Below are positions 1 to 64,000 of a DNA stretch of 64,000 bases, in pieces; positions within the stretch are counted from its first letter, which is position 1, and every line of letters begins with the position of its first letter. The notes beneath the pieces are model-generated. The model searched no databases. It was not told where the DNA came from and worked only from the letters and a program-made list of their open reading frames with translations. Origin of the DNA: Phycisphaerales bacterium (GTDB lineage: Bacteria > Planctomycetota > Phycisphaerae > Phycisphaerales > SM1A02). Where the stretch lies: the NCBI GenBank assembly GCA_022446965.1, contig JAKVBV010000006.1:1-64000 (forward strand), read 5' to 3'. The position numbers were made by a program, and so were the translations under genes.

Positions 1-729
1 GTAGACATGCGTGGGAAGGCCATCACACTTATCTCAAGTGGACCCACTTCCCTCACCATCATTGATGGCGAGGGCGAGAGAGGGGGCATCCTCTGCGACA
101 GTGGTGAAACCCCCGCAACCGTGATCGTAGGATTCACAATCACGGGTGGCTCGGCAACGTGGGATTCAAGTAGCTACTGCGGCGGCGGGATCTACTGCAA
201 CTCCAGCAGCCCCACGTTGACTGATTGCACGACGATCTGCGTGTTCGAGGGCAACTATGCTCTAGGTGGCGGTGGCGGGATAAATTGCTCGGAAAGCAAC
301 CCCACGTTGACGAACTGCGTGATCGAGGGCAACTACACCGGAAAGGGGAACCACGGCGGCGGGATCCTCTGCTTTAACAGCAGCCCCACCATCACCGGCT
401 GCACGATCACAAACAACACGGCCAGCTTTGGCGGCGGCGGGATTGCCTGCTCTGGGCTAAGCCCCACCTTGGCCGACACGGCCGTATGCAGTAACACGCC
501 TTACCAGATCTATGGAGACTGGACTGACAACGGCGGCAACACCATCGCAGACGAGTGCCCGTCGGATTGCGTCGGGGACTTTGACTCCAGCGGCAGCATT
601 GACGTTGATGACCTGCTCTATCTGATTGCGGTCTACCAACTGAACAGTGAAGGCGACTGCGACGGCGACGGCGACACCGATGTCGACGATCTGCTGATCC
701 TGATCTCCGCTTGGGGCCCTTGTCCCTAG
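1..729 (+). CDS. Secreted right-handed beta-helix repeat protein with dockerin-like tail, 5' end outside window
   Basis: The reading frame is open to the window edge, so only the C-terminal 242 residues are present; the ATG at 7 is probably internal. Four imperfect repeats of about 30-35 residues share the pattern GGGI-x-C-x-x-S-x-PTLT-x-C, spaced as coils of a parallel beta-helix of the polymorphic outer-membrane or pectate-lyase kind. The last ~50 residues hold two Ca-binding-like loops (DFDSSGSIDVDDLL and DGDGDTDVDDLL), as in type I dockerin repeats, and end W-G-P-C-P. Such tails are common on exported planctomycete proteins, where they are thought to act in attachment or sorting. The cargo function is unknown. 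A second protein here (42507-45233) has the same tail. Confidence 0.75.
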   Translation, partial: VDMRGKAITLISSGPTSLTIIDGEGERGGILCDSGETPATVIVGFTITGGSATWDSSSYCGGGIYCNSSSPTLTDCTTICVFEGNYALGGGGGINCSESNPTLTNCVIEGNYTGKGNHGGGILCFNSSPTITGCTITNNTASFGGGGIACSGLSPTLADTAVCSNTPYQIYGDWTDNGGNTIADECPSDCVGDFDSSGSIDVDDLLYLIAVYQLNSEGDCDGDGDTDVDDLLILISAWGPCP

Positions 730-1044
730 CCCCCTCCATTGCGCTTCTATAGCCGGCCCAGCAGACCGCACACGTCGCCAAAAATTCACACGTAAAGCGG
801 CGTGGATCGGCCACAGCATGACGGTCAGCGGCAAGCACTATGCCAACCACGCGTTGGCGCATCACTTTGAGCAAGCCTCGGGGCGGAGCACATCAGGGGT
901 GGCGCAAAAAGCGGCGCAGCAGAATGCAGCACGGCCCCGCATGGGGCCGCACGGCGAATCTGGTGGGATTTTGTTCGCACGCACAAGTGAAGCCGATGCG
1001 AACACTTGCGCTGCAATGCGCTCAAATGCGAGCGCACGAAAAAG
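730..1044. other. Intergenic stretch, no gene seen
   Basis: No convincing coding sequence: the short ORFs here have no recognisable motif or ribosome binding site. The one structure seen is a 7-bp stem with a 4-nt loop at 932-949 (CGGCCCC/GGGGCCG), about 95 nt downstream of the tmRNA 3' end on the minus strand. It lacks an adjacent T-run, so it is at best a weak terminator candidate. Confidence 0.4.
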
Positions 1045-1387
1045 TGGAGCCGGGGGGATTCGAACCCCCGTGTCGTAACGGTCGGTCAGCCGCGTCTACG
1101 CGTGTAGTTGCCACTTTGCTCTCGCCCGCCGGAACGAGGGGCAACGGTCTTTCCGGCAGCCATGGCAGACAAAGGTCTCACTCCGCCGGGGCCTGCCAGC
1201 CCTTTGGAGCCAGCCCGATGTGTCCCTTCAAGCCCTATCGGGCGTCAAGCAAGAAGGGTCGCGGATCAAGCCGCGAGTGCGTACTGGGTGTTGCCAGTTA
1301 AAAGTGTGCATACGGATTTACGTGGGAGCATGCATCCACGACGCGCAACGACGGACGTTCCCCGTCCGGTCAATTCCAATCGGCCCC
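1045..1387 (-). ncRNA. ssrA: tmRNA (transfer-messenger RNA)
   Basis: Reading the minus strand, the RNA begins GGGGCCG (1387-1381) and ends CGGCTCC-A (1052-1045). These pair as a 7-bp acceptor stem with a G3-U70 wobble, the identity element for alanyl-tRNA synthetase. The T-arm GGGGG-TTCGAAT-CCCCC lies just inside the 3' end. The tag reading frame sits at 1295-1266: resume codon GGC after TTAACT, then GNTQYALAA and a TGA stop, with the usual ALAA degron for ClpXP-type proteases. The 3' CCA is not encoded (CTT follows the discriminator A), so it must be added. Its role is trans-translation, rescuing stalled ribosomes with SmpB. Length is about 343 nt, typical of one-piece tmRNA. Confidence 0.95.
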
Positions 1388-1469
1388 AACATGTCAGAGA
1401 ACACCACGGCAAACGCCGCGGACACACCAGTGTACTCGCTCCTCCACCAAAGACCAGTTGGAATCGAAC

Positions 1470-2105
1470 TCAGGCGCCCAGCGGATTCGCCAGACGGTTT
1501 TCCACCGCCGGAATCAACGTGTTCAACACACGCTGCGTCACCTGCATGGGCAAACCAGTGGCGTCGACATCTTCCACGATCGAAGCGTCGTAGTGATTGA
1601 GCACCGGCCGAGTCTCCTCCTCGTACACATTCAGCCGCCGACGAATCACTGACTCATCCGCGTCATCATGCCGACCCTGCTTCTCCGCACGCCGCTGAAT
1701 ACGACCCACCAAGCGATCCTCCTCACTGCACACCAGATGCACGACCTGCAACACATCAATGTGCTGGTCAAGCGTCTGGGCCTGCCCCAAACTGCGGGGG
1801 ATGCCATCGAGCAACAACAAGTCCATCTGCGGTCGATACGCGTTGGTGTCGATCAACCCCTGCACGTACTGCTTCCACAATCTGCACGTGAGCTCATCAG
1901 GCACCAACAAGCCCTGCGAGGAGTACTTCAAGAACTCCTGGCCCAACTCCGAATCGCGGTCAAGACCACGGAACATGTCACCAGTGGCCAAGTGCACCAA
2001 GCCAGGAATCCGGCCGAGCACCTCACCCTGCGTACCCTTGCCCACACCAGGCTGGCCAAAGAGCAAGGCGACAGTGAGCTTCGAATTGGGGTCGGCGGCG
2101 GTCAT
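1470..2105 (-). CDS. adk: Adenylate kinase family nucleoside monophosphate kinase
   Basis: 211 residues, the normal size for adenylate kinase, which interconverts ATP + AMP and 2 ADP. Walker A is FGQPGVGKGTQ near residues 16-26; an NMP-binding ATGDMFR segment follows, then LLLDGIPRS, where the family usually has DGFPR. The lid is short (around GRHDDADES), as in short-lid forms. The ORF runs much further upstream, but ATG 2105 is preferred because homology begins there and upstream sequence overlaps the divergent recJ promoter. Substrate preference (AMP or another NMP) cannot be settled by eye. Confidence 0.88.
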   Translation of the reverse strand: MTAADPNSKLTVALLFGQPGVGKGTQGEVLGRIPGLVHLATGDMFRGLDRDSELGQEFLKYSSQGLLVPDELTCRLWKQYVQGLIDTNAYRPQMDLLLLDGIPRSLGQAQTLDQHIDVLQVVHLVCSEEDRLVGRIQRRAEKQGRHDDADESVIRRRLNVYEEETRPVLNHYDASIVEDVDATGLPMQVTQRVLNTLIPAVENRLANPLGA

Positions 2106-2173
2106 GAGGCAGCGAATTGTCGCAGGCTCAGAGCCACTTGGCAACACGCCCGCCCAACAGCCTGTCGGGGCAG

Positions 2174-2179
2174 TACGCT
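2174..2179 (+). promoter_or_regulatory. TAnnnT -10-like box of recJ
   Basis: TACGCT ends 8 nt before the recJ ATG, with no Shine-Dalgarno sequence between. It is one of a series of such boxes in this window that suggest leaderless transcripts. Confidence 0.4.
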
Positions 2180-2187
2180 GCCCCCTC

Positions 2188-3960
2188 ATGACCCCCGATC
2201 GCCGAGGACTGACCCACCGCTGGACCGTGCCCCAAGCCACGTCAGGTAGCGATCTCCCCCTGATCGACCGAGTCCTCGACGCCCGCGGATACAGCGATCC
2301 ACAGGCCCGCGCCGCCTTCCTCAAGGGCAGCCTGATGGACCTGCCCGAACCCGACACCCTGCCCGGATGCACACAGGCCGCCGGACTGGTGCTGCAGGCC
2401 ATCAAGAACAACACCCCGATCACCATCTACGGCGATTTCGACGTGGACGGCGTCACCGCCACCGCCATGCTGTTGCACCTCATCCGCACCATGGCGCCAC
2501 AGGCCGATGTCGACTGGCACATCCCACATCGCATCGACGAAGGCTACGGCCTCAACGCCGACGCCCTCACCACCATCGCCGCCACCCGCAAAGGCCTCGT
2601 CATCACCGTGGACTGCGGGGTGACGGCCATCGAAGAAGCCGCCCTCGCGGCCGAACTTGGCCTCACGCTCATCATCACTGACCACCACACGATCGGCCCC
2701 GACGACCCACTCCCCCAAGCCGCCGCCATCGTGCACCCAGGCCTGCCCAACGACCCGTACCCATTTCGAGATCTCGCCGGCGCGGGCGTCGCGTGGAAAC
2801 TCGCCCTGTGCATGGCGCAGCAGTTTGTCGGCGGCCCCACCCTCACCCAAGACCTCCGCCAAGTCATCTTGGACGGCCTCACCCTCGCCGCCTTTGGCAC
2901 CGTCGCCGACGTCATGCCACTGCATGGGGAAAACCGACACATCGTTACGGTCGGCCTGCGGCACGTCTCCCAATGCAGCTTGCCCGGCGTACACGCACTG
3001 GTGCAGGCCTGCACCAAACCCGGCGAGAAGGTGGCCGCCGAAACCGTGGGCTTTCGCATCGGCCCACGCCTCAACGCCGCCGGCCGCCTCGGACACGCCC
3101 GCGATGCACTCGAGGTCTTGCTGACCAAGGATGAAGACCAAGCCAGGACCATCGCCGAAGCGCTGGCGGCGTGCAACGTGAAACGCCAAGACATGGTCCG
3201 CACACTCGTCGCCGTAGCCCAAGACCAAGCCACCGCCAATGGCATGACCAGCCCCGACACACGCATGATCGTGCTCGCCGGAGACGACGACATCTGGCAC
3301 CGCGGTGTGTTGGGGATCACGTGCAGCCGGCTGGCCGAGCAATTCAGACGACCCACCATCCTGCTCCGCCGCGAAGACGATCTCTACGTGGGCTCCTGCC
3401 GCAGCATCGATAGCTTCAACATGTACGACGCCCTGCAGCAGTGCGACGACCTCCTTGCACGGTGGGGCGGCCACCCCATGGCCGCCGGGCTGAGCGTGCC
3501 GGCAGCCAACCTGCACGCGTTCACCGAACGCATCACCGCCTGGGCCAACAGCTACATCACCGAAGACGATCTCATCCCGCACATCCAGGCCGACTGCGTC
3601 GCGATCCGAGGCGATCTGAACACGACTTCGATCAACGCCCTCGACACCATGGCACCCTTCGGCCGTGGCAACCGCCGCCCCTGCATGGTGATCGAAGGCG
3701 CCACCATTCGCACCGCGCGCCTCTTTGGCAAGGGCGACTCGCCTCACGTGGGCCTCAAACTTGACGCGGGAGACGTGGCCTACAGATTCGACAACGGCGT
3801 CGAGGCCAACTCGCTCGTGGACGCCGTCTGGTGGCGGGCCGCCGAACACATCGACGACCTGCACGAAGGCGTCCGCGTAGATGCCATCGGCACTGTGGCC
3901 ATCGACGACTTTACCCAAGGCGTGCGGCTCAACATCACCGACATCCGCGTGCTGGATTGA
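2188..3960 (+). CDS. recJ: Single-stranded-DNA-specific exonuclease RecJ
   Basis: 590 residues, the usual RecJ core length. It degrades ssDNA 5'-3' in recombination and repair, and its DHH-family core binds metal. Seen: DFDVDG at residues 83-88 (motif I), VDCG near 141-144, DHH at 165-167, and GPRLNAAGRLG in the DHHA1-linked part, followed by the C-terminal OB-like region. The frame extends upstream to 1759, but that part is antisense to adk. ATG 2188 is chosen because the family N-terminus fits and a TACGCT box lies 8 nt before it. It stops 6 bp before the convergent CBS gene. Confidence 0.93.
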   Translation: MTPDRRGLTHRWTVPQATSGSDLPLIDRVLDARGYSDPQARAAFLKGSLMDLPEPDTLPGCTQAAGLVLQAIKNNTPITIYGDFDVDGVTATAMLLHLIRTMAPQADVDWHIPHRIDEGYGLNADALTTIAATRKGLVITVDCGVTAIEEAALAAELGLTLIITDHHTIGPDDPLPQAAAIVHPGLPNDPYPFRDLAGAGVAWKLALCMAQQFVGGPTLTQDLRQVILDGLTLAAFGTVADVMPLHGENRHIVTVGLRHVSQCSLPGVHALVQACTKPGEKVAAETVGFRIGPRLNAAGRLGHARDALEVLLTKDEDQARTIAEALAACNVKRQDMVRTLVAVAQDQATANGMTSPDTRMIVLAGDDDIWHRGVLGITCSRLAEQFRRPTILLRREDDLYVGSCRSIDSFNMYDALQQCDDLLARWGGHPMAAGLSVPAANLHAFTERITAWANSYITEDDLIPHIQADCVAIRGDLNTTSINALDTMAPFGRGNRRPCMVIEGATIRTARLFGKGDSPHVGLKLDAGDVAYRFDNGVEANSLVDAVWWRAAEHIDDLHEGVRVDAIGTVAIDDFTQGVRLNITDIRVLD

Positions 3961-3966
3961 CCCGTG

Positions 3967-4944
3967 CTACCAGGCGACAAGTTCGCCGGTGAGCGTTTCC
4001 ACCAGATCCTTCATTGTGACCAGGCCCACCGGGCGTCCATCACGCTGCACAACACCCAACGGCTTGCCACTGTGCCGAAGCCGAGTGAGCGCCTCAGGCA
4101 CCGAGGTCTCCACCTCAAACTGTTCGGCCTCTTGCAACAGCGATCGCACCGCTTGATCCGGCGACAACCCAAGATCGATCACCGACACCACGCCGAGTAC
4201 TGCACCTTCGGTATCCACCACCGGGAGCCGGGTCCACGGCGAGGCCAAGGCCGCTGCCCTCGTGTCCGCCGACGCATCCGCCGAGATCGTGCGCACCGAA
4301 GACCATGTGATCATCTCATCGCCAACCGTGCGATGACGTAACTCAAGCGTGCGATCAAGTAGTGCCGTCTGCACGGCGCTCAACACGCCAGACCCGGCAC
4401 CTTCCTTGAGTAGATCACTCATGCGATGCCGGGCGCTGATCGAAGCCGAGCCCGCCGAACCCATCACATGTGCGGCGCACCGGCCCACCAGCTCCACCAA
4501 CGGCACGATGCCGATGGCCGTGAAGGCATGCCGCGTGATCGTCATGGGCGCCGAACAGGCGTAGCACCAGCGATCACCATGCAGACGGAACAGATCCTTG
4601 GGCAGGATTTCCGCGAGCAACAACAACACCGGTACTAACACCAGGGTGTTCACCACCACGACCCAGCCGCCACTGAGGCCGGATTGCTCCAGCAATACGG
4701 CGGCCGCACTGGTGCCCGTGGCGTTGGCGATGTTCGTGCCAAGCAGAATCACGGCCAACATGCGGGTGGGCCGATCGATCAGACGTCCAAGACGCATCGC
4801 GCGGGCATCGCCCTCGTTGCGTCGCAACGCCAATCGCACACGATTCATCGTGTACAGGCCTGTCTCCATGCCCGAGTACAGCGCACTCAAGCCAATGCCG
4901 AGCACGGCAAGCGTGCCGTACAGAATGAGTGCGTCGGTGGTCAT
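3967..4944 (-). CDS. CNNM/CorC-type membrane protein with CBS domains (second of tandem pair)
   Basis: 325 residues. The N-terminal half is a CNNM (DUF21) transmembrane domain with helices near residues 7-25, 60-80 and 95-115, including the family-like segments SALYSGMETGLYTMN and LLLAEILPKDLF. Two CBS motifs follow (around VISVIDLGLSPD and VTMKDLVETLTGEL). No C-terminal CorC_HlyC domain is apparent. Relatives are linked to Mg/Co efflux. It is the last gene of a five-gene operon and overlaps the upstream paralogue by ATGA (4941-4944). Transport substrate is not known. Confidence 0.85.
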   Translation of the reverse strand: MTTDALILYGTLAVLGIGLSALYSGMETGLYTMNRVRLALRRNEGDARAMRLGRLIDRPTRMLAVILLGTNIANATGTSAAAVLLEQSGLSGGWVVVVNTLVLVPVLLLLAEILPKDLFRLHGDRWCYACSAPMTITRHAFTAIGIVPLVELVGRCAAHVMGSAGSASISARHRMSDLLKEGAGSGVLSAVQTALLDRTLELRHRTVGDEMITWSSVRTISADASADTRAAALASPWTRLPVVDTEGAVLGVVSVIDLGLSPDQAVRSLLQEAEQFEVETSVPEALTRLRHSGKPLGVVQRDGRPVGLVTMKDLVETLTGELVAW

Positions 4945-5978
4945 GTGCCCACCTCACCGGCCGGGGCGAGTCGGGCAGGATCGAACGATCCTGTGAGCGG
5001 CTCCACCAGATCTCGCATCGACACCACACCCGCCGTGCCACCGTACTCATCGACCACGATCGCGGTCTTGCGGCCCGATTCTCGCAGTGTTTCGAGCACC
5101 CGTTCCGTTGCAGCCACTGACGGGACGAACACCGGCGGCAACAACAGCGCGGTGATGTCGGCTGGGCGGCCAGCATGCAGCCACGCACGGGCGGGCAGCT
5201 GGCCGATGATCGTGTCGGGATCACCGTCGTGCACGGGAAGACGCGACAGCCCTGAACTGCGGAATGCATCTGCGATCTCATCGGAGGTGTCGTCGGAACC
5301 GAGCATGGTCATGCGCGTGCGTGGCGTCATCACCTTCTTCACCGGTAACCGGCCAAGCTGCAACACACCTTCAAGATGCACGTGTTCCCAACGATCCACC
5401 ACGCCGGCGGCGGTGGATTGATCCAGCAGCGCGTCGAGGTCGTCTTCACTGACGGTGGCGGCATCCGGGCGATTACCGGCAAGCCGAGACAGCGGTCGCA
5501 CCGCCCACCGTTCGATAGTGGTACGCACTGGTAACAGCACCAAGTGCACAGCGCGAAGCGGCATGGCGATTCGACGTGCGGTGCGCACCGGATCGGCCGA
5601 CGCCATCACCTTGGGGATCACCTCGCCGGCGAGCACGATGACCAACACACCGGCCACCTGCACCGCGGCGGCGCCGCCGAGCCCCCAGGGCTGGCTGCCT
5701 GCGAGCACCGCGACGATGGTGAACCAGCACACGTTGGCCGCCATGTTGCCCACGAGAATCGTGATCAGCAGCTGCCGCGGGTGTTTGAGCAACGACAACG
5801 CCGTGCGGTCGGCCAAGGCATTGCGGCGCTCAAGATCAAGACGCTGCCGCGTGCCCAGCCCGAACAACGATGTCTCGCTGCCCGAGAAGAGCGCACTGAC
5901 CAACAGCAGTGGCGCGAGCAGCACCAACAGCAGCGTTTCAGTCACGCCCCAGGTTGCCCCGGCCGCGACTGTACTCAC
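4941..5978 (-). CDS. CNNM/CorC-type membrane protein with CBS domains (first of tandem pair)
   Basis: 345 residues with GTG start at 5978. The DUF21 membrane domain is at about 15-150, with SALFSGSETSLFGLG near its start and VIVLAGEVIPKVMASADP, the counterpart of the NEIxPK-type motif. The CBS pair includes VKKVMTPRTRM, typical of the linker before CBS1, and VDEYGGTAGVVSMRDLVEPLTG in CBS2. It lies 17 nt after floA, so probably co-transcribed. The pair may work as a heteromeric or alternative ion-efflux unit, which is inference. Confidence 0.87.
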   Translation of the reverse strand: MSTVAAGATWGVTETLLLVLLAPLLLVSALFSGSETSLFGLGTRQRLDLERRNALADRTALSLLKHPRQLLITILVGNMAANVCWFTIVAVLAGSQPWGLGGAAAVQVAGVLVIVLAGEVIPKVMASADPVRTARRIAMPLRAVHLVLLPVRTTIERWAVRPLSRLAGNRPDAATVSEDDLDALLDQSTAAGVVDRWEHVHLEGVLQLGRLPVKKVMTPRTRMTMLGSDDTSDEIADAFRSSGLSRLPVHDGDPDTIIGQLPARAWLHAGRPADITALLLPPVFVPSVAATERVLETLRESGRKTAIVVDEYGGTAGVVSMRDLVEPLTGSFDPARLAPAGEVGT

Positions 5979-5995
5979 GGCGTGTATGCCGATGT

Positions 5996-7027
5996 TCAGG
6001 ATCGTGACTCCGGTGCCTCACCGGGCGGGCCACCACCGGCGATGGAATCGCGCATGTCGGTGTCGGCCATGATGTTCTTCATGCGATAGAAGTCCATCAC
6101 GCCCATGTTGCCCTTGCGGAACGCCTCGGCCATGGCCTTGGGCACTTCTGCTTCGGCGAGCACCACTAGGGCGCGGTTCTTCTGCACCTCAGCCTTGTGC
6201 TCGGCTTCTTGAGCCACTGCCAACGCGCGGCGCTGTTCGGCCGTGGCCTGATAGCGCTTGGTGTCGGCTTCGGCCTGGTCGGCCTGCAGCTGTGCACCGA
6301 TGTTCTCCCCCACGTCGATGTCGGCGATGTCGATCGACAGAATCTCAAACGCCGTACCGGCGTCGAGGCCCTTGTCGAGCACGGTCTTGGAGATGTTGTC
6401 GGGGTTCTCCAGCACGGCGAGGTGGTTGTCGGCCGAACCAATCGTGGACACGATGCCTTCACCAACACGGGCCACGATCGTCTCTTCGGTCGCACCACCG
6501 ACGAGGCGGGCAATGTTCGTGCGCACGGTCACGCGGGCGCGGGCACGCAGCTTGATGCCGTCGCTGGCCACCGCGTCGATCGTAGACCGACCACTCTCCA
6601 CGCTGGGACAATCGATGACCTTGGGGTTCACGCTGGTGCGCACGGCGTCGAGGATGTCGCGGCCGGCAAGATCGATGGCCGTGGCCGTTTCCCAGGGCAA
6701 CTCAATCTTGGCCTTGTCCGCAGCGATGCAGGCGCGGATCACGCTGGTCACATGGCCACCGGCGAGGTAATGCGACTCGAGCAGACTCGTAGACACATCG
6801 ATACCGGCCTTCTTAGCGGTGATGCGGTTTTCCACGATCACGCGGGGCTTCACCTTTCGGAAGCGCATCATGACCAGATCTATCAGTCGCACGTGGGCGC
6901 CCGACACGAACGCCTGCACCCACAGCCCGATGAACTGGAAGAGAAATATCGAGATGATTAGCAGAATGACACCGCCGACGGAGATGCCGACGATGGCAAG
7001 CGGGTCAAGTGCGAGCATGTGTGTCAT
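5996..7027 (-). CDS. floA: Flotillin-like protein FloA
   Basis: 343 residues, close to Bacillus FloA (~330). An N-terminal hydrophobic hairpin at about 12-40 is followed by an SPFH domain ([22 protein letters not shown] region) and a C-terminal coiled segment rich in A, E, Q and K. Flotillins scaffold functional membrane microdomains. Its start overlaps the upstream short NfeD gene by ATGA (7024-7027). The NfeD-flotillin pairing is a known genomic association, which strengthens the call. Confidence 0.93.
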
Positions 7028-7569
7028 GACTGTTCCTTCTCATGCGGCTGCGCCGCACGTACCTTCAGTTGGTTGTCGTGATCTTCAACCACGACGATGT
7101 GTGTGCCTGCTTCGATCACACCCAGTTCAGACAGGGCGTCGCGGCGCTGGTCGTTCACCCGAACGGTGCCGATGGGTCGCAGGGGCGTTTCGGCCACGCC
7201 CACTGCACCCTCGAGCGATTGCTCATGTGGTGTGGTGGGGCCTTCGTCGGTGAGGATCATTTTGTCGGCCAGAGGCGACTTTGACCAGATCTTGAAGCCG
7301 TACCAACAACAGATGGGCCCCAACACGATCATCAAAGTGAGTGCGAGCCAACCGGCACCAGGGCTGTGCTGGAAGAACGCCACCAGCGAGCCGACCAGAA
7401 GGAAGCCAGCCACGAGGGCCAGCAGTCCACCGGAGGGCAACAGCAATTCCAGCGCCAGCACGATGATCGCGGCCCCAATGAGCAGCAGCCCCCAGAGCAT
7501 CGCAGATTCGGCGCTCTGGGCTGAAGCCGCGGTCGCGGCGACTGTGGCGAATTGGCACACGTAGATCAT
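7024..7569 (-). CDS. Short NfeD-like membrane protein
   Basis: 181 residues: two or three closely spaced transmembrane helices (about 28-48, 52-68, 74-95), then a C-terminal OB-fold NfeD domain ([19 protein letters not shown]...). The GxVG-x-A-x-T-x-L-x-P-x-G pattern is diagnostic for NfeD. This is the protease-less form that partners flotillins. Its start overlaps the upstream long NfeD gene by 4 nt. Confidence 0.85.
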
Positions 7570-9161
7570 GCGTCCTCCGGTTCGACTTCAACTTCCATGC
7601 CGTCACGCACAATGCGCACGGCCGTACCGGCATCGATCCAGCGACCTGAGCATATCGCGTCGATCACATGGTCGCCCACCTGCACGCGGCCAGCGGGCCG
7701 CAGATCGGTCAAGGCCAGGCCGGTTTGTCCAGTGCGGTCGGTGGCGGTAGCCACATGCACCGGGGCTGGCTCGGTATGCAGCGTGTATCGAGACGCAAAG
7801 GCCGATCCCAGCCCCAATGGTCCGGCGAGCAGCCACAACACGCCGCCTGCCAGCAGTACGCCGCCCATCGTGAGCAGCAGCCCTTGCATCAGATGCAGCA
7901 TGTTCAATTCACCTGCGGCCATAGGGGAAGCGACAGCGAACACCAACCCGCCCAACAGCAAGATGGCACCGGCGATGCCGGCCACCAGGGTGCCCGGTGC
8001 GACGATTACTTCCAGTGCGATCAATGCCAAGCCCACAATCACCGCAATCAACGGCCACCATGTGGACAGCCCGGCCAACCACGGCGCGCCCATCAGCAGC
8101 GCCAACGCGAGGGTGCCGCCCAATGCGAACAAGCCCGTGCCCGGCGCTGCCATCTCCACCACGAAGCCGATCAGGATGACGGCGATGAGAACAACCCGCA
8201 CCGGCCACGACATGAACAACCGAGCAAACGACTCGGACCACTGCTCATGGCTGCGGTGAATCACCGCGCCGCCAAGGAAGGCCGCCAGTTCGGTGTCGGT
8301 GTCGACCATGGCCGATGACAACCCCCAGGCGCGAGCCTGTGGATCGGTGAGGGTGAGCAGGCGGGAGCTGTCGGTGATCTGCCCGATCAGCGTGAGCGTG
8401 GCGGCGTCGTCCGGGCCAAGGCGCGACCGACTTGGCGGTAACGTGCTGGCGGTGTCGATGTCCTGCACATCACGGGCCATGGCGCCGCCGAGCCAGGGCA
8501 CGATCGACTCGGGTGAATCGGGGGCGTCGGCCGTGAGATCGATCAGTTCACGGGCGGGCGCTTCGCCGAAGACGGCTTCGTACTCGCCGGCGTCCACGAT
8601 GATCGCTTCACCGGTGTCGGTCTTGCGCAGCAGCCAGAGTTCGGCGCCAACACTGACAAAGGCCTGGGCCAACTGTTCATCGTGGCCGTTGCGTCGGGCG
8701 GCGTCGGTGACTTCCGCCAGCAGGGGGGATTCGATCTTGGCTCGCTCTGCCGCGGGCAGTGGACCAAGAGGCGTGATCGGGGCGGCATCGCCTAGGCGAG
8801 CGCCTGGTGCCGTGATGATCTCGCGGGTCCCCAGGGCAATGATTGCGCCAGCACTGAAGGCGAACGGACGAACCCAGGCCACGGTGTTGTCGGGGCCGTG
8901 ATCGCGCAGCGCATGCAAGATGCGCAAGGTGGCCTCGAGATCGCCACCGGGTGTGTCGAGTTCGAGCACGACGGCATCAGCGCCAGCCTGCTTGGCCGCC
9001 TTGAGGCGGCGCTCCAAGGAGACCAACGTGATGGTGTCGATGGGGCCTTCAACCGGCAGCACCCAGGCTGTGGAGGCCGCGCGGCCGGCAGGAACAATGT
9101 CCTGTGCCACAGCGGGCAGCACCATGAGGGCCGCCAAAACAGAGATCAAGCAGCGTCGCAT
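7566..9161 (-). CDS. Long NfeD protein: ClpP-like serine protease fused to membrane NfeD domain
   Basis: 531 residues. Signal peptide at 1-19 (MRRCLISVLAALMVLPAVAQ). A ClpP-like domain follows, with LELDTPGGDLEAT at 67-78 and the nucleophile Ser103 in AFSAGAIIAL; the family uses a Ser-Lys dyad. Four or so membrane helices are at about 330-440, then an NfeD OB domain at the C-terminus. The family cleaves membrane proteins such as stomatins and flotillins. It heads the operon NfeD-NfeD-floA-CNNM-CNNM. A TAAATT box ends 9 nt before the ATG, with a G-run between, so leaderless or SD initiation are both possible. Confidence 0.9.
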   Translation of the reverse strand: MRRCLISVLAALMVLPAVAQDIVPAGRAASTAWVLPVEGPIDTITLVSLERRLKAAKQAGADAVVLELDTPGGDLEATLRILHALRDHGPDNTVAWVRPFAFSAGAIIALGTREIITAPGARLGDAAPITPLGPLPAAERAKIESPLLAEVTDAARRNGHDEQLAQAFVSVGAELWLLRKTDTGEAIIVDAGEYEAVFGEAPARELIDLTADAPDSPESIVPWLGGAMARDVQDIDTASTLPPSRSRLGPDDAATLTLIGQITDSSRLLTLTDPQARAWGLSSAMVDTDTELAAFLGGAVIHRSHEQWSESFARLFMSWPVRVVLIAVILIGFVVEMAAPGTGLFALGGTLALALLMGAPWLAGLSTWWPLIAVIVGLALIALEVIVAPGTLVAGIAGAILLLGGLVFAVASPMAAGELNMLHLMQGLLLTMGGVLLAGGVLWLLAGPLGLGSAFASRYTLHTEPAPVHVATATDRTGQTGLALTDLRPAGRVQVGDHVIDAICSGRWIDAGTAVRIVRDGMEVEVEPEDA

Positions 9162-9190
9162 GTTCCCCCCAATTTACCCGCTACGCCCCT

Positions 9191-10150
9191 TCAATCGTGC
9201 AGCACGGTGTAGCTCACGTCGAAGGGGTTGGTCTGGGAAAGTTCCGTGACGGTACCCACGTGGGTGAGGAAGGCATCGGAACCAAGCGCCTGATTATTGC
9301 CGGCCCATGTGCCTTCGGCGGGCTTGTCGTCGTTGAAGACGTTGTCTGGAACATCAGTGGTGCCCATTCGGTACACCATCTGCGCCGGATAGAAGCCGTC
9401 GTGGATTTCGGTGTGGCCGTCGGTGAACGTGAGGACGCCACGCCATGCACCAGGGGTGGCCATGATCAGGCCGGTGATGGACGCGGGGCCACTGGCATCG
9501 GGGGCCACATAGATTTGTTGTTCGTCGCCGTCCATCGGGCCACGAGTGCCGATGATCGGGAAGTTTGAACTGCCTTGGCGATCCCAGTTGTCACGACGAC
9601 GCTCGCCCGCCAACGGAATGAAGGCGTACGAGTTGTTGCAGCCCGGGTTGGTATCGGGGCCTTGGCCGTCGAGATGGTTGCCAAAGGACGGATCCCACCG
9701 ATGCGGACGGTCGTCGTGTTCGGAATCCAATGAACCGTAGAGGTTGTAGTTGTAGTCCTCGAGGCGATACACGTGCGGGCTTGGTTCGTTGGGAGAGATC
9801 AGCTGGCTGGGCGTGAACAGGGTGTTCATGATGCACAGCGAGAGCATCGCGGCGTGATCATTCCAGTTGGGATCTTCGGCGCCTCGGCCTTCCACGAACC
9901 GGTCGGCGGAGCCGTTGCCGTCGAAATCAACGCCCTTGCGCCGCACCAGACCCGGAATCGGGTTGCGGTTGTTGTTGGACGCTGCCCACCCCTTGAGCCC
10001 GCCGTGGATCTGCCGCATGTTCTCGCGTTCCTGCAGTTCCATGGCGGCGCGTTGGGCCGGCGACATGGCCGTGAACAATACGGCCATGAGAATCCCGATG
10101 ATCGAGATCACCACGAGCAGTTCGACAAGTGTGACGCCACGGCGGTTCAT
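9191..10150 (-). CDS. Type IV prepilin/pseudopilin-like protein (large)
   Basis: 319 residues. N-terminus MNRRG-VTLVELLVV is a classical prepilin peptidase site: cleavage after G, then hydrophobic alpha-1N with Glu at +5. The long C-terminal domain (GVLTFTDGHTEIHDGFYP near the end) resembles the large planctomycete pseudopilin families (DUF1559/H-X9-DG). ATG 10150 is chosen over an upstream in-frame ATG because GGGAGG lies just before it and the class III leader then has normal length. Probably exported through a type II secretion or type IV pilus-like machine; no assembly genes are in this window. Confidence 0.85.
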   Translation of the reverse strand: MNRRGVTLVELLVVISIIGILMAVLFTAMSPAQRAAMELQERENMRQIHGGLKGWAASNNNRNPIPGLVRRKGVDFDGNGSADRFVEGRGAEDPNWNDHAAMLSLCIMNTLFTPSQLISPNEPSPHVYRLEDYNYNLYGSLDSEHDDRPHRWDPSFGNHLDGQGPDTNPGCNNSYAFIPLAGERRRDNWDRQGSSNFPIIGTRGPMDGDEQQIYVAPDASGPASITGLIMATPGAWRGVLTFTDGHTEIHDGFYPAQMVYRMGTTDVPDNVFNDDKPAEGTWAGNNQALGSDAFLTHVGTVTELSQTNPFDVSYTVLHD

Positions 10151-10200
10151 GACAGGCCTCCCGGTTGTTGCCTTGGCATGTGCCAAGGTGAATCGAATAC

Positions 10201-10226
10201 GGGCCCGCCCCTTTCGAGGCGGGCCC
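10201..10226 (-). terminator. GC-rich hairpin between the two pilin-like genes
   Basis: A perfect 9-bp inverted repeat (GGGCCCGCC, 8-nt loop, GGCGGGCCC) in the 99-bp gap between two same-strand pseudopilin genes. No T-run follows on the minus strand. It may be a weak terminator or an mRNA-stabilising stem that sets the ratio of the two products. A second short palindrome, CTTGGCA-TG-TGCCAAG, lies next to it near 10174-10189. Confidence 0.45.
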
Positions 10227-10249
10227 GCGATGCAATCAGTGAAACTGGA

Positions 10250-11278
10250 TCACTCGTTCCAATCCGAATCGGTGGACCAAGAGCAGCGGGAGCTGATGTA
10301 GCTGTCAACAACAAGGCCACTGGGCGCGATCGCCGAAGCGGAGCCGGAGGCGTAGTTGTTGTTGGAGTACGTCTGCCAGTTGTCAGCAGCACCAGCGTTG
10401 GCGCTCTGGTTGTTGATCGGGCTGAAGTACTCGTCATAGAACTCGGCAGCGAAGATGTTGTCGGCGACCTGCAGACCGCGGCGAGTGCTGTAGTGCATCA
10501 CTGGGATGAAGGATGTCTCGACTGTGATGGAGCCATCGGCGTGGGCGACATGGCCCTTCCAAGTGGTCTCCTCACCGATCATCTCGATGTCAGGTGCGTT
10601 GTCGTAGTCGGGGTTGCCCATGAGCGCACCGTCCTTGGTACCACGGGTGGACCAGGTGATGCGATCGTGACCACTGTTGACGGTCCACTTCTTCAGACGA
10701 TGGCCCACGAGCGTGGAGCTGGCGTATGAGTTGTGGTCGGTGTCTTCAGAACTGTTAGGGGCGAGGTCGCAGTAGAACGCGGTGTCCCAGAACCCGTAGG
10801 GGTCTGAGGTGACCTGCGAAGCGGCGTTGACCGGATCCCAGCAGTCGTAGTCGTAGGGGACAGCGATACCGCCGCCTTCTTCAACCTGGCCCTTGGCACC
10901 CACGTACGGGTTCACATCGACGGGGCTTACGAATGCATCGGGCTCGAGGTACTTCCGCATGATGATGGCGGAGCAGAGGCTCTCGGTGCTGTTCCAGTTG
11001 ATGACGCGCTCGCCCTTGCCCCACATGTACTGACCCAGGGGGGCGTACGGCTTACGGGCAATGAGGTCGGGGCTGATGAACTTGTCGTTGAAGTCCTGCG
11101 AGGACATGATCGTGCCGGCCATGACGCCGCGGATCTGTGCCTGGTCCTGCGTCGCCTTTGCACTGGCGAACGAGGAGGCAAGCGCTGGGACCAGCAAGCT
11201 GATCAGCAGCGCGATGATGGCGACCACCACCATCAGTTCGACGATGGTGAAGCCGCGACGGATACTCGTGCTCTTCAT
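10250..11278 (-). CDS. Type IV prepilin/pseudopilin-like protein (large)
   Basis: 342 residues. MKSTSIRRG-FTIVELMVVVAI is a clear prepilin leader with cleavage after G and Glu at mature +5. The rest is a large soluble domain with a DGS-type motif (HVAHADGSITVE) near the middle and no catalytic signature. ATG 11278 is selected over a start 13 codons upstream because AGGAG precedes it at a good distance and the leader is then short and basic. It is the upstream gene of the pair with the paralogue at 9191-10150. Confidence 0.85.
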   Translation of the reverse strand: MKSTSIRRGFTIVELMVVVAIIALLISLLVPALASSFASAKATQDQAQIRGVMAGTIMSSQDFNDKFISPDLIARKPYAPLGQYMWGKGERVINWNSTESLCSAIIMRKYLEPDAFVSPVDVNPYVGAKGQVEEGGGIAVPYDYDCWDPVNAASQVTSDPYGFWDTAFYCDLAPNSSEDTDHNSYASSTLVGHRLKKWTVNSGHDRITWSTRGTKDGALMGNPDYDNAPDIEMIGEETTWKGHVAHADGSITVETSFIPVMHYSTRRGLQVADNIFAAEFYDEYFSPINNQSANAGAADNWQTYSNNNYASGSASAIAPSGLVVDSYISSRCSWSTDSDWNE

Positions 11279-11622
11279 TTGGGGTTTTCTCCTGAAATCG
11301 AATGAAGCATCATGCATACCGATTCAAAGTGATCGGTGGAAAGCCACGGGACGGGACAAAGCCCTATGACCCCATGTTCTGTCCGTATGGGCGACATGCA
11401 CGGTTGCACGAGACGGGGGTGTCCGTCGCGTGGGCCGTGCCACGGTCGCGTACCGGCACCATGGGAGGGCAGAAAGGGTTGTCAACCGGGTGGACACATG
11501 ATGACTGGCAAGGCCAGCGAATCAGTACGGGGGATAGGATGATCGAGAATCGACCACTCGGTTCTGCCCAGTCTACGGGCAATGGCCGTCCCGTCAACCC
11601 AACCACATCTGGAGCACATCCC
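11279..11622. other. Divergent intergenic region, no gene seen
   Basis: 344 bp between the divergent pseudopilin and RidA-like genes. An in-frame extension of the RidA frame covers most of it but shows no family similarity. AGGAG of the pilin gene lies at its left edge and GGAG of the RidA gene at its right edge. No further promoter or structured RNA could be supported by eye. Confidence 0.4.
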
Positions 11623-12084
11623 ATGGGAATCGTGGAAGACACCCTCGCCGCCCTCGGAATCACCCTTCCCGAGCCCCCTGCGGCGGCTGCCAACTATCTT
11701 CCGGTACGATTGGCGGGCGATTTTGCCTTCGTGGCAGGCCAGATTCCTCGGATCGACGGCGAAATGGTGGCCTCGGGTCCGGTGCCCTCGAGCCAGAGCC
11801 CTGAATCGGCCAAGGCGGCAGCCAAAGTGTGTGCCATCAACGCTTTGGCGGCCTTGAAGGGGGCGTTGGGCGATCTGGACCGCATCACCGGCATCGTGCG
11901 GGTGGGGGTCTTCGTGGCTTCGGACGCCAACTTCGACGGTCAGGCCGGGATCGCCAACGGGGCTAGTGATCTGCTTGTGGAGGTGTTCGGCGACCGCGGA
12001 CGCCATGCCCGGGCGGCGGTGGGTTCAGTCGCACTGCCCCTTGGCGCCACCGTCGAAGTGGAGCTGATCGCCCAATTCAAGTGA
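11623..12084 (+). CDS. RidA-family (YjgF/YER057c/UK114) protein
   Basis: 153 residues, single domain. It resembles the bacterial YjgF-like branch with an N-terminal extension (MGIVEDTLAALGITLP). Seen: FAFVAGQIPRIDGEM, NALAALKGALGDLDRI, VGVFVASDANF and a C-terminal GATVEVELIAQFK. The RidA active-site Arg that binds enamine/imine carboxylate is not evident (VGSVALPLGATVEVE sits where family members often have R-x-x-V), so it may not be a 2-aminoacrylate deaminase. ATG 11623 has GGAG upstream. Downstream lies a palindromic repeat before the convergent kinase gene. Confidence 0.82.
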   Translation: MGIVEDTLAALGITLPEPPAAAANYLPVRLAGDFAFVAGQIPRIDGEMVASGPVPSSQSPESAKAAAKVCAINALAALKGALGDLDRITGIVRVGVFVASDANFDGQAGIANGASDLLVEVFGDRGRHARAAVGSVALPLGATVEVELIAQFK

Positions 12085-12086
12085 TA

Positions 12087-12101
12087 TGGGGTCTGACCCC
12101 A
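12087..12101. repeat. Palindromic repeat GGGGTC-T-GACCCC, copy 1
   Basis: TGGGGTCTGACCCCA is a perfect 7-bp inverted repeat around a central T, 3 bp after the RidA-like stop and before the convergent kinase stop. The same core recurs at 60549 and 60624. It could serve as a bidirectional terminator stem or a REP-like element. Confidence 0.6.
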
Positions 12102-12104
12102 GGG

Positions 12105-13403
12105 TTAGGCGATGGCGAGGACGATCAGCAGCAGAAGCAAAATGGCGTTCGCCGCCACGCTGGCGATGGCCCATCCTGGAATGCCGGTGTCGCTGTGCGT
12201 GTGCTCTGCCGTCTTCGCCACAGCATCGGGTGACGCCACGGTCACTTCCATGCCCGAAAGATCCAGCTTTGGTTTGGCGAAGTGCGGTGCCTCGCCACGG
12301 TGTAGCAGCTCGAGGTCTTCAAGGAGATCGTCCGCGGTCTGATACCGATCGTCGAGCGACTTGGCCAACATCATCTCCACGACGTGGCAGAAGTTCGCTG
12401 ACAGCGTGTTGTTCAGTTCATCTGGTGGCTGCAGCGGCGTCTTCAGATGTCGATGCATCACTTCGCTGGGGTTCTTGCCACTGAAGGGCACCTGGCCCGT
12501 CACCATGTGATACGCCGTGGCACCGAGGCCGTAGATGTCCGCCTGTGGGCCGATGTCCATGCGCCCACGGATCTGCTCGGGGCTTATGTAGTACGGCGTG
12601 CCGTAGGCCCGGCCCGCTTCTTTCTTGGCCGCCTCGACATCATCGACACTTCGTGCAAGACCAAGATCCGCCAGCTTCACCTGGCCACCTTTGGTCAGCA
12701 TCAAGTTCTTGGGCTTGATGTCGCGGTGGATGAGCCCCTTTTCGTGTGCATGAATGAGCGAGCGGGTGGTCTGGCGAAGGATGTCGACGACATCCCGCTC
12801 AGCCATGCGCTTCTCCTTCACGATGCGGTCGTACACCGTGTCACCTTCGACGTACTCCATGACGAAGTAGTGGTGATCACCGGAGTTTCCCACGTCGATG
12901 GCCTGCACGATGTTGGGGTGGTTTAGGCTCGCTGCGGCCTGCCCTTCCTTGTAGAAGCGGGTGATGAAGTCCTTGTCTTCGGAGAACTTCTTGGGCAGCA
13001 CCTTGATCGCCACGAGCCGGTCAAGGCTCACCTGCTCGGCGAGAAACACCGTAGCCATGGCGCCAGCCCCCAACTTGCGCATGATGCGGTAGCCCGGAAT
13101 GCGTTGTGTCGACTTGCGAGCCTCGAACTCCTTGCGAAGGCGATCGAGTTGACGCCGGGTGACGTACTCATTGCCCACGAGCAGATCGCTCAATGTGCCC
13201 GACTCAGACGCCCGCAACTGGCTGCGACACTGTTGCACTTCGTCGGCCGTGACCAGCCCTTGCTTGACGACCAGTTCGCCCAGCATGGTGTCGAATCCGC
13301 CGGTGCTGCTGCCGGAGGCCTTCTCCGCCGGTTTCTCAGCGGGAGGCGAGGCAGCCTGGTTCATGCCCGCCTGGGCGTCAGATTGTGCGTCGTCGTGTGC
13401 CAT
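12105..13403 (-). CDS. Membrane-anchored Ser/Thr protein kinase with MshEN-like N-terminal domain
   Basis: 432 residues. Residues ~39-95 hold two helical repeats (LGELVVKQGLVTADEV and LSDLLVGNEYVTRRQL) like the N-terminal domain of GspE/MshE ATPases. The Hanks-type kinase follows: G-loop LGAGAMATVF at 111-120, Lys134 in VAIKVL, HRDIKPKN, LADLGLAR (DLG in place of DFG) and GTPYYISPEQ. A single C-terminal helix (~410-431) leaves the kinase cytoplasmic. No PASTA or other sensor is outside. Kinase activity looks intact; target unknown. Confidence 0.92.
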   Translation of the reverse strand: MAHDDAQSDAQAGMNQAASPPAEKPAEKASGSSTGGFDTMLGELVVKQGLVTADEVQQCRSQLRASESGTLSDLLVGNEYVTRRQLDRLRKEFEARKSTQRIPGYRIMRKLGAGAMATVFLAEQVSLDRLVAIKVLPKKFSEDKDFITRFYKEGQAAASLNHPNIVQAIDVGNSGDHHYFVMEYVEGDTVYDRIVKEKRMAERDVVDILRQTTRSLIHAHEKGLIHRDIKPKNLMLTKGGQVKLADLGLARSVDDVEAAKKEAGRAYGTPYYISPEQIRGRMDIGPQADIYGLGATAYHMVTGQVPFSGKNPSEVMHRHLKTPLQPPDELNNTLSANFCHVVEMMLAKSLDDRYQTADDLLEDLELLHRGEAPHFAKPKLDLSGMEVTVASPDAVAKTAEHTHSDTGIPGWAIASVAANAILLLLLIVLAIA

Positions 13404-13478
13404 ACATCTGGGTTGGGAAAAAAGGGCAGTACCCCTCCGAGACTATCATCCGTTTTGTTCGGGGCCAGTGTTCCCCGT

Positions 13479-14096
13479 ATGGATCAGCGAATGGGCGGAA
13501 GAATACCACCGAACGACCGAACCATCGTCCTGGCAAGCCGCTCACCGCGGCGTCGGGCGTTGCTGGAGTCTGCCGGTTGGCAGGTTGTCACTCGCCCGGC
13601 CCCGGTGGATGACGGCGATCTCCATGCGGCTGATCGCAGCCCGGCCACGTGGACGCAGGCCCTGGCCTGGCTCAAGGCTCGCGCTGTGGCGGATCTCCCC
13701 GAGACGACATCAGGTGAGCGGCTGCTGGCTGCGGACACGATCTGCGTTGTGAATGGCGACATTTGTGGGCAGCCAGTTGATCGCACCGCGGCCCGTGCCA
13801 TGCTGCACGCCATGCGAAATCAGACGCATGACGTCTGGACCGGCATGTGCCTGCATTTCGCTGGCGGCGCGCGGTTCATGGGCGCGGTGGCGACGCCCGT
13901 TGAGGTGGGGGCCATCAGTGACGACGCCATCGAGCACTACCTCGACACGAACCAGTGGCAGGGCAAGGCCGGCGCGTACAACTTGTCCGAGCGCATCGAT
14001 GCGGGGTGGCCCGTGACCTGTCACGGTGAACCCGAAGCAGTGATGGGCCTGTCCATGCAGCTGCTCGATCAGTTGCTCGCCGAGGCGGCTGCCTGA
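13479..14096 (+). CDS. Maf-like nucleotide pyrophosphatase
   Basis: 205 residues. LASRSPRRRALLESAGW near residues 17-33 is the Maf signature. AADTICVVNGDICGQPVD carries the conserved (A/S)DTxV segment, and GKAGAYNLSE corresponds to the family's G-K-A-G-x-Y. These enzymes hydrolyse non-canonical or specific NTPs (dTTP/UTP or 7-methyl-GTP classes); which one cannot be told here. Alternative start at 13491. It overlaps lpxK (TGATG at 14094-14098). Confidence 0.88.
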   Translation: MDQRMGGRIPPNDRTIVLASRSPRRRALLESAGWQVVTRPAPVDDGDLHAADRSPATWTQALAWLKARAVADLPETTSGERLLAADTICVVNGDICGQPVDRTAARAMLHAMRNQTHDVWTGMCLHFAGGARFMGAVATPVEVGAISDDAIEHYLDTNQWQGKAGAYNLSERIDAGWPVTCHGEPEAVMGLSMQLLDQLLAEAAA

Positions 14097-15088
14097 TGGC
14101 CGGCCTGCACTGGCTTGGGAGTTGGATGATGAAGTCGGTGGTTGGCATGCGCAATCGCCGGTTCGATCGCGGACGCAATGTGTCCAACGTGGGCGTCCCC
14201 GTGATTTCTGTCGGCAACATCACGGTGGGCGGTACGGGCAAGACGCCAGTCGTGCAGTGGATCGTTCGATACCTGTTAGCCTCGGGTCACGCCCCGGCCA
14301 TCGCGCTGCGTGGGTACAAGGCGCACAAGGGTGTCAGTGACGAAGCCGAAGAACACCGTGCTGCACTGGATGGTGTTCCTGTGTTGGTGGGGCCCCGCCG
14401 CGTGGACACCATCAAGGCGGCGTTGCAGCGGGGCGTTGGGCTGGATTGCGTGGTGCTCGATGACGGATTCCAGCATCGGTTCGTGCATCGCGACCTCGAC
14501 ATCGTGCTGATCGATGCCCGCCGTCGCCCCGATCAAGATCGATTGCTGCCCGGTGGCCGCCTTCGCGAGCCTGCCCGCAATCTGGCCCGTGCCGACGCAC
14601 TCATCGTGACGCACGCCGACCACGCCGACGCCGACCTCAACGCATGCCTCACAGCTGTGCATGGCAAACCGCCACTGGCGGCGTGCAGCCATGTGTGGGC
14701 TCGGCTCGACCGGCACACGCCCGAGGGCACCACGACCGTGGAGAAAGATGCATTGGACGGCATGCGTATCGTCACGAGGTTTGCCGTGGCCGGCCCACAG
14801 GGCTTGCGTGACATGGCGACATCGCACGGCGCGACGATCGTGCACGATTGTCCCGCCAAGGACCACGCCCGACCCACGGCGCGAGATCTTGACTCACTCG
14901 CCAATGCAGCACAGGGGGCTGACGCCGTTTTGGTGTCAGGCAAGGATTGGGTCGTGCTCGAGCCGTTGCTGGTTGCACACCCTTTGCCGTGCGCTGTGCT
15001 CGTGCCGCAACTTGAATTGCGATTCACGCATGGCGAGCCTGAACTTCGCAACCGAATCGACAGCTGTCTGAAGGATGCTTGCACGTGA
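14096..15088 (+). CDS. lpxK: Tetraacyldisaccharide 4'-kinase (lipid A biosynthesis)
   Basis: 330 residues, normal length. It phosphorylates the 4' position of the lipid A precursor at the inner membrane. Seen: N-terminal membrane-associating helix, P-loop VGNITVGGTGKTP at about 39-51, RGY, VLDDGFQHRFVHRDLDIVLID and LLPGGRLREP, all highly typical of LpxK. It implies the host makes lipid A. Middle gene of maf-lpxK-acetyltransferase, overlapping both neighbours. Confidence 0.93.
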   Translation: MAGLHWLGSWMMKSVVGMRNRRFDRGRNVSNVGVPVISVGNITVGGTGKTPVVQWIVRYLLASGHAPAIALRGYKAHKGVSDEAEEHRAALDGVPVLVGPRRVDTIKAALQRGVGLDCVVLDDGFQHRFVHRDLDIVLIDARRRPDQDRLLPGGRLREPARNLARADALIVTHADHADADLNACLTAVHGKPPLAACSHVWARLDRHTPEGTTTVEKDALDGMRIVTRFAVAGPQGLRDMATSHGATIVHDCPAKDHARPTARDLDSLANAAQGADAVLVSGKDWVVLEPLLVAHPLPCAVLVPQLELRFTHGEPELRNRIDSCLKDACT

Positions 15089-16320
15089 GTACATCGAGGC
15101 CGTTCAACATCGACACCGATCTCGCCGACCTGCATCGCATCTGGCAGGAGATCGGTTGGATGGAAGATTCCGACGCGCATCGCCGTGGCATCAAGGCCTA
15201 TCTCGATGTCTCCACTACCACGGCGCAAGATGTGAACGGCGCAATGGACATCGGCGTGAGCCGATGCGACGCCACTGTGCATGTGCAGCACACAACGCTG
15301 CCGGCATGTCTCATCGCCGGGGTGTATGCAGGCCTCGCTGGTCGCCAAGGTGGGCACGCCACGCGGATGACCGCCGAGCATGTTGCCGACGGTGCGGCCC
15401 AGGGAGCCGCGATCGCCACGCTGGGCATTTTTGACCAAGGCTTCTACGACCGCGTGGGCTTCGGATGTGGTCCATATGTGCGTCGCATGACGATCGAGCC
15501 GGCCAGTTTGAACGTGCCGCGGTTGCAGCGGTCGCCGGTTCGACTCACCGTTGACGACGCACAGGCCATGCACGATTGCCGCCTGCGACGACGGCGCCTG
15601 CACGGTGCGATCGACATTCCACACGTGGCGTACACCGAGATGGAGTGTTGCGAGAGCCCCGGCTGGGGGCTGGGATTCAAGAACAGTGCCGGTGCGCTCA
15701 CGCACTGCATGTGGATCACGCACGAAAGCAAGATCGAGAACGGGCCGTGGTCCGTGCGCTGGATGGCGTGGAACACCCGTGACGAACTGATGGAGCTCCT
15801 TGGTGTGGTGAAGTCGTTCGCCGATCAGGTGTCGGGTGTGCGCATCGCCGATCCGCCGGGGCTACAGATGCAGGATCTCGTGGACCGCCCCTTTGCCTGG
15901 ATGCGTCGCACGGGATCGGGTGACAATCAGGTGAAGCCAACCGCGGTGGCCTACTGGCAACATCGCATGTGCGATGTACCGCGGTGCATTGGGGCCATCT
16001 CCATGCCCGCCGCCGACCTGCGATTCAACGTGCAGATCGATGACCCGATCGAGCAGTTCCTTGCCTCGGATGTCCCGTGGCGTGGCTGTGGCGGTGACTG
16101 GATCATCAGTCTTGGTGACACGTGCAGCGCCGAGCCGGGATGCGATGACGCACTGCCCACGATGCGCGCTTCGATCAATGCGTTCACCCGATGGTGGATG
16201 GGGGTGCGCAGTGCCGAAGCACTGTCGATGACTGATGCGCTCGAGGCCCCGGCTGAGTTGCTCGCAGGGCTCACCGCGCACTACCGCCTGCCTGCACCTG
16301 AGACAGACTGGGACTACTGA
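15085..16320 (+). CDS. Eis-like GNAT acetyltransferase
   Basis: 411 residues with GTG start at 15085 overlapping the lpxK stop as GTGA; a TTG two codons earlier is the alternative. The architecture fits the Eis/Acetyltransf_9 family: N-terminal GNAT with a CoA-binding-like stretch (GRQGGHATRMTAEHVADGAAQG), a middle acyltransferase-like domain and a C-terminal sterol-carrier-like region. The classical (R/Q)xxGx(G/A) loop is not clean, and FDQGFYDRVGFGCGPYVRRM is the Y-x-R-x-GF motif of GNATs. Acceptor substrate unknown; linkage to lpxK may mean co-expression only. Confidence 0.72.
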   Translation: MSTSRPFNIDTDLADLHRIWQEIGWMEDSDAHRRGIKAYLDVSTTTAQDVNGAMDIGVSRCDATVHVQHTTLPACLIAGVYAGLAGRQGGHATRMTAEHVADGAAQGAAIATLGIFDQGFYDRVGFGCGPYVRRMTIEPASLNVPRLQRSPVRLTVDDAQAMHDCRLRRRRLHGAIDIPHVAYTEMECCESPGWGLGFKNSAGALTHCMWITHESKIENGPWSVRWMAWNTRDELMELLGVVKSFADQVSGVRIADPPGLQMQDLVDRPFAWMRRTGSGDNQVKPTAVAYWQHRMCDVPRCIGAISMPAADLRFNVQIDDPIEQFLASDVPWRGCGGDWIISLGDTCSAEPGCDDALPTMRASINAFTRWWMGVRSAEALSMTDALEAPAELLAGLTAHYRLPAPETDWDY

Positions 16321-16334
16321 TCAACAGACGCACA

Positions 16335-16364
16335 CCGCCCCCGCCAGCGTGCTGGCAGGGGCGG
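16335..16364. terminator. Strong hairpin between convergent genes
   Basis: 14-nt arms (CCGCCCCCGCCAGC / GCTGGCAGGGGCGG) with one mismatch, in the 70-bp gap between the acetyltransferase (+) and VWA (-) genes. No T-run on either side, but position and symmetry suggest bidirectional termination. Confidence 0.55.
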
Positions 16365-16390
16365 CGCGGTGTTCGTCGTCCAGGTGCCGA

Positions 16391-17014
16391 TCAGATGTCT
16401 CTGTCGTCGGCCTCCTGCTGTTCTCGCGTGGTGAAGTCCAGGTCGCTCTTGCGGCCCGTTTGGCGGTACCGGCCGAGCTTGAGCGAGAGCAGATCCACGC
16501 CCTCCTTGTGCGATCGTGCGCTTCGGCCCATGTTGAACGCTCGCTTGCGTTCCAATCCCATGCGGACAGCCTGCTCGGCGACCTCCAGCCCAGCAGCAAG
16601 GAACACGAATTCCCACCCACGCTCTTCTTCACATGACCGGATCATGGAGGCGATCTGCTCATGGGTGAAGCGTCGGCTGGCGTTTTCCAGGCCGTCGGTG
16701 ATGACGACCACGATCACGTCGTGGGCCTCGGGGCGAGCCTCGATGGTCAGGCCGATCGCATCGAGCAAGGCGGTCGCTCCACCGGGGCAGAACTCATGCC
16801 GGCGGAGCCGTCTTGCTTCGTCCAGTGCGCGGCCATTGGTGGCTTCATTGAAGATCAGGCTGTTGAACCAGACGCGACTGAAGGTCAATTCCCCCTCTTG
16901 CTGCTTCTGCTGCGACAGAAAGTCGTTGTGGCTGGTCACAACCACGTCGCGCATCCGGGCCATTGATCCTGATTGGTCGAGAATCATCACGAGTTCTGTA
17001 CGGGTGTCTTCCAT
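16391..17014 (-). CDS. VWA-domain protein
   Basis: 207 residues, essentially one von Willebrand A domain. The MIDAS metal site is intact: D-Q-S-G-S-M at residues 13-18, a Thr in GGATALLDAIG and Asp in VITDGLENAS. No signal peptide or membrane helix, so cytoplasmic. The C-terminus is charged (REQQEADDRDI). AGGAG lies before the ATG. Stand-alone VWA proteins often mediate metal-dependent complex formation; no MoxR ATPase partner is nearby. Confidence 0.8.
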   Translation of the reverse strand: MEDTRTELVMILDQSGSMARMRDVVVTSHNDFLSQQKQQEGELTFSRVWFNSLIFNEATNGRALDEARRLRRHEFCPGGATALLDAIGLTIEARPEAHDVIVVVITDGLENASRRFTHEQIASMIRSCEEERGWEFVFLAAGLEVAEQAVRMGLERKRAFNMGRSARSHKEGVDLLSLKLGRYRQTGRKSDLDFTTREQQEADDRDI

Positions 17015-17186
17015 GTGGTGCTCCTGTGTGGCTCATGTCGAGCCGGTTGGCAGCCGCTTGTGTTCGCCGGACCACCCGGCAATCACCCACGGCCTTCTCG
17101 GGGCGTTGGTGTCTCCTTTCTGTTCTGGGCGCACTGACATCGCCGTGTCCAGTCCTTGCCACGGCATCGGCGCGGAGAATGTCGAC

Positions 17187-17212
17187 CGCTCTACTCCGTA
17201 GAGCGAAAAAAA
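17187..17212. other. Perfect 8-bp hairpin followed by A7
   Basis: CGCTCTAC-TCC-GTAGAGCG at 17187-17205 followed by seven A on the plus strand. On the minus strand the T-run precedes the stem, so it does not read as an ordinary intrinsic terminator in either direction. It lies between the DUF2470 gene end and the VWA gene start, 175 bp before the latter, and could be an operator or 5' leader element. Confidence 0.4.
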
Positions 17213-17249
17213 TGAATTTGTGTTGTTGGCGGCCCCGTCAAGCCCTCAA

Positions 17250-17867
17250 TTATACCACATTCAGAGCTTCCTGGAGCGATTTTGCGGCAATGACTTCATC
17301 ATTTCCAAGTGCCAATTCTACCCGGACCATCCCATGATCCACTCGCACGTCCACGCCGGTTGGATCGATGCCCACCAGCAATGGGGCGGATGCGGTCACG
17401 TCTCGAGCGGCGGCGACAAAGGCCGCCAGCGCGTCGGCGTGCTCTCGATTGACCATGGCGCACAGCTTGGGTTCTGCATCGGTCAATGGGTTGGGGACAA
17501 CCAGTGCCTCGCCGTCGATCGCAATGCCGTGGAGCCGAGCGAAGTCGATGTCCAGCACCGCCCACCGCACGTCTTCGGGCTCGCCGTGATAGATACGCCA
17601 CCGATCCGCCATCGCGCCCTCGGCGCTGTCGGGATCGAATTCGTGCAGCTCGACAAGCAGCTGCAGGCCGTCGGGGTCTTCGTCAGGAATGTGCAGGGCG
17701 GTGTCGAGCGTGGAGAGCATCGCCACCATGGCGGGCATCACCAGCCGGCCATCAGGGGCGATCACATAACGCACGGGCCGCACGTGCTCGTCGAAGCGCA
17801 GCACGCCCTGCGTCCAGGTGCGAAGCATGCTTCGAGCGATGTTGAGAATGGCGGTGTCGTCGTCCAT
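17250..17867 (-). CDS. DUF2470-containing (HugZ/pyridoxamine-oxidase-like) protein
   Basis: 205 residues from ATG 17867. The N-terminal two thirds has a split-barrel feel (RPVRYVIAPDGRLVMP...). The C-terminus matches DUF2470: EPKLCAMVNREHADALAAF then LLVGIDPTGVDVRV, the (M/V)N-x-(D/E)HADAL and G-x-D-x-x-G-x-D features of heme-utilisation proteins. It may bind heme or flavin; catalytic function is not established. The ORF extends upstream through the divergent aroDE gene, but a TACTGT box and the family N-terminus support 17867. Confidence 0.65.
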   Translation of the reverse strand: MDDDTAILNIARSMLRTWTQGVLRFDEHVRPVRYVIAPDGRLVMPAMVAMLSTLDTALHIPDEDPDGLQLLVELHEFDPDSAEGAMADRWRIYHGEPEDVRWAVLDIDFARLHGIAIDGEALVVPNPLTDAEPKLCAMVNREHADALAAFVAAARDVTASAPLLVGIDPTGVDVRVDHGMVRVELALGNDEVIAAKSLQEALNVV

Positions 17868-17875
17868 GAGGCGAA

Positions 17876-17881
17876 ACAGTA
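17876..17881 (-). promoter_or_regulatory. TAnnnT -10-like box of the DUF2470 gene
   Basis: TACTGT on the minus strand ends 8 nt before the ATG; no Shine-Dalgarno. It sits 13 bp from the opposing aroDE box, so the two promoters abut. Confidence 0.35.
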
Positions 17882-17894
17882 GCACGGTGTCGAG

Positions 17895-17900
17895 TAGGGT
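17895..17900 (+). promoter_or_regulatory. TAnnnT -10-like box of aroDE
   Basis: TAGGGT ends 6 nt before the aroDE ATG, leaving no room for a leader with a ribosome site. Confidence 0.4.
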
Positions 17901-17906
17901 TCCGCC

Positions 17907-19439
17907 ATGGTGCTGCTTGCTACCCCCGTCGCCATCGATGATCCTGACCTGTTCGACGACGCCATCGACCGCGCCGCACAGGCTGCCGCCCAGGGCGCAG
18001 ACCTCATTGAGTGGCGCGTGGACATGCTCGTGTCCGATCCGGACCATCACGCCACGGTGGCCCGACTCCTGGCCGAAAGCCCGTTGCCCTGCATTCTCAC
18101 GTGTCGAATCGACGCCCAAGGTGGCGGCTTTGACGGCCCGGAATACGAACGCATCGCGTTGTTGCAGCACCTGCTCGATGCCGACACGTTGCCTCGATAC
18201 ATCGATCTGGAGCACGTGCGTCTGGCCGCCGAGCACGATCTACGCTCAGTTGTGGAGCGCTACCGCAGCCGCGGCACTTCGGTGATCGCGTCCACGCACG
18301 ACTTCACCGGCCGGCCCAACGACCTCATCCGGCAGGTGGCGGACATGGGCATGGACGATCTCGTGGATGTCGTGAAGGTGGCGTATCAAGCGTCGGCCCT
18401 CCGCGATGCCCTGCAATGCGCCGACCTGCTCGCCGCGCGGCCCAAGCCGATGATTGCGCTAGCGATGGGGCAGGCAGGGTTGCTGTCGCGGGTGATGGGC
18501 GGGGCCTGGGGTGGCCTGCTCACGTTTGCCGCGCTAGATGCAGGGTCGGCGTCGGCGCCCGGGCAGCCCACGCTCACACAGATGATCGGCCAATGGCGTA
18601 TCCGGTCCATCACCGACAAGACGGTGGTGTACGGCCTGGTTGGATGGCCGCTGGGCGCCTCGCCTGGCTTCGCGCGGCACAACGACACCTTCACCGAGCA
18701 GGGTGATGATGCCGTCTATCTGCCGCTGCCCATCCGTGAAGGCTGGGAGCGATTCAAGGCTGACATGCTCGAACTCGTCGGGCATCCGTTGGTGCGCTTT
18801 GGTGGGGCCTCGGTGACGATGCCGCACAAGGCCCACTGCCTGCAACTCGTCCGAGATGGCGGTGGCACGGTGGATGCTGCGGCAGCCATGGCTGGCGTGG
18901 CCAACACGATCACGGTTGATGGACAGGGCGCGCTTGCCGGGGCCAACACGGATGTGGTCGGCGTGCGTGCGCCGCTGGAAGCGTTCGGTGCCCGATGCAG
19001 TGGTGGCCGTGCGGCGGTACTGGGCGCTGGTGGTGCGGCGCGGGCGGCGTGCGTGGCCTTGTTGCAGGCGGGCGCCAGTGTTCGTGTGTTCAACCGCTCG
19101 GCGGAATCCGCACGTGCCTTGGTGGACGACCTCAAGTCACATGGTGACGTGGCCGTGGGCGATGGTGCAGCGTCCGCGTCGTTCAATGTGGTGGTCCAGT
19201 GCACGCCGGTGGGCATGGCACATGGCCCGGCCCCAGACGGCGACGCCATGAACGCCACCGGATTCAACACCGCCTGCATCGCCGACGATGCAGTGGCGCT
19301 GGAAACGATCTACGACCCACCGGAAACATCGTTCGTCACATGCATGCAGACTCGAGGCGTGCCCGTGGCTGGTGGCCTCGACATGTGGATGGAGCAGGCC
19401 GCAGGGCAACACACCTGCTGGTCCGCCGCGCAGTGGTAG
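17907..19439 (+). CDS. Bifunctional 3-dehydroquinate dehydratase (type I) / shikimate dehydrogenase
   Basis: 510 residues, a fusion catalysing steps 3 and 4 of the shikimate pathway, as in plants and chlamydiae. Residues ~1-215 are type I dehydroquinase: Schiff-base Lys157 in VVKVAY and catalytic His131 in ASTHDF. Residues ~235-510 are shikimate dehydrogenase: Lys308 in SVTMPHKAH, Asp349 in GANTDVVG and dinucleotide loop VLGAGGAAR at 371-379. In the shikimate-binding loop GWPLGASPGFARHN the first Ser is kept (252) but the second, S-x-S, is Gly254. aroC starts 10 nt downstream. Confidence 0.93.
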   Translation: MVLLATPVAIDDPDLFDDAIDRAAQAAAQGADLIEWRVDMLVSDPDHHATVARLLAESPLPCILTCRIDAQGGGFDGPEYERIALLQHLLDADTLPRYIDLEHVRLAAEHDLRSVVERYRSRGTSVIASTHDFTGRPNDLIRQVADMGMDDLVDVVKVAYQASALRDALQCADLLAARPKPMIALAMGQAGLLSRVMGGAWGGLLTFAALDAGSASAPGQPTLTQMIGQWRIRSITDKTVVYGLVGWPLGASPGFARHNDTFTEQGDDAVYLPLPIREGWERFKADMLELVGHPLVRFGGASVTMPHKAHCLQLVRDGGGTVDAAAAMAGVANTITVDGQGALAGANTDVVGVRAPLEAFGARCSGGRAAVLGAGGAARAACVALLQAGASVRVFNRSAESARALVDDLKSHGDVAVGDGAASASFNVVVQCTPVGMAHGPAPDGDAMNATGFNTACIADDAVALETIYDPPETSFVTCMQTRGVPVAGGLDMWMEQAAGQHTCWSAAQW

Positions 19440-19449
19440 CATTCGTCCC

Positions 19450-20568
19450 GTGCCTGAACTGACTATTCAAACAGCTGGCGAATCACACGGCCCGTGCGGC
19501 ACGGCGATGATCACGGGAATGCCCGCCGGGCTCGGCGTGGACGATGCCTTCATCAATCGTGCCCTGCAACGGCGCCAAGGCGGCTATGGCCGCGGTGGAC
19601 GGCAGCGCATCGAGACTGACACGGTGACCATCACCGCTGGTGTACGGCTTGGCCGCACCACCGGCGCACCCATCGTGCTGCAGGTGCCCAACAAGGATTC
19701 GCGGCTGGATGACCTTGAAGTCACGCCGCCCATGCATCGCCCGCGTCCGGGTCATGCTGATCTGGCGGGCTCGCTGAAGTACGGGACCGACGACTGCCGC
19801 AACATCCTGGAGCGAGCCAGCGCCCGCGAGACTGCGGCACGAACAGCTGCTGGTGCGCTGTGCCGTTTGTTGTTGCAGGCCGTGGGCATTGAGACATTCG
19901 CCTACCTCCGCGGGCTGATGGATGTGGATGCGCCAGCGGCGGTGTCGATCGACACGCTGCAGGCACTGCGCGACGCCTGCGATGCGTCCGAGGTCTACAA
20001 CCCATGTCCTGAGGCCAGCGCCGCGATGATCGAGCACATTCGGCAGGCGAAGAAGGACAAGGACACCATCGGCGGCCTATGCGAAGTGCATGTGCTCGGA
20101 TGTCCGGCCGGATTGGGCACGTGCATGGACCGCATTCACACGCTCGACAGCCGGCTCGCCGCGGGCGTGATGAGTATCCAGGCGTTCAAAGCGGTTGAGA
20201 TCGGGCTCGGCCGTGATGTCACGGCTCGACGCGGCTCGGCTGTGCACGATCCCATCGAACATGACGGCGCCGCGTATGCCCGGCCCACCAACAACGCCGG
20301 GGGGATCGAAGGTGGCATGACCAACGGCATGCCCGTGGTGGTGCGCGGATCGATGAAGCCCATCAGCACATTGCTGCAGGGGTTGCCCAGCGTGGACATG
20401 CGCACCCTCGAAGCACAACAGAGCACCTATGAGCGCAGCGATGTGTGTGCGTCACCCGCCGCGAGCGTGGTGATGGAGCACGTGGTGGCCACGGTGATCG
20501 CGCAAGCGCTGCTCGACACGCACGGCGGCGACACGGTCGACGCCGTGAAGGCGTCGATGGGGCGTTAG
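19450..20568 (+). CDS. aroC: Chorismate synthase
   Basis: 372 residues from GTG 19450 (VPELTIQTAGESHG). It makes chorismate from EPSP using reduced FMN, the last shikimate step. Seen: GESHG near 11-15, RPGHADLAGSLKYG, RASARETAARTA, and the C-terminal NNAGGIEGGMTNG motif. GTG is chosen because the family N-terminus begins there and it lies 10 nt after the aroDE stop. Its TAG overlaps the TAA of the convergent clpB (20565-20568). Confidence 0.96.
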   Translation: MPELTIQTAGESHGPCGTAMITGMPAGLGVDDAFINRALQRRQGGYGRGGRQRIETDTVTITAGVRLGRTTGAPIVLQVPNKDSRLDDLEVTPPMHRPRPGHADLAGSLKYGTDDCRNILERASARETAARTAAGALCRLLLQAVGIETFAYLRGLMDVDAPAAVSIDTLQALRDACDASEVYNPCPEASAAMIEHIRQAKKDKDTIGGLCEVHVLGCPAGLGTCMDRIHTLDSRLAAGVMSIQAFKAVEIGLGRDVTARRGSAVHDPIEHDGAAYARPTNNAGGIEGGMTNGMPVVVRGSMKPISTLLQGLPSVDMRTLEAQQSTYERSDVCASPAASVVMEHVVATVIAQALLDTHGGDTVDAVKASMGR

Positions 20569-23207
20569 GACGCGGCGGTTTCCGCACTCACTGGTGCGCA
20601 CGCCTGCACGTCAACAGACAACTCGCCATCTTTAGCGTCGATGCACACCTGCGTGCCTTCGCCAAGCGCGTCTTCAAGTACAGCTCGCGCGATCACGTTC
20701 TCCACGTCGTGCTGAATGACACGCTTCAGCGGACGAGCACCGAACTGCGGATCAAAGCCGCGCTCGGCGAGCAGATCCACGGCGGCATCGGTGACGTGCA
20801 GTATGAGGCCGCGATCGGCCAGACGCGTGGTCAATCGACCCAGCTGAATCTGCACGATCTGCTGCAGCTCATCGGGCTGCAATGCGTGAAACACGATCGT
20901 GTCATCAATGCGATTGAGCAACTCCGGACGCATCACCTGCTTGAGCTGTGATCGCACGGCCTCGTCGATCGCGGCCTGCGTGGCCCCCTGTGCCGCGAGG
21001 TCGAGCAATTGGCCCGAACCAATGTTGCTGGTCATCACGATGATCGTGTTGCTGAAATCCACCGTGCGCCCATGGCCATCGGTCAGACGACCATCGTCGA
21101 GCAACTGCAACAGCACGTTGCTGACATCAGGATGCGCCTTCTCCAGCTCATCCAACAGCACCACGCTGTACGGACGACGCCGCACGGCCTCGGTGAGTCG
21201 CCCACCTTCCTCAAAGCCCACGTAGCCAGGAGGCGCCCCGATCAGCCGAGCCACGGAGTGCGCTTCCATGTACTCGCTCATGTCTAGGCGAATCATGGCG
21301 TCTTCACTGGAGAACAGATACGCAGCCAGTGCCTTGCACAACTCCGTCTTGCCCACACCGGTCGGACCGAGGAAGAGGAACGACCCGATCGGCCGCCCAG
21401 CCTCGCCCAATCCAGCCCGCGCACGGCGAACCGCATCGGCCACAGCAACGACGGCATCCCGCTGGCCGATCACTCGTTCACCGAGGTGGTCTTCCATCTG
21501 CAGCAGACGAACACGTTCGGCTTCCACGAGCCGGGCAGCGGGAATGCCGGTCCATCGCGAAACCACCTCGGCGATCATCTCGGCATCGACTTCTTCGCGA
21601 ACGAGGTTTTGGCCGGCGGCGCGACGATCCTGGAGCGCCGTCTCGGCGCTGGCGAGTGATTCATCCAGCGACGGAATGTCACCGTATTGAATGCGGGCCG
21701 CTGTTTCGAGATCACCACGACGCTGCGCGCGATCCAATTCGGTTAGCAGCGCATCACGCTGCTGCGCACCGTCACGGATGGTGTCCAACTCGCTGCGTTC
21801 TGCTTCCCAACGGGCCGTGAGCGCCACCAGTTCCGATTCAAGATCGGCGAGTTCGGCGTCGACCGTGTGCAGCCGATCTTTCGACGCTGCGTCATCTTCC
21901 AGACGCAGCGCTTCACGCTCGATTTCCAGCTGCATCTTGCGGCGATTGAGCGCATCGATCGATGACGGCATGGAGTCGTTCTCCATCCGAAGTCTCGATG
22001 CGGCTTCATCAAGTAGATCGATGGCCTTGTCAGGCAGGAAGCGATCGGTGATGTGCCGATTGGACATTGTGGCGGCGGCCACCAATGCGCCGTCGAGAAT
22101 GCGCACGCCATGGTGCGCTTCGTAGCGGCCCTTGAGACCGCGGAGAATAGCGAGCGTGTCGTCGACATCCGGTTCGCTCACGAGCACAGGTTGGAAGCGG
22201 CGTTCGAACGCAGCGTCTTTTTCGATGTGCTGGCGGTACTCATTCAGTGTGGTGGCGCCAATGCACCGCAGATCACCGCGGGCCAGTGCAGGCTTGAGCA
22301 GATTGCCGGCGCTCACCGCGCCTTCGGCCTGGCCGGCGCCGATGATGGTGTGCAGTTCGTCGATGAAGAGCACCACGCCACCAGCGGCAGCCTGGACTTC
22401 GCGCAGTACGGCCTTGAGGCGGTCTTCAAACTCGCCGCGGAACTTGGCGCCCGCAAGCAGTTGACCCACATCGAGCGCGATGATGCGCGAGTTGCGCAGT
22501 GTGGACGGGCAGTCGCCGTTGACGATGCGTTGGGCAAGGCCTTCGGCGATGGCTGTCTTGCCCACGCCCGGTTCACCAATGAGCACGGGGTTGTTCTTGG
22601 TGCGTCGGCTGAGCACCTGCATGCAGCGACGAATCTCTTCATCGCGGCCGATCACCGGATCAAGCTTGCCGGTGCGGGCAAGGGCCGTGAGATCGGTGCC
22701 GTACTTGCGGAGCGCTTCAAGGTTGGCCTCTGCATCTGGATCATCGATGTGATCCATGCCCGATGCCTCGCGCAGTTGCGCAACAGCGGTTGCGATGGCC
22801 GCGGCACCCAGGCCACTGGTGGACAGCGCCGACTTGGCCGGTGAGTCCACGGTGGCCAGTGCGATGAGGAGATGTTCGACCGACACGAAGCGATCGTTCA
22901 TCGCCTGCATATGTCGATGGGCATCCATCAACACGGATTGCAAGGCGGTTGATGGTGTCGGTGGCGTGCTGGTGCCCGACACGGTGGGCTGCGATTCAAG
23001 GTCCGCGTGCGTCACCTTGGCCAACGCGGCCGGCGCCCGCCCGGCCCGTTCGATCAATGCTGACGCGGTGCCAGACTCCGCGTCGAGCATCGCGGCCAAC
23101 AGGTGCAGGGGTTCGATTTGGGCGTGGCACATGGACACGGCCATGGCCTGCGCCTGCACGATGGATTCGCGGGCGAGGGTGGTGAGTGTGTTGGTATCAA
23201 ATGTCAT
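20565..23207 (-). CDS. clpB: ATP-dependent disaggregase ClpB
   Basis: 880 residues, near the standard ~860. Clp N domain (1-145), AAA+ 1 with [13 protein letters not shown], middle coiled-coil domain (~400-520) and AAA+ 2 with [14 protein letters not shown], then the C-terminal D2-small domain. Works with DnaK to resolubilise aggregates. No IGL/IGF loop for ClpP binding was noticed, and the long M-domain marks it as ClpB rather than ClpA/C. ATG 23207 begins the Clp N domain; the longer frame runs over the divergent gene. No CIRCE element upstream. Confidence 0.95.
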
Positions 23208-23287
23208 TGCAGATCTCTGATGCAATCGCCGTGCCAGATTTGTGGCCTGCAAGCAGCGTCTTGGCCTGCCGTTTTGGCATTGCGGCG

Positions 23288-23293
23288 TAGAAT
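23288..23293 (+). promoter_or_regulatory. TAnnnT -10-like box of the DUF1573 gene
   Basis: TAGAAT ends 10 nt before the ATG; AGGA lies within the gap, so leader and SD could still be used. Confidence 0.3.
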
Positions 23294-23303
23294 CCCGCAG
23301 GAA

Positions 23304-24071
23304 ATGGCTGAGAACGCCCCATCTCGGACCCGTCTGCTGCCAATCGCAGGATTGCTGGTGATGATTGCCCTTGCCGCCACAGCGGTGTGGTGGTCGTTTC
23401 AATCCGCGGTCGCGGTGGATCGAGACTTTGACGCAGGGCCCGTGGTGATCGACACACCACCGCTCATCATCGAACACACGTTCGAGCTGACCAACATCAG
23501 CGGCTCGCCACTGCGGATCGAACGAGCCAAAGCCACGTGCGGGTGCACCGAGTTTGTCGCCCCTGATTCTGAACTGCAGCCTGGCGAGGTGTATCTGATG
23601 CCGGTGACGCTGTCACTGGAGAACACCGGCAAGAAGCGCGGTGGCGTGCATTTGACATTGAGCAACGGTGAGGAGATCGATCTCACCATGACGGCCGACG
23701 CCACGCGCACGCACCCGATTCGAATGGGCCCCAACCCGTTGGAGTTGTACGGGCAACCCGTTGCGCCATTCATGTGGATCGAGTGGGACAGCGCCGGATC
23801 GCCGCCGCCCACGGCCGTGTTGACATGCTCGGACGGCCTCGTCGCCCGAACCGAACCATGGCGATTGAAGTCTAAAGCGAACGAGCATGGCCGCCCACCC
23901 ATCTGGAACGCGCGACTGTTGATTGAACGGCCCGAAGGCACCGGCGCAGGCATGATCACCGCCACAGTGGAGGGTGTGCCGCCGGCGACCATGGACGTCA
24001 GCTGGGGGCCACCGCCAACGACGACCACTGATCCGGAACACGATCCGGAAGGCCCTGCAGCCACGCCGTGA
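23304..24071 (+). CDS. Membrane-anchored DUF1573 protein
   Basis: 255 residues. One N-terminal helix (~12-31) then a DUF1573 Ig-like domain: FELTNISGSPLRIERAKATCGCTEFVAP, whose CGCT motif is the family hallmark. The outer part (~120-240) is a second beta-rich module without a known signature. Probably an anchored periplasmic protein; function unknown. Its 3' end overlaps the convergent cobalamin-binding-type gene by 74 bp. Confidence 0.8.
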   Translation: MAENAPSRTRLLPIAGLLVMIALAATAVWWSFQSAVAVDRDFDAGPVVIDTPPLIIEHTFELTNISGSPLRIERAKATCGCTEFVAPDSELQPGEVYLMPVTLSLENTGKKRGGVHLTLSNGEEIDLTMTADATRTHPIRMGPNPLELYGQPVAPFMWIEWDSAGSPPPTAVLTCSDGLVARTEPWRLKSKANEHGRPPIWNARLLIERPEGTGAGMITATVEGVPPATMDVSWGPPPTTTTDPEHDPEGPAATP

Positions 24072-24912
24072 GCCACTGCTGCGTGTCGAACAGGCGCGGG
24101 CCAGGGCGCGAGAATGTCGCGCAGCCGTCGACCACCACCACACTGCCGTCCATCACTGCAGGGAGCAGCGGCCACCACGAGGTGGATTGCAGTCGCTCGA
24201 CGTGCGTGATGGCTGCGTCCAATGGCACACCACAAGGCGCGATGATGAGCCGTTCGATCTGTTCAGCAAGGAGTGTTTCGCCGTCGATGATGCGTGACGC
24301 TTCGCCTGCGGCAATGATCGACTGACGACCACCGGCGGTCTCGATGAGCTGCGGCGTCCAGTGTCCTGCCACATACAGTGGATCTGCCCATTCGATGACC
24401 GCCGTCCGCGGGCCGTCGACGTATGGATTGACCACATCCTGCGTGTCCCACCATCGCGCTCGCATGTCCACCATCACACGCTGGGCAGCATCGTGCCGAT
24501 TGACGGCCTCGCCGAGTGTGAGGATGTCATCGAAGATGTCCTCGATGGTGTGTGGTCGAAGCGTGACGAGCGTGGTGTCCAGGCCGGCCTCGGCCAATGC
24601 GCCTTGCACCGTGGGCACGTCGATCGAGCACACGCCGCATGCATCTTGCACAACGACCACATCAGGTGCGAGCGCCACGAGTGCGTTGCGGTCGAGGTGA
24701 TACAGCGAGCCGACGGCGTCCATGGCCGCGCTCACTTGGGCGTCAACGTGGGCAGGGTCGGTTGCGGTGGTGCGCGGTGCGGTGAGCACCGGCAGGTGGG
24801 TCGCTTGGGCAGGCCAGTCACATTCGTGCGACCGGCCAACCACGCAATCGGCCGCGCCCATCGCGAAGAGCCACTCCGTGGCCGAGGGCACCAGTGACAC
24901 GACCCGCCTCAT
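23998..24912 (-). CDS. Cytosolic cobalamin-binding-type (BtuF-like) helical-backbone protein
   Basis: 304 residues. MRRVVSLVPSATEWLFAMGA then VGRSHECDWP is the hallmark of the annotated cobalamin-binding/ABC substrate-binding branch. DACGVCSID supplies two conserved Cys. Helical-backbone metal-receptor fold (TroA-like) with VVVVQ and VIEWADPLYVAGHW. No signal peptide and no BtuCD permease nearby, so the role in B12 binding is unproven. It overlaps tatD upstream by ATGA and the convergent DUF1573 gene downstream. Confidence 0.75.
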   Translation of the reverse strand: MRRVVSLVPSATEWLFAMGAADCVVGRSHECDWPAQATHLPVLTAPRTTATDPAHVDAQVSAAMDAVGSLYHLDRNALVALAPDVVVVQDACGVCSIDVPTVQGALAEAGLDTTLVTLRPHTIEDIFDDILTLGEAVNRHDAAQRVMVDMRARWWDTQDVVNPYVDGPRTAVIEWADPLYVAGHWTPQLIETAGGRQSIIAAGEASRIIDGETLLAEQIERLIIAPCGVPLDAAITHVERLQSTSWWPLLPAVMDGSVVVVDGCATFSRPGPRLFDTQQWLTAWLQGLPDRVPDQWSSLAVAPS

Positions 24913-25691
24913 GCGGGCAGCCCGTAGATGGCGTGCGCCGTGGCGTCGACCTGGTCAACAAAGACCTCCACCGATAGGCCGCGGCGAGCAGCGAGGAAGG
25001 CGGCGACATGGGCGACATGCGCCGGTTGGTTGGGGCGAACGCCTCGAACCGGCACCGGCGACAGGTACGGCGCGTCGGTTTCGATCATCAGACGATCAAG
25101 AGGCACTAGATCCGACGCCTTGGCCACATCGGTGGCGTTGGTGTACGTCACCACGCCGGTAAACGAGAGTGCGGCGCCAAAGTTCAGCAGTCGGGTGGCT
25201 TCGTCTGGGCCATCGGTGAAGCAGTGGAAGATGAATCGATCGCCGGCGAGGCCTGATTCCTGCAGGATTGGAAGCAAGTCGTTGATGGCCTTTCGGTTAT
25301 GAATCACCACGGGCATGATCTGCCCGCCGTCGGCGTCCCACGTGCGAATGAACTCCAACTGGGCGTGCAGGAGCTCGATTTGGGCTGGCAGTGGGGGATC
25401 AGGCCAGTGGTTGTCGAGGCCTATCTCTCCCCAGGCCAGGCATTTGCGTTGCTCGGCGATGGGCTTGAGGCCCTCAAGATCATGGGGGCGGCCCGCCTCG
25501 GACGGGTGGATTCCAGCGGTGCACCAGACCTGGTCGTGCGCTTGGGCCACGGCCAGCGCGGCCGCGGCGTCATCCACATCGGTGGCCACCGACAGCATGG
25601 CATGGACACCGGCCGATTCGGCCGCCGCAAAGACGTCCGGCAGAGTCTCCGACAGGGCACTATTCGTCAGGTGGCAATGGGTGTCAAACAC
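24909..25691 (-). CDS. tatD: TatD-family metal-dependent hydrolase
   Basis: 260 residues from GTG 25691. TIM-barrel amidohydrolase: FDTHCHLTN (H-x-H metal pair) at 2-10, GIHPSEAG, GEIGLDNHWP, HNRKA, FHCFTDG and ETDAPYLSPVPVRG are all in order. The family has DNase/exonuclease activity and is not part of Tat transport despite the name. First gene of the pair with the BtuF-like gene, divergent from the act-cox operon. Confidence 0.93.
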   Translation of the reverse strand: MFDTHCHLTNSALSETLPDVFAAAESAGVHAMLSVATDVDDAAAALAVAQAHDQVWCTAGIHPSEAGRPHDLEGLKPIAEQRKCLAWGEIGLDNHWPDPPLPAQIELLHAQLEFIRTWDADGGQIMPVVIHNRKAINDLLPILQESGLAGDRFIFHCFTDGPDEATRLLNFGAALSFTGVVTYTNATDVAKASDLVPLDRLMIETDAPYLSPVPVRGVRPNQPAHVAHVAAFLAARRGLSVEVFVDQVDATAHAIYGLPA

Positions 25692-25762
25692 GGTGAATCG
25701 AGGGCCTCAAAGGGTGCAGCCTACCACTGGTGGAGAAGGGTAAAATCGGCGTTCTAGCGCCC

Positions 25763-25791
25763 TTGACACGCGACGCGCAGGCCGCGAAACT
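25763..25791 (+). promoter_or_regulatory. Candidate promoter of the act-cox operon
   Basis: TTGACA at 25763-25768 is a perfect -35; 17 bp later GAAACT is a poor -10 (3 of 6). A start near 25798 would place the palindrome at 25803-25826 just downstream of the transcription start. Confidence 0.35.
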
Positions 25792-25802
25792 CTAGGCCTT
25801 GT

Positions 25803-25826
25803 ACTTCGTGAAATTTTTCACGAAGT
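25803..25826. promoter_or_regulatory. Palindromic operator upstream of the act-cox operon (Rex- or CRP/FNR-like)
   Basis: ACTTCGTGAAA and TTTCACGAAGT are perfect 11-bp arms around TT, ending 9 bp before the actA ATG. The core cGTGAA-N4-TTCACg differs at two outer bases from the Rex consensus TTGTGAA-N4-TTCACAA and also fits GTGA-N6-TCAC of the CRP/FNR family. Placed between a TTGACA box and the GAGG ribosome site, it would suit repression. An mRNA hairpin is the alternative. Confidence 0.6.
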
Positions 25827-25835
25827 CTGTGAGGC

Positions 25836-26510
25836 ATGTCGTCCATGGGCCGTTACCACTACGTCTTCCCGCGGTGGTCAAACCTGATCCTCCCGGCAGC
25901 CGCCATCCTTGGGCCCATTGCGCCCTTGTATGTGGCCTTCGTGGTCGCATGGGGATTCAGTCCTGAAACAACTGACGTGGGCTACCAACCACAACAACCC
26001 ATTCCGTTCTCGCACGCCAAGCATGCGGGTGAGTTGGGCATTGATTGTCGGTACTGCCACAACACGGTTGAGGTGTCACCGCACGCGTCGATTCCGCCGA
26101 CGCAAACGTGCATGAACTGTCACGCGATGATTCATCCGGACAGTCCCGACATCCAGCCGCTCAAGGAAAGTTGGGAATCGGGCCGGCCCATCGAGTGGGT
26201 GCGTGTGCACGATCTTCCTGACTACAGCTTCTTTGATCACAGCGCCCACGTGAATCGTGGCGTGAGTTGCGTGGAATGCCACGGCCGCATCGACACCATG
26301 GAAGTGGTTCGACAAGAGAAGCCGTTGAGCATGGGCTGGTGCCTGGATTGTCATCGCGACCCGGCACCGCACGTACGTGATCCTGATCTCGTGACGCAAT
26401 TGGAATGGGGTTGGGACATGACCGACGCCCATCGCCTTGAAGTCGGCGAGCACTGGCTCGGCGTGAACGATCTTCATCCTTCACAGGACTGCTCCACATG
26501 TCATCGTTGA
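25836..26510 (+). CDS. actA: Alternative complex III, pentaheme cytochrome c subunit ActA
   Basis: 224 residues. One N-terminal helix (~18-40) anchors five c-type heme sites: CRYCH 71-75, CMNCH 92-96, CVECH 145-149, CLDCH 169-173 and CSTCH 219-223. Five hemes and this size match ActA, which passes electrons from quinol to downstream cytochromes. GAGG lies just before the ATG; Met4 is an alternative start. First gene of a thirteen-gene respiratory operon; 13-bp overlap with actB. Confidence 0.93.
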   Translation: MSSMGRYHYVFPRWSNLILPAAAILGPIAPLYVAFVVAWGFSPETTDVGYQPQQPIPFSHAKHAGELGIDCRYCHNTVEVSPHASIPPTQTCMNCHAMIHPDSPDIQPLKESWESGRPIEWVRVHDLPDYSFFDHSAHVNRGVSCVECHGRIDTMEVVRQEKPLSMGWCLDCHRDPAPHVRDPDLVTQLEWGWDMTDAHRLEVGEHWLGVNDLHPSQDCSTCHR

Positions 26511-29500
26511 ACGGCAATGGCCGCCCGACAGGACGAACGTATTGGCGCAGCCTGAACGAGGTTGCTGACACGCCCGAGTTCCGCACGTTCATGCACCGCG
26601 AGTTTCCCTCCGGTGCGACTGAACTTCTCGACGGCACCGATCGCCGTGGTTTCCTCAAGATCATGGGCGCCTCGATGGCGCTCGCCGGCGCGGGCCTCAC
26701 CGGCTGCCGTCGCTGGCCTGAGCAGCACATTGCACCCTTTGCGTCACGCCCCGACGGCACCGTTCCTGGACAGGCGCAGCAGTACGCCTCGATCGTGGAA
26801 CTTGGTGGTATCGCCACGGGCATCCTGGCGACCACACACGATGGTCGTCCCACCAAGCTCGAAGGCAATCCGGATCATCCCGGCTCTGGCGGCGCGCTCA
26901 ACGCGCACCAGCAGGCCATGGTGCTTGACCTCTACGACCCCGATCGCAGCCGCGGTGTGCTTGAACATCCCGGCGACGCCGCCAAGGCGGCGGCGCGAGA
27001 ATGGGCCGACTTCGAACAGTGGTGGGGCACCCACGCTGATTCGCTGGGCACGGGCAAGGGGCTGTGGTTCGTGTCCGAACCCACTGGGTCGCCAAGTGTG
27101 CGTCGCATGCAGCGTGTGATTCGTCGCCGCTTCCCCGATGCCACCTGGGTGAACTGGGATCCAACCGCCTCCGCGGAAAAGGCCGGGCTCGACGCCGCCA
27201 TGGGCGGCGATCTGCGGCCCGTGTACGACCTGTCCAAGGCCGACGTGATCGTGTCGCTCGACAGCGACTTTCTGTGCAGTCATGGCGATGCCTTGAACTT
27301 GTCTCGCCAGTGGGCCACGCGGCGCACGCCGGACAACATGAATCGCCTCTTGGTCGCTGAGCCGGGCCTGAGCCTGACCGGCGCCAACGCCGATGACCGC
27401 TGGGCGATGCGATCCGCCGATGTGGCCGTCATTGCGGCGCACCTCGCGGCAGTGTTTACCGGCGATGGATCAATCGAACGAGCCTTGTCGCCCGAAGCGC
27501 AGGCTGCGGCCGACGCCATGGCTGCGCAGTTGCGAAACGCCAATGGTCGCTCGGTGGTGATCGCCGGTCGCTCCCAGAGTGCTGCCGTGCATCACCATGT
27601 GGCGATCATCAATGAAGCGATGGGCAACACCGGCTCGACGGTGTCGTACGTGCGTGTGTCCGAAGCGGAGATGGCCACGGCTGACCTCAAGGCATTCGCC
27701 ACTGCGGCAGCCAATGGCTCGGTCAACACCGCCGTGTTGATTGGTGTGAACCCCGTGTACGACGCACCGGCCGATCTGGGCTTCGCTGCGGCACTGGGCA
27801 AGGTGGCCAATCGCATCAGCCTATCGTCGCATGTCGATGAAACATCGCGGGCCTGCACCATGCACCTGCCCAAGGCGCACGCACTAGAGTGCTGGGGCGA
27901 CGGCGTGGCCTGGGACGGCACGGTCAGCGTGCAACAGCCGATGATTCTGCCGCTCTACGGCGGCCGATCCATAATCGAACTGCTTGCCGTGATGGCTGGC
28001 GAGGCGGACACCGCCGGCTTCGACATCACGCGTCGCACCTTTGAAGAGCTCACCGGCAAGGCGATGACGCCCGCAGGCGAAACGCCAGGCTACGACGCCG
28101 ATTGGCGCCGCGCTCTGCATGCAGGTGTGATTGAGGGCACCTCCGCAACAGCGGAAACACCGCCGGTGCGTCGCACTGTGGCGCCGCTGCCGATCGAGGA
28201 CGGCGGCATCGAGGTGAACTTCACACCGTCGTACGCGATAGGTGATGGCCGCTTCGCCAACAACGGATGGCTGCAGGAATTCCCCGACCCGATCACCAAG
28301 CTCACCTGGGATAACGCCGTGCTGATGCACGCCGATGATGCCGCCGAAGCAGGTGTGTCTGATGGCGACATCGTTCGTGTCACCGTTGGGGGCACGAGCG
28401 TGGAAGGCCCCGCCATCGTGCAGCCTGGCCAAGCCAAGAGCACCGTGTCGATCGCACTGGGCTGGGGCCGAACCTTCCCCGGTCGAGTTAGCACGGGTGC
28501 AGGCTTCGACGCCTATCCACTGCGTGCATCAAACGCCATGTGGACCCGCACCGGCGCATCCGTGTCGGGCACCGGCGAGTCCATGGAACTCGCTCGCACG
28601 CAGGATCACTTCGCCATCGACTCCATCGGTGGACAGGGCACGCAAGAGCGTCTGCCTGTGCTGTTCCGCGAGGGGTCGGTGGACACGTGGAAGAAGGATC
28701 ACGCCTTCGCCCAGCACATGGGCCACTCCATGGGTCGGTTGTCACTGTGGCAAGAGCAGCAGTTCGACGGCGCCGACTACGCCTGGGGCATGAGCATTGA
28801 TCTGAGCAAGTGCATCGGCTGCGGTGACTGCGTGATCGCCTGCCAGGCTGAGAACAACATTCCCGTCGTGGGTAAGCATCAGGTCATCATGGGGCGCGAG
28901 ATGCACTGGCTGCGGATCGATCGGTACTACCGCTTCGCGTCCGATGGTCATGGTCACTACGACACGTCGAACCCATCGACGGTTGCCATGCAGCCGATGA
29001 TGTGTCAGCAGTGCGAGAACGCACCGTGCGAGCAGGTCTGCCCGGTGGCGGCCACCGTGCACACGACCGACGGTCTCAACGCGATGGTCTACAACCGCTG
29101 CGTTGGCACGCGGTACTGCTCGAACAACTGCCCCTACAAGGTGCGGCGATTCAACTACTTCGACTACTTCCGTCGTGATCCCATGCGGGACACGGGCATG
29201 CTGCAGGTGCAGCCGGATTACTACGTGCGTCGTCAAAGTGGTGGTGACCCGCTGCGTCGCATGCAGTTCAACCCCGATGTCTCGGTTCGCATGCGTGGCG
29301 TGATGGAAAAGTGCACTTGGTGTACACAGCGCATCGAAGCCGCGAAGATCGACGCCCGCAACGCGTGGGTCAAGCTGCCCGAAGCTGAGAAGGCCCAGGC
29401 CAAGCGTGTGGTCATTCCAGACGGCACGATCGTGCCGGCCTGTGCCCAGACGTGTGCGACGGACGCCATCGTGTTTGGCGATCTCATGGATCCCGAATCA

Positions 29501-29691
29501 CAGGTGAGCAAGCTGCATCGCGACGACCTGTCGTACGGCCTGCTGGAAGAACTCAACGTGAAGCCGCGGAACAAGTTCCTCGCACGAGTGACGAACCCAA
29601 CCGACGGCGAGCGGTATCCGCACGACCACGGCGGACATGGACACGGCCATGGATCCCATGGTGATCACGGCCACACGGAGGCGGCGCACTG

Positions 29692-29692
<1 letters not shown>
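26498..29692 (+). CDS. actB: Alternative complex III, molybdopterin-oxidoreductase-like/iron-sulfur subunit ActB
   Basis: 1064 residues, a fusion as in other ActB. A twin-arginine signal (DRRGFLK, 48-54) is followed by a lipobox-like LTGC ending at Cys70, so it may be a Tat-exported lipoprotein. Residues ~75-720 resemble molybdopterin oxidoreductases, which in this family carry no Mo cofactor. From ~770 a ferredoxin domain shows [37 protein letters not shown] and CTWC...CAQTCATD, enough for four Fe-S clusters. Its stop overlaps actC by TGATG. Confidence 0.94.
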
Positions 29693-31106
<1,414 letters not shown>

Positions 31107-31110
<4 letters not shown>

Positions 31111-31691
31111 GCACGGCGCCAACACCCAACGACACTCTGTGGGGCCTCGCGGCGGTCTTTGACACGCCCGCCAAGATCATGCACGCCGCCAAGGCGACGC
31201 GTGAGCGTGGTTTCCGTTGGTTTGATTGCCACACGCCGTTCCCTGTGCACGGGCTCGACTTTGCGATGGGTGTGAGTTACACCATCCTGCCGATCCTCGT
31301 GTTCTTCGGTGGTCTTACCGGCACGTGCCTGGCCATCTTCCTGCAGACGTTCACCAACTCGTTCGAACTGGACATCTGGGCACTGGTGCCTGTGGTGGGG
31401 TACCAGTTCGAAGTGTCGGGCAAGCCGCTCATCAGTACGCCGGCCTTCGTGCCCGTGGCGTTCGAGTTGACGGTGCTGCTCTCGGCCCTGACCACCGTGT
31501 TCGGCATGTTCGTACTCAACAAGTTGCCGTGCCTGTACCACCCGGTGCTCAAGTCCACACAGCTCAAGCGCATCACCGATGACCGCTTCGTGCTGGTGAT
31601 CGAAGCTGGTGATCCGGAATTCGTCATGGAGGACGCGACCGATTTCCTCCGCAGTCTCGACCCCGAGTCGATTGTTGAGCTGGAGGCCTGA
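31107..31691 (+). CDS. actD: Alternative complex III, membrane subunit ActD (DUF3341)
   Basis: 194 residues. DUF3341 features: N-terminal [39 protein letters not shown], two helices (~58-78, ~118-138), then the [11 protein letters not shown]-type segment [12 protein letters not shown] and a C-terminal FVLVIEAGD domain. Ends 3 nt before actE. Confidence 0.92.
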
Positions 31692-31694
31692 CCC

Positions 31695-32486
31695 ATGGGT
31701 TCTCACGCACCACGACAACGACCTGGCTGGGCGATCTTCGACGTGCCGAAGATCATCTGGGCGGTGTTCATTCTGCTGGGTTGCATCGCGACCATCCCGC
31801 CGGCGGTGATCTACTACGCCCGCACGGCCCCCAAGGTGGAACCGCGCATCCACTTGATCCAGAACATGGACAACCAGCCGCGGCTCAACGCCCAGCAGAC
31901 GTCCAATCAGTTCCGTGACAATCGCGCCATGCGTCAGCCGGTTGCTGGCACGGTGGCTCGCGGTGCGATGGTCGACGACACGCACCTATGGTTGGGCACG
32001 GTGGACGGCGCCTTCGCAACCACCTTCCCCGATTCGATCACCGTGGATCACGCGCTGCTCGAACGCGGCCGCGAGCGATATGACATCTATTGCCTGCCAT
32101 GTCACGGCGTGTCCGGCATTGGCGACGGGCCGGTGCACAAGAAGGCCATGAATCTTCTGGAGAACGGCACCAACGGCACCACCTGGGTGCAGCCGCGGAA
32201 TCTGCATGAAGATGCGGTGCTCGAGCAGTCGCCCGGCCAGATCTTCCACACGGTCAGCAACGGCATGAACAACATGGCCGGCTACTCGGCACAGATCCCC
32301 GTGCACGATCGCTGGGCGATCGTGGCCTGGGTGGAAGCCCTGCAGGTGTCCCGCAACGCACCGCCAGAGCATGTGCCCGGTGCCGACGACTTCAAGCAGG
32401 TGGTGCGCACGGCTGCTGATGCTGAGGCATTGAGTGAGCCCGCTGCCGATCCCGCAGCACACGACCACGGTGGAGGTGCCCAGTGA
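31695..32486 (+). CDS. actE: Alternative complex III, monoheme cytochrome c subunit ActE
   Basis: 263 residues. One N-terminal hydrophobic segment (~18-40) containing LLGC, which may be a weak lipobox or simply a membrane anchor. One heme site CLPCH near 134-138 and a distal Met candidate in NGMNNMAGY. His/Ala/Asp-rich C-terminus (AHDHGGG). It likely hands electrons from ActA to the caa3 oxidase. Overlaps actF by GTGA. Confidence 0.92.
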   Translation: MGSHAPRQRPGWAIFDVPKIIWAVFILLGCIATIPPAVIYYARTAPKVEPRIHLIQNMDNQPRLNAQQTSNQFRDNRAMRQPVAGTVARGAMVDDTHLWLGTVDGAFATTFPDSITVDHALLERGRERYDIYCLPCHGVSGIGDGPVHKKAMNLLENGTNGTTWVQPRNLHEDAVLEQSPGQIFHTVSNGMNNMAGYSAQIPVHDRWAIVAWVEALQVSRNAPPEHVPGADDFKQVVRTAADAEALSEPAADPAAHDHGGGAQ

Positions 32487-33769
32487 ACACCACACTGAAC
32501 GCGACCACTGAACAGCTGCACCTGGGTGCCATGGGCAAGAAGTTCACCGGCGTCGGTGTCACACTCGCCGTGATCGGCGTGGGTGGCACACTGGCCCTGG
32601 CCTCGTCCGCTGGTGCTGAAACCTTCTGGCGGGCCTATCTGTTCGCCGTGTCTGCGGCGTTCGCCATCTGTCTCGGCGGCCTGTTCTTCACCATCCTCCA
32701 GCACATCGTGCGAGCCGGGTGGTCGGTGACCGTGCGTCGAACTGCAGAGGGGCTGGCAGCCAACCTCAAGTGGATGTGGATCCTGTTGGTGCCCATGATC
32801 GTGCTGGTCTGGGGCGGCAACGGCCACCTCCTGTACGAATGGGCTGACACCGACCTCGTCGCCCACGACTACCTGCTGCAGAAGAAGGCCGCGTATCTGA
32901 ACCCCACGTTCTGGTGCATTCGCATGATTGCCTACGGCGCGATCTGGGCGGTGCTGGCCAAGTTCTTCGTGGGCCACTCCATCGCACAGGATGCCGACGG
33001 CAACGTGTCCCGTTCGAGCGCCATGCAGATGCTGGCGCCCATCGGCATCGTGCTCTACGCCCTGACGCAGACCTTCGCCGCGATCGACTGGATCATGTCG
33101 CTGCAGCCCACGTGGTTCTCCACGATGTTCGGCGTGTATTACTTCGCCGTCAGCTGCACCGGTTGTTTCGCCACGATGATCATCCTGTTGGCCGTGCTCA
33201 AGAACGGCGGCAAGCTAGGCAATGCGGTGAACACCGAGCACTTCCATGATCTGGGCAAGATGCTGTTCGCCTTCGGTGTGGTCTTCTGGGCCTACATCGG
33301 CTTCAGCCAGTACATGCTGATCTGGTACGCCAACATCCCCGTGGAAACCGGCTGGTTCTTCCCGCGGCAGATGGGTGAGTACTTCTATGTGAGTTGGATC
33401 CTGATCATCGGCCACTTCATGCTGCCCTTCGTGGTGCTGGTGTCCCGATGGCCCAAGCGATTCCCCGGCGTGATCGCTGCCATCGCCACCTGGATGGTGT
33501 TGATGTTCCTCGTCGATGTGTACTGGCTGGTGATGCCGGTCGTGCCTACCGATGCACTGATCAACTCTGAAACCAACGACGCACTCGTGGCCGCGGTCGA
33601 AGCGGGCGAAGTGAGCATCGGCTGGAACCCACACCTGATTCAGCTCACGGCCATCGCCGGGGTGCTTGGTCTGGTGCTGGCTGGCTGGGCCTTCGCGTTG
33701 CGTCGCTGCAGTCTGGTGCCCGTCCGTGATCCGCGTTTGCCCGAAGCTCTGGCGTTTGAGAATCTGTGA
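32483..33769 (+). CDS. actF: Alternative complex III, membrane subunit ActF
   Basis: 428 residues from GTG 32483. About ten helices, NrfD-superfamily, paralogous to ActC. Seen: YLFAVSAAFAICLGGLFF, FAAIDWIMSLQPTWFSTMFGVYYF (typical of ActF), FGVVFWAYIGFSQYMLIWYANIPVET and GHFMLPFVVLVSR. Stop overlaps the next ATG as TGATG. Confidence 0.92.
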   Translation: MNTTLNATTEQLHLGAMGKKFTGVGVTLAVIGVGGTLALASSAGAETFWRAYLFAVSAAFAICLGGLFFTILQHIVRAGWSVTVRRTAEGLAANLKWMWILLVPMIVLVWGGNGHLLYEWADTDLVAHDYLLQKKAAYLNPTFWCIRMIAYGAIWAVLAKFFVGHSIAQDADGNVSRSSAMQMLAPIGIVLYALTQTFAAIDWIMSLQPTWFSTMFGVYYFAVSCTGCFATMIILLAVLKNGGKLGNAVNTEHFHDLGKMLFAFGVVFWAYIGFSQYMLIWYANIPVETGWFFPRQMGEYFYVSWILIIGHFMLPFVVLVSRWPKRFPGVIAAIATWMVLMFLVDVYWLVMPVVPTDALINSETNDALVAAVEAGEVSIGWNPHLIQLTAIAGVLGLVLAGWAFALRRCSLVPVRDPRLPEALAFENL

Positions 33770-34125
33770 TGACCGAACACGACACCAATCAGATTCAACT
33801 TCCCGGTGATACCGAAGATCCCGGCGGCGGGATGACGTGGCTGCTGGGCTTGGCCAGCACCTTCCTGCTGATCTCGGTGCTCATCGCAACCAACGCGATG
33901 TTCTATCACGTGGCCGCGTACGCCACGACCGATAAGGAAATCGGAGCCTATTCGGTGGCTGCCGAGCTCATGCGTGAAGAACGCAAGACACAGCTCGAGC
34001 AGGAGCCTTACTGGGAAGCATGGACCGACATCGACGGTGAGCTCACCGGTGAGCGCGCGCTGCACGTGCCCATGGACACGGCTGCCGACATCGTGGTGAA
34101 GCGATGGGGAGGCGCATCGAAGTGA
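33769..34125 (+). CDS. Small single-helix membrane protein in the act-cox operon
   Basis: 118 residues. One helix at about 22-44 (MTWLLGLASTFLLISVLIAT), then a charged soluble tail with no cofactor motif. Its position right after actF is that of the small accessory subunit (ActG) reported for Rhodothermus-type complexes, but no sequence identity can be asserted. ATG 33769 overlaps the actF stop; a GTG one codon earlier is possible. Confidence 0.75.
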   Translation: MTEHDTNQIQLPGDTEDPGGGMTWLLGLASTFLLISVLIATNAMFYHVAAYATTDKEIGAYSVAAELMREERKTQLEQEPYWEAWTDIDGELTGERALHVPMDTAADIVVKRWGGASK

Positions 34126-34994
34126 TCCGGCAACGGCTCATCTCGATTGCATGTCTGGGGCTGGCCGCCACGGCCGCCGCGGAAACCCTGCGCACTGCCG
34201 ATGTGATTCCGCCGGAGTTCGACGGCGTGGGCATCGTGCAAAATCTCGATCAGCCGGTGCCCGGCGATCTGGTCTTCATGGACCACGAAGGCACGGCCGT
34301 GCAGATGAGCGATCTGGTTGCCGGTGGCGAACTGCCCGTGATCCTCACGCTCAACTACTACCGATGCCCGATGTTGTGCACGCTCACGCTCAACGGCCTG
34401 GTGGATTCGCTCGAGAACGTGAATCTGCAGCCTGGCGTGGACTATGAACTAGTCACCGTGAGCATCAACCCTGATGAAGGCCCAGAACTGGCTGCCCAGA
34501 ATCGCAAGGGCTACATGGCGATGCTGCAGGGCAAGGGTGTGGATACGTCCGCTGCTCGCTGGTCGTTCCTCACGGGGAACCAGGCGCAGATTGAGCAATT
34601 GGCCGATGCTGTGGGCTTCGGCTATCGCTACGACGAGAAGAGTGGCGAGTACGCCCACACGTCGAGCATCATGTTCATCACACCCGATGGCCGCATCTCG
34701 AAGTACATGAACGACGTGCGGTTCCCCTCACGTGACGTTCGATTCGCATTGGTGGAAGCATCAGAGGGCCGAATCGGCACGCTGATGGACAGCTTTGCCC
34801 TGTTCAACTGCTTCCAGTGGGATCCCGAGGCCAACAGTTACGTCGCCGATGCATGGAAGCTCATGCGTCTCGGCGGTGTGTTCATCGTGTTGCTTATCGT
34901 GGTCGGCTGGTACGTGCTGTGGCGCATGGGTCCGTCGAATCACGACAACAATCAGTCCCCCGGTGTGATGGCCGGGCAGGAAGTGCTGACATGA
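34122..34994 (+). CDS. Sco1/SenC-type copper chaperone with C-terminal anchor
   Basis: 290 residues from GTG 34122, which overlaps the upstream stop as GTGA and has GGGGAGG at 34106-34112. The ATG at 34104 would place the ribosome site inside the gene. Signal peptide ~1-20. Thioredoxin-like Sco fold with copper ligands C82-x3-C86 (YRCPMLC) and His179 (EYAHTSS). An extra helix at ~250-268 near the C-terminus is not usual for Sco, which normally has an N-terminal anchor. It should load Cu-A of the oxidase subunit II encoded next. Confidence 0.9.
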   Translation: MIRQRLISIACLGLAATAAAETLRTADVIPPEFDGVGIVQNLDQPVPGDLVFMDHEGTAVQMSDLVAGGELPVILTLNYYRCPMLCTLTLNGLVDSLENVNLQPGVDYELVTVSINPDEGPELAAQNRKGYMAMLQGKGVDTSAARWSFLTGNQAQIEQLADAVGFGYRYDEKSGEYAHTSSIMFITPDGRISKYMNDVRFPSRDVRFALVEASEGRIGTLMDSFALFNCFQWDPEANSYVADAWKLMRLGGVFIVLLIVVGWYVLWRMGPSNHDNNQSPGVMAGQEVLT

Positions 34995-36115
34995 TGTCCC
35001 TGCTCACGATGATCGGTGCAGCCGCGCCGTCCAAGGAAGCCACCTTCTGGATGCCCGAATCTGCATCCACCGTGGCGCCCATGGTCGACGGGCTCATGGA
35101 CTTCATCAACATCGTCTGCTACATCTTCTTCGCGTTGGTCGTGGCGGCGTTGTTCTACTTCGCCATCAAGTACCGCCAGCGTGAAGGCGATTACACGTTC
35201 GACAGTGACGGCCCGACGCACAATATGGCGTTGGAAATCACCTGGACGGGTATTCCCACGATCATCGTGATCGTGATGTTCTGGCTGGGCATGCAGACCT
35301 ACATGGATCTGCGGACCGCACCAGCCAACTCATACGACGTCAACGTGACGGCTCAGAAGTGGTCGTGGACATTCCAGCATCCGGAGTTCGCAGTCACCGA
35401 AGCCAACGAGCTCACGGTGCCTGCCAACCGCCCCGTGCGGCTGATCATGGCCTCCCAGGATGTGCTACACAGTTTGTATGTGCCCGCCTTCCGCGTGAAG
35501 CAGGATGTGGTGCCGGGCCGGTACACCAGCCTGTGGTTCGAGGCGACTGAGCCGGGCACCTACCAGTTGTACTGCGCCGAGTACTGCGGCAAGGATCACT
35601 CCCTGATGCTGGCCACCGTGCACGTGTTGCCGTGGGATGAGTATCAGACCAAGATGGGCAAGTTGGCCCGGGAGTACGAGGACATTCCCGATTCGCAGCT
35701 GCCGGCCTACGCCATCAACCGCCTCTACAACCGGTGTGCCTCGTGCCACAGTCTTGATGGATCCTCGGGCACTGGTCCGTCGTTCAAGGGCCTGTGGGAT
35801 CGCACGGTCAATGGCACCACCGAGTTCACCAACGGCCAATCCGTCGGCGACCTGTCTGGTCCCGGTGGTGAGTACGAGTTGGCCGAGAACTACATCCGCT
35901 CGTCCATCGTGCAGCCGCAGCGCCATGTGGTGCAGGGCTTCACGGGGGCCATGCCGTCCTTCCAAGGTCAGCTCAAGGAGCGTCAGATCGACGCCCTCGT
36001 GTTGATGATGAAGCACCTAGATCAGGTTGTCGACGCAGACGGCAACATCATCGAGAGCCCGAACCTCGGTGGCGATGACGCCGCCGAGCCGGAGCAGGAG
36101 GGCGCGTCCGAATGA
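34991..36115 (+). CDS. coxB: Cytochrome c oxidase subunit II with fused cytochrome c domain (caa3)
   Basis: 374 residues. Two N-terminal helices (~35-60, ~85-105), then a cupredoxin with all Cu-A ligands: H160, C195, E197, C199, H203, M206. A C-terminal cytochrome c domain carries CASCH at 249-253 and a Met in GAMPSF, so this is a caa3-type oxidase. Starts with two in-frame ATGs overlapping the sco stop; ends overlapping coxA by ATGA. Confidence 0.95.
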
Positions 36116-37815
36116 GTACCGTCGACGCTTCCAAAACGTCCGGGCCCGCGCCGGTCACGGACAACTACCTCACACACACACGCGGTGTCTGGTCGTGGCT
36201 GTTCACGCTCGATCACAAGCGCATTGGCCTGATGTATCTGGTGTCCGTGTTGGGTTCATTCTTCCTCGGCGGGATCATGGCACTGCTCGTGCGTACGCAG
36301 CTGCTCACGCCCGAGGGCCTGATCATGGATCAGGATCAGTACAACCAGGTGTTCACCCTGCACGGTGCCATCATGGTGTTCCTCGTGATCATCCCGTCGA
36401 TTCCGGCGGCGTTGGGCAACTTCGTGTTGCCGATTATGTTGGGGGCCAAGGATGTGGCCTTCCCGCGGCTGAACTTGTTCAGCTACTGGCTGTGGATCGT
36501 GGGCGCCCTGTGCTTCGTACTGGCCCTGTTCACCGGCGGCCTCGACACCGGCTGGACCTTCTACACGCCGTACAGCATTGACACCGGATCGGCGATGGGC
36601 GGTGTGATCCCGGCCCTCACCGGCGTGTTCATTCTGGGCTTCGCCTCGATCTTTACCGGCATGAACTTCGTGGTGACCATTCACCGCCTACGTCCGCCGG
36701 GTATGACCTGGTTCCGCATGCCGCTGTTCCTGTGGTCGATCTACGCCACAGCCATCATTCAAGTGCTCGCCACACCCGTGTTGGGCATCACGCTCGCCCT
36801 GCTCGCCGTGGAACGGGCGTTCGGCATTGGAATCTTCAATCCGGCCCTCGGTGGGGACCCGGTGCTGTACCAGCACTTCTTCTGGTTCTACAGCCACCCG
36901 GCCGTGTACATCATGATTCTGCCGGGCATGGGCATCATCTCCGACCTGATTGCTGTGCACAGCCACCGACACATCTTTGGTTACAGCTTCATCGCCTGGA
37001 GTTCCGTCGCGATCGCGGTGTTCTCCTTCCTCGTGTGGGGCCACCACATGTTCACCTCGGGCCAGAGCGAATTGGTCACCGTGGTGTTCTCCTTCATCAC
37101 GTTCTCGGTGGCGATCCCATCGGCGGTGAAGGTGTTCAACTGGTTGGCCACCATGTACAAGGGCACGATCAGTTGGAACACGCCCATGCTCTATGGCATG
37201 GGGTTCATCTTCATCTTCACCATCGGTGGCCTGACCGGCCTGCACCTTGGCACGCTGGGCACGGATGTACACCTGCACGACACCTACTTCGTGGTGGCGC
37301 ACTTCCACTACGTGATGATGGGCTCGGCGTTGATCGCCTTCATCGGCGGCATCCATCACTGGTGGCCCAAGATGACCGGCCGCATGTACAGCGAACTGTG
37401 GGGCCGCATCGCCTTCACGCTGGTATTCATCGGTTTCAACCTGACGTTCTTCAGTCAGTTCATGCTGGGCTCGCAGGGCATGCCCCGTCGCTACGCCAGC
37501 TACCCCGAAGACGCCGGCTTCCAGCTGTATCACATCCTCTCCACGTGCGGTTCGTACGTGCTCGCACTGGGCTTCTTCATCACGGCTGGCTATCTGATCC
37601 AGTCGCTGATCGGCGGGCGTCGTGCTCCGGCCAACCCATGGGGCGGGCGCAGCCTCGAGTGGCAGTGCACGTCACCGCCACCGCACGACAACTTCGCCGA
37701 AGCACCGACCGTGGGTGACTGCTACGACTTCTCGGTGCTCCGCTGGGATGAGAACGAGCAGGGCTATGTGTGGCGTGAAGACGTCTCGCATCCTGCAAAC
37801 GAGGCACACACGTGA
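36112..37815 (+). CDS. coxA: Cytochrome c oxidase subunit I, type A2 signature
   Basis: 567 residues, twelve or more helices. Low-spin heme His in FTLHGAIMV; Cu-B ligands in YSHPAVY (~260-266) and WGHHMF; heme ligands in VVAHFHYV. The D-channel glutamate of type A1 (HPEVY) is Ala264, and Tyr260-Ser261 precede the His. This YSHPxVY pattern defines type A2 oxidases such as that of Rhodothermus marinus. It reduces O2 to water and pumps protons. Overlaps coxC by GTGA. Confidence 0.96.
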
Positions 37816-38801
37816 GCCACGATCACGACCATCCCGACTTCCTCGGACACCACTGGGAGAATCCCAAGCAGCAGTTCGAGGCCGGCAAGCTCGGCATGTG
37901 GCTCTTCCTCACGACGGAAGTGCTGCTGTTCGGCGGCCTCTTCGTGGCGTACACGGTGTGGCGATCGAACTACCCTGAGCTGTTCAAGTACGGCTCGCAG
38001 TTCCTGGACACCAACTGGGGTGCCACGAACACCGCCGTGCTGCTGATCAGCTCGATGACGATGGCCATGGCCGTCACCTATGCTGCTCGCGGCAAGATGA
38101 AGGCTGTCGTGATCTGTCTCGTGCTCACGCTCTTCGGGGCCGCGGGCTTCATGGCGATCAAGTACGTGGAGTACAGCCACAAGTTCCATGAGGGCTTCTA
38201 CCCGGGCCTGGCGTTCTACGACGAACCGCATGCTTCGGAGCTGTGGCTGCCACTCGATGAAACCGCCACGGCGGCCAAGGCCCATGCCCATCAGATGGAC
38301 ATGGACGAGTCGGCCATGCTGCACGCTGAGGCATTGGTTCGAGCCGAACTGCCCGAAGCACCGGCCGATGCCCAGAATTGGAACAAGTCCATTTCGGGCC
38401 CCGGTCCTGCCGGGCTGACCACGAATCTGGAGCAGGAAGAACTCGCTGAGTTCACCACGTTCCTGCCGGAGTTCGTGACCGGCGACATCGAGGATGCCGG
38501 TGAAGAACTCGCGTTCGCCGAGCATCACGAGCCGGGCGAAGAACCGCATCTCTCGCACCCGCTGCAGGACCCAACGCGTCCCACCAACGCCCAGAAGTTC
38601 TTCACGATCTACTTCATGATGACGGGCCTGCACGGCATCCACGTCGTGATCGGTGGCATCGTGATTCTGTGGCTGCTGTGGCGCACGCTGCGAGGCGACT
38701 TCAACCGTGAGTATTACACCCCGATCGATCTGGGCGGCCTGTATTGGCACGTCGTGGACTTGATCTGGATCTTCCTGTTCCCAATGTTCTATCTGATCTG
38801 A
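37812..38801 (+). CDS. coxC: Cytochrome c oxidase subunit III with large central insertion
   Basis: 329 residues from GTG 37812. Five helices: ~27-47, ~72-90, ~97-117, then ~265-290 and ~308-329. Between the third and fourth lies an insertion of about 120 residues (~135-257), acidic and rich in Glu, Ala and His, with no cofactor motif. Family features [23 protein letters not shown] and [14 protein letters not shown] are intact. The N-terminus is His/Asp-rich. Confidence 0.92.
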
Positions 38802-38814
38802 CGCGAGGCCAAGC

Positions 38815-39249
38815 ATGTCCGAACATCATGAACATGGAGCAGTGGGGCACATCGTCCCGATCAAAATGCTGGTTGGCGTGTGCGCCATCTTGCTGTTCCT
38901 CACCTTCGTCACGGTGTGGGTGGCCAAGTTTGACTTCGAAACGGTCAACATTGGCGAAGCCAACATCCTGATCGCCATGGGTGTGGCCACGGTCAAGGCC
39001 ACATTGGTGTGCCTGATCTTCATGCACCTCAAGTGGGATCGCCCCTTTGTGAGCTTCATCTTTCTCGCGAGTGTGCTGTTCGTGCTGCTGTTCATCACCT
39101 TCTCGCTGATGGACACGCACGCCAATCAACCTGCATTGGTGCCGGGCAACTCTCCGGTAATCCAGCAGAAGCTTGATGCCCTCGAGGCATCAGAGCAGGC
39201 GCATGCCGCGGCCGGACATGCCCCGGCCCACGATGACGCCGGGCACTGA
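38815..39249 (+). CDS. Cytochrome c oxidase subunit IV-type protein
   Basis: 144 residues. Three helices (~17-35, ~43-63, ~73-95) in the prokaryotic subunit IV arrangement, with LVCLIFMHLKWDRPFV the typical family segment. The C-terminus is Ala/His-rich. It starts 13 nt after coxC and overlaps the next gene by 17 nt. Confidence 0.88.
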   Translation: MSEHHEHGAVGHIVPIKMLVGVCAILLFLTFVTVWVAKFDFETVNIGEANILIAMGVATVKATLVCLIFMHLKWDRPFVSFIFLASVLFVLLFITFSLMDTHANQPALVPGNSPVIQQKLDALEASEQAHAAAGHAPAHDDAGH

Positions 39250-39859
39250 TCCGCCGTCGGGCCGCACAGGACCTTCGTCCCGGGGCACAGGTCCTCGCAA
39301 CGTCTTCGCCACCGAAGCGCAGCGTGCATCGGCCAGCCGATTCGGGCTGGTGCTGTTTCTCATCACGTTGGCCATGCTCTTTGGCGCCGTCATGGTGCTG
39401 CTGCTCGTGCTGCGGTTGGACGACGCATTGTGGCCGGAGACCATGCCGCCGTTGCCGTGGCAGATCTGGTTGAGCACGGCGGTGTTGGTGCTCGAGAGTG
39501 CGGTGTTGGTGCGATGTTGCCGTGCCGAGACGGCGCAGCAGGCCAAGGGCGTGCTGTGGATGGCCTTGGCGTTGGCCGTGGTGTTTCTTGGCTCACAGGT
39601 GTGGGCGTGGTGCACGTGGTACGGCGCCGGATCCCCCATGCCTGAGCGGGAGCTGGTGACATCAGGCTTCTACGTGGTGACCGGCGTCCATGCGGCGCAT
39701 GTGCTGGGTGGACTGGTGCCGCTGGGCATGCTGGTCTGGTTCGCCACCGGCGATGTGTGGGCCGACCGCCAGCGGTCGCAGGTCAGGCTCACCTCCTGGT
39801 ACTGGCACTTTCTGGACGTCGTCTGGGTGCTGCTGGTGGTGTTGCTGCTTCTGCAATAA
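39233..39859 (+). CDS. Second cytochrome oxidase subunit III-like protein
   Basis: 208 residues. Pro/Arg/Gly-rich N-terminus of ~45 residues, then five helices. FYVVTGVHAAHVLGGL and SWYWHFLDVVWVLLV are subunit III signatures. It is shorter than coxC and lacks the insertion. ATG 39233 gives a 17-nt overlap with the subunit IV gene; the longer frame starts inside it. Last gene of the operon, 6 bp from the convergent peptidase. It may be an alternative or additional subunit. Confidence 0.82.
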   Translation: MTPGTDPPSGRTGPSSRGTGPRNVFATEAQRASASRFGLVLFLITLAMLFGAVMVLLLVLRLDDALWPETMPPLPWQIWLSTAVLVLESAVLVRCCRAETAQQAKGVLWMALALAVVFLGSQVWAWCTWYGAGSPMPERELVTSGFYVVTGVHAAHVLGGLVPLGMLVWFATGDVWADRQRSQVRLTSWYWHFLDVVWVLLVVLLLLQ

Positions 39860-39865
39860 GCGACA

Positions 39866-42469
39866 TCAGCGCCTCGGGCGTGGCCGTTCATCAGCAGTAC
39901 GCAGTGCACTCACCGCGCCATCGTTGTGCATCGTGGCGGAGAGATCGTCGGGTGTTCCGAACAGCCCATCAGGGCCGGCGCTGATGAGTCGGGCCAGCAC
40001 AGTTGTCTCGTCGGGCGTCGGGAGCTGCAGCGCCATGGTGGCGTGCCACCCATCCATGGGGCAGGGCTGATCAAGCAGAAGGGACGGGTCAGAGGCAACC
40101 ACGGCAGCCCACGAGGCGACCGCGTCGGCCGTGCAGCGACGAGCCTCTTCATCTCGAGCGATGCGCATCGGATTGGTGGGTTCGCCCGACTGCCGCAGGC
40201 GGAAGCGACGCTGATCGATGTCCGGTGGAAATCGGTTGTCATCACGCACGGCGTCGGCGATCTCATCGTGGGGATCCACCCGCACGGAGGCCAACTGCAT
40301 TGGCCGCATGATGAGGGTGCTGCACCGATGCGGGTCGGCCCGCCAGATGTCTGCCGGCAGCATGAGCTCTTCAGTGGAGCCGTCCTCAAACGTCAGCTCA
40401 AGCGGAATGGGCATCACGATGCCGCCGTTGGAGGCGAAGTGCAACACATGAAACCGCATGTCGGTATCGAGCAGGGCCGCCTGCTCGGGCTCGAGTTCCT
40501 CAAGCAACTTGGCCCATCGGCGTTCGTCTTCCGGAGTGACGTCGTGACGGTCATACTCGTTGTAGAAGTCGATCAGATGGGGATGTCGATCGGTGCGGAA
40601 TTCGCGGCCCGATTCACGCTGTTCCGTGACGGTTTCAGGCTGCGACTCTTCCTCTTCGACGCGATCAGCTCGCTTACGACGCACAGGTTCACCGCTGGCG
40701 ACCCGGAATGATTCGACATCCTCGATGCTGATGTCCACAGGATGATTGGAGTAGAACCATCCACGCCAGAACCAATCAAGATCATGGCCGGTGGCATCTT
40801 CGATCGTGCGGAAGAAGTCGGCCGGTTCGGGGCGCTTGAACGCCCAGCGACGGGTGTATTCGCGCATGGCGTCGTCGAAAAGCTCGCGGCCGACCACCGT
40901 CTCACGCAGGATATTGAGGGCCGTGGCAGGCTTGGCATAGGCGTTGGAGCCGAACTGGAGGATCGACTCACTCGCGGTCATGATTGGACGAGTGTTCAAG
41001 GTGTCACGCATGTGTGGCGTGATCGACCTGGGATTGCCGCGGCGTGAGGGATAGTCCTCTTCCCAAGAGGTCTGGGCGATGAACTGGTGATATGTGTTGA
41101 GGCCTTCGTCCATCCAGGTCCACTGCCGTTCGTCGGAATTGACGATCATCGGGAACCAGAAGTGACCCACCTCATGGATGATCACGGAGATCAGGCCGTA
41201 CTTGCTTCGGCTCGACCACGTGCCATCATCTTCCGGCCGGGGACCATTGAACGTAACCATCGGATACTCCATGCCGCCGACTGGGCCATTGATCGACCAG
41301 GCGGTTGGCCATGGGTACGGCATCGCGGTGCGAGAGTACGACTCCAATGCATGCGCGATCGCGTGGGTGGAATACCGCTCCCACAGACCGTCGCCTTCGG
41401 CCGGCCACAACGACATGGCCATCGCCACGTTGTCACTGCCAGGAATCGGCACGCCCATGGCATCCCACGCGAACGCATCAGATGCGGCAAAGGCGAAGTC
41501 CCGCACGTTTTCGGCATGAAAACGCCAGGTGACCTCTCCAGAGGCCGTGCTTGCAACGGCAGCATCCGACTCGTCGCGCGTGCGCACCATCACAGGCTCG
41601 GTTGAGGTTCGTGCCTGTGTGAGCCGGTCTTGTTCTTCGGCGGTCAGGACATCACGGGCATTCTGCAGTTCACCGGTGGCACCCACCACGAATGTGTCGG
41701 GCACGGTGATGGCGACGTCATAGTCGCCGAACTCAAGTGTGAACTCACCGCGGCCAAGAAACGGCCGTGTCTGCCACCCGTCGTAATCGGTGTACGCCGC
41801 CATGCGGGGGTACCACTGGGCAATCTCGAAGATCGTTCGGCCATCGTCGAATGTCTCATAGGCGCCTCGTCCACCGATCACGTCGGGAACGATGTTGTGT
41901 GACCAATCGATGCGTAGATCGAATGATCGGCCTGGCTCCAATGGTTCAGGCATATCGACCCGCATCATCGTGCCGGCTACATGGTGCTCGAGCGCGTTGC
42001 CACGCCCATCCTCGACGGCGTGCAATGTGGTGCCGCCGTCGAACTGCTCGCGTTCCAACATGCTGCGGAGTTGGTCATACGACATGCCACCGGAGAGATC
42101 GGGGGCAGTGCGTGAGCGTTGGCCACGTGAGTCGGGGCGAAATCGGTTCTGATCCAACTGCACCCAGAGATACGTGAGTGTGTCAGGGCTGTTGTTGACG
42201 TAGTGAATCGTCTCCGACCCTTCCAACCGCTTGGCGGCCACATCGATGCGCACGGCGATGTCGTGGTCGGCCCGCTGCTGCCAGTAGGCAGGGCCGGGTG
42301 CACCGCTGGCCGTGCGAAATTGATTCGGTGTGGGCAGATCAGCGTCGTCGAGACGCGCGAACGGATCTGTGCGGGGCAGCTCCAGCGTGGGCCGCCACGG
42401 ATGATGATCCGGGTGGGCTAGCGTGATGGAACTCAGACAGGCGACAACCGATGTGATGCGAATAAGCAT
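39866..42469 (-). CDS. Secreted M1-family (gluzincin) metallopeptidase
   Basis: 867 residues. Signal peptide MLIRITSVVACLSSITLAHP. N-terminal M1-like beta domain (ETIHYVNNSPDTLTYLWVQLDQN), catalytic zinc motif HEVGH near 432 with the downstream Glu in WMDEGLNTY, then a helical domain (TALNILRETVVGRELFD). The C-terminal ~200 residues are charged and unassigned. GAMEN is replaced by GGMEYP (PVGGMEYPM). ATG 42469 starts the signal peptide; the upstream frame does not. Confidence 0.88.
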   Translation of the reverse strand: MLIRITSVVACLSSITLAHPDHHPWRPTLELPRTDPFARLDDADLPTPNQFRTASGAPGPAYWQQRADHDIAVRIDVAAKRLEGSETIHYVNNSPDTLTYLWVQLDQNRFRPDSRGQRSRTAPDLSGGMSYDQLRSMLEREQFDGGTTLHAVEDGRGNALEHHVAGTMMRVDMPEPLEPGRSFDLRIDWSHNIVPDVIGGRGAYETFDDGRTIFEIAQWYPRMAAYTDYDGWQTRPFLGRGEFTLEFGDYDVAITVPDTFVVGATGELQNARDVLTAEEQDRLTQARTSTEPVMVRTRDESDAAVASTASGEVTWRFHAENVRDFAFAASDAFAWDAMGVPIPGSDNVAMAMSLWPAEGDGLWERYSTHAIAHALESYSRTAMPYPWPTAWSINGPVGGMEYPMVTFNGPRPEDDGTWSSRSKYGLISVIIHEVGHFWFPMIVNSDERQWTWMDEGLNTYHQFIAQTSWEEDYPSRRGNPRSITPHMRDTLNTRPIMTASESILQFGSNAYAKPATALNILRETVVGRELFDDAMREYTRRWAFKRPEPADFFRTIEDATGHDLDWFWRGWFYSNHPVDISIEDVESFRVASGEPVRRKRADRVEEEESQPETVTEQRESGREFRTDRHPHLIDFYNEYDRHDVTPEDERRWAKLLEELEPEQAALLDTDMRFHVLHFASNGGIVMPIPLELTFEDGSTEELMLPADIWRADPHRCSTLIMRPMQLASVRVDPHDEIADAVRDDNRFPPDIDQRRFRLRQSGEPTNPMRIARDEEARRCTADAVASWAAVVASDPSLLLDQPCPMDGWHATMALQLPTPDETTVLARLISAGPDGLFGTPDDLSATMHNDGAVSALRTADERPRPRR

Positions 42470-42475
42470 CCGCAC

Positions 42476-42481
42476 ACGATA
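42476..42481 (-). promoter_or_regulatory. TAnnnT -10-like box of the M1 peptidase gene
   Basis: TATCGT on the minus strand ends 6 nt before the ATG; no Shine-Dalgarno. It lies in the 37-bp gap after the upstream metallopeptidase gene, so this gene may have its own promoter. Confidence 0.4.
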
Positions 42482-42506
42482 CGGCCGGTCTGCAGGATGT
42501 GTGTGC

Positions 42507-45233
42507 TCAGCAGGGGCCGAACCCACTGATCACCGTGAGCAGGTCATCAACATCCACCACGCCGTTGCCATCAAGGTCAGCCGGGCAATCCGGGCAGTCA
42601 CCCCAGCCACTGAGGATGGCCAGAATGTCATCGGCGCCGACCATGCCGTCACCGTCCACGTCTCCAGTGCAGGGCTCCGACTCGCAGTCGATGGCCACCA
42701 TGCGCACGTTGTCGATGGCGGCTTCCACACGGGACGTTTCGTTGAGATCCGAGGCCACGAACTGAATGCGGAAGGCATCGGTGATTTCGAACTCGGGGAT
42801 ATCCGAGAGCGAGAAGACGCTTGTCTGCCAGTTGCCTTCAACATCAGGACCGGTGGTGCCGGTTTCCTGCAACAGGTGCCAGGTGGCGCCGTCGTCATCG
42901 GATACGTACACCTGCCAGATGTCGTCCTCCACATTGCTGCCACCGCCGATGTTGCGATACCACCAGCAGTAGGAGATCTCCTGCACGCCGGTCGCGTCGA
43001 TCATGGGCGATGTCAGGGTGGTACTGCCGCCGTCAACGTCGCCGCCGCCACCGGCAGTGTTCTCAGTTACCCAGCAGTACGAGGCTGCTTCATCACAGTC
43101 TGTCTGTGGTCGGTTATTGCCACCGGCCGGAATGCCACGTTCCCAGAACCCATCGGTGGCATCGCCGCCCACGGTCCATCCAGGATCAGAAGAGCAGTCG
43201 TCATCGAACGCGATCACTGGCGCGGACCAGGTCGCGATTGTGTTGAAGCGATTTGACGGCGCGCCCACTGGAAGTGCGCTGTAGTTGCCGTCCTGAGTTT
43301 GTGCCAGGATGAACCACTCCACGTATTCGCCGCATTTCGTGCCGGGAAGTACGCACTCAAAGAGGCCGTCGCCCAGATCGGTGACCGGTGCAGAGCTGAA
43401 GCTGCCGTTGGCGCCAGCAAGCACCTGTGTGGCGGCGAGGTCGGGATCGGCCAGGCCTGGGTCTACGCGGAACTGCACGGCGGTACCGCCCGCTGGACTG
43501 CAGTGAGTTGGCTCGCCATTCACCAGACTCAGATTCAACCAGGCGATGGGCGGCGCATTCAAGCTGTGGTCGCCAAAGCCACTGGCGATGGCGTCGTAGT
43601 TCGGTGTGCCGTTGCTGATGTCGCCGTCGTTGTCGTCGAGGGTAAGGAAGTCGATCGCGATCGCGTCGTTGATCGACGTGCCGGCGTGCAGCAGAATACT
43701 GTTGATGGTGAGCGACGCGATGATGTCGTCGGCCGTGAGGGGATCAGCATCGATAAGGTATTGCCACGTGCTCCACACGCAGCCGGACATCAACTGGCCG
43801 CACGAGTGGATCGCACTCCCACAGCTGGAACAGCTGCTGGTCTGCTGGCAGTTGTTGTCGGCATTGCGAATGCCCGCAGCGCAGTTTCCGGCATAGAAGC
43901 CCGGTCCCATGCGGGGATCGCCGGTCATAATGACGGCGATGCAGTCGGACATGCCCTCGCCGTATTCGCCCTGGCCACTGCCGGCCGAGGCGATTAGGTG
44001 GTGGCCATATTCGTGATGCACGACATGCCCGTACGCGGTGTTGTTGCACGATCCACCGGAGGCATAGAAGTTGATCGATGAGTAGTCGTAGTACGCATTG
44101 CACGAGTCGCTGATGTTCACGTTGATGGGCCAGCCCAACTGATCGTGGATCACGGGATACTCGGGGTTGTAGTGCAGAATGAAGTCACGGCACGCATTGG
44201 CGTGGATGTACGCATTCGCCTCGGCGGTGGTGAACTCCGACTCACTCTCGTTCAGCATCAGTTCCACGTCGTCGCCGTCCTGTGCGTCTGCCGTCACTTC
44301 GCTGTCCGAGCCTTGTTGCACGTTGACATGGAAGTAGGGGCCGTCATAGCTGGCCCGCAGCGTGACAGCGCCGGTCGTGGGCAGTGTGAAGTAGCCCTCG
44401 GCATCGGTGGTGGTGGATTCGCCGCCAGCCGTGACCGTGGCCCACGCCATCCCTTGCGTGGACATGGGATCGCACTCTTGCGCACTCCAACCGTCGCCGG
44501 ACCGGGCGACGAGCCGACCGGTGACATCACTCACCATGGCGGTGGTCAACGCGGCACCGATGCCGCAGTTGAGGATGCGAGGTTCGTCCACGAGCACCGT
44601 GCCATGATGCGCATCGATCAGCACACGACGCTTGTCGTAGCCCACTTCGCCGTTGGTGCCCACTTGAATGACCGCGTCCACGGCCAGTTGCGGGTCGCCG
44701 TCGTCCGCCCAGATCACTGTCTGCACATCTCCAAGCACGACCGCATCGCTGCCCAGAAGTACGTTCGCTGCCCGCTGCGCCGTCGCATGCGGGGCCACGG
44801 TGGCCGGTTGTGGCTGGTAGTCACCGAGGTCGCGCAGATCAGCAGTGGCCTGCACCACCGGGGATCCGTCGATGTGCCGCACGAGCAACATCAGTCGCGT
44901 GTCATGCACGGGATAGCCATCGCGAACCTGTCGCCAGTAGTAGGCCGTGAACTTCGGGGCGCCCGTGTCGGCGTCGAACATCATGTTGGCCGTGTGCTGG
45001 CCGGTGGGAAATGGCCCGACTGGTTCAAGATCACCGGGCGTGATGTTCCACAGCGAGAGGTGTTGTTCCAGGAACGCTGCAGTCGATGCTTCGGGTGACG
45101 CTCCCGTGGCCAGATGGGCGCCATACACGCGGCTCAGGCGACCATCTTGGTCATGCCAGTGGCGGGCCATGGCCTGTACATCGGTGGTGGGGGCGACGGA
45201 TGCAGTGGCAGACAGCACGAGTGCGGTGAACAT
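42507..45233 (-). CDS. Secreted zinc metallopeptidase (M4/M36-like) with dockerin-like tail
   Basis: 908 residues. Short signal (MFTALVLSATASVA). FTP/PepSY-like propeptide (~15-200), a carboxypeptidase-regulatory-like beta domain (TGRLVARSGDGW... TTTDAEGYFTLPT), then the gluzincin core with HEYGHH near 407 and GEGMSD carrying the third ligand. Cys-rich stretch follows (SSCSSCGSAIHSCG). C-terminal half has beta domains and a tail with DVDGDGMVGADDILAIL and DLDGNGVVDVDDLLTVI ending G-F-G-P-C. The ORF extends 14 codons upstream; ATG 45233 fits the signal. Likely self-processed and surface-attached. Confidence 0.88.
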   Translation of the reverse strand: MFTALVLSATASVAPTTDVQAMARHWHDQDGRLSRVYGAHLATGASPEASTAAFLEQHLSLWNITPGDLEPVGPFPTGQHTANMMFDADTGAPKFTAYYWRQVRDGYPVHDTRLMLLVRHIDGSPVVQATADLRDLGDYQPQPATVAPHATAQRAANVLLGSDAVVLGDVQTVIWADDGDPQLAVDAVIQVGTNGEVGYDKRRVLIDAHHGTVLVDEPRILNCGIGAALTTAMVSDVTGRLVARSGDGWSAQECDPMSTQGMAWATVTAGGESTTTDAEGYFTLPTTGAVTLRASYDGPYFHVNVQQGSDSEVTADAQDGDDVELMLNESESEFTTAEANAYIHANACRDFILHYNPEYPVIHDQLGWPINVNISDSCNAYYDYSSINFYASGGSCNNTAYGHVVHHEYGHHLIASAGSGQGEYGEGMSDCIAVIMTGDPRMGPGFYAGNCAAGIRNADNNCQQTSSCSSCGSAIHSCGQLMSGCVWSTWQYLIDADPLTADDIIASLTINSILLHAGTSINDAIAIDFLTLDDNDGDISNGTPNYDAIASGFGDHSLNAPPIAWLNLSLVNGEPTHCSPAGGTAVQFRVDPGLADPDLAATQVLAGANGSFSSAPVTDLGDGLFECVLPGTKCGEYVEWFILAQTQDGNYSALPVGAPSNRFNTIATWSAPVIAFDDDCSSDPGWTVGGDATDGFWERGIPAGGNNRPQTDCDEAASYCWVTENTAGGGGDVDGGSTTLTSPMIDATGVQEISYCWWYRNIGGGSNVEDDIWQVYVSDDDGATWHLLQETGTTGPDVEGNWQTSVFSLSDIPEFEITDAFRIQFVASDLNETSRVEAAIDNVRMVAIDCESEPCTGDVDGDGMVGADDILAILSGWGDCPDCPADLDGNGVVDVDDLLTVISGFGPC

Positions 45234-45330
45234 GACGGAGGGGTGTCCTCTCTGCGGTGGCGCAGCATGCACCACCGACCCCTCACCATACGTCGGGAGA
45301 GGGCCGTTTCATCCCCCAAAAGAAGGTTTT

Positions 45331-46383
45331 TCACCGCTTGAGGCGTGATTCCCATGGCCCGAAGGCGTGGACGACGTGCCAGAGACCACGCCGAAGGGTG
45401 ACCCCTTCTGCAGCGTTGATCACCAGCCGGCGGCCGCCATCGGTCAATTCGATCGTTGTGGGGCCGGAGTCGCCCACGCTCAGCTGCAGCTGGCCACCGT
45501 GATGTCGCACATCGTCCGCGGTCACGCACTGCGTGTGGCCGTCGGCCTCGAGCACGACTGCGGCGCTCTTGGCGGCAGGGCCGTCGTCTGGCACGGGCAC
45601 GTCGAACAGTAGGCCGGAGGAATGGAAGTAGGTGTCGGGCTTGCCGTCTTTGTACCGACGCTTCATCAGCGGATCGCCGGCAACGACATCCGTTTCGGGA
45701 TGCGCCTCGCGCCACTGTCCCCATGTCGTGAAATCGTGTGCGATCGGGGTGAGCGTGATTGGCGCATCGGCGGCCTGGGGGCCGGTGACCTGCGTTCCGG
45801 TGAACTGCGCAATCAAGGGTTCGCCCCCGACCGAGCCATCAGTGTTGATGGGAAACAGCAGTTGTCCGCCGCCGGCCACGAGGCCGCTCACACCAAAGTC
45901 ACGGGCCAAGCCATCGATGCGACGGTCGTACACCGCCGTCACACCGCTGGGCCAGTGCCAGGTGACGACCAGTGGCACATCGTCGAACATGTCGCCCATG
46001 GCTTCGTGCACATTGAGCAGCAGCAGGGGATACGCCCTCGCCTTGCCGTTCATGGTGACACCAATTACAAGATCGTCAGTGGTGAGAAACGGCCCCTTGC
46101 GGGAGGCTTCTTTCGATGCGTCCTCGGCAGACATCACGCCCGGGATTGCCGTGCGGTGCGGCACCATGTCCCGGTGCAACAGGGCCACCTGCAGCGGCGC
46201 CGTGTCGGGCAAGGTGAGTTGGGAGAGATCGAACTTGTAGCTGGCCGGATCCTGGCCGTCGCCCAAGGGCCGGTCAACAACACGAAGCACCGCAGGCGCG
46301 AGTGCCCATGCAGCCAGTGCCAGCATCACCAGCAGGGCGAGTACGAGTACCCATCCACCTTCAGCAAAACGAATTCGGTTCAT
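45331..46383 (-). CDS. DUF3179 membrane-anchored protein
   Basis: 350 residues. N-terminal helix (~12-32), then DUF3179: AIPGVMSAEDASKEASRKGPFLTTDDLVIGVTMNGKARAYPLLLLNVHEAMGD and VVTWHWPSG. Extracytoplasmic, function unknown in the family. The gene overlaps ctaB by ATGA (46380-46383), so it is co-expressed with heme O synthase; a link to heme or copper delivery is only inference. Confidence 0.85.
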   Translation of the reverse strand: MNRIRFAEGGWVLVLALLVMLALAAWALAPAVLRVVDRPLGDGQDPASYKFDLSQLTLPDTAPLQVALLHRDMVPHRTAIPGVMSAEDASKEASRKGPFLTTDDLVIGVTMNGKARAYPLLLLNVHEAMGDMFDDVPLVVTWHWPSGVTAVYDRRIDGLARDFGVSGLVAGGGQLLFPINTDGSVGGEPLIAQFTGTQVTGPQAADAPITLTPIAHDFTTWGQWREAHPETDVVAGDPLMKRRYKDGKPDTYFHSSGLLFDVPVPDDGPAAKSAAVVLEADGHTQCVTADDVRHHGGQLQLSVGDSGPTTIELTDGGRRLVINAAEGVTLRRGLWHVVHAFGPWESRLKR

Positions 46384-47366
46384 TGCACGGCCCTCAATTC
46401 CAGGTGCACCGGCACGTTGTTCAAACTGCCCACGTCGCTGTGCAGTTCAGGCTGGCGGTCGAGCACCATCGCGATCAGCACCACCGGGAGATAGAGCAGG
46501 CTGAACAAGAACACCTTGCGAGCTGAAGCACGATCGCGAGTGCGGAAGAACTTGAAGGCAAGCCACACCCACCAGGTGCCGGTGCACAATGCGACGATCG
46601 AATACACCACACCGGTCATGCCCAACAGCGTGGCCATCAACGACATCGGCACGATCAGCAGCGCACTGAGGACGGTGGCTTCCACTGTCGCATGCTCACC
46701 GCCAGGTGAAATCGGCAGCATGCGAAAGCCGGCGATCGCGTATTGATCGCGAAGAATCCACGCCAAGGCAAGGAAGTGGGGCAACTGCCACAGAAAGAGA
46801 AGGCCACCAAGCATCCAGGCTGGAGCGCTGAGCGTGTCGCGCATCGCAACCCAGCCAATGAGTGGGGGGATGGCGCCAACTACAGCGCCCACGATGGTGT
46901 TCAGCGTGCTGCGCGACTTCAGCGGTGTGTAACACAGCACGTACAGCAGCAAGGTGAGCAGCGCCAGGCCGCAGGCGAGGAAGTTCACGAACACCGCCAA
47001 CACGGTGGCGCCCGCATATCCCAGCAGTGACGCCACCACCCAACCATGCCACACACTGATGCGTCCGGTGGGCACCGGGCGGCCTTTGGTGCGTTCCATC
47101 AATTGGTCACGTCGGTGCTCGATGACTTGATTGAACGCGTTGGCCGAAGCGGCGCAGGCCAGCGTGCCCAGCACCGTCCAGCCCATGACCGACCAGACAA
47201 TGGCGTCGAGACTGGCCATCGCCACGCCCACTGCGGTGGTCATGACCACGAGCAGACTCAGTCGAAGTTTGACGAGATCGGCGTACAGCCCCGGCAGCGA
47301 TCGCAAGGTGACCGGTGCAGGTGCTGGAGCTTCGGACGTGGTGGGACGCTCAGCCAAGTGAGGCAT
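46380..47366 (-). CDS. ctaB: Heme O synthase (protoheme IX farnesyltransferase)
   Basis: 328 residues, about nine helices, UbiA superfamily. It farnesylates heme B to heme O for the caa3 oxidase. Seen: NAFNQVIEHRRDQLMERTKGRPVPTG (N-x-x-x-D-x-x-M-x-R-T-x-x-R-P-x-x-x-G) and the second Asp-rich loop around LAWILRDQYAIAGFRMLP. Divergent from ctaA. Confidence 0.95.
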   Translation of the reverse strand: MPHLAERPTTSEAPAPAPVTLRSLPGLYADLVKLRLSLLVVMTTAVGVAMASLDAIVWSVMGWTVLGTLACAASANAFNQVIEHRRDQLMERTKGRPVPTGRISVWHGWVVASLLGYAGATVLAVFVNFLACGLALLTLLLYVLCYTPLKSRSTLNTIVGAVVGAIPPLIGWVAMRDTLSAPAWMLGGLLFLWQLPHFLALAWILRDQYAIAGFRMLPISPGGEHATVEATVLSALLIVPMSLMATLLGMTGVVYSIVALCTGTWWVWLAFKFFRTRDRASARKVFLFSLLYLPVVLIAMVLDRQPELHSDVGSLNNVPVHLELRAVQ

Positions 47367-47399
47367 TGTATGTGGTCATCTCCATGTGTCGCAGGGCCA

Positions 47400-47405
47400 T
47401 ACCAT
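47400..47405 (+). promoter_or_regulatory. TAnnnT -10-like box of ctaA
   Basis: TACCAT ends 6 nt before the ctaA ATG at 47412; no Shine-Dalgarno. Confidence 0.4.
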
Positions 47406-47411
47406 GCCCTG

Positions 47412-48755
47412 ATGACCTCTCTGCGGGCCAGTTCTGGAGGCCGTGTCACGCGGCTGCTGACCATCGGATTCGCCAGTGCGGCTGCCATGTGGGTGTTCAG
47501 CTACCTGGCCATGTTGCAGCCGGGCATGGTGGGCGGTGAGGTGCTCTTTGGGTGCTCCATCGCGGCCCTGCTCGCTGGGGGCGTGATTGCTGGTCGCACT
47601 GCGTCGAGCCCAGGCACTGGCGTGGTGGACGGGGTGCTGATGGGCACGATCGTGGCCGCCATCAATCTGTTGCTGGTGGCCAGTTTGATCCGCAGCGCGT
47701 TGGCCGGCGGCACGACCTGGATCGTGGGCATTTTGCTTGGATGCGTGGTCGTGGCCACGATCGGGGCGTGCGTCGGGGGCCTCTGGGGCCGGATGCAGGT
47801 GCGTGAGCACTGGGCGAGCCTGTTCTGCTGGGTCGCCACGGCGCTCACGTTCTTCATGATCGTCACCGGCGGCATCGTCACTGGTTTCGAGTCGGGATTG
47901 GCGGTCCCCGACTGGCCCAATTCTTACGGCCACAACATGCTGCTGTATCCGTTGTCGGAAATGGTGGCCGACCACTCGACCGGCATCTTCTACGAGCACG
48001 CGCACCGCTTGACGGGCATGTTCGTCGGGCTCACGTCGATCACCATGCTCTGTGTGGTGTGGAAGGCGGCCACCTGTTCGATCGTTCGATGGATGGCGGT
48101 CGCGATCCTCGTAATGGTGATCGGGCAGGGGGTGCTTGGTGGCCTTCGTGTCACGGGCGTGCTGACGTTCTCACAAGATCCATCCATTCTCGCACCGAGT
48201 ACGGGATTGGCCATCGTGCATGGCGTGTTTGCGCACATCGTGATGGCGGTGATGGCGCTCACCGCCACGAGCGTGAGTTGGCGCTGGTGTGATGGCGGTC
48301 CGGACGAAGGGTCTTCATCGCTCCATCGCACCATGACCATCGTGCTGGTCATCGCCCTCGTCGTGCAGCTGGCCATTGGCGCCGCGTACCGACATCTCGC
48401 CGGTGAACCAATGGTAGGGCCGCGAGACGGGCAAGCGATGGCGCTGCTCATGGTGCACGTCACGTTGGCGGTGGCGGTGGCGATTCTCGCGATCGCTGTG
48501 GGCCTGCAAGGGTCGTCCATGCGAGGCGTGTTGCGGACACTCGGTGTCGTTCTGCTTGCGGTCGTCGTGTTGCAGTTGTTGCTTGGCGTCGGCGCTGTCG
48601 TTGGTGTGTACGCACCGGACGCATCCCTGCAGGGCACACAGACACCGGCGTGGGCGGTGCTGCTCACCAGCATGCATCAAGCGAACGGGGCGCTCTTGTT
48701 GATGGCCGCAGCCGTCACGGCTGGCTGGGCAAGGCATCTCCGCGAGCGGGCTTGA
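47412..48755 (+). CDS. ctaA: Heme A synthase (COX15/CtaA)
   Basis: 447 residues. It oxidises heme O to heme A. Eight core helices with heme-ligand segments EHAHRLTGM and VHGVFAHIVMAV, a later His in TSMHQANGALLL, and the ESGLAVPDWPNSYG loop typical of the family. About 130 extra N-terminal residues form several helices (~15-125) beyond the standard core. ATG 47412 fits a TACCAT box; the longer frame is antisense to ctaB. The 3' end overlaps the convergent gene by 41 bp. Confidence 0.92.
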   Translation: MTSLRASSGGRVTRLLTIGFASAAAMWVFSYLAMLQPGMVGGEVLFGCSIAALLAGGVIAGRTASSPGTGVVDGVLMGTIVAAINLLLVASLIRSALAGGTTWIVGILLGCVVVATIGACVGGLWGRMQVREHWASLFCWVATALTFFMIVTGGIVTGFESGLAVPDWPNSYGHNMLLYPLSEMVADHSTGIFYEHAHRLTGMFVGLTSITMLCVVWKAATCSIVRWMAVAILVMVIGQGVLGGLRVTGVLTFSQDPSILAPSTGLAIVHGVFAHIVMAVMALTATSVSWRWCDGGPDEGSSSLHRTMTIVLVIALVVQLAIGAAYRHLAGEPMVGPRDGQAMALLMVHVTLAVAVAILAIAVGLQGSSMRGVLRTLGVVLLAVVVLQLLLGVGAVVGVYAPDASLQGTQTPAWAVLLTSMHQANGALLLMAAAVTAGWARHLRERA

Positions 48756-50013
48756 GCGCTTCCTGCAGTGCGAGCAGTGCATAGATCGTGGCCAACTCTG
48801 AATGGCCTTCAAGCCAACGCGACTCTGCGTTGGTCCAGTGGCCATCGTCCTGCTGATGTGCCACGAGCACGTCGACCAATTCGGCCCGCCAGTCATGTGG
48901 TGTGCCGTTGTCGTCGATGATCACCGCGTGCCCGCCCGCCTGCATGGCGCGAGCCAAGGCATGCAGGTAGTAGAACCACCCTTGTCGTCCCAGCCCCGGA
49001 TTGCTGTCCAGTCCCCAGTGACTGCGAATCCAGGCGTGCGCGGCTTGCACTCGCGGGTCATCTGGGGAGAGGCCTGCGAAGAGCATGCTCTTGTAGCCCG
49101 CGTAGGTCATCGATCCATAGGACCGCAGGCTGCGGGCATCCGGCGGCATGTGTTCAGCCCAGCGTCCATCACCGGCGCGTTCCGACGCGAGCGACTCGCC
49201 ATTGTTGGCCGGTGTGTACACGAATCCACCATCATCACCAGCCCACGCGGCGGCGTTCGCTGATGAGTTCTGACAGCGTGTAAGAAAGGCCACGGCCTTG
49301 CGCAGATTGGGATCGTTGTCGCAATCGCACCCGATGGCGTCCTTGGATCCAGAGCAGTCTCCTGCGGCGTGCAGTGCCTCGAGCATCCACTGCGTGTTGC
49401 TCAAGTCAGGACGGCCTCGATTGCCATAGCCAGCGCCGCCATACCAGTCGCTCGTGGGCTCGATCGACTCGGCCTGATCCCATTGCAGGTCGCGCAGCGC
49501 CGCAGCGCCATTGTGCGCAGCCAGCGCGGCGCGATCGTCGTCCGGCACGGCCGCGAGCGCCGCGACGATCGTGGCGGTGACGTAGTTGGACAAGTTGCCT
49601 TCGTCGAATCGGCCGTCGGGAAGTTGTAGCGTCATCAGTTGCGACACCAACGCTCGCACCATGGCATCGCTGTTGGGCTGGATGTGCGCCTGCAAGAAGG
49701 CCTTGAGCCCCATGGCGGACACGGCAGCGCCTACCGGCGTGAGCGAGGTGGTCGCTTCGCCAGTCGGTGAGGTGCGAAGATCTCTCAGCCAGCCACCTCG
49801 CTCATCGGCCTGTGTGCGCAACCACTGCAGGCCGCGGTGCATGGCGGTGCGGGCTGCTGTATCACGTGCCGGGTCCAGCGCCGTTTCGCCCGCAGGCGCG
49901 ATGCGGTGGATGGGGGGCGGCGACGACCCCGTCGATCCGATGGCCACTGGTGGCAGTGGCGGACCGTCCGACCCGGCCATGGTGAGCATGAGGCTGGCGA
50001 TGAAGCTGAGCAT
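48715..50013 (-). CDS. Exported alpha-toroid (prenyltransferase/squalene-cyclase-like) repeat protein
   Basis: 432 residues. Signal-like N-terminus (MLSFIASLMLTMAGSDG). Repeats such as AMHRGLQWLRTQADERGGW, MTLQLPDGRFD, TQWMLEALHAAGD and LVAHQQDDGHWTN match the Q-x-x-DG-x-W style of terpenoid-cyclase toroids. No DxDD or DxDTA catalytic motif was seen, so enzymatic cyclase activity is doubtful. Such proteins occur widely in planctomycetes with unknown function. ATG 50013 is chosen for the signal peptide and the TAGCAT box 7 nt before it. Confidence 0.72.
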   Translation of the reverse strand: MLSFIASLMLTMAGSDGPPLPPVAIGSTGSSPPPIHRIAPAGETALDPARDTAARTAMHRGLQWLRTQADERGGWLRDLRTSPTGEATTSLTPVGAAVSAMGLKAFLQAHIQPNSDAMVRALVSQLMTLQLPDGRFDEGNLSNYVTATIVAALAAVPDDDRAALAAHNGAAALRDLQWDQAESIEPTSDWYGGAGYGNRGRPDLSNTQWMLEALHAAGDCSGSKDAIGCDCDNDPNLRKAVAFLTRCQNSSANAAAWAGDDGGFVYTPANNGESLASERAGDGRWAEHMPPDARSLRSYGSMTYAGYKSMLFAGLSPDDPRVQAAHAWIRSHWGLDSNPGLGRQGWFYYLHALARAMQAGGHAVIIDDNGTPHDWRAELVDVLVAHQQDDGHWTNAESRWLEGHSELATIYALLALQEALKPARGDALPSQP

Positions 50014-50020
50014 GGTGTCT

Positions 50021-50026
50021 ATGCTA
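50021..50026 (-). promoter_or_regulatory. TAnnnT -10-like box of the toroid-repeat gene
   Basis: TAGCAT on the minus strand ends 7 nt before the ATG; no Shine-Dalgarno. Confidence 0.4.
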
Positions 50027-50072
50027 GGTCCGTGTGGCGACCCAATGGCCCACCTGACGAAAGCGCTTCGCG

Positions 50073-50813
50073 ATGACTGCCACTGAAGATGGCCTGCCGC
50101 TGGAACCCGATGCCATACCACCCCCTCCGCGGTGGCCTGGCATGGCATTGGTGAGTGCCTCACTGGATCAGGCGTTCGATCAGATGGCCTCGGATCTTGT
50201 GGCCACGGCACTCGACGCCGTCACACAGCGTGGCGTTTTTCATCTGGCGATCAGCGGCGACGACGCCCTGCAGCCCCTGCTCGATCGCATGATGCTCGAT
50301 CCCGGGCTGCGAACCATGCCGTGGAAACTGACCCACGTGTGGCAGGCGGACGAGCGATGCGATGAGCATGGCGAGGGGGGGTGTGCCTGGCGGCGGATCA
50401 GCGACACGCTGGTGCCCCATGCAGGCCTAGGCCGAGGGCATGCGCATCCAATGCCGGCCATGGACGAAGTGGGCCCGGAACACTACGCACGGCGAATGCG
50501 GCGCACCATGGGGCGAACAGGGCTCGATTGCGTCGTGTTGCGTGCAGAACCTGATGGCACGCTTGGGGGGATGCTGCAGGGCCACGAATTCGACGGCTCG
50601 CCGTTGGCCTTCGTGCGGCATGGGCAGGGCAGCAAGGTCACCATGACACCGTCACTCGTGGGCAAGGCGGGCAGCTTGATGGTGCTCGTGGATGAAGGTG
50701 ACGCACGACGGCAGATCGATCGCGACCTGCCCGTGGAGCGGTCGCCGATTGCCAGCGTGCTGCGTCAGGGTGTGCATCCGAGCTGGTACATCTCCTCGCC
50801 GGCCATGCGCTGA
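50073..50813 (+). CDS. Degenerate 6-phosphogluconolactonase-like (NagB/RpiA fold) protein
   Basis: 246 residues, family length. Order of segments follows 6PGL: FHLAISGDDALQPLL for the usual LSGGSTP, VWQADERCDEHG for the DERxVP strand, and VLRAEPDGTLGGMLQG for LGxGxDGHTASLF. The glycine pair, the SN after DER and the catalytic-region His of DGH are all changed. So the fold is likely but lactonase activity is doubtful. ATG 50073 follows the gap after the divergent toroid gene. Ends 5 bp from convergent ruvX. Confidence 0.68.
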   Translation: MTATEDGLPLEPDAIPPPPRWPGMALVSASLDQAFDQMASDLVATALDAVTQRGVFHLAISGDDALQPLLDRMMLDPGLRTMPWKLTHVWQADERCDEHGEGGCAWRRISDTLVPHAGLGRGHAHPMPAMDEVGPEHYARRMRRTMGRTGLDCVVLRAEPDGTLGGMLQGHEFDGSPLAFVRHGQGSKVTMTPSLVGKAGSLMVLVDEGDARRQIDRDLPVERSPIASVLRQGVHPSWYISSPAMR

Positions 50814-50818
50814 GCAAC

Positions 50819-51226
50819 TCACTGCGACGCGAACCACGACTCCAGCAACACGCACGCGGCCAGCGCATCGGCCTTGGCCTTCTTCTGCGATCGCGAGGTG
50901 CCGCGCATGCGCTGCTCCGCTTCAAAGCTCGTGAGCCGCTCATCATGAAAGGCCACAACCACACCGGTGCGTTCGCTCAACTCGGCGGCGAACGTGCGAG
51001 AGAGTTCGGCGCGAGGGCCTTCAGTGCTGTCCATGTTCAGCGGCAGGCCCATGAGAATCAGATCCGGCGCGTGTTCGCGCACAAGATCGATGATCGCCGT
51101 CATGAGTGCGTCGCCGCGAGGGATATCCAGCACGGTGACGGGCATGGCAGCACCCGAGATCACGTCGCCGCAGGCGATGCCGGTGCGCTTGTCGCCCAGG
51201 TCGATCGCCAGAAGGCGTTCGCTCAT
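50819..51226 (-). CDS. ruvX: YqgF/RuvX RNase H-like resolvase (putative pre-16S rRNA nuclease)
   Basis: 135 residues, the family size. MSERLLAIDLGDKRTGIACGD holds the first catalytic Asp, ILMGLPLNMDST the family G-x-P-x-x-x-x-G-like segment, and FHDERLTSFEAEQRM plus KADALAACVLLESW the remaining acids. Start ATG 51226 overlaps the manC stop (ATGA). Confidence 0.9.
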   Translation of the reverse strand: MSERLLAIDLGDKRTGIACGDVISGAAMPVTVLDIPRGDALMTAIIDLVREHAPDLILMGLPLNMDSTEGPRAELSRTFAAELSERTGVVVAFHDERLTSFEAEQRMRGTSRSQKKAKADALAACVLLESWFASQ

Positions 51227-52296
51227 CGCCACTGCTCGGGAAGCTGTTCCACGAGTGTCTTCACATCCTGCACTGCAGAGAGTGGGCACACGAGCGTGGC
51301 CGTTCCGGCGTGCACCACGATGATGTCGTCGCAGCCCACCGTGGCGATGAGGTGGTTCGGGTTGTCGTTGAAGACCACAGTAGACGTGCAGTTCACCTGC
51401 GCCACTTCGCCCGAGGCGCGATTGCCGTGGTCGTCGGCCTGCAGTGTTTCGGCGGCGGCTTCCCATGACCCGACGTCGAGCCACTGGATGTCCATGGGCA
51501 CACAGCACACCTCGATGTCGTCAGCTGTGGACGCGGGTTCCATGACGGCGTAGTCCACGCTGATCTTGGGCAGATCGGGATAGGTTGCATCGAGGACTGC
51601 AGTGCGGTCCTCGCCGGTCCAGGCGGCACCGATCGCACGGGCACCAGCAGCCGCTTCGGGCAAGAATCGGTCGAGCGCCGCGAGAAAGCCTGCGGCGCTG
51701 AACACGAACATGCCGGAGTTCCACTTGTAGTTGCCCGCGTCGACATAGCCCTGTGCCGTAGTGGCGTCGGGCTTTTCAACGAACCGCTGCACACATGACG
51801 CTGTGTCATCGATGGGCTCGCCCAACTCCACGTAGCCGTAGCCGGTGGCTGCATGCGTGGGCGTGATCCCGAAGGTCACCATGCGACTTGGATCAGCTTC
51901 GACCAACGCGAAGCCTGCGTCGAGGCACGCGGCGAAAGTGTCTACCGGGGTGATGAGATGATCGGCGGTTAGCACCGCGAACACTGCATCAGGATCAGTG
52001 GCGTGCAGTGCCGCGGCGGTGAGCGCGATGGCGTTGACCGTGTCGCGTGGACACGGTTCGCCGAGCATCTGCGCTGAGGTCATGTCCGGCACCGCCTCGA
52101 GCACCGCCTGGCCATGGGCTCGATTGGTGCAGACCAGCCGATTGGCGTCGGGCACCACACCGTGCAGTCGGTCGAAGGCGATCGCCAGCAAGCTCTTGCC
52201 GTCGACCAATGGGACCAGTTGCTTGGGACGGGCGGCGCGACTCATGGGCCACAGTCGTGTGCCACTGCCGCCGGCCATGATCATTGCGTGCCGCAT
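51223..52296 (-). CDS. manC: Mannose-1-phosphate guanylyltransferase
   Basis: 357 residues. It makes GDP-mannose from Man-1-P and GTP. Seen: MIMAGGSGTRLWPMSRAARPKQL (nucleotide-binding GGxGTRLWPxSR), FVEKP and the WLDVGSWEA motif. Monofunctional: no C-terminal isomerase cupin. It would supply GDP-mannose for surface glycans; no other glycan genes are adjacent. Confidence 0.93.
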   Translation of the reverse strand: MRHAMIMAGGSGTRLWPMSRAARPKQLVPLVDGKSLLAIAFDRLHGVVPDANRLVCTNRAHGQAVLEAVPDMTSAQMLGEPCPRDTVNAIALTAAALHATDPDAVFAVLTADHLITPVDTFAACLDAGFALVEADPSRMVTFGITPTHAATGYGYVELGEPIDDTASCVQRFVEKPDATTAQGYVDAGNYKWNSGMFVFSAAGFLAALDRFLPEAAAGARAIGAAWTGEDRTAVLDATYPDLPKISVDYAVMEPASTADDIEVCCVPMDIQWLDVGSWEAAAETLQADDHGNRASGEVAQVNCTSTVVFNDNPNHLIATVGCDDIIVVHAGTATLVCPLSAVQDVKTLVEQLPEQWR

Positions 52297-52314
52297 GGGG
52301 GAGGGTTCCTTGGC

Positions 52315-52944
52315 TCAGGTGGCCGGTTCACGCATTGCGTAGACCGCGGCCAGCAGCGTTTCGGGCGTGTCGGCGTCTGGGTGTTGTGCCCTGGCCCGAT
52401 CGACCATGGTGCGAGCGGTGGCGGGCTGTTCGCCCAAGGCCACGAGCATGGCGATCGTGTCCTCCAAGAGGGCCGACGCGGCTGGGGTGGCGGCCGTGCC
52501 GTCGATGGACAGGTCGAGGCAGAACCCATCCACCTTGCCATCGAGTTCAGCGATGATGGTTTCGGCCGCCCGCTTACCAATGCCCGGCAATGCGGTGAGT
52601 GTTGCGGTGTCGTGGGCGGCGATGGCTGCGGCCACTTCAGACACCGGTCGAGTGAGCGCCCGCATCGCCTTGCGGTGGCCGATGTTCTTGACCGTCGTGA
52701 AGAGTTCGAAGAATGCCCGGTCGGCTTCTGAGGCGAAGGCCAGCAGGCGGGGCGTCATCGAACTGCCCACGCTTGAGCCTTCCAGCACCAGCAGGGTGTG
52801 GCGTTCCACTGGATGACCGATCTGCGATTCCAAGGCGGCCAGATCGCAGGCGGGCACGAGGGCGTCCACCGTGATGGGGCCGACATCGATGAGCATCCGC
52901 TCAGCTGTGATGCCTCGGAGTGTGCCGCTGATCCGTGCGAGCAT
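52315..52944 (-). CDS. ruvA: Holliday junction DNA helicase subunit RuvA
   Basis: 209 residues, normal for RuvA. OB domain (MLARISGTLRGITAERMLIDVG), tandem HhH region (LFTTVKNIGHRKAMRAL and LTALPGIGKRAAETIIAEL) and a C-terminal domain III that contacts RuvB (AALLEDTIAMLVALG). ATG 52944 fits the conserved N-terminus and has a TACCAT box 6 nt upstream. ruvB and ruvC are not in the window. Confidence 0.94.
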   Translation of the reverse strand: MLARISGTLRGITAERMLIDVGPITVDALVPACDLAALESQIGHPVERHTLLVLEGSSVGSSMTPRLLAFASEADRAFFELFTTVKNIGHRKAMRALTRPVSEVAAAIAAHDTATLTALPGIGKRAAETIIAELDGKVDGFCLDLSIDGTAATPAASALLEDTIAMLVALGEQPATARTMVDRARAQHPDADTPETLLAAVYAMREPAT

Positions 52945-52950
52945 GCGGCC

Positions 52951-52956
52951 ATGGTA
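52951..52956 (-). promoter_or_regulatory. TAnnnT -10-like box of ruvA
   Basis: TACCAT on the minus strand ends 6 nt before the ruvA ATG. Confidence 0.4.
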
Positions 52957-53010
52957 CGTGAGGCCGGCCGGGAGGGCCCGCAGACCGGAAGACAATTCAG
53001 CGGTGCAGTG

Positions 53011-53757
53011 TCAGGCGTCGCCGAGGACCAGCGGCATGGGGTCGTCCAGTGCGGGCCAGCCCGAGGCCGCAACCATCGCATCGTGGATGGCCTTGGTGGC
53101 ATCCACCGCTGGCGTTCCGGGCTCAAACCGCATGGGCTCAAGAAAGCGAACCGTGCTGTGGGATGGCCCCAGCACCGAGCCGGTGACCGATTCCGTGTCC
53201 GGTGTGCCATGAATGAACACCGGCACCACCAGCGGCTTGCCCCGCGTGGCCAGCATGCCCACGCCATCCATGAAGGGCCGAATCGTGCCCGGAGGCCGCG
53301 TGATTCGCCCTTCAGGAAATATGCCCACACAGTGACCGGCCTTCAGCAGCCGCAGGGCTGCTCGCAGAGGGCCACTGTCCGTCTTGGTGCGGTCAACCGG
53401 CAGCACTCTGGCGAGCTTCCAGATGTCGGTGAACGCCGGCAGCATCATGTCCTTGGCCATCAGCCAGTGCACCATTCGACGGCAGCCCACTTGCACAATG
53501 AAGGGGTCGATGGCGTTGGTGTGGTTGCCCACGTAGAGCACGGGCCCGGATTCGGGCACACTTCGAGCGTGTTCGAGCCCTTCGATCCGTGTGCGGTGGG
53601 CCAGCCTGCACCACAGCACCACGGCCGCGGTGAAGAAGCCCAAGATGGCATCGTTGTCGTGGAATCGACGTAACCGTGGTGTGACACACACCTGCCACGC
53701 GGCGGTGAAGACCAGCCAAGTGGCGGCGGCAATCAAGACCCACTGTCCGGTGCTCAT
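53011..53757 (-). CDS. PlsC-type 1-acyl-glycerol-3-phosphate acyltransferase
   Basis: 248 residues. N-terminal helix ~7-24. Acyltransferase block I NHTNAIDP (H-x4-D), block II-like LARVLPVDR, block III GIFPEGRITRP and block IV VVPVFIHGT are present. Membrane phospholipid synthesis is the likely role; the acyl acceptor is not certain. Divergent from carB with a 114-bp gap. Confidence 0.88.
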   Translation of the reverse strand: MSTGQWVLIAAATWLVFTAAWQVCVTPRLRRFHDNDAILGFFTAAVVLWCRLAHRTRIEGLEHARSVPESGPVLYVGNHTNAIDPFIVQVGCRRMVHWLMAKDMMLPAFTDIWKLARVLPVDRTKTDSGPLRAALRLLKAGHCVGIFPEGRITRPPGTIRPFMDGVGMLATRGKPLVVPVFIHGTPDTESVTGSVLGPSHSTVRFLEPMRFEPGTPAVDATKAIHDAMVAASGWPALDDPMPLVLGDA

Positions 53758-53871
53758 GTGGCACAGCGTGGCGTGTGGAAAGGTGTCTTGTCAAACCCGT
53801 AAACAGTGCACACCTGTGGCGGCGCGGTGTGGTTTGAGATACGCTTCCCTGAACCACGGTTGCCAACGGCA

Positions 53872-57312
<3,441 letters not shown>

Positions 57313-57405
57313 ACCACTCCAGGACAGACGCTGGTGGAGGCTCCGGTCTTGCCGGGTTTTCTTGTCCACCGTGAGATCTGGCGACGAGGCCACGCGTGAG
57401 CCTTC

Positions 57406-57411
57406 TATACT
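57406..57411 (+). promoter_or_regulatory. -10 box of nuoH
   Basis: TATACT, a near-consensus -10, ends 9 nt before the nuoH ATG, with TGCTCCCCCC between. The transcript would start at or within a few nt of the ATG. Confidence 0.5.
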
Positions 57412-57420
57412 GCTCCCCCC

Positions 57421-58593
57421 ATGCCCCCTTGGTTGCCCCAACTCATCGCCTCGACTGTGGTCATTCTGGTGGTGCTGCACATCTGCCTCGGGGCGGCCGC
57501 GTACCTGATTCTGCTTGAACGCAAGATCTGCGCGTGGGTGCAAGACCGCATCGGCCCCAACCGCGTTGGCCCCATGGGCCTGCTGCAGCCACTCGCTGAT
57601 GGGCTGAAGTTATTCGTGAAGGAAGAGTTCATGCCCAAGGGCGTGGACCGCGTCCTCTTCACGTTGGCCCCCATCCTCACCGTGATTCCGGCCTTCGTGG
57701 GCTTCCTCGTGATTCCTTGGGCAGGCATGTTGGATCTGGGCGACTACGGCACGGTTGCTGTGATGGGTGCCGATTTGAACGTGGGCGTGATCTACCTCGT
57801 CGCCGTGGCCTCGCTGGGCGTGTACGGGGTGGGCATCGGCGGGTGGGCCTCGAACAACAAGTATTCGTTCCTCGGCGGCCTGCGGGCGTCGTGCCAGATG
57901 ATCTCGTATGAGATTCCCATGGGCCTAGCCCTGCTGTGTGTGGTGCTTGCCTCAGGCACCCTGTTGCCACAGGAGATTGTCCGTCAGCAATTGGACGGGC
58001 AGTGGTTCTTGGTGCAGCAGCCCATCACAGCACTGATCTTCTATATCTGTCTGCTGGCAGAGGCCAATCGGGCCCCGTTCGACCTCGCCGAGGCCGAACA
58101 GGAGCTCATCGGTGGCTGGCACACTGAATACTCGAGCATGAAGTGGGCCCTGTTCTTCATGGGCGAGTACGTGCATGTGATCGTGGGCAGCGCCTTCTTC
58201 GCCACCTTGTTCATGGGTGGATGGTCGCTCAACCCGTTCTGGGGCTGGGATCTGCCCGCCGGTGGGGCGTGGTGGATGATCCTGCTGCAGTTCGGCATCG
58301 TGCTGGGCAAGGTCTTCGCGTTGATCGTGCTCACCATGATGGTGCGGTGGACGCTGCCACGATTCCGATTCGATCAACTCATGAAGCTGGCGTGGGAGGG
58401 CCTCATTCCCCTCACGCTGCTCCTGGTGCTCATGACCAGCTTCTTCGTGTACTTCGGCATCACCTCGTGGCTCTGGGTGGGGTCCTTGGGCTGCCTGGGC
58501 CTCCTGTGGGTGCTCCTGCCGGTGTTGCCGCGCTCTGCAGATCCCAACCGCCGCATTCCGCTGGTGGGTAGCCGATTCAGCCCGGCAGAGTGA
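57421..58593 (+). CDS. nuoH: NADH-quinone oxidoreductase subunit H, isolated
   Basis: 390 residues, about eight helices. NuoH forms much of the quinone chamber of complex I. Seen: RKICAWVQDRIGPNRVGPMGLLQPLADGLKLF, DLNVGVIYLVAVASLGVYG, GLRASCQMISYEIPMG, and EANRAPFDLAEAEQELIGGWHTEYS (typical acidic loop). No other nuo gene is within view on either side, which is unusual because nuoH normally sits in the nuoA-N cluster. Confidence 0.95.
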   Translation: MPPWLPQLIASTVVILVVLHICLGAAAYLILLERKICAWVQDRIGPNRVGPMGLLQPLADGLKLFVKEEFMPKGVDRVLFTLAPILTVIPAFVGFLVIPWAGMLDLGDYGTVAVMGADLNVGVIYLVAVASLGVYGVGIGGWASNNKYSFLGGLRASCQMISYEIPMGLALLCVVLASGTLLPQEIVRQQLDGQWFLVQQPITALIFYICLLAEANRAPFDLAEAEQELIGGWHTEYSSMKWALFFMGEYVHVIVGSAFFATLFMGGWSLNPFWGWDLPAGGAWWMILLQFGIVLGKVFALIVLTMMVRWTLPRFRFDQLMKLAWEGLIPLTLLLVLMTSFFVYFGITSWLWVGSLGCLGLLWVLLPVLPRSADPNRRIPLVGSRFSPAE

Positions 58594-58624
58594 TGACTAT
58601 GCTCAACAGCCTGCACATCGCACC

Positions 58625-58831
58625 ATGAATCGCCTCTGGCATATGTGTGAAGGGCTTTTGGGCCTGGCCTGGGCTGGTTATCGGACAGGTATGAAGATTC
58701 GCGGGAATTGGTGGCGATGGCGGGCTCAAACGGCATTTGGGGCCCCCGATCAGCGATTGGTGTCCAAAAAAGCCAGACGAGGTGCCATGCTGGCCTTCGG
58801 CCGCTGGGTCTGGCACATGCGGCGTTTCTAG
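58625..58831 (+). CDS. Small Trp/Arg-rich protein, possible
   Basis: 68 residues, basic and aromatic, with NWWRWRAQTAFG and MLAFGRWVWHMRRF. Its composition and regular W/R pattern look like a real small protein and recall short hypothetical proteins of other planctomycetes, from memory only. A terminator-like hairpin with T6 overlaps its stop codon. There is no Shine-Dalgarno sequence. It starts 31 nt after nuoH and may be co-transcribed. Confidence 0.5.
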   Translation: MNRLWHMCEGLLGLAWAGYRTGMKIRGNWWRWRAQTAFGAPDQRLVSKKARRGAMLAFGRWVWHMRRF

Positions 58832-58850
58832 CCCCCAGCGGCACTTTTTT
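58800..58850 (+). terminator. Intrinsic terminator after nuoH and the small ORF
   Basis: GCCGCTGGG (58800-58808) pairs perfectly with CCCAGCGGC (58834-58842), followed by AC and TTTTTT. The loop is 25 nt and contains the small ORF's stop codon. Confidence 0.6.
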
Positions 58851-59171
58851 CGGCCCCTGTTTGACGGTCATCAGGCGTCTAAATTGGCGACTTCTGGCCC
58901 AAGCTTAAATCCATACTGCAAATGGCTTTACATCTGTATGGCGAGGCAAATTGCCGCAAATGTGCAGACTCCACAGCGATTGGGCTAGCGAAGTGACCCC
59001 AAATCGGTATCTTCTCGCCTTCAACTCATCGGCCATGGTTGGCCGATAGGCGGAAGTCGGTTCCTCGCGGCGCATCCGCGCGGACGTCGCGGGACTGACA
59101 TTGTCCAGGGTGCAAGTGGCTCGTTCACCAAGGAGCCGGCTGCTTTCATCCCGAGCGTAGGAGAGCGATCG
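58851..59171. other. Upstream region of the porin-like gene, no gene seen
   Basis: 321 bp, less GC-rich in its first 130 bp than the surroundings. No ORF with family features. It probably holds the promoter of the abundant-looking porin-like gene, but no clear -35/-10 pair was found. AGGAGAG at 59159-59165 is the ribosome site for that gene. A short palindrome GGCAAATTGCC lies at 58945-58955. Confidence 0.4.
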
Positions 59172-60455
59172 ATGAGTATTTCGATCACACTTGGCGCCAT
59201 CATTGGCGCAACCATGGGCGGCACCGAGGTCACTCCCGACCTGCAGGCCCGTCTCGAAGCAGCTGAAGCTCGTATCGCCGAGCTGGCCGCAACTCAGAAT
59301 GCCGACTGGATGACCGAGCAGCGCTCGGAGCAGATCCGCGGCCTTGTCCAGGACGTGCTGTCCGATGCCGACACCCGTGCCAGCCTTCAGGGCTCCGGTG
59401 CGACCGCCGGCTACAACAATGGCTTCTTCGTCCAGAGTGCTGACGGCAAGTGGAGCATGACCATCAATGGTGTGTTCCAAGAGCGCGTCGCTTACCTCAG
59501 TGGTACCGGCGTCGATGCCGCTGGCAACGACAGCAACTGGGGCTTTGAAAGCACCCGCACGCTGCTGAACTTCTCCGGCACCATCGCCGGTTCGGCCTAC
59601 TACAACATGCGTATGGGCTGGAGCCCCTACGGTTCGGGCAGCGACAACAACGCTGGCCTCCAGTGGGCATACGGCGGCTTTGATCTCAGCGACACCATGA
59701 CGGTGCAAATCGGTCGTCAGAAGTACGACGTGATGCGCAGCTACATCGTGAACGCCGAACATCAGATGTCCATCGAGCGTGCCATGAGCGCCGGCGCCTG
59801 GGCCACCTCCAACATCACCAACGGCATCAAGCTAATGGTCGATCAGGACAACTTCCGCGGCAACGTGATGCTGTCCAACCAGGCCACCGCTGGTTCCGCC
59901 AACGGGAACTTCGCTGCCAACGTTGACGGCTGGGCCGTCTCCGCTCGTGGTGAGTTCCTGATGGAAGGTGATTGGTCGCAGTTCGACGCCATCGGCTCGG
60001 GCAACGGCGAATCCACCGGCATGATGGTCGGTATCGGTGCGTCCTCCATGGGCGATCTGGATCTCGGTGCTGGTGCCTTTGATGCTTGGAACCTGACTGG
60101 TGATCTGTCCTACGACGCCGATGGCTGGAGCGCAATGATCGCGCTGACCACCGGTGAGCAGGCTGCCGTCAACGGCGACCAGTGGGGCGCCACCGTGGAA
60201 CTGGGCTACTGGCTCAGCGACACCAACCAGCTCTACACCACGTGGGACTATCTCGATCGTGACGCAGGTGACAACATGAACCTGTGGAACCTCGGTGTGG
60301 CCCACCACGTCAGCGGCAACACCAAGCTCAGCGTTGAGCTCGGCTACGCCCTTGACAACCCGGCGACGCTGCTGAATGGCGTCAACGCCAATCGTTGGTC
60401 CGGTAACGGCGAGAACGATTGGAACCTGACGTGCCAGCTGCAGGTCTCCTTCTGA
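59172..60455 (+). CDS. Porin-like outer membrane beta-barrel protein
   Basis: 427 residues. After a weak, uncharged N-terminal signal (MSISITLGAIIGATMGG) comes a short coiled coil (LQARLEAAEARIAELAA), as in SLH-less or OprO/P-type porins. Alternating amphipathic strands run to the end, which closes with LQVSF: terminal Phe is the BAM recognition mark. AGGAGAG lies 6 nt before the ATG and a very strong terminator follows, both signs of high expression. Substrate unknown. Confidence 0.82.
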   Translation: MSISITLGAIIGATMGGTEVTPDLQARLEAAEARIAELAATQNADWMTEQRSEQIRGLVQDVLSDADTRASLQGSGATAGYNNGFFVQSADGKWSMTINGVFQERVAYLSGTGVDAAGNDSNWGFESTRTLLNFSGTIAGSAYYNMRMGWSPYGSGSDNNAGLQWAYGGFDLSDTMTVQIGRQKYDVMRSYIVNAEHQMSIERAMSAGAWATSNITNGIKLMVDQDNFRGNVMLSNQATAGSANGNFAANVDGWAVSARGEFLMEGDWSQFDAIGSGNGESTGMMVGIGASSMGDLDLGAGAFDAWNLTGDLSYDADGWSAMIALTTGEQAAVNGDQWGATVELGYWLSDTNQLYTTWDYLDRDAGDNMNLWNLGVAHHVSGNTKLSVELGYALDNPATLLNGVNANRWSGNGENDWNLTCQLQVSF

Positions 60456-60490
60456 TCTGTTTGAGCTGACTAGGATCATCTGATCCAACC

Positions 60491-60525
60491 AGCCCCCCTC
60501 CTTCGGGAGGGGGGCTGTTCTTTTT
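60491..60525 (+). terminator. Strong intrinsic terminator of the porin-like gene
   Basis: 11-bp perfect stem AGCCCCCCTCC-TTCG-GGAGGGGGGCT with a stable TTCG tetraloop, followed by GTTCTTTTT. Confidence 0.93.
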
Positions 60526-60548
60526 GGGGTGGGCAGCGGGGCATGCAA

Positions 60549-60565
60549 TTGGGGTCTGACCCCAA
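60549..60565. repeat. Palindromic repeat GGGGTC-T-GACCCC, copy 2
   Basis: TTGGGGTCTGACCCCAA, 8-bp arms around T, preceded by CATGCAA as in copy 3. Confidence 0.6.
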
Positions 60566-60592
60566 ATGCAGGCCAAATGCACGTTCTTGAGG

Positions 60593-60618
60593 TGGGCGGC
60601 GGTATTTGACCCCGCCCA
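60593..60618. repeat. Inverted repeat TGGGCGG/CCGCCCA beside the palindromes
   Basis: 7-bp arms (60593-60599 and 60612-60618) between copies 2 and 3 of the palindromic repeat. A TTGACCCC motif lies in its loop. Confidence 0.4.
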
Positions 60619-60623
60619 TGCAA

Positions 60624-60640
60624 TTGGGGTCTGACCCCAA
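60624..60640. repeat. Palindromic repeat GGGGTC-T-GACCCC, copy 3
   Basis: Identical 17-bp unit to copy 2, 75 bp away, just before the stop of the convergent L,D-transpeptidase gene. The 11 bp CCATGCAATTG-type flank is shared with copy 2 (CATGCAATTG). Confidence 0.6.
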
Positions 60641-60659
60641 GTGGGGGCTGGCCGAGGGG

Positions 60660-61832
60660 CTACCGCACGCGGACGGTGCTCTTGCCAGAGGCCAGCACGC
60701 CGTAGAGCAGAGCGATGTCCGCGTCACCCAGCCGTACGCAGCCCAGGGACTCGTTCTTGCCGATGGAATCGGGGTCGATCGTCCCGTGCACGCCGAAGCC
60801 CTGCTCCTGCAGATTGTGTGCTTCGATGCCCTCGAGTCCGATCCAGTACTCCCCGATGGGGTTGGCCGGGTCGTCGGCGTCGAACCGTTCGCCGGTGCGG
60901 GGGTTGCGCCAGGAGGGATTCACCAATTTGCCGCCCTTACGGACGCGGAACAGCCCCAGAGGTGTGGAGTCAAACTCGCCCAGGCCCACTGTGAAGGACC
61001 GCACGTACACGGCGTCCGGGCCGTCGCCCAGCCAGAGATCTAGGCGATGCGAGGCCTTGTCGACAACGGCGTGGAAGGGCACCACGATGGTCTTGAGCTG
61101 CTGCCCCTGTCCGATGCGAGTGGGCTCGGCAATGCCGTTGAGCCGCTGCAGGAAGCGCCAGTTGATGGGCAGATCATTGTCATTGACGATCCGCGACAGG
61201 CTGTCACCGGACTTCACCGTGTATCGGCCCACAAATGGGTCATTGGCAGCGATCTGGCGGGAGAAGACCAGCCCCTCGTTGAGGGCGGACAGCGTGGCCC
61301 GGAGGTGATCCGCATCAGCAGCAGGCACATCCGGGGCCTTGAGGGCCTCCGAGAGCACCACGCGAGCACCCACGGCGTCGTTGTTCTGAATGAGCACGGC
61401 CGCTTGATCCAGGGCCACCTGCGTGGGGTTGGGCCCAGGTGGCGGGTCGGCCTCAGTGGCCGGGTCGACTGGATCGGCCGGGGCCGGCAGATCGCCAGCG
61501 TCGGCGATCAAATTGTCTGTCTGGGTGTCGGTCGCTGGCGCCGTCTCGGTGGTGCGATCACCAGTCGCAGTAGCGGGCTTGGGATCGTCAACGATGACCA
61601 CGGTTCGGGTACCCGAAGCAGCCGCATCAGCGGTCGAAGCGGCTTCAGGGGCCGGCTCGGGCGTGGTGTGGGCGGTGTCTGACTCAGGCCAGAGCCACCA
61701 GGTGGCGCCGCCAGCGGCCCCGAGCAAAATCACCCCGACCATGAACCCGCCACCTCGATTGCGGCGACGACGTTTACCACCGACACCGGAGCGGATTCGA
61801 ATGGGACGGGCGGATTGACTCGGCAATGCCAT
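60660..61832 (-). CDS. L,D-transpeptidase (YkuD) with LysM domain
   Basis: 390 residues. Basic N-terminus, helix ~30-48, long Pro/Ala/Asp/Thr-rich linker (~52-140), helical stretch, LysM (YTVKSGDSLSRIVNDND) and a C-terminal YkuD domain with HGT and SLGCVRLGDAD, which holds the catalytic Cys. It would form 3-3 cross-links or attach proteins to peptidoglycan, supporting a peptidoglycan wall. A purine-rich GAGGGAG precedes the ATG. Confidence 0.9.
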   Translation of the reverse strand: MALPSQSARPIRIRSGVGGKRRRRNRGGGFMVGVILLGAAGGATWWLWPESDTAHTTPEPAPEAASTADAAASGTRTVVIVDDPKPATATGDRTTETAPATDTQTDNLIADAGDLPAPADPVDPATEADPPPGPNPTQVALDQAAVLIQNNDAVGARVVLSEALKAPDVPAADADHLRATLSALNEGLVFSRQIAANDPFVGRYTVKSGDSLSRIVNDNDLPINWRFLQRLNGIAEPTRIGQGQQLKTIVVPFHAVVDKASHRLDLWLGDGPDAVYVRSFTVGLGEFDSTPLGLFRVRKGGKLVNPSWRNPRTGERFDADDPANPIGEYWIGLEGIEAHNLQEQGFGVHGTIDPDSIGKNESLGCVRLGDADIALLYGVLASGKSTVRVR

Positions 61833-61862
61833 GACACGGACTCCCTCGTGGACCTCGCGAGT

Positions 61863-62435
61863 CTAACGGGCATCCACGATGCCTGTTGGACTCAGCACGA
61901 CGTGCACACGTTGATCATGATCGGCACAGGGCACTGCACCAATGATCTGTTCGTCCATGCACACGCCAATGCGCAAGATCTGCGGCCCAAGGCGAGCAAG
62001 AAATCGATCATAGAAGCCCCCGCCACGGCCCAGACGGTGCCCGTGGTGGTCGAAGGCAAGCCCAGGCACCAAGATGGCGGCCAGTGCATCGTCGGCAATC
62101 ACATGGTCGCCAGCAGGTTCGCGAACGCCGTGGCGACCACGACGAACATGTGTTGGATCCAGCGACGGCAGGGCGATCGCCTGCATGGTTCGGGTATCCC
62201 ACGCCGGTCGTGGTGCGGCGAGGTGGCCGCCAACAGCCAGCCAGGCCTGCATGATCGGTTCCACATTGAGTTCGTCGTCCATGGGCAGGTAGCCCATCAG
62301 CACGCCCGACCCGTGCTCGGGCAGCACGGTGCTTGCATGCATGGCGCACGCATTGGCAGCGTGCATGTGCGCGTCGGCGTCGATTGCCGCGAGGGTGTCG
62401 CGCATCGAGTGTCGAACTGCAGCTTTGTCAGTCAT
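61863..62435 (-). CDS. 5-formyltetrahydrofolate cyclo-ligase
   Basis: 190 residues, family length. It converts 5-formyl-THF to methenyl-THF. Seen: VLMGYLPMDDELNVEP, AILVPGLAFDHHGHRLGRGGGFYDRFLAR (G-x-G-G-G-x-Y-D, the best signature). Overlaps rarA by ATGA. Confidence 0.92.
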   Translation of the reverse strand: MTDKAAVRHSMRDTLAAIDADAHMHAANACAMHASTVLPEHGSGVLMGYLPMDDELNVEPIMQAWLAVGGHLAAPRPAWDTRTMQAIALPSLDPTHVRRGRHGVREPAGDHVIADDALAAILVPGLAFDHHGHRLGRGGGFYDRFLARLGPQILRIGVCMDEQIIGAVPCADHDQRVHVVLSPTGIVDAR

Positions 62436-63715
62436 GACGGGCGGTGGCCGCGGTCAACGATGGTCGGTTCGAGCCCGTTCGTGCCCGGCTCGAAGTACCG
62501 GCGTCCCTCGCCCAGATCACACATGGCCCAGGCCGCGTCGGGGTCGATGTGGGCATGCACGTATCCCTCACCGTGACCCTGCGCGGACCCGCCTGGTGCA
62601 CGCGAGGGCAACAACGCCACAGGTACATCCGCCGGGCCGTTGTCACGCACGTCTGCCCGGGCCCCGTGGATCGCGCGGGTCACGGAGTCGCTCTTTGGCG
62701 CCGTGGCGAGATAGATCGTCAGTTCTGCGAGGGGATATTCCGCTTCAGGCATGCCGATGTGCCGCACGATCTGCAAGGCCGAGGCGGCAAGCTGCATGGC
62801 TTGTGGTGACGCCAGGCCCACGTCTTCCGATGCGGAGATCGCCAGACGTCGGCAGATGAACATCGGGTCTTCGCCACCTTCCAGCATGACGGCAAGCCAG
62901 TGCAAGGCGGCGTCGACATTGGACGATCGGATCGACTTGATGAGGGCACTTGCATGGGCGTAGTGCTGGTCACCGTCGCGATCCCACGCCACGGTGCGTG
63001 CCCCCATGGCACGCAGGGCGATCTCACCATCGATGGCGTTGGCATCGGCTTGGGCCTGGGCCCACCCGGCGGCCAGCTCCACCGCGTTGAGCGCTCGTCG
63101 GGCATCGCCGCCACAGCGGCCGGCAAACACGTCCACGGCGTCATCGAGCAGCGCGGTGCCCTTGAGCATGGGGTCCATCGCATGGGCGCGGCGCACGATC
63201 GTCGCGATTGCCTCGGTGTCCAGCGGCTGCAGCGGAATCAACACACTGCGGGACACCAACGCCTTGGTGCAGCTGGCCCACGGGTTCTCCGTGGTTGCTC
63301 CGATGAGGTCGATCACGCCCCGTTCCACATCGCCGAGCAGCACATCCTGCTGGGCCTTGTTGAACCGGTGGATTTCATCGAGGAACAAGGCAATTGGCGG
63401 GCCGCCCCCTTCCAGCGACGCCTTGGAGCGGGCGAGCACATCCTTGATGGCGGCCACGCCCACCGTGGCGGCATTGGCTTCCACCAGTTGGCGGTTCGTG
63501 TGGTTGGCCAGCACGCGGGCTAGGGTGGTCTTGCCCGTGCCTGGGGGGCCCCACAGCAGCACGGCCCCAATATGGCCGCGTTCAGCGATGCGGCGGAGCA
63601 TGTCCACCGCGTCCTGCCCGTAGACGTCCGAGAATGCCTCGGGCCGCACCCGCGCCGCCAGCGGCAGCGCCGCGTGCAGATTGTCTGATCGCTGTTGGGC
63701 CCACAGATCCGGCAT
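62432..63715 (-). CDS. rarA: Replication-associated recombination protein A (MgsA/RarA)
   Basis: 427 residues. AAA+ clamp-loader-like ATPase acting at stalled forks. Walker A GPPGTGKTTLA, Walker B LFLDEIHRFNK, sensor GATTENP and the C-terminal tetramerisation domain (AISASEDVGLASPQA). ATG 63715 has a TACGCT box 7 nt upstream; a start 15 codons earlier lacks support. Transcribed away from glmS. Confidence 0.95.
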   Translation of the reverse strand: MPDLWAQQRSDNLHAALPLAARVRPEAFSDVYGQDAVDMLRRIAERGHIGAVLLWGPPGTGKTTLARVLANHTNRQLVEANAATVGVAAIKDVLARSKASLEGGGPPIALFLDEIHRFNKAQQDVLLGDVERGVIDLIGATTENPWASCTKALVSRSVLIPLQPLDTEAIATIVRRAHAMDPMLKGTALLDDAVDVFAGRCGGDARRALNAVELAAGWAQAQADANAIDGEIALRAMGARTVAWDRDGDQHYAHASALIKSIRSSNVDAALHWLAVMLEGGEDPMFICRRLAISASEDVGLASPQAMQLAASALQIVRHIGMPEAEYPLAELTIYLATAPKSDSVTRAIHGARADVRDNGPADVPVALLPSRAPGGSAQGHGEGYVHAHIDPDAAWAMCDLGEGRRYFEPGTNGLEPTIVDRGHRPS

Positions 63716-63722
63716 GTGCTCA

Positions 63723-63728
63723 AGCGTA
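63723..63728 (-). promoter_or_regulatory. TAnnnT -10-like box of rarA
   Basis: TACGCT on the minus strand ends 7 nt before the rarA ATG. Confidence 0.4.
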
Positions 63729-63768
63729 GCCGCAGACGGACCGATGCGGGATGTGTCCACATCGGAGA

Positions 63769-63774
63769 TAGAAT
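63769..63774 (+). promoter_or_regulatory. TAnnnT -10-like box of glmS
   Basis: TAGAAT ends 6 nt before the glmS ATG; no Shine-Dalgarno and no room for a glmS ribozyme in the leader. Confidence 0.45.
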
Positions 63775-63780
63775 GCTGTC

Positions 63781-64000
63781 ATGTGTGGAATCGTTGCATG
63801 TGTGGGTCGGGCCCAGGCCGAACCGGTCCTGATCGAAGGTCTCAAGCGGCTGGAGTATCGCGGGTACGACTCGGCGGGCATCGCGGTGCTCGACAGCAAG
63901 GGCTTGCAGGTCGCCAAGGCGGTCGGCCGTGTTCGTGTGCTCGAGCAGTCGATCGACGGTGATGATCGCTTCATCGCCACCATGGGCATCGCACACACGC
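63781..64000 (+). CDS. glmS: Glutamine-fructose-6-phosphate aminotransferase (isomerising), N-terminal part
   Basis: The first 73 residues; the gene runs off the window. MCGIVACVG starts with the N-terminal catalytic Cys2 of class II glutamine amidotransferases, and [16 protein letters not shown] is the standard GlmS segment. It makes glucosamine-6-phosphate for peptidoglycan and lipid A. Confidence 0.93.

Follow-up and report, generated by a model that had tools for sequence, protein, structure and literature searches.

Upstream of a gene cluster for respiratory enzymes in a Phycisphaerales bacterium lies a perfect inverted repeat, and the question raised by this locus is which regulator, if any, recognises it. 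The analysis was based on a window, i.e. a contiguous stretch of DNA with a length of 64,000 nt, and on the 2.24 Mb genome to which it belongs. The original prediction had described an 11-bp perfect inverted repeat between a TTGACA box and the first gene of a respiratory operon and had proposed that a Rex or a CRP/FNR-like protein binds there. The repeat was found at exactly the predicted position, 25803..25826, and is annotated here without strand as a predicted Rex operator (ACTTCGTGAAATTTTTCACGAAGT) that is kept before actA in Rex-bearing relatives, with the 18-bp Rex core at 25806-25823. The arms (25803-25813, ACTTCGTGAAA, and 25816-25826, TTTCACGAAGT) have a length of 11 nt, are 100% complementary and are separated by the 2-nt spacer TT. 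Perfect inverted repeats with arms of at least 11 nt and spacers of at most 8 nt are represented in the window by this palindrome and by one G+C-rich repeat at 60490, while 0.42 such repeats per window are expected by chance according to first-order Markov shuffles. By itself the palindrome is only moderately unusual and proves little; its significance derives from its position and its conservation rather than from the repeat alone.

The genes behind the palindrome form a co-oriented run on the forward strand from 25.8 to 39.9 kb. It starts with the genes of alternative complex III (ACIII): actA for the multiheme cytochrome c subunit (25845..26510, conserved start MGRYHYVF), actB with molybdopterin-binding-like and 4Fe-4S domains (26498..29692), actC of the NrfD family (29692..31110), actD (PF11821 ActD, 31107..31691), actE for a cytochrome c (31695..32486) and a probable actF for a membrane protein (32483..33769), which was assigned by its position and sequence character and has no Pfam match. 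A small ORF with no Pfam match (33766..34125) separates actF from the gene of a SCO1/SenC copper chaperone (34104..34994), which is followed by coxB for subunit II of a caa3-type cytochrome oxidase, fused to a cytochrome c (34991..36115, start approximate), coxA for subunit I (36112..37815) and coxC for subunit III (37812..38801). Two small membrane ORFs (38815..39859) are last in the run and, judged from the ORF list and sequence character only, probably encode a protein like oxidase subunit IV and a further one like subunit III. Upstream, a gene for a TatD-type nuclease is transcribed in the opposite direction and bounds the intergenic region at 25691.

The predicted actA promoter consists of a perfect -35 box TTGACA at 25763..25768 (+), which was found 5′ of the palindrome as originally described and is kept in relatives 16-18 nt from the -10 box, and a probable -10 box GAAACT at 25786..25791 (+), located 17 nt after the -35 box and present as GACACT in G001 and G036. 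The match of the -10 box to TATAAT is weak in the window's genome and strong in most relatives (TAGCAT, TACGAT, TAAAAT). Transcription would start near 25798-25800, which would place the operator at about +4 to +28. A Shine-Dalgarno-like GAGG at 25831..25834 (+) lies 10 nt before the ATG at 25845. In nearly every relative the operator is preceded by a TTGACA-like and a TAnnaT-like box with 16-18 nt between them, and the distance between the end of the -10 box and the operator is 7-15 nt at nearly all sites, whereas the distance between operator and start codon ranges from 1 to 118 nt. This near-fixed distance to the promoter together with the variable distance to the start codon argues for a promoter-linked DNA operator and not an RNA element. 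By its position the operator would cover the transcription start, where a bound dimer is predicted to block RNA polymerase. The geometry of the repressor roadblock that had been suggested is supported relative to the promoter but not relative to the start codon; the 9 nt given as the distance to the gene apply to the ATG at 25836, while the start that is conserved among relatives is the ATG at 25845, 18 nt from the operator.

Comparison of the palindrome with the published Rex operator consensus TTGTGAANNNNTTCACAA, as quoted in PMC5317091, revealed agreement at 12 of the 14 specified bases. The two mismatches are symmetric (T to C and A to G) and affect the second position of each half-site of the generic TTGTGAA-N4-TTCACAA; the palindrome has the GTGAA/TTCAC half-sites and departs from the generic site by the T to C change in both. 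The locus shares with the known Rex regulon (Rex operators of the type TTGTGAANNNNTTCACAA, ROP) the 18-bp dyad, the GTGAA/TTCAC half-sites, the position over the transcription start, the respiratory targets and a bona fide Rex partner in the genome. It differs in the outer base, which is C-G and not T-A in both half-sites of the window's genome, in the target, which is here the ACIII/caa3 operon, and in the number of strong sites found in the genome, which is one, with none by rex.

The genome search for rex that the original prediction had called for identified a single gene (PF06971 at G000:C80:67866-68006, 60.9 bits with a cut-off of 27). Its full-length product scores 214.8 bits against NCBIfam NF003995 'Rex' (cut-off 126), aligns over the full length to solved Rex structures (PDB chains, 1e-31 to 1e-42) and has both the N-terminal Rex winged helix and the C-terminal NAD(H)-binding Rossmann domain. 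In an alignment with Thermotoga maritima Rex (PMC8836258) the equivalents of Gln46, Arg48, Gly58, Gly61, Tyr64, Tyr100 and Asp191 are kept, among them Gln46 and Arg48, which read the DNA, the glycines of the wing, and the NADH-reading Tyr100 and Asp191; the GxGxxG loop is kept as GAGRIG, and in the recognition helix Arg48 is kept and Lys49 is replaced by Arg, as in Streptococcus agalactiae Rex. As a side observation, rex, atpD and nuoD (G000:C80; L067, L183, L196) lie within about 30 kb in the window's genome, G036 and G006, and within about 60 kb in G001 and G033, which suggests an ancestral energy-gene neighbourhood.

For the analysis of conservation, the sequences upstream of actA from 53 genomes of the order were each scanned with a leave-one-out PWM, derived from the remaining sequences. 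The scores were bimodal, with 32 sites between 10.5 and 35 bits and the rest below 8. The consensus of the relatives is TTYGTGAAAAAAGGCACRAA (pattern TTYGTGAAA-N5-CACRAA), GTGAAA is invariant in the 31 best sites, and the TTGTG half-sites present in most relatives correspond to a standard Rex operator. Of the 37 genomes with rex, 31 have the site, and of the 16 in which rex was not detected, 1 has it (Fisher p=1.2e-7), the single exception being G012, which is 74% complete; the conservation among relatives on which the original prediction had been staked was thus observed. When the rex labels were permuted within families, p=0.006 was obtained, and the link between rex and the site is therefore not only a family effect. 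Within the main family f1 alone the co-occurrence was modest (p=0.019) and lost significance without genomes below 90% completeness (p=0.17). Six rex-bearing genomes (G020, G021, G022, G023, G052, G055) have no site at actA, and the link is therefore not universal. In the ActA tree, the pair G010/G034 and G024, all of which lack rex, are placed within a family in which the site is otherwise present in most members. In a scan of named genomes, most relatives from the Phycisphaerales were found to carry the site (L219-L245 apart from L222 and L225), and the ACIII operons that had been retrieved from Acidobacteriota, Myxococcota and other Planctomycetota had none. As far as sampled, the wiring of Rex to actA appears to be specific to this Phycisphaerales lineage.

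Three other readings of the site were weighed against Rex. The core of the palindrome, GTGA-N6-TCAC, is also the core of CRP-type sites, and a protein of the CRP/FNR family could bind here and activate or repress the operon; strong HTH_Crp_2 matches occur in 6 of 61 relatives. However, most of the genomes that encode strong CRP-type proteins (G034, G038, G040, G045, G052, G060) have no site at actA, the operator is located downstream of the -10 box, which is unsuited to a CRP activator, and the invariant AAA after GTG fits Rex. The CRP/FNR alternative was rejected on the gene content of the window's genome, whose 97%-complete assembly contains no PF00027 (cyclic-nucleotide/FNR-type) domain and a single HTH_Crp_2 match of 20.7 bits, below the cut-off of 27, and it is regarded as extremely improbable. 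The absence of any Rex or CRP-family protein, which would have spoken against both proposals, was not observed, as the one rex gene is present.

The transcribed repeat might instead act as an RNA hairpin in the 5′-UTR, i.e. as an attenuator or translational control element, since in the window's genome it can form a stem of 10 bp closed by a 4-nt loop (-12.5 kcal/mol). In many relatives only 5-6 bp of this stem are left (-2 to -5 kcal/mol) although the linear motif is kept, no terminator-like T run was found, the site co-occurs with rex, and a matching site precedes nuoD and atpD in some relatives. Due to these weak stems and the promoter-fixed geometry, with a nearly constant distance to the -10 box and 1-118 nt to the start codon, the hairpin was rejected as very unlikely. 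Co-occurrence is unable to separate Rex from another dimeric repressor that was co-inherited with it in the Phycisphaerales family and recognises the site, and with C in place of T at its outer base the site deviates from the generic Rex consensus. On the other hand, most relatives carry a motif like that of common Rex sites (TTGTGAAA...CACAA), Rex typically acts on targets of this sort (complex III/oxidase, nuo, atp), and no alternative candidate was found; such a regulator is considered very unlikely.

The preferred reading, to which we assign a probability of roughly 0.93, is that the palindrome represents the operator of the NADH/NAD+-sensing repressor Rex acting on actABCDEF-SCO1-coxBAC; the Rex proposal is supported by the agreement with the consensus, the single rex gene, the co-occurrence of site and rex, and the nuoD and atpD sites in Rex-bearing relatives. 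When NAD+ is dominant, a Rex dimer would occupy 25803-25826, just past the -10 box at about +4 to +28, and would block the start of RNA polymerase or promoter clearance at the operon. As soon as respiration falls behind and NADH accumulates, Rex would bind NADH and leave the DNA, and the resulting synthesis of alternative complex III and the caa3-type oxidase would allow NADH to be re-oxidised. In characterised Rex proteins the NAD+-bound form binds and represses, and NADH triggers release (PMC8836258). We infer the binding of Rex at this site, and repression and NADH release by analogy with those proteins. In this marine group, which is for the most part uncultured, such a switch would specifically couple alternative complex III to the NADH/NAD+ ratio. 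Full-text literature searches, outside which most subscription papers lie, returned nothing on a link of Rex to ACIII or to Planctomycetes, nor on the regulation of ACIII. The locus adds a further case to a type of switch that is already known, with an ACIII/caa3 target that was not found described in the literature searched.

With respect to further targets, TTCGTGAANNNNTTCACGAA with at most 2 mismatches has a single occurrence in the genome, GTGAANNNNTTCAC has one additional occurrence, within coding sequence, and the looser pattern TYGTGAAANNNNNNACRA is found solely at the actA site. No second strong operator copy was found in the window's genome by these pattern searches, and none of the 2-mismatch pattern matches elsewhere in it was convincing. 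Rex may therefore, as judged from pattern searches, control only the actA operon in this organism. The occurrence of the motif before nuo that had been proposed as a check was seen in some relatives but not in the window's genome, which has no site before its own atpD (L183) or nuoD (L196). A matching site right behind the -10 box, which is TATACT/TATCCT-like, was present before nuoD in 7 of 30 relatives (G009, G032, G016, G033, G022, G026, G011; loci L189, L195, L197, L199, L204, L205, L214) and before atpD in 5 of 30 (G032, G033, G026, G011, G018; loci L159, L161, L162, L164, L170), and several pattern matches in relatives fall in coding sequence. Among the examined genomes, a convincing autoregulatory site in the rex neighbourhood was found in none but G052, the window's genome included among those without one. 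In G052 (L150), which has the most divergent Rex, no actA site was observed, but a Rex-like site lies where the rex gene itself begins, and autoregulation is possible there. In G038 (L078), in which rex is present and actA was undetected, a strong site at about 1501-1520 lies just before a HypF-like hydrogenase maturation gene.

In Streptomyces, the actinobacterial Rex regulon comprises genes of the aerobic respiratory chain such as nuo and atp as well as cytochrome bd, and rex is autoregulated. The regulon described here resembles it in that the targets belong to the respiratory chain, nuo and atp among them, and not to fermentation; it differs in that ACIII and the caa3 oxidase take the place of cytochrome bd as the oxidase target, with no bd target or autoregulation seen. 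In Caldithrix abyssi, whose genome also has ACIII, a Rex site was predicted by consensus before rex-hydrogenase genes (PMC5317091). Both cases thus concern a consensus-predicted Rex site in a phylum without experimental Rex work and with ACIII in the genome, whereas the Caldithrix site precedes the rex-hydrogenase genes and none is given before its ACIII operon in the examined text of PMC5317091.

In a sub-group of relatives only 1-5 nt separate the operator from the start codon; the operator centre is AAAAAAGG, which places GG about 10 nt upstream of the start. Loci with an operator adjoining the actA start are L011, L012, L016, L017, L028, L030 and others. GG is present in 11 of 12 operators at most 12 nt from the start and in 3 of 19 farther away (p=9e-5, mostly related genomes). 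In this sub-group the operator may double as Shine-Dalgarno sequence or ribosome-binding site, and if so, one element could serve both repressor and ribosome. A broader proposal is tentative and rather doubtful, namely that Rex of the Phycisphaerales family has come to regulate hardly any target other than the ACIII/caa3 operon, with a shifted operator (TTCGTG half-sites), and that the sub-group operator TTTGTGAAAAAAGGCACAAA-N3-5-ATG abuts the start and doubles as ribosome-binding site.

Two separate lineages, the genus of the window and the group of G003, G017, G018, G027, G030 and G035, have C in place of T as the outer half-site base. The T to C change covaries with an exchange in Rex, from Tyr/Phe to others, at the residue that follows 'DLx' (p=0.003); this residue was set aside as the cause, as it makes no DNA contact in the T. 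maritima structure (PMC8836258) and the test was post hoc. In the same structure the wing Arg60 touches O2 of the base at the outer half-site position (PMC8836258), and in most Rex proteins here Arg60 is replaced by Pro or Ala. Loss of the wing Arg60 is a candidate reason for the relaxed base choice, and a more plausible one than the residue after 'DLx'.
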